DNA from: Pseudomonadota bacterium | Lineage (GTDB): Bacteria; Pseudomonadota; Alphaproteobacteria; Acetobacterales; Acetobacteraceae | NCBI GenBank assembly: GCA_021845835.1 | Contig: JAJZVE010000122.1 | Span: 1 to 9,909, forward strand | Length of the DNA: 9,909 nucleotides | Direction of reading: 5' to 3' | Shown here: in pieces, positions 1 through 9,909 of the stretch | Numbering within the stretch: the stretch's first letter is position 1 | Layout of the letters: every line of letters starts with the position of its first letter | The notes under the pieces: model-generated | Seen by the model: only the letters and a program-made list of their open reading frames with translations | What the model was told of the DNA's origin: nothing | Databases searched by the model: none | Translations under genes and position numbers: made by a program

Positions 1-475
1 CACGCGGCAGGTGCCGAAGATAGGCAACAACCTGCCAAAGCTGCTGATCCGGCATGTTCCAGGCGGGCATGCCGGTGTTCCGGATGCCGTTGCGGATATA
101 GTAAAAGAGTTCGCCATCCGTCAGCGACATAATGCTGATCGCCCGCAGGGCGGGGGGGCGCGGGTACTCGCCGGAACCGATTTCGGTTCGGCCGCTTCCG
201 TCGTAACCGTGGCAGACCTCGCATTTCTGCTTGAATATTTCCCGGCCGGCGGAGACATAAGCGGGATCAGATCCAAGCGGATTGGCACGCACTTTGTCCT
301 GCTGCGGGACGCTGGCGCGCAGCAGCCACGTCGCGATCGCGACTTCCACTGCCGGCGGTTCTCTCCGCGCACTGGAGATTCCGGGAACGACGGACCGATA
401 GAGAAACACCGCCACCACGGCCACGACGACGAAGAACGCAAGCAGCGCACTTGCGATACGCACCTTACGGAACAT
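1..475 (-). CDS. membrane-anchored monoheme cytochrome c, 3' end cut by window edge
   Basis: The frame is open from an ATG at 475 through the left edge, giving 158 residues without a stop. Residues 8-26 form a hydrophobic segment after a basic start (MFRKVR), so the protein is probably anchored by an N-terminal helix with the heme domain in the periplasm. The heme-binding motif CEVCH lies at residues 85-89. A probable distal methionine ligand is Met136 in the NTGMPAW motif, typical of class I cytochromes (Cytochrome_CBB3/cyt c6-like). The end reads QLWQVVAYLRHLP, the usual C-terminal helix of this fold, so little is missing. It lies downstream of the DUF1259 gene on the same strand and probably in its operon. 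The electron partner is unknown. No good ribosome binding site precedes the ATG; upstream in-frame codons stay open to a TGA, and a GGAG sits 5 nt before an in-frame ATT ten codons upstream. Confidence 0.88.
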   Translation of the reverse strand, partial: MFRKVRIASALLAFFVVVAVVAVFLYRSVVPGISSARREPPAVEVAIATWLLRASVPQQDKVRANPLGSDPAYVSAGREIFKQKCEVCHGYDGSGRTEIGSGEYPRPPALRAISIMSLTDGELFYYIRNGIRNTGMPAWNMPDQQLWQVVAYLRHLPR

Positions 476-581
476 GGTGGTCAGGCACAGCGGATTTCGA
501 ATGGCCGCTCCACATCATTTCCGGCGTACACGCCGGTCGCGCGCGTCCAGTCAATCCGCCGGCCGCAATGACAACGCTCAT
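465..581 (-). CDS. possible 38-residue small ORF between DUF1259 gene and cytochrome c
   Basis: An ATG at 581 follows the DUF1259 stop by two bases and is preceded by AAGGA at a 6-nt spacing, a better Shine-Dalgarno than the cytochrome gene has. The ORF starts MSVVIAAGG and runs to a TAA that lies 8-11 nt inside the cytochrome gene. Its product resembles no family I recognise. It could be a translational-coupling leader that brings ribosomes to the poorly signalled cytochrome start, or it may be chance. Low confidence as a protein gene. Confidence 0.22.
   Translation of the reverse strand: MSVVIAAGGLTGRARPACTPEMMWSGHSKSAVPDHHVP
521..536. repeat. perfect 7-bp inverted repeat (hairpin) between DUF1259 and cytochrome genes
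   Basis: The arms CCGGCGT and ACGCCGG are separated by two bases. It lies in the 108-bp gap between the two minus-strand genes, within the small ORF if that is real. No T-run follows on either strand, so it is not a classical intrinsic terminator. It could be an mRNA processing or stability stem within the operon. Confidence 0.35.
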
Positions 582-583
582 CG

Positions 584-1576
584 TCAGTCCTTCGCGACAT
601 TGACGTGGTTGAGGGCGGCCCGCAGGCCCTTGGCCAGTTGAACCGGATCGTCGTTGGCCCAGAAATGCACGAAGAGCATGCGAGGCTGATCGTTGAGCAT
701 ATGGTTGTGCAGCGCCGTCACCTCGATGCCGTTCCGGCGCAATGCCTGAAGCACCGGAGTGACCTCGCTGGCCAGCAGGGCGAAATCTCCGGTGATAGCC
801 GCCTTGTCGTTGGCGGTAGGTTGGAAGTTAATGGCGATCGCCGTGCCCATTGCGGGCGGCAACGTCATCCCGCCCTCGCGGATCGTGTCTGCTCTTGCGA
901 TCGCGAACTGGTAGACGCCGCTATTTGCTTTGCCCCGATAGCCCAAGACGCTGTCGATCTGTTTGGTGTCGAGAGCGAGCGGCTCGGCGCCCGCCGGTGC
1001 GCCAGCAGGGGCGCCGAAGGGGGTCTTGCTCTCCGCTGTCAAGGCTTCCCGGAGCGCCATGGCGAGCGCCACCGGGTCTCCCCGCCCGGCGACATGCATG
1101 TAAAAAGTCGGCGGCTGCGCCCGGAGCAGATGATTATGGAGGGCGGTCACAGTGATGCCGTTGGCCAGCAGGCGCGCCATAACCGGATTGACCTCGTCCT
1201 CGGTGAGAACGAGGTCTCCCATCACCATTGCGTCCGTGCCCATTGGCCTGAAGGCGAGCCAGCCGCCGAGCGCAAAAGCAGGCTTGATGGCGACACCATC
1301 CAGCGTGACGTGCAGATCGGTCCGGGGCAGCCCGTATTTATGCACGTCCCCCGGCTGATCGGCCCCCGCTTTACCAAGAGCCGCATCAACCTTGGCCCAA
1401 TCGGTGTCAGCGGCCAGTGCCGGTCCGGTGACGGTCAGAAGCGCACCCATGACAGCGCCGACGAGGGCGAGGAGCAGGCCAGATTTCCTTGCGGCCGCGT
1501 TCCGCATGGACCGCAGGGCCGGGTGATGGCCGGCGATGCGGCCGTTGTCCGGACGCTGGTGGGTGGCTCCCGTCAC
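584..1576 (-). CDS. DUF1259 (LppY/LpqO family) exported protein with two homologous halves
   Basis: A 330-residue product of the DUF1259 family, whose biochemical role is unknown; relatives occur in metal and chromate gene neighbourhoods. Two related halves are visible: TALHNH at residues 144-149 and again at 287-292, each followed by a QP...(F)xxHxxxxxDPVxLAxxLRxAL segment. A hydrophobic run (about 33-50) ending GPALAAD is a Sec-type signal sequence, so the mature protein is probably periplasmic. I chose the GTG start because AGGAGGAG lies 7 nt before it; Met24 (codon at 1507) would give a more ordinary signal peptide but has no ribosome binding site. It diverges from chrB across 95 bp and shares the dyads there. 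The cytochrome gene follows about 110 bp downstream on the same strand, probably co-transcribed. Confidence 0.85.
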   Translation of the reverse strand: MTGATHQRPDNGRIAGHHPALRSMRNAAARKSGLLLALVGAVMGALLTVTGPALAADTDWAKVDAALGKAGADQPGDVHKYGLPRTDLHVTLDGVAIKPAFALGGWLAFRPMGTDAMVMGDLVLTEDEVNPVMARLLANGITVTALHNHLLRAQPPTFYMHVAGRGDPVALAMALREALTAESKTPFGAPAGAPAGAEPLALDTKQIDSVLGYRGKANSGVYQFAIARADTIREGGMTLPPAMGTAIAINFQPTANDKAAITGDFALLASEVTPVLQALRRNGIEVTALHNHMLNDQPRMLFVHFWANDDPVQLAKGLRAALNHVNVAKD

Positions 1577-1583
1577 GGCATGT

Positions 1584-1591
1584 CTCCTCCT
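1584..1591 (-). promoter_or_regulatory. strong ribosome binding site deciding the GTG start of the DUF1259 gene
   Basis: On the minus strand AGGAGGAG is followed by ACATGCC and then the GTG codon. The ATG inside this spacer would be only 2 nt from the site and opens ATG-CCG-TGA, a two-codon frame, so it is not the start of the main gene. Confidence 0.6.
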
Positions 1592-1624
1592 GATGCCGGG
1601 TCCAGCCTATGATGACCAGCATTG

Positions 1625-1644
1625 AGATACAAGAGTATCTTGTA
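1625..1644. promoter_or_regulatory. nested dyads in the chrB / DUF1259 divergent promoter region, candidate operator
   Basis: Two overlapping perfect inverted repeats share these bases. TACAAGA-GTA-TCTTGTA occupies 1628-1644 (7-bp arms). AGATAC-AAGA-GTATCT occupies 1625-1640 (6-bp arms). The site sits 27 bp before the chrB start and 48 bp before the DUF1259 start, in locally AT-richer DNA. ChrB of Ochrobactrum tritici is a chromate-responsive regulator of its own operon, so autoregulation through this site is a natural inference. No textbook -35/-10 pair is clear in either direction. Confidence 0.45.
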
Positions 1645-1671
1645 CCCCCTATCATGTGATATGGACATTTC

Positions 1672-2676
1672 ATGAGCAAGGCCGTGACGGAGAGACTCCC
1701 GGAGTCCACACCGTGGCTGCTGCTGATCCATCAGCTCCCGGCGAAGCCCGCCTATCTGCGGGTGAAGGTCTGGCGGCGGCTCCAGGCGCTGGGCGCCGTG
1801 ACCGTGAAGAATTCGGTCTATGCGCTGCCGGCAAGCGAGCAGACGCGCGAAGATTTTGCGTGGGTCCTGAAAGAGATCGGCGAGGGCGGCGGCGAGGGGA
1901 TGATTTGCGAGGCCCGCATGGTGGACGGTCTCTCCGACCAGGACGTGCGCGACCTCTTCAACACGGCGCGGGATGCCGACTACGAGGTGATTGCGAAGGG
2001 CGCGCGGGAGCTGGGCGAAAGGCTGACCGGCGAGACCGAGGCGAGCGCCCGCGCTGACGCGAACGCCAGGCTCGTGCGGCTGAAGGCGGAAGCGGCGCGG
2101 GTGATGGAGGTCGATTTCTTCGGCGCGGATGGCCGCGAAGCGGTGGCTGGCCTGCTCGGAGCGCTGGACGCGCAATTGCGGGAGGAGACGGGTGCGGGAG
2201 ACACGAAGGCAAGCGATAACCAGGACTCTGCCAGCGGCGCCGGCATGAAGAACCGCGTCTGGGTAACGCGCCAAGGGGTGCATGTGGACAGGATCGCCTC
2301 GGCCTGGCTCATTCGGCGCTTCATTGATCCCGAGGCCCAGTTCAAGTGCGTCGCCGCCAAGGGCTATGTGCCGGAACCTGGGGAGCTGCGCTTCGACATG
2401 TTCGAAGCGGAGTTCACCCACGAAGGCGACCGTTGCACATTCGAGGTGCTGTGTGCGCGGATGGATCTGGCGGACCCGGCCCTCGTGCCGATCGGCGAGA
2501 TCGTCCATGACATCGACCTGAAGGACGGAAAATTCGGCCGGGAGGAAGCCAGCGGCATCGCGCACCTCCTTGAAGGCATTCGGGCAGCGCACGACGACGA
2601 GCATCGGCTGCTGCGCGGCGTAGCGATGTTTGATGATCTCTACGAATACTTCCGCAAGGGGGCTATTCTGCGATGA
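1672..2676 (+). CDS. chrB: chromate resistance protein ChrB
   Basis: A 334-residue protein with the two-part ChrB architecture. An N-terminal domain (about residues 12-180), with the LLIHQLPAKPAYLRVKVWRR opening and KNSVYALP motif, is the regulator-like ChrB_N part. The C-terminal Chrome_Resist domain starts near Met192 with VWVTRQGVHVDRIASAWLI and contains RRFIDPEA and HDIDLKDGKFG. In studied chr operons ChrB represses or senses chromate and supports the ChrA efflux pump; it acts in the cytoplasm. Length is normal and both ends look intact. The start is the first ATG after the dyads, with a weak GGA 6 nt upstream. Oddity: no chrA follows. The stop is only 22 bp from the end of a decayed mercury reductase gene on the other strand, so the rest of the operon has been lost or replaced. 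Confidence 0.92.
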   Translation: MSKAVTERLPESTPWLLLIHQLPAKPAYLRVKVWRRLQALGAVTVKNSVYALPASEQTREDFAWVLKEIGEGGGEGMICEARMVDGLSDQDVRDLFNTARDADYEVIAKGARELGERLTGETEASARADANARLVRLKAEAARVMEVDFFGADGREAVAGLLGALDAQLREETGAGDTKASDNQDSASGAGMKNRVWVTRQGVHVDRIASAWLIRRFIDPEAQFKCVAAKGYVPEPGELRFDMFEAEFTHEGDRCTFEVLCARMDLADPALVPIGEIVHDIDLKDGKFGREEASGIAHLLEGIRAAHDDEHRLLRGVAMFDDLYEYFRKGAILR

Positions 2677-2698
2677 GCAGCCATTCGGGTATCGTGCT

Positions 2699-3483
2699 TC
2701 AGAGCATGTAGCCGAGATCCGAGGCGCCCGTCGGGTAGGCGAACAGGGTCGTCTTCAGGTTTTCGACGGTCAGGCTGTGCCGGATCGCAAGCGCGAAGAC
2801 GTTGATGACCTCGTCCGCGTGCGGGCCGACGAGATGGGCGCCCAGGATGCGATCCGTTTCCTCCTCTACAAGGGTCTTGAAGCCATAGACGCGCTCGGCC
2901 AGACGCCGGGCGCTGAACCACTCGGGCACTTTCTCTGCTGTCGCGCGCACGCGCAGCCCGCATGCGCGCGCCTCCGCCTCACTCAGTCCAGCCGCGGCGA
3001 TCGGCGGCACCGTGAAGGAGCGCCCAGCACGCCGCGGTAGTCGGGCCGGTGCCGGTTGCTGTCCAGGAGGTTGCCCGCGATCACTTTGGCATCATGGCTG
3101 GAGACCGGAGTCAGCGGCGGCCCGCTGCCTGTGGGATCGCCCGCAGCATAGACGAGTGGGTTCGTCACATTCTGGATGAACTCGTTGAGCGCCAGCCGTC
3201 CCTTGGCGCGCTGAATTCCGGCCGCCGGCAGATCGAGTGTGCTTCCAGGTCCAGGGCGCGGCCAGCGGCATGCACGACCGGATCTGCCGCCACGGTCTGC
3301 TCACGGCCATCGGCAACGGCATGCACCAGAAGACCGTCAGTGGCTTTCTCGACCCGCTTCACTGCCGCGCCGGTGCGCACGTCGATTCCAAGCGACCGTG
3401 CAGCCCGCGTGCCGCATCCGCGCGCTCGCGACCTGCGCCGCCGTGCCGGAACCGATGACGACGAGGTTGTATGCTGCGGTCAT
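2699..3483 (-). pseudogene. decayed mercuric-reductase-like / dihydrolipoyl-dehydrogenase-family FAD oxidoreductase
   Basis: Reading leftward from an ATG at 3483, the start MTAAYNLVVIGSGTAAQVAS is the FAD-binding GxGxxxA motif of class I pyridine nucleotide-disulfide oxidoreductases. About 33 residues in, the sequence jumps directly to the middle of the protein (GIDVRTGAAVKRVEKATDG, in another frame). The redox-active CxxxxC region and most of the FAD and NAD(P) domains are therefore deleted. Further frame changes occur near 3200 (before NEFIQNVTNPLVYAAGDPTG) and near 3018 (before FTVPPIAAAGLSEAEA). The dimerisation domain is then intact to GASDLGYML and a TGA at 2699. Relatives are about 450 residues; 785 nt remain here. 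The ATG overlaps the stop of the upstream GDCCVxC gene (ATGA), so this was the last gene of the mer operon. It lacks the C-terminal cysteine pair of classical MerA and belongs to the MerA-like group found with such operons. Confidence 0.88.
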
Positions 3484-3752
3484 GACGCGCCTCCGCCAGG
3501 CATGACGGCGCAGCAGCCGAGCTTGCCATTCGCCTGGACAGACGGGCATGGCACGTCACCGTAGGAGCAGAACACGCAGCAGTCGCCTAGCTTCGGCCGG
3601 AGTAGCACGCCGCAGCCGGTGCAGTTGTAGAAGAACTGGCAGGCATCGGTCGGCATCGTCTCGGCCTTCGCTGCGCCACAGACCGGGCAGGTGATCGTGG
3701 AAACCTGCACGAAACACTGTCGTGCAGGTTCGTTCTGGGCAGGCTGGGTCAC
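3480..3752 (-). CDS. GDCCVxC domain-containing cysteine-rich protein of mer operons
   Basis: A 90-residue protein with many cysteines: CPVC at 22-25, a CTGC pair at 44-47, the signature GDCCVFC at 56-62, Cys69 and a CC at 80-81. The signature matches the GDCCVxC domain family, which is known from mercury operons and includes selenocysteine versions; its exact job is not established, and metal or Hg(II) binding is an inference from the thiols. No signal peptide is visible, so it is probably cytoplasmic. The GTG start overlaps the merP stop by 4 bp (GTGA), and the stop overlaps the start of the reductase pseudogene by 4 bp (ATGA), indicating translational coupling. It appears intact although the reductase next to it is broken. 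Confidence 0.82.
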   Translation of the reverse strand: MTQPAQNEPARQCFVQVSTITCPVCGAAKAETMPTDACQFFYNCTGCGVLLRPKLGDCCVFCSYGDVPCPSVQANGKLGCCAVMPGGGAS

Positions 3753-4024
3753 TTCAGGATCTCCGAAGGATACCCGGCGTCGGTAGTGGTCCGAACCAAG
3801 GCAGCGATGTCGATCTTCGCATCATCGAAAGTGACGGTCGCGGTCTTGTCCGCATAGGAGACCGTCGCGGCAGACACGCCGGGAGCGCCGAGCAGAGCGT
3901 GCCGGACGATGTAGGGGCAAGACGCGCAGGTCATATTGAAGACCTTCAATGTCTCCGTCCGCGTGGCCGCGAACGCCGTGGCGGACAGCACGGATAGGGC
4001 GAGGGAGATGGCAATGGATCGCAT
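3749..4024 (-). CDS. merP: periplasmic mercury-binding protein MerP
   Basis: A 91-residue protein: a Sec signal peptide (residues 1-19, ending AFA-A) followed by a heavy-metal-associated (HMA) ferredoxin-like domain. The Hg(II)-binding motif NMTCASC has Cys33 and Cys36. MerP scavenges Hg(II) in the periplasm and passes it to MerT. GAGGAG lies 9 nt before the ATG, and merT ends 13 nt upstream, so the two are co-transcribed. Its stop overlaps the GTG start of the next gene. Length and motif are normal for the family. Confidence 0.93.
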   Translation of the reverse strand: MRSIAISLALSVLSATAFAATRTETLKVFNMTCASCPYIVRHALLGAPGVSAATVSYADKTATVTFDDAKIDIAALVRTTTDAGYPSEILK

Positions 4025-4037
4025 GGTGGCTTGCTCC

Positions 4038-4451
4038 TCATGCTCCTGCGACGATGCGGAAGACCCATGGGAACGCCATCCCCGTGATCGCCAGGACGGA
4101 AGCGACCCATAGCGCGGCCTTGGTCAAACGGGCTGCTCGGGGATCAGCGCAGGGCGTGCCGGGTCTGCACGCAGCCGTCCGAAGGCGGCGACGAACCCTG
4201 AGGACTCCCAACCCGATCATGGCCACCGCCACAGCAAAAAACACCGGCTGGAAGGGTTCCAGCACGGTCAGGTTGCCGATCCAGGCGCGGCCGATGCCAA
4301 GCGAGAACAGCGCAAAGGGGATCAGGCAGCAGGAGGACGTCGCCAGGGCCGCAAGCAGGCTGCCCGAGGAGAGCGCGGAATCCGTCGCGCGCCTGAGGCG
4401 GCTGCGCTCCGCCGCTGATGCTGCACGGTCGCGCAGGACGGTCTCGCCCAT
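4038..4451 (-). CDS. merT: mercuric ion transporter MerT
   Basis: A 137-residue inner-membrane protein. Residues 28-54 form the first helix with the Cys41-Cys42 pair in SSCCLIPF that accepts Hg(II) from MerP. A second helix (about 67-84) follows, then a cytoplasmic loop with Cys95 and Cys101, which pass Hg(II) inward, then a third helix (about 109-131). The order matches MerT of Gram-negative operons, with a slightly long basic N-terminus. The start has AAGGAG 7 nt upstream. It is the first gene of the minus-strand operon driven by the MerR-type promoter just upstream. Confidence 0.92.
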   Translation of the reverse strand: MGETVLRDRAASAAERSRLRRATDSALSSGSLLAALATSSCCLIPFALFSLGIGRAWIGNLTVLEPFQPVFFAVAVAMIGLGVLRVRRRLRTAACRPGTPCADPRAARLTKAALWVASVLAITGMAFPWVFRIVAGA

Positions 4452-4481
4452 GAGCTCTCTCCTTTGCTCTCCTGCCCGACG

Positions 4482-4512
4482 AGGCTACAGTCTGTAGCCG
4501 CTACAGACGCAA
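4482..4512 (-). promoter_or_regulatory. MerR-type promoter and operator for merT, also in the merR leader
   Basis: Reading toward merT, a -35 element TTGCGT (4512-4507) and a -10 element TAGCCT (4487-4482) are separated by 19 bp, the over-long spacing that MerR regulators correct by DNA distortion. The spacer holds a perfect 19-bp dyad at 4490-4508 with arms GTCTGTAGC and GCTACAGAC. A third half-site GGCTACAG (4483-4490) forms a second overlapping dyad with 8-bp arms and covers the -10 element. The half-sites are CTGTAGC-type, not the GTAC-type of Tn501/Tn21 mer operators. The same stretch lies 13-43 bp before the merR start, fitting autoregulation. Confidence 0.82.
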
Positions 4513-4524
4513 GGGCTTTCTTCG

Positions 4525-4959
4525 ATGTCCTCGGCCGGACCGCGTTCAGGCGCCATCGCGATTGGAGAACTCGCGCAGCGGACCGGCTGCAACATCGAGA
4601 CCATCCGCTATTATGAGCGGATCGGCCTGCTGCCGATGCCTGGACGGAAGGGACGCTTCCGCCGTTATGGCGGTGAGGACGTGAAGCGGCTGGCCTTCGT
4701 GCGCCGGGCGCGCGAGCTTGGCTTCACGCTCAATGAGGTGCGCGCCCTGTTGAGCCTGGCCGCCGGAAATGGCGATGCCTGCGGCGAGGTGCGCGCGATC
4801 GCCGCCGCCCATCTGGCCGACGTGCGGGCAAAGATTGCCGATCTTCGGACGATGGAAGGCGTGCTCGCGGATGCGGTGCGACAGTGCGATGCGGGCGAAG
4901 CGCCAGGATGCCCCTTGATCGACGTTCTCGCATCGGATCCGCCGCCAGCGGCGCGGTGA
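4525..4959 (+). CDS. merR: MerR-family mercury-responsive transcription regulator
   Basis: A 144-residue protein with the MerR winged helix-turn-helix (IGELAQRTGCNIETIRYYERIGLL, residues 13-36, then RRY at 46-48) and a long dimerisation helix (about 84-120). Cys86, Cys121 and Cys129 correspond to the three Hg(II) ligands of MerR; the 86-121 interval (35) equals that of Tn501 MerR, while the last interval is 8 rather than 9. The tail GCPLIDVL is typical. It would bind the divergent operator, repress merT without Hg(II) and activate it when Hg(II) is bound. AAGGG lies 9 nt before the ATG. The neighbouring merT and merP support mercury as the inducer; a related metal inducer is the main alternative. 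Confidence 0.92.
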   Translation: MSSAGPRSGAIAIGELAQRTGCNIETIRYYERIGLLPMPGRKGRFRRYGGEDVKRLAFVRRARELGFTLNEVRALLSLAAGNGDACGEVRAIAAAHLADVRAKIADLRTMEGVLADAVRQCDAGEAPGCPLIDVLASDPPPAAR

Positions 4960-4987
4960 CGCGCCTGGCGTTCGGCATCGATTATCG

Positions 4988-5005
4988 GCCTCTCACCGAT
5001 CGATT
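4988..5005 (+). terminator. weak hairpin downstream of merR, doubtful terminator
   Basis: A 5-bp stem (ATCGG / CCGAT) with a 7-nt loop lies 28 bp after the merR stop and is followed only by CGATTT. The short stem and the three T residues make it a poor intrinsic terminator. The first arm of the mini-element begins immediately after it. Confidence 0.2.
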
Positions 5006-5006
5006 T

Positions 5007-5119
5007 GGAGAGCATCAGGATCTATGGGGTGATCGGATCATACCGCTCCTCGGTGATGGCGCGAGCAAGCGCACATGGACTGGGTGGTGAACAGCACCTC
5101 ACAGATCCTGATGCTCTCC
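5007..5119. mobile_element. 113-bp transposase-less element with perfect 17-bp terminal inverted repeats
   Basis: GGAGAGCATCAGGATCT at 5007-5023 is repeated exactly in inverse orientation at 5103-5119. Similarity continues inward for about 8 more bases with two mismatches, so the ends are about 25 bp long. The 79 bp between the perfect arms hold no convincing gene. No target-site duplication is visible in the flanks (GATTT on the left, TAGTT on the right). The shape is that of a miniature inverted-repeat element or an insertion sequence collapsed to its two ends; a long-arm stem in RNA is an alternative reading. I cannot assign an IS family from the sequence alone. It marks the right border of the mercury block. 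Confidence 0.6.
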
Positions 5120-5218
5120 TAGTTAACGTGACAGTGCCGTCTGGTGGCTTGCCCAGGCCGCGACGGGGTGGTAGCGTCCAGAGAAAGAAATGACGATCAG
5201 TATATCTGGAGCAAGGAA

Positions 5219-5605
5219 ATGGGGGCCGTCGCATCCCCACATGCTGACTCTCTAAGCGAGCGGTCAACTGTGGTCAGCAAGGCCGTGGTTCGGGCGGCCG
5301 ATCTGCTTGGCCTGACTAACGCTGCCCTCGCACGGACGATCGGAGTATCGGAGGCGACCGCCTCCCGCCTCCGGGCCGGGACGTATGCGCTCGAGTCCGG
5401 CACCAAGCCCTACGAGCTGTCGCTGCTGGTTATCCGCCTGTTCCGCAGCCTCGACGCCGTGGTAGGCGGGGACGAGGCATCCCTGCGTTCGTGGATGGTG
5501 GCTGCGAACCGCGCGCTGGGCGGCGTGCCGCGTGACCAGGTGCAGACCGTGACCGGGCTGGTCGCCGCCGTGGATTATGTGGACGCCGCCCGCGCTCGCG
5601 TCTGA
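5219..5605 (+). CDS. Xre/MbcA/ParS-family antitoxin of a RES toxin pair
   Basis: A 128-residue protein from the chosen ATG at 5219, which has GGAG 7 nt upstream; the frame opens further left (5144), but that extension has no family features. Residues 22-54 form an Xre-like helix-turn-helix (LTNAALARTIGVSEATASRLRAG). Residues about 70-126 are the DUF2384 toxin-binding domain (SLRSWMVAANRALGGVPRDQV...). It should neutralise the RES toxin encoded next by blocking its active site, and repress the shared promoter. The stop lies 29 nt inside the toxin gene, an arrangement typical of coupled toxin-antitoxin pairs. Confidence 0.88.
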   Translation: MGAVASPHADSLSERSTVVSKAVVRAADLLGLTNAALARTIGVSEATASRLRAGTYALESGTKPYELSLLVIRLFRSLDAVVGGDEASLRSWMVAANRALGGVPRDQVQTVTGLVAAVDYVDAARARV

Positions 5606-6326
5606 AGCGAGGGCCTGGTCGGGCGACCTGTGGCGGGTCGTGGAAAGCCAGTCCCGCGTGGCCACCCTGAAACTGGTCGACACGCTCGACGAGCAGGCCA
5701 TTCTTGAGGCCGAGCTGGAGGGCAGCAAGCCGCTCATCCCCACCTCCTGCGCAGGTCTCGACTACCTCCTGGCAACGCCCTTCCGGTATGCTCCCTACCG
5801 CCACGGCAGCCGGTTCCGCCGTGCCCGCCAGACGGAGGGGTGCTTCTATGCGGCCGAGCGGGTCGAGACCGCGGTGGCCGAAGAGGCCTTCTACCGGCTG
5901 CTGTTCTTCCTCGATGCCCCGGCTGCCAGACGCCCGGCGAATGCGCAGGAGCGCAGCGCATTTCGGGTACCGGCCGGAACCGAGCACGCCATCGACCTGA
6001 CCATACCGCCGCTCGACTGCGATGCAGCGCTCTGGGGTCACCTGACCGACTATGGTCCCTGCCAGGCGCTGGCCGACGCCGCGCGTGCAGCCGGGGTCGA
6101 GGCAATTCGCTATCCCTCGGTGCGCGATCCGGGTGGCGGCGCCAACTTCGCCCTGCTCTCGCCGGCGGCCTTCCGGGCGACGCGGCCGGAGCTTTCAGAG
6201 ACCTGGCACGTCTTTCTGCGCGAGGCTTCGGTGCAGGCAGTTCGGGAGATGCCCCGGCGGATGCTGGAGATTCCCTTTTCTGCCTGGGCGGCGGACCCGC
6301 GCGTGCCGGAGCGGTTGCCGCGCTGA
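5577..6326 (+). CDS. RES-domain toxin (NAD+-degrading type)
   Basis: A 249-residue protein of the RES family, named for conserved Arg, Glu and Ser. Visible landmarks are the arginine cluster in YRHGSRFRR (around 74-82), the segment GCFYAAERVETAVAEEAFYR with Glu102/103, and Ser181 in RYPSVRDPGGGANFALLSP. Studied relatives (MbcT, ParT, Xre-RES pairs) remove or transfer the ADP-ribose part of NAD+ and stop growth unless the antitoxin is present. The ATG overlaps the antitoxin by 29 nt, and the first 15 residues may be dispensable. On a mobile element the pair probably works as a maintenance module. Length and motifs suggest it is intact. Confidence 0.87.
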   Translation: MWTPPALASEARAWSGDLWRVVESQSRVATLKLVDTLDEQAILEAELEGSKPLIPTSCAGLDYLLATPFRYAPYRHGSRFRRARQTEGCFYAAERVETAVAEEAFYRLLFFLDAPAARRPANAQERSAFRVPAGTEHAIDLTIPPLDCDAALWGHLTDYGPCQALADAARAAGVEAIRYPSVRDPGGGANFALLSPAAFRATRPELSETWHVFLREASVQAVREMPRRMLEIPFSAWAADPRVPERLPR

Positions 6327-6406
6327 TCCCGAAAGCCGGGAAAGGCCGAGGGTGGGGATCGTCAGCCGCTCAATTCCGGCCATGGCGATCCGGGAGAAGC
6401 GGCCGC

Positions 6407-6865
6407 TCACGGGATGGCGCAGTTGGCGGAGGCTCGCAGATCCTCGAGATGGTATTCGTAGACGATGGCGATGTCGTCGGCGGAGAGGCCGGGCGAGCGC
6501 GTGCAGTAGCGTTGCCAGGCCAGCATGATCGCCGCCGCCTCATTCGAGGTGAGGTGCGCGGGGAGGGCAACCGTCGCTGGGGCGGATAAGGTCGTCGTGC
6601 CAGCAAGCGAAGCCGCGTCTGCGAACTCCGGCTGCACCAGCACCGGTTCGATGCCGGCGGTGGCGAGGACGGCGCCGGCCGGGCGGGTGGGCAGAAACGC
6701 GACATGCGCCGCGAGCAGCGGGGGCGGTGCGGGCGGTGGTCCCGGCGCGGCGACGGCCGGTTGCGGCGCTGCGGTACTGCCGATGACCGCGTCCCTGAAT
6801 TGGCCGCAGGCGACGGTGAGGCCGGCGGCGCAGAGGGCAGCGAAGAGCCGGGCAGTGCGATCCAT
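6407..6865 (-). CDS. small proline-rich candidate lipoprotein of unknown function
   Basis: A 152-residue product that I do not recognise. The start at 6865 is chosen over an in-frame ATG at 6889 because GAGG lies 5 nt before it. Residues 1-19 look like a signal sequence leading to Cys20 (LTVAC); this is a lipobox-like site, but Thr rather than Leu at position -3 makes it weak. A proline/alanine-rich linker spans 34-49 (PQP...PGPPPAPPP). The C-terminal half ends with a predicted helical segment (NEAAAIMLAWQRYC...) and two cysteines. It converges on the toxin gene and diverges from the transfer operon across about 670 bp, so it may belong to the transfer module, for example as a surface or entry-exclusion protein; that is a guess from location. 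Confidence 0.55.
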   Translation of the reverse strand: MDRTARLFAALCAAGLTVACGQFRDAVIGSTAAPQPAVAAPGPPPAPPPLLAAHVAFLPTRPAGAVLATAGIEPVLVQPEFADAASLAGTTTLSAPATVALPAHLTSNEAAAIMLAWQRYCTRSPGLSADDIAIVYEYHLEDLRASANCAIP

Positions 6866-6908
6866 GTCCCCCTCGCGGAGCATCGGCACAATGATAGCCG
6901 CCCGGCAG

Positions 6909-6942
6909 CGCCAGCGGGCACGCGCAGCGCTGGCGATCCTGC
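6909..6942. repeat. 8-bp-arm inverted repeat immediately followed by ATCCTGC
   Basis: The arms CGCCAGCG (6909-6916) and CGCTGGCG (6928-6935) flank an 11-base loop. ATCCTGC follows at once (6936-6942). In IncP-type origins of transfer an inverted repeat lies just before a nick site with an ATCCTG core, so this resembles one in layout. The base before the core is G rather than a pyrimidine, and no relaxase gene is in the window to support the assignment. Confidence 0.35.
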
Positions 6943-6980
6943 GAGGGCATGCGCCCAGGTGTTGTGTTGTTCGGCCGTCC

Positions 6981-7089
6981 GCAAACCCGCGCGAATCTGC
7001 CGGTTAATCCGTTATCCGCGCGGAATGCCGCGCATCTCTGCGAGGCCTGACCAGATGGTCAACATGAACACGCCGCCCGTACGAAAGCG
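6981..7089 (+). repeat. 109-bp diverged direct repeat, copy 1
   Basis: This segment aligns without a single gap to 7150-7258; by hand count 77 of 109 positions are identical. Identity is concentrated in blocks: GCAAACC, GCGCGAA, GTTAAT, CGCGCA, AGGCCTGACC, ATGAACACG and ACGAAAGCG. The stretches between blocks differ almost completely but keep their length. Copy 1 contains TTATCCGCG, which resembles a DnaA box; copy 2 does not. Confidence 0.7.
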
Positions 7090-7103
7090 AGGGGCCATCG
7101 GCA

Positions 7104-7129
7104 ATCCTGCGCAGGGCAGGATCCCTGCC
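7104..7129. repeat. nested palindrome cluster with ATCCTGC on both strands
   Basis: ATCCTGC (7104-7110) and its inverse GCAGGAT (7116-7122) flank GCAGG. CCTGCGCAGG (7106-7115) is itself a 10-bp palindrome, and GGCAGG-ATC-CCTGCC (7115-7129) forms another. The cluster lies between the two 109-bp repeats. No T-run follows, so a terminator is unlikely; a protein-binding or transfer-origin site is possible. Confidence 0.45.
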
Positions 7130-7149
7130 ATTGTAATGCTTTGCCCCCG

Positions 7150-7258
7150 GCAAACCGGCGCGAAACCGCGAGTTAATTCGTCATCAATTCACAATAACGC
7201 GCACATCTGCAAGGCCTGACCGTGCAGCCAGGATGAACACGAATTCAGAACGAAAGCG
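7150..7258 (+). repeat. 109-bp diverged direct repeat, copy 2
   Basis: Gap-free partner of 6981-7089, starting 169 bp further on. Both copies end with ATG-AAC-ACG, eight variable bases and ACGAAAGCG, so each would open a short peptide beginning MNT and reaching Arg-Lys-Arg at residues 7-9 (frames 7064-7219 in copy 1 and 7232-7306 in copy 2). No good ribosome binding site precedes either ATG. Confidence 0.7.
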
Positions 7259-7539
7259 CGCCAGAACGCCAGAAGAGGCCTCCGAGTCGGCCAGCACTGG
7301 CGCGTAAAACGGAGCCGGCGGTTGCTCGAAAGCGAGTGCATTCAACGTTTTGAGTTGGTATCTTAAGACACGAACCGAAGACGCATGCGGTCCAGTCGGG
7401 CCACTTGCATCGCTGCGTGACGCGATATTTCCGATCAGAAAGAATGCGGGTTCGGATGTTTCAGTCTCCAAACTTCCACTTGTCATATCGCTTTTTGGTG
7501 AATTAGCGTTGCAGCATACGTACGGTGACTGTCACGGAC

Positions 7540-8130
7540 ATGGCGCGTCGGGACCGTTGGTGGCGTGTAGTCTGGATGGTGATGTTGGCGATCCCGCTGG
7601 CATCGTCTGGAGCTTTTGCGGCGCCACGCGCGGACCTCGCCGGCACGGTATGGGACGCCGCGGCGCGCAGTGCCGACGTTGCCGATCCTCTGCTGCTCTA
7701 CGCCATCGCCCTGGTGGAGAGCGGCTATCTCGCGGACGGCAACGGCTATCGCCCGTATCCGTGGACCGTCCGGCTGCCGGGCGGGACGGTACTTCCCGGG
7801 TCGGAGGCCGAGGCACGGCGCATTGTCCGCGCGCTGCCGCCCGGCACCAACGCCGATATCGGCGTGATGCAGGTGAACCTCGCGGCGCATCACGACATGG
7901 TGGTGCATGCCGAGGATCTGGTCGCGCCGGTGCAGAACATCTTCGTCGCTGCACGTATTCTGGCGGAGGCGCTGGACAGTGCGCCGCTCGACCTCGAACT
8001 CGGCATCGGACGCTATCATTCGTGGGACGAACAGCGGGCGCGGACCTATGGCAGGCGCGTGCTGGCGCTGTATCTGAGCCTCGCGCGCAGTGCGCAGGGC
8101 CGTGACGGCCTTTCAGGGCGTGCGCCATGA
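7540..8130 (+). CDS. lytic transglycosylase (Slt-like), conjugation-associated
   Basis: A 196-residue exported muramidase-like protein. A signal peptide spans about residues 1-28 (basic MARRDRWWR, hydrophobic core, cleavage near AFA-A). The SLT domain shows the catalytic Glu60 in LLLYAIALVESGYL, the GVMQVN motif (family GxMQv), NIFVAARIL and a final GRYHSWDEQRARTYGRRVLALY segment. Such enzymes open peptidoglycan locally so the transfer apparatus can assemble. The frame also allows a GTG at 7525; I prefer the ATG because the signal peptide then begins normally, although neither start has a clear ribosome binding site. Its stop overlaps the next start (ATGA). It is the first gene of the rightward transfer operon. 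Confidence 0.85.
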   Translation: MARRDRWWRVVWMVMLAIPLASSGAFAAPRADLAGTVWDAAARSADVADPLLLYAIALVESGYLADGNGYRPYPWTVRLPGGTVLPGSEAEARRIVRALPPGTNADIGVMQVNLAAHHDMVVHAEDLVAPVQNIFVAARILAEALDSAPLDLELGIGRYHSWDEQRARTYGRRVLALYLSLARSAQGRDGLSGRAP

Positions 8131-8672
8131 AAGTGCGCGTCCTGAACGAGATTTGCCTGGAAGTTCTGCGGTTCGACGTCGGCGAACTGGGGGAGGCGGA
8201 GGCGGCACATCACTTCGGCATCGCGTCCAGGACGATGCCGGCCGTTCTCGACGGTCTCGCCGACGCGGAGCGATTGCGGCGCATTGTGGCAGCCCCGTTC
8301 GCGCTGTTCGCGCCGGAGGCCGCGGCGATGCGTGAGGCGATCGGACGGGCGCCCTGGACCGGTTCCCGGTCGGGGTATCGCGCGCTGCTGCGCCTCGCAC
8401 ATTTGCTGTTCGTCGAGGCCCTGGGCACGGGCGCGGTGGGCAGGTCGTGCGTGCGGCTCGCGCTGGGTGACGAATTTGCCGCCGTCCAGGCCTTGTCGGT
8501 GAGCGGGCGGCTGCAGCTGACCGCGGCGGAAAGTCCCTGGTTCCGGATGCGTCCTGGGATCGTCACCTTGCTCACGTCGCAAGCGGCCGCCGACGGGAGC
8601 CATGGTCTGTTCATGGCCGTCGTCTCCCTGGCTGTCGAGAGTGTCGCCGATGTCGGTGCTGAACGAGCCTGA
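8127..8672 (+). CDS. FlhD-like transcription activator subunit, apparently two FlhD domains in tandem
   Basis: A 181-residue protein. Residues 6-64 follow the FlhD pattern: a helix LNEICLEVLRFDV, then AAHHFGIASRTMPAVLDGLAD, then ERLRRIVAAPFALF, matching the FRLGI...LAAL...VKLAETNQLVCHFRF region of E. coli FlhD. Residues 88-143 repeat the pattern (LRLAHLLFVEAL, CVRLALGDEFAAVQALS, LQLTAAESPWFRMRP). FlhD is normally about 115 residues and dimeric, so this looks like a covalent dimer. With the FlhC-like protein encoded next it is expected to form a master activator like AcaCD of IncC plasmids or SetCD of SXT/R391. Its ATG overlaps the transglycosylase stop by 4 bp, and its end overlaps the FlhC-like gene by 23 bp. 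The assignment rests on pattern matching by eye. Confidence 0.68.
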   Translation: MKVRVLNEICLEVLRFDVGELGEAEAAHHFGIASRTMPAVLDGLADAERLRRIVAAPFALFAPEAAAMREAIGRAPWTGSRSGYRALLRLAHLLFVEALGTGAVGRSCVRLALGDEFAAVQALSVSGRLQLTAAESPWFRMRPGIVTLLTSQAAADGSHGLFMAVVSLAVESVADVGAERA

Positions 8673-9303
8673 GGCCTATGCACATGCGGTGACGATGCTG
8701 AAGCATCGCCTGCAGATCGGGTTCGTGGCGGAGCTCACCAATCTGAGCGTGCGCCGGGTGCGGGATCTGCGGCAGGCGCTGCGGATCGAACCCAGTCAGG
8801 GTCGCAAGCGGGGTGCCGACGCGCTGCGCACGGTGCCGCTGCTGCGCCTGCAGACGTGCTTCGTGGCAACGTGCTTTTCGGTCCTGGGCATCCAGAGCCG
8901 GTCGCAGCTGATCGCCGAGCGTGGTGCGTCATTCGCGCATTTCCTTGATTTTTACTACGATTCCTGCGTCTGGGCGGCGCTGCGCCCAGGGCACCATCTA
9001 AGCGGCGACGAGGTCTATGGGCTGCTGCGACTGCACCTCCGGGACGGGCCGGTGCGGCTGCGCTGTGACGGCTGTGGTTGGCGCGGCGTGGTGCCGGAGG
9101 CGCTGCATACGGAGACGACCTGCCCGGCCTGTGCGGTCAGCGGACGCTGGTCGCGGGTGCATGAGCTCGGAAAACCCGGAATTCCTCGCGATTCTGCCAG
9201 GCCCTCGCCGGGACGGCAGGTGCGCATGACGGTAGCCTTCTCCGCGGTGACGACCCCGGAGGACGCGCATGAAGGTGATCGCATTGCCGCGCACGGTGGA
9301 TGA
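8650..9303 (+). CDS. FlhC-like (AcaC/SetC-type) zinc-binding transcription activator
   Basis: A 217-residue protein from the ATG at 8650, chosen over one at 8602 because the extra residues carry no homology-like features. The N-terminal part (about 16-45) has the FlhC helix-turn-helix-like region (RLQIGFVAELTNLSVRRVRDLRQAL after a split). The middle (about 68-110) is helical, with LQTCFVATCFSVLG. Four cysteines, CDGC at 139-142 and CPAC at 158-161, match the FlhC zinc site. About 45 residues past the zinc site look unstructured and overlap the traL start by 35 bp. FlhC contacts DNA in the FlhD-FlhC complex; here the target is presumably the transfer promoters. It sits directly between the FlhD-like gene and traL in one operon. 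Confidence 0.74.
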   Translation: MSVLNEPEAYAHAVTMLKHRLQIGFVAELTNLSVRRVRDLRQALRIEPSQGRKRGADALRTVPLLRLQTCFVATCFSVLGIQSRSQLIAERGASFAHFLDFYYDSCVWAALRPGHHLSGDEVYGLLRLHLRDGPVRLRCDGCGWRGVVPEALHTETTCPACAVSGRWSRVHELGKPGIPRDSARPSPGRQVRMTVAFSAVTTPEDAHEGDRIAAHGG

Positions 9304-9550
9304 ACCACCGTATTTCCTGCTGTGGCGGGTGGACGATTTCGTCCCCCCGGTGCTGTTCCTGGTGATTGGCATGCTGGCCGGCTCGGCGCTTGCTTTCGCG
9401 GGCATCGGCATCGCACTGAGCTTGTTCTATCGACGCTACCGCGAGGGACGGCCGGAGTTCTACGTGCTGCATGCGCTCTACTGGAGCGGCCTGTGGCCGG
9501 CGCGTGGTCACAGTTTCCCCAACCCCTATTGCCGGGTGTTCGAGCCGTGA
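9269..9550 (+). CDS. traL: type IV conjugative transfer protein TraL
   Basis: A 93-residue protein with the TraL signatures: PRTVDEPP near the start (residues 7-14), a hydrophobic stretch of one or two helices (25-53), then YREGRPEFYVLHALYW with EGRP at 59-62, and FPNP at 83-86. TraL is an inner-membrane component of F-type (MPF-F) mating-pair formation, placed in the pilus assembly complex with TraE, TraK and TraB. A good GGAGG lies 6 nt before the ATG, inside the end of the FlhC-like gene. Its stop overlaps the traE start (GTGA). Confidence 0.9.
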   Translation: MKVIALPRTVDEPPYFLLWRVDDFVPPVLFLVIGMLAGSALAFAGIGIALSLFYRRYREGRPEFYVLHALYWSGLWPARGHSFPNPYCRVFEP

Positions 9551-9909
9551 GGCTGGAGCGGCTGCTCGCGTCCTGGGAAGGGGCGCGGGCGGCGGCACGC
9601 CTGCTGGGCGTGGCAGTGCTTGGCCAGGCGGTGGCGATGATGGTGCTGGCGGCGCTGCTGTTCCGGCAGGAGCGGACGGTGGTGATGGTGCCGCCGGACA
9701 CATCCTGGCAGGCCTCGGTGAGCCGCAGCAGCGCGGACGCCGGCTACGTGCAGAGCTGGGCGTTCTATCTCGCGACGGTGCTGGGGAATGTCACGCCGGG
9801 GAATGCGGCATTCATCAGGCAGTCGCTGGGGCCGCTGCTGTGCCCGGAAGTGTATGGCGACGTGATGGTGGGGATCGAGCATGAGCTCGATCAGATCGCG
9901 CGGGAGAGC
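9547..9909 (+). CDS. traE: type IV conjugative transfer protein TraE, cut by right window edge
   Basis: A GTG at 9547 overlaps the traL stop by 4 bp, and the frame stays open for 121 codons to the window end. One N-terminal membrane helix (residues 20-39, VAVLGQAVAMMVLAALLF) is followed by RTVVMVPP and the SADAGYVQSWAFYLATVLGNVTPGNA region typical of TraE (a VirB8-like core component). The order traL-traE is that of F-type systems, so traK and traB are expected next. About two thirds of a usual 190-200 residue TraE is present. Confidence 0.87.
   Translation, partial: MRLERLLASWEGARAAARLLGVAVLGQAVAMMVLAALLFRQERTVVMVPPDTSWQASVSRSSADAGYVQSWAFYLATVLGNVTPGNAAFIRQSLGPLLCPEVYGDVMVGIEHELDQIARES

Follow-up and report, generated by a model that had tools for sequence, protein, structure and literature searches.

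A putative tandem FlhD-type activator subunit encoded ahead of traL and traE

Two-gene activators of conjugative elements

In the published accounts, cited here from the parts available, AcaCD is the master switch for the transfer of IncA/C plasmids and of the islands that they mobilise (PMC4207636, PMC4605294), and AcaCD, SetCD and the pairs of pAQU1 and pAsa4 are published or proposed activators (PMC4542580). AcaC brings down AcaD in copurification (PMC4207636); alone it could not be purified, since it denatures without D (PMC4605294). The flagellar complex FlhD4C2 is a ring in which the DNA lies on FlhC and FlhD holds the ring, with two FlhD subunits in outer and two in inner positions; a Zn-Cys cluster of FlhC is also mentioned (PMC3510510). 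On the IncT plasmid Rts1, orf247 ('setD') is listed as 174, which we read as residues, with no named domain; it lies beside setC and slt and is needed for transfer (PMC10838148). A further two-gene activator, BisDC of ICEclc, has an FlhC-like BisC with DUF2857, and a BisD for which the available text gives a ParB domain and no FlhD domain (PMC7423338).

Flagellar FlhD is a single domain on separate chains (116 aa in E. coli). The one SetD that we examined, 99 aa long, also has one FlhD domain, as the first-pass annotation of the locus described below had held; it was taken from the R997 record, which we assume to belong to the SXT/R391 family. The same annotation had also counted AcaD as single-domain, and in this it was wrong. 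AcaD of pRA1 has 202 aa, the two halves of AcaD-family proteins align with each other over 70 gapless columns (hhalign P 1.6e-14), and each half matches FlhD. The repeat profile was made from 14 of 29 proteins together with AcaD and a Vibrio D protein, after 15 had been dropped by eye (fragments, frameshifted proteins and near-copies). An AcaD-family model of a single chain reached a pTM of 0.76; when it was searched with Foldseek, none of the 126 matches had an E of 0.001 or better, and FlhD chains topped the list. At the level of sequence, AcaD-family proteins demonstrably contain two FlhD domains in one chain. As AcaD and the other plasmid D proteins examined are double-length and the AcaD family has two FlhD domains, the fusion is shared: it is present in AcaD, and would not be unique to the protein described here. 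This broader result, that AcaD-type proteins are tandem FlhD proteins, was not found in print within the literature searched. The available parts of PMC4207636, PMC4605294, PMC5058578, PMC4344509, PMC7826253, PMC9927553, PMC10954446, PMC10838148, PMC7423338, PMC3510510 and PMC4542580 nowhere describe AcaD or SgaD as a protein of two FlhD domains; the search did not extend to supplements, bioRxiv or subscription journals.

Gene order around the D gene

The window (the whole stretch of 9,909 nucleotides that was analysed) contains a chain of genes, each overlapping the next, in the order SLT - D - C - traL - traE (Table 1). The D gene lies between the SLT transglycosylase gene and an FlhC-like gene, with traL and traE next in the chain. 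SLT opens the chain, its stop and the start of D share the letters ATGA, and its product is 43-52% identical to plasmid SLT proteins among the matches listed. The D reading frame, proposed earlier as a 181-residue protein, was confirmed. Upstream of the chain, between 6850 and 7540, we found two short pairs of direct repeats and five inverted pairs, none of them attributable to an operator. An imperfect palindrome at 7346-7383, upstream of the SLT gene (22-nt overlapping arms, 77% complementary), is a possible operator by its sequence.

Table 1. Position and basis of assignment of features in the window
Feature	Position	Strand	Basis
GDCCVxC-like protein	3480-3752	-	DNA match; no Pfam family
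HMA/MerP-like protein	3749-4024	-	3.8e-15
MerT	4038-4451	-	1.1e-24
MerR, divergent	4525-4959	+	1.2e-21
SLT-type lytic transglycosylase	7525..8130	+	Pfam SLT E 2.5e-4, 21 bits (cut-off 21.3, narrowly missed)
D subunit, FlhD-like, putative tandem FlhD protein	8127..8672	+	ORF with ATG start, 181 codons and stop; acaD-like position beside SLT and C; half-by-half similarity
FlhD-like domain 1 (residues 6-64)	8142..8318	+	Match to SetD; match to Rhodovastum D (g1)
FlhD-like domain 2 (residues 88-173), weaker evidence	8388..8645	+	Smith-Waterman to 7 FlhD orthologues
C subunit, FlhC-like, 217 aa	8650..9303	+	Begins within D gene; match to Rhodovastum g2
Four C-subunit cysteines C139, C142, C158, C161 (CxxC...CPxC)	9064..9132	+	Positions; column conservation
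TraL	9269..9550	+	Pfam TraL 2.1e-19, TIGR02762 4.4e-12; 35-base overlap with C gene
TraE	9547..9909	+	Pfam TraE 3.7e-16; truncated by window end

The rest of the window holds genes of other kinds. The stretch 3480-4959 is a mercury-type gene group, and at 2640-3550 on the minus strand pieces of a flavin disulfide reductase (MerA-like) were recognised by eye in several frames, so this gene looks broken or misread. A ChrB-type chromate regulator lies at 1672-2676 (ChrB_C, 5.8e-46), and a neighbouring protein with two DUF1259 stretches is encoded on the opposite strand at 584-1576. An Xre/MbcA/ParS-type antitoxin gene followed by an overlapping RES-domain gene (5144-6326) looks, from the sequence, like a RES-Xre toxin-antitoxin pair.

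For comparison we opened 16 loci, 14 of them reached through SLT hits, one through an FlhC-type gene and one to obtain SetD; they were hand-picked, and are thus non-random, from the best 40 and 60 of ~1,450 SLT records. An SLT gene followed by D and C was found in 15 of the 16, which do not count as independent cases because several of the loci are closely related and all were hand-picked. In the sixteenth, from Burkholderia latens beside VirB9/VirB10-type genes, neither D nor C is annotated. Several of the D-C pairs in the opened loci are the published or proposed activators named above. The order SLT-D-C is that of AcaD/AcaC on IncA/C plasmids, where D is also about 200 aa long and C also has CxxC...CPxC, and that of SetD/SetC in SXT/R391. 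In the Pseudomonas mandelii locus two genes separate SLT from C; there, an extra gene of 145 aa lies between D and C (positions 2409-2846 of locus L013), which by eye resembles the N-terminal part of FlhC without its cysteine region. An IncHI2 plasmid (locus L025, positions 798-1055) encodes an FlhD of 85 aa; the 1.9 kb examined has no annotated FlhC gene, and this conjugative plasmid may carry FlhD by itself.

The chain of the window, SLT-D-C-traL-traE, recurs in identical order and with overlapping genes on plasmid RHOApb of Rhodovastum atsumiense, where D (g1) has 223 aa and C (g2) 165 aa (WP_150045315/WP_150045314); the N half of its D protein and its C subunit are related to those of the window, whereas its D differs in having an N-terminal extension. 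In the IncA/C loci that we opened, acaDC is not followed by traL, unlike in the window. At four other traL loci no D-C pair is annotated adjoining traL (the plasmid gene tables are incomplete), so that, among these loci, the window and Rhodovastum alone have D-C beside traL.

The window C protein aligned with Rhodovastum g2 better than any of 500 shuffles (0/500), as did g2 with SetC and with the C proteins of P. mandelii, P. psychrotolerans and Citrobacter (0/500 each). Of the 10 proteins with which it was compared, g2 included, window C also matched AcaC (p 0.004), SetC (p 0.016) and P. psychrotolerans C (p 0.046); for the remaining six the p values ranged from 0.078 to 0.604, the worst being E. 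coli FlhC (p 0.604). Pfam FlhC gave no hit to window C at E up to 10. The columns of the four cysteines listed in Table 1 are conserved in 15 of 15 aligned C proteins, and FlhC presumably binds zinc at these positions. A sub-threshold match of window C to DUF2857 (E 0.022) echoes the DUF2857 of BisC, whereas BisD is unlike window D. In a tree of 14 C subunits, window C had Rhodovastum g2 as its neighbour (85/82), and SetC joined the AcaC group (95/88). The branches are long, one fork out of 11 is starred, the Edwardsiella, Shewanella and Vibrio rows are omitted and two rows are trimmed to 180 residues; nothing about a single or repeated origin of the fusion is read from this tree.

Similarity of the two halves to FlhD-type proteins

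Among 5.8 billion proteins (E up to 1) we found four homologues of window D. A survey of their length, as had been suggested, showed that each has 181 aa, at 80-99% identity; the length is thus the same in 5 of 5 sequences, as against about 100-116 aa for one-domain FlhD. With E values of up to 10 allowed, neither Pfam (FlhD, PF05247, included) nor NCBIfam gave a match to D, whole or in halves, and no PDB sequence matched the whole protein. Pattern scans of species-genome and viral collections and a tblastn search of plasmids, by which only close relatives are detectable, returned no relatives of D; a plasmid scan for C-protein relatives and a species-genome scan for TraL relatives, with the same reach, returned none either. 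An AlphaFold2 model of window D, made with five similar sequences as input, had a mean pLDDT of 45.9 and was unusable.

The N half (residues 1-74) resembled SetD. Smith-Waterman scores were 53, 51 and 48 in three homologues, reached by 0 of 400 shuffles in each case, and no background piece scored as well, either among 350 pieces of plasmid open frames or among 724 pieces from the open frames of a 66% GC plasmid. By hhalign the match had P 4.3e-4 (0/100 shuffles). The N half also matched Rhodovastum D (0/500 shuffles). Aligned semi-globally, it further matched a profile built from AcaD repeats together with SetD and FlhD (p 0.010); it did not match flagellar FlhD (p 0.443). To AcaD itself the similarity of the N half was weak (p 0.0475, in one of three homologues only), and with the AcaD repeat profile alone hhalign gave P 0.0024 (no shuffle control) and a local profile test p 0.128.

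The C half (residues 75-181) resembled flagellar FlhD instead. Against E. coli FlhD, p was 0.0075-0.0225 in all three homologues, within a screen of 66 comparisons, and the mean Smith-Waterman score against seven FlhD orthologues (E. coli FlhD and six further FlhD proteins) was equalled by 2 of 1000 shuffles. None of 350 pieces of plasmid open frames did as well; in a background of 724 pieces, 1, 0, 2, 2 and 0 pieces did so for five homologues (1/724 for the window protein). Scores against the individual FlhD proteins ran from 22 to 44, so some orthologues add nothing; the best were those of Cupriavidus and Burkholderia glumae, and with the Cupriavidus protein the alignment was collinear over residues 88 to 173, starting at FlhD residue 13. 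The C half gave p 0.19 against the FlhD family by hhalign and p 0.48 in the semi-global test, and it had no match to SetD or AcaD. A joint alignment of window D with the AcaD family, in which the C half fell out of register, was not used for folding. The FlhD-type signal is strong in the N half of window D and modest in the C half.

In the first-pass annotation, two segments (6-64 and 88-143) had been described as sharing one pattern and lining up with FlhD. Their register on FlhD-type proteins was borne out, since residues 6-63 align with SetD 11-65 and residues 88-122 with FlhD from residue 13 on, both alignments beginning early in the partner. Their likeness to each other did not exceed chance: 24.7% of 1000 column shuffles did as well as the best gapless diagonal (offset 61, which differs from the alignment given in that annotation), 99 of 100 shuffles did as well when the two halves were compared by hhalign (p 0.99), and an internal repeat visible in the sequence was rejected. 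Taken separately, with Pfam/NCBIfam and hhalign in the place of HHpred, the halves had no family match, and hhalign joined the N half to SetD and left the C half unmatched.

The D proteins of other plasmids vary in how far they can be recognised. The double-length proteins of loci L013, L015, L016, L017 and L019 had no FlhD or SetD match in most tests; only two Pseudomonas N halves did (semi-global, 1/200 and 0/200 shuffles). Rhodovastum D could be recognised as FlhD by its N half in only one of two tests, and by its C half not at all. The D protein of P. rettgeri p06-1619-1, which by its layout we take to be of the Rts1 type, gave no match to FlhD or SetD. Rts1 D, as described, is double-length like window D.

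Alternative readings and the make-up of the complex

It is very probable that window D is the D chain of an FlhDC-type activator of conjugation, and probable that it contains two FlhD domains. The earlier view of it as a tandem FlhD activator subunit keeps the subunit role, through the synteny and the likeness of the N half to SetD; it keeps the second domain less firmly, through the match of the C half to flagellar FlhD; and it loses the contrast with AcaD, as the AcaD family is itself fused. A protein that is not FlhD at all, with its place between SLT and C and its short similarities being coincidental, would fit the lack of any Pfam, NCBIfam or PDB match and the finding of just four close relatives, but the SetD match of the N half exceeds every shuffle and every background piece, the gene order recurs in the opened loci and an FlhC-type partner gene adjoins D, which makes this reading very improbable. 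A more serious competitor, though still an unlikely one, is that only the N half is FlhD and the C half, with no relation to FlhD, is a helical domain such as a dimerisation or ligand-sensing tail, in which case two D chains would still pair by their N halves. The C-half signal is modest and depends on the method, and six other divergent D proteins (Rhodovastum, Citrobacter, P. stuartii, P. mandelii, P. psychrotolerans and P. rettgeri) have C halves without a match to FlhD or SetD. Against this, the C half of window D matches flagellar FlhD proteins in the correct register, the D proteins of P. psychrotolerans and P. mandelii, taken as a pair, weakly resemble FlhD in their C half (hhalign p 0.03 and 0.01), and AcaD, at the same position in its locus, has two FlhD domains in about equal total length.

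If both halves are FlhD domains, pairing could also occur between D chains, each half joining one half of a different chain, and larger rings or chains would form. The AcaD-family model, known from a summary only, leaves room for such an arrangement; the single-chain pTM of that model suggests a defined arrangement within one chain, a point that is indirect for window D, and we regard the larger assemblies as distinctly improbable. Whether the pairing is fixed within the chain, in a D2C2 complex, we judge to be evenly balanced. The explanation as a whole, namely a D subunit of the AcaCD/SetCD type with two FlhD domains in one chain, the pairing step included, appears reasonably probable to us.

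Within this explanation we infer the pairing of the halves, the D2C2 make-up, a DNA site and a positive feedback, as follows. Judging from its sequence, window D would bind C and activate tra promoters. The tandem D would supply the outer-inner pair of FlhD as a single polypeptide, and a ring equivalent to FlhD4C2 could then be built from two chains each of D and C. Since the overlapping gene chain continues from D and C into traL and traE, the first tra proteins and the activator would be produced together. The D-C pair leading straight into traL suggests positive feedback: if the pair acts on a promoter ahead of the SLT chain, the activator would raise its own level.

A wider generalisation seems to us about equally easy to believe or to doubt: FlhDC-type activators encoded on conjugative plasmids, across the range from IncA/C to alphaproteobacterial elements, would usually have a tandem FlhD, and SetD with its single domain would be the exception. 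The rings would be D2C2; the N half would always take the same seat, whether outer or inner, leaving the other one to the C half, and the seats would have diverged, the N half of window D being SetD-like and its C half like flagellar FlhD.

If AcaD proves to be a covalent pair of FlhD domains, D2C2 could take the place of D4C2 as the make-up of the active complex. In the part available of PMC9927553, mixed complexes are proposed in which SgaD or AcaD works with the other's C partner, and these would become simpler to reason about. The two non-equivalent FlhD seats of the ring could be mutated singly, which is impossible with separate identical FlhD chains. The window takes this type of regulator into a very divergent element; among the matches listed, its tra genes come closest to those of an alphaproteobacterial plasmid.
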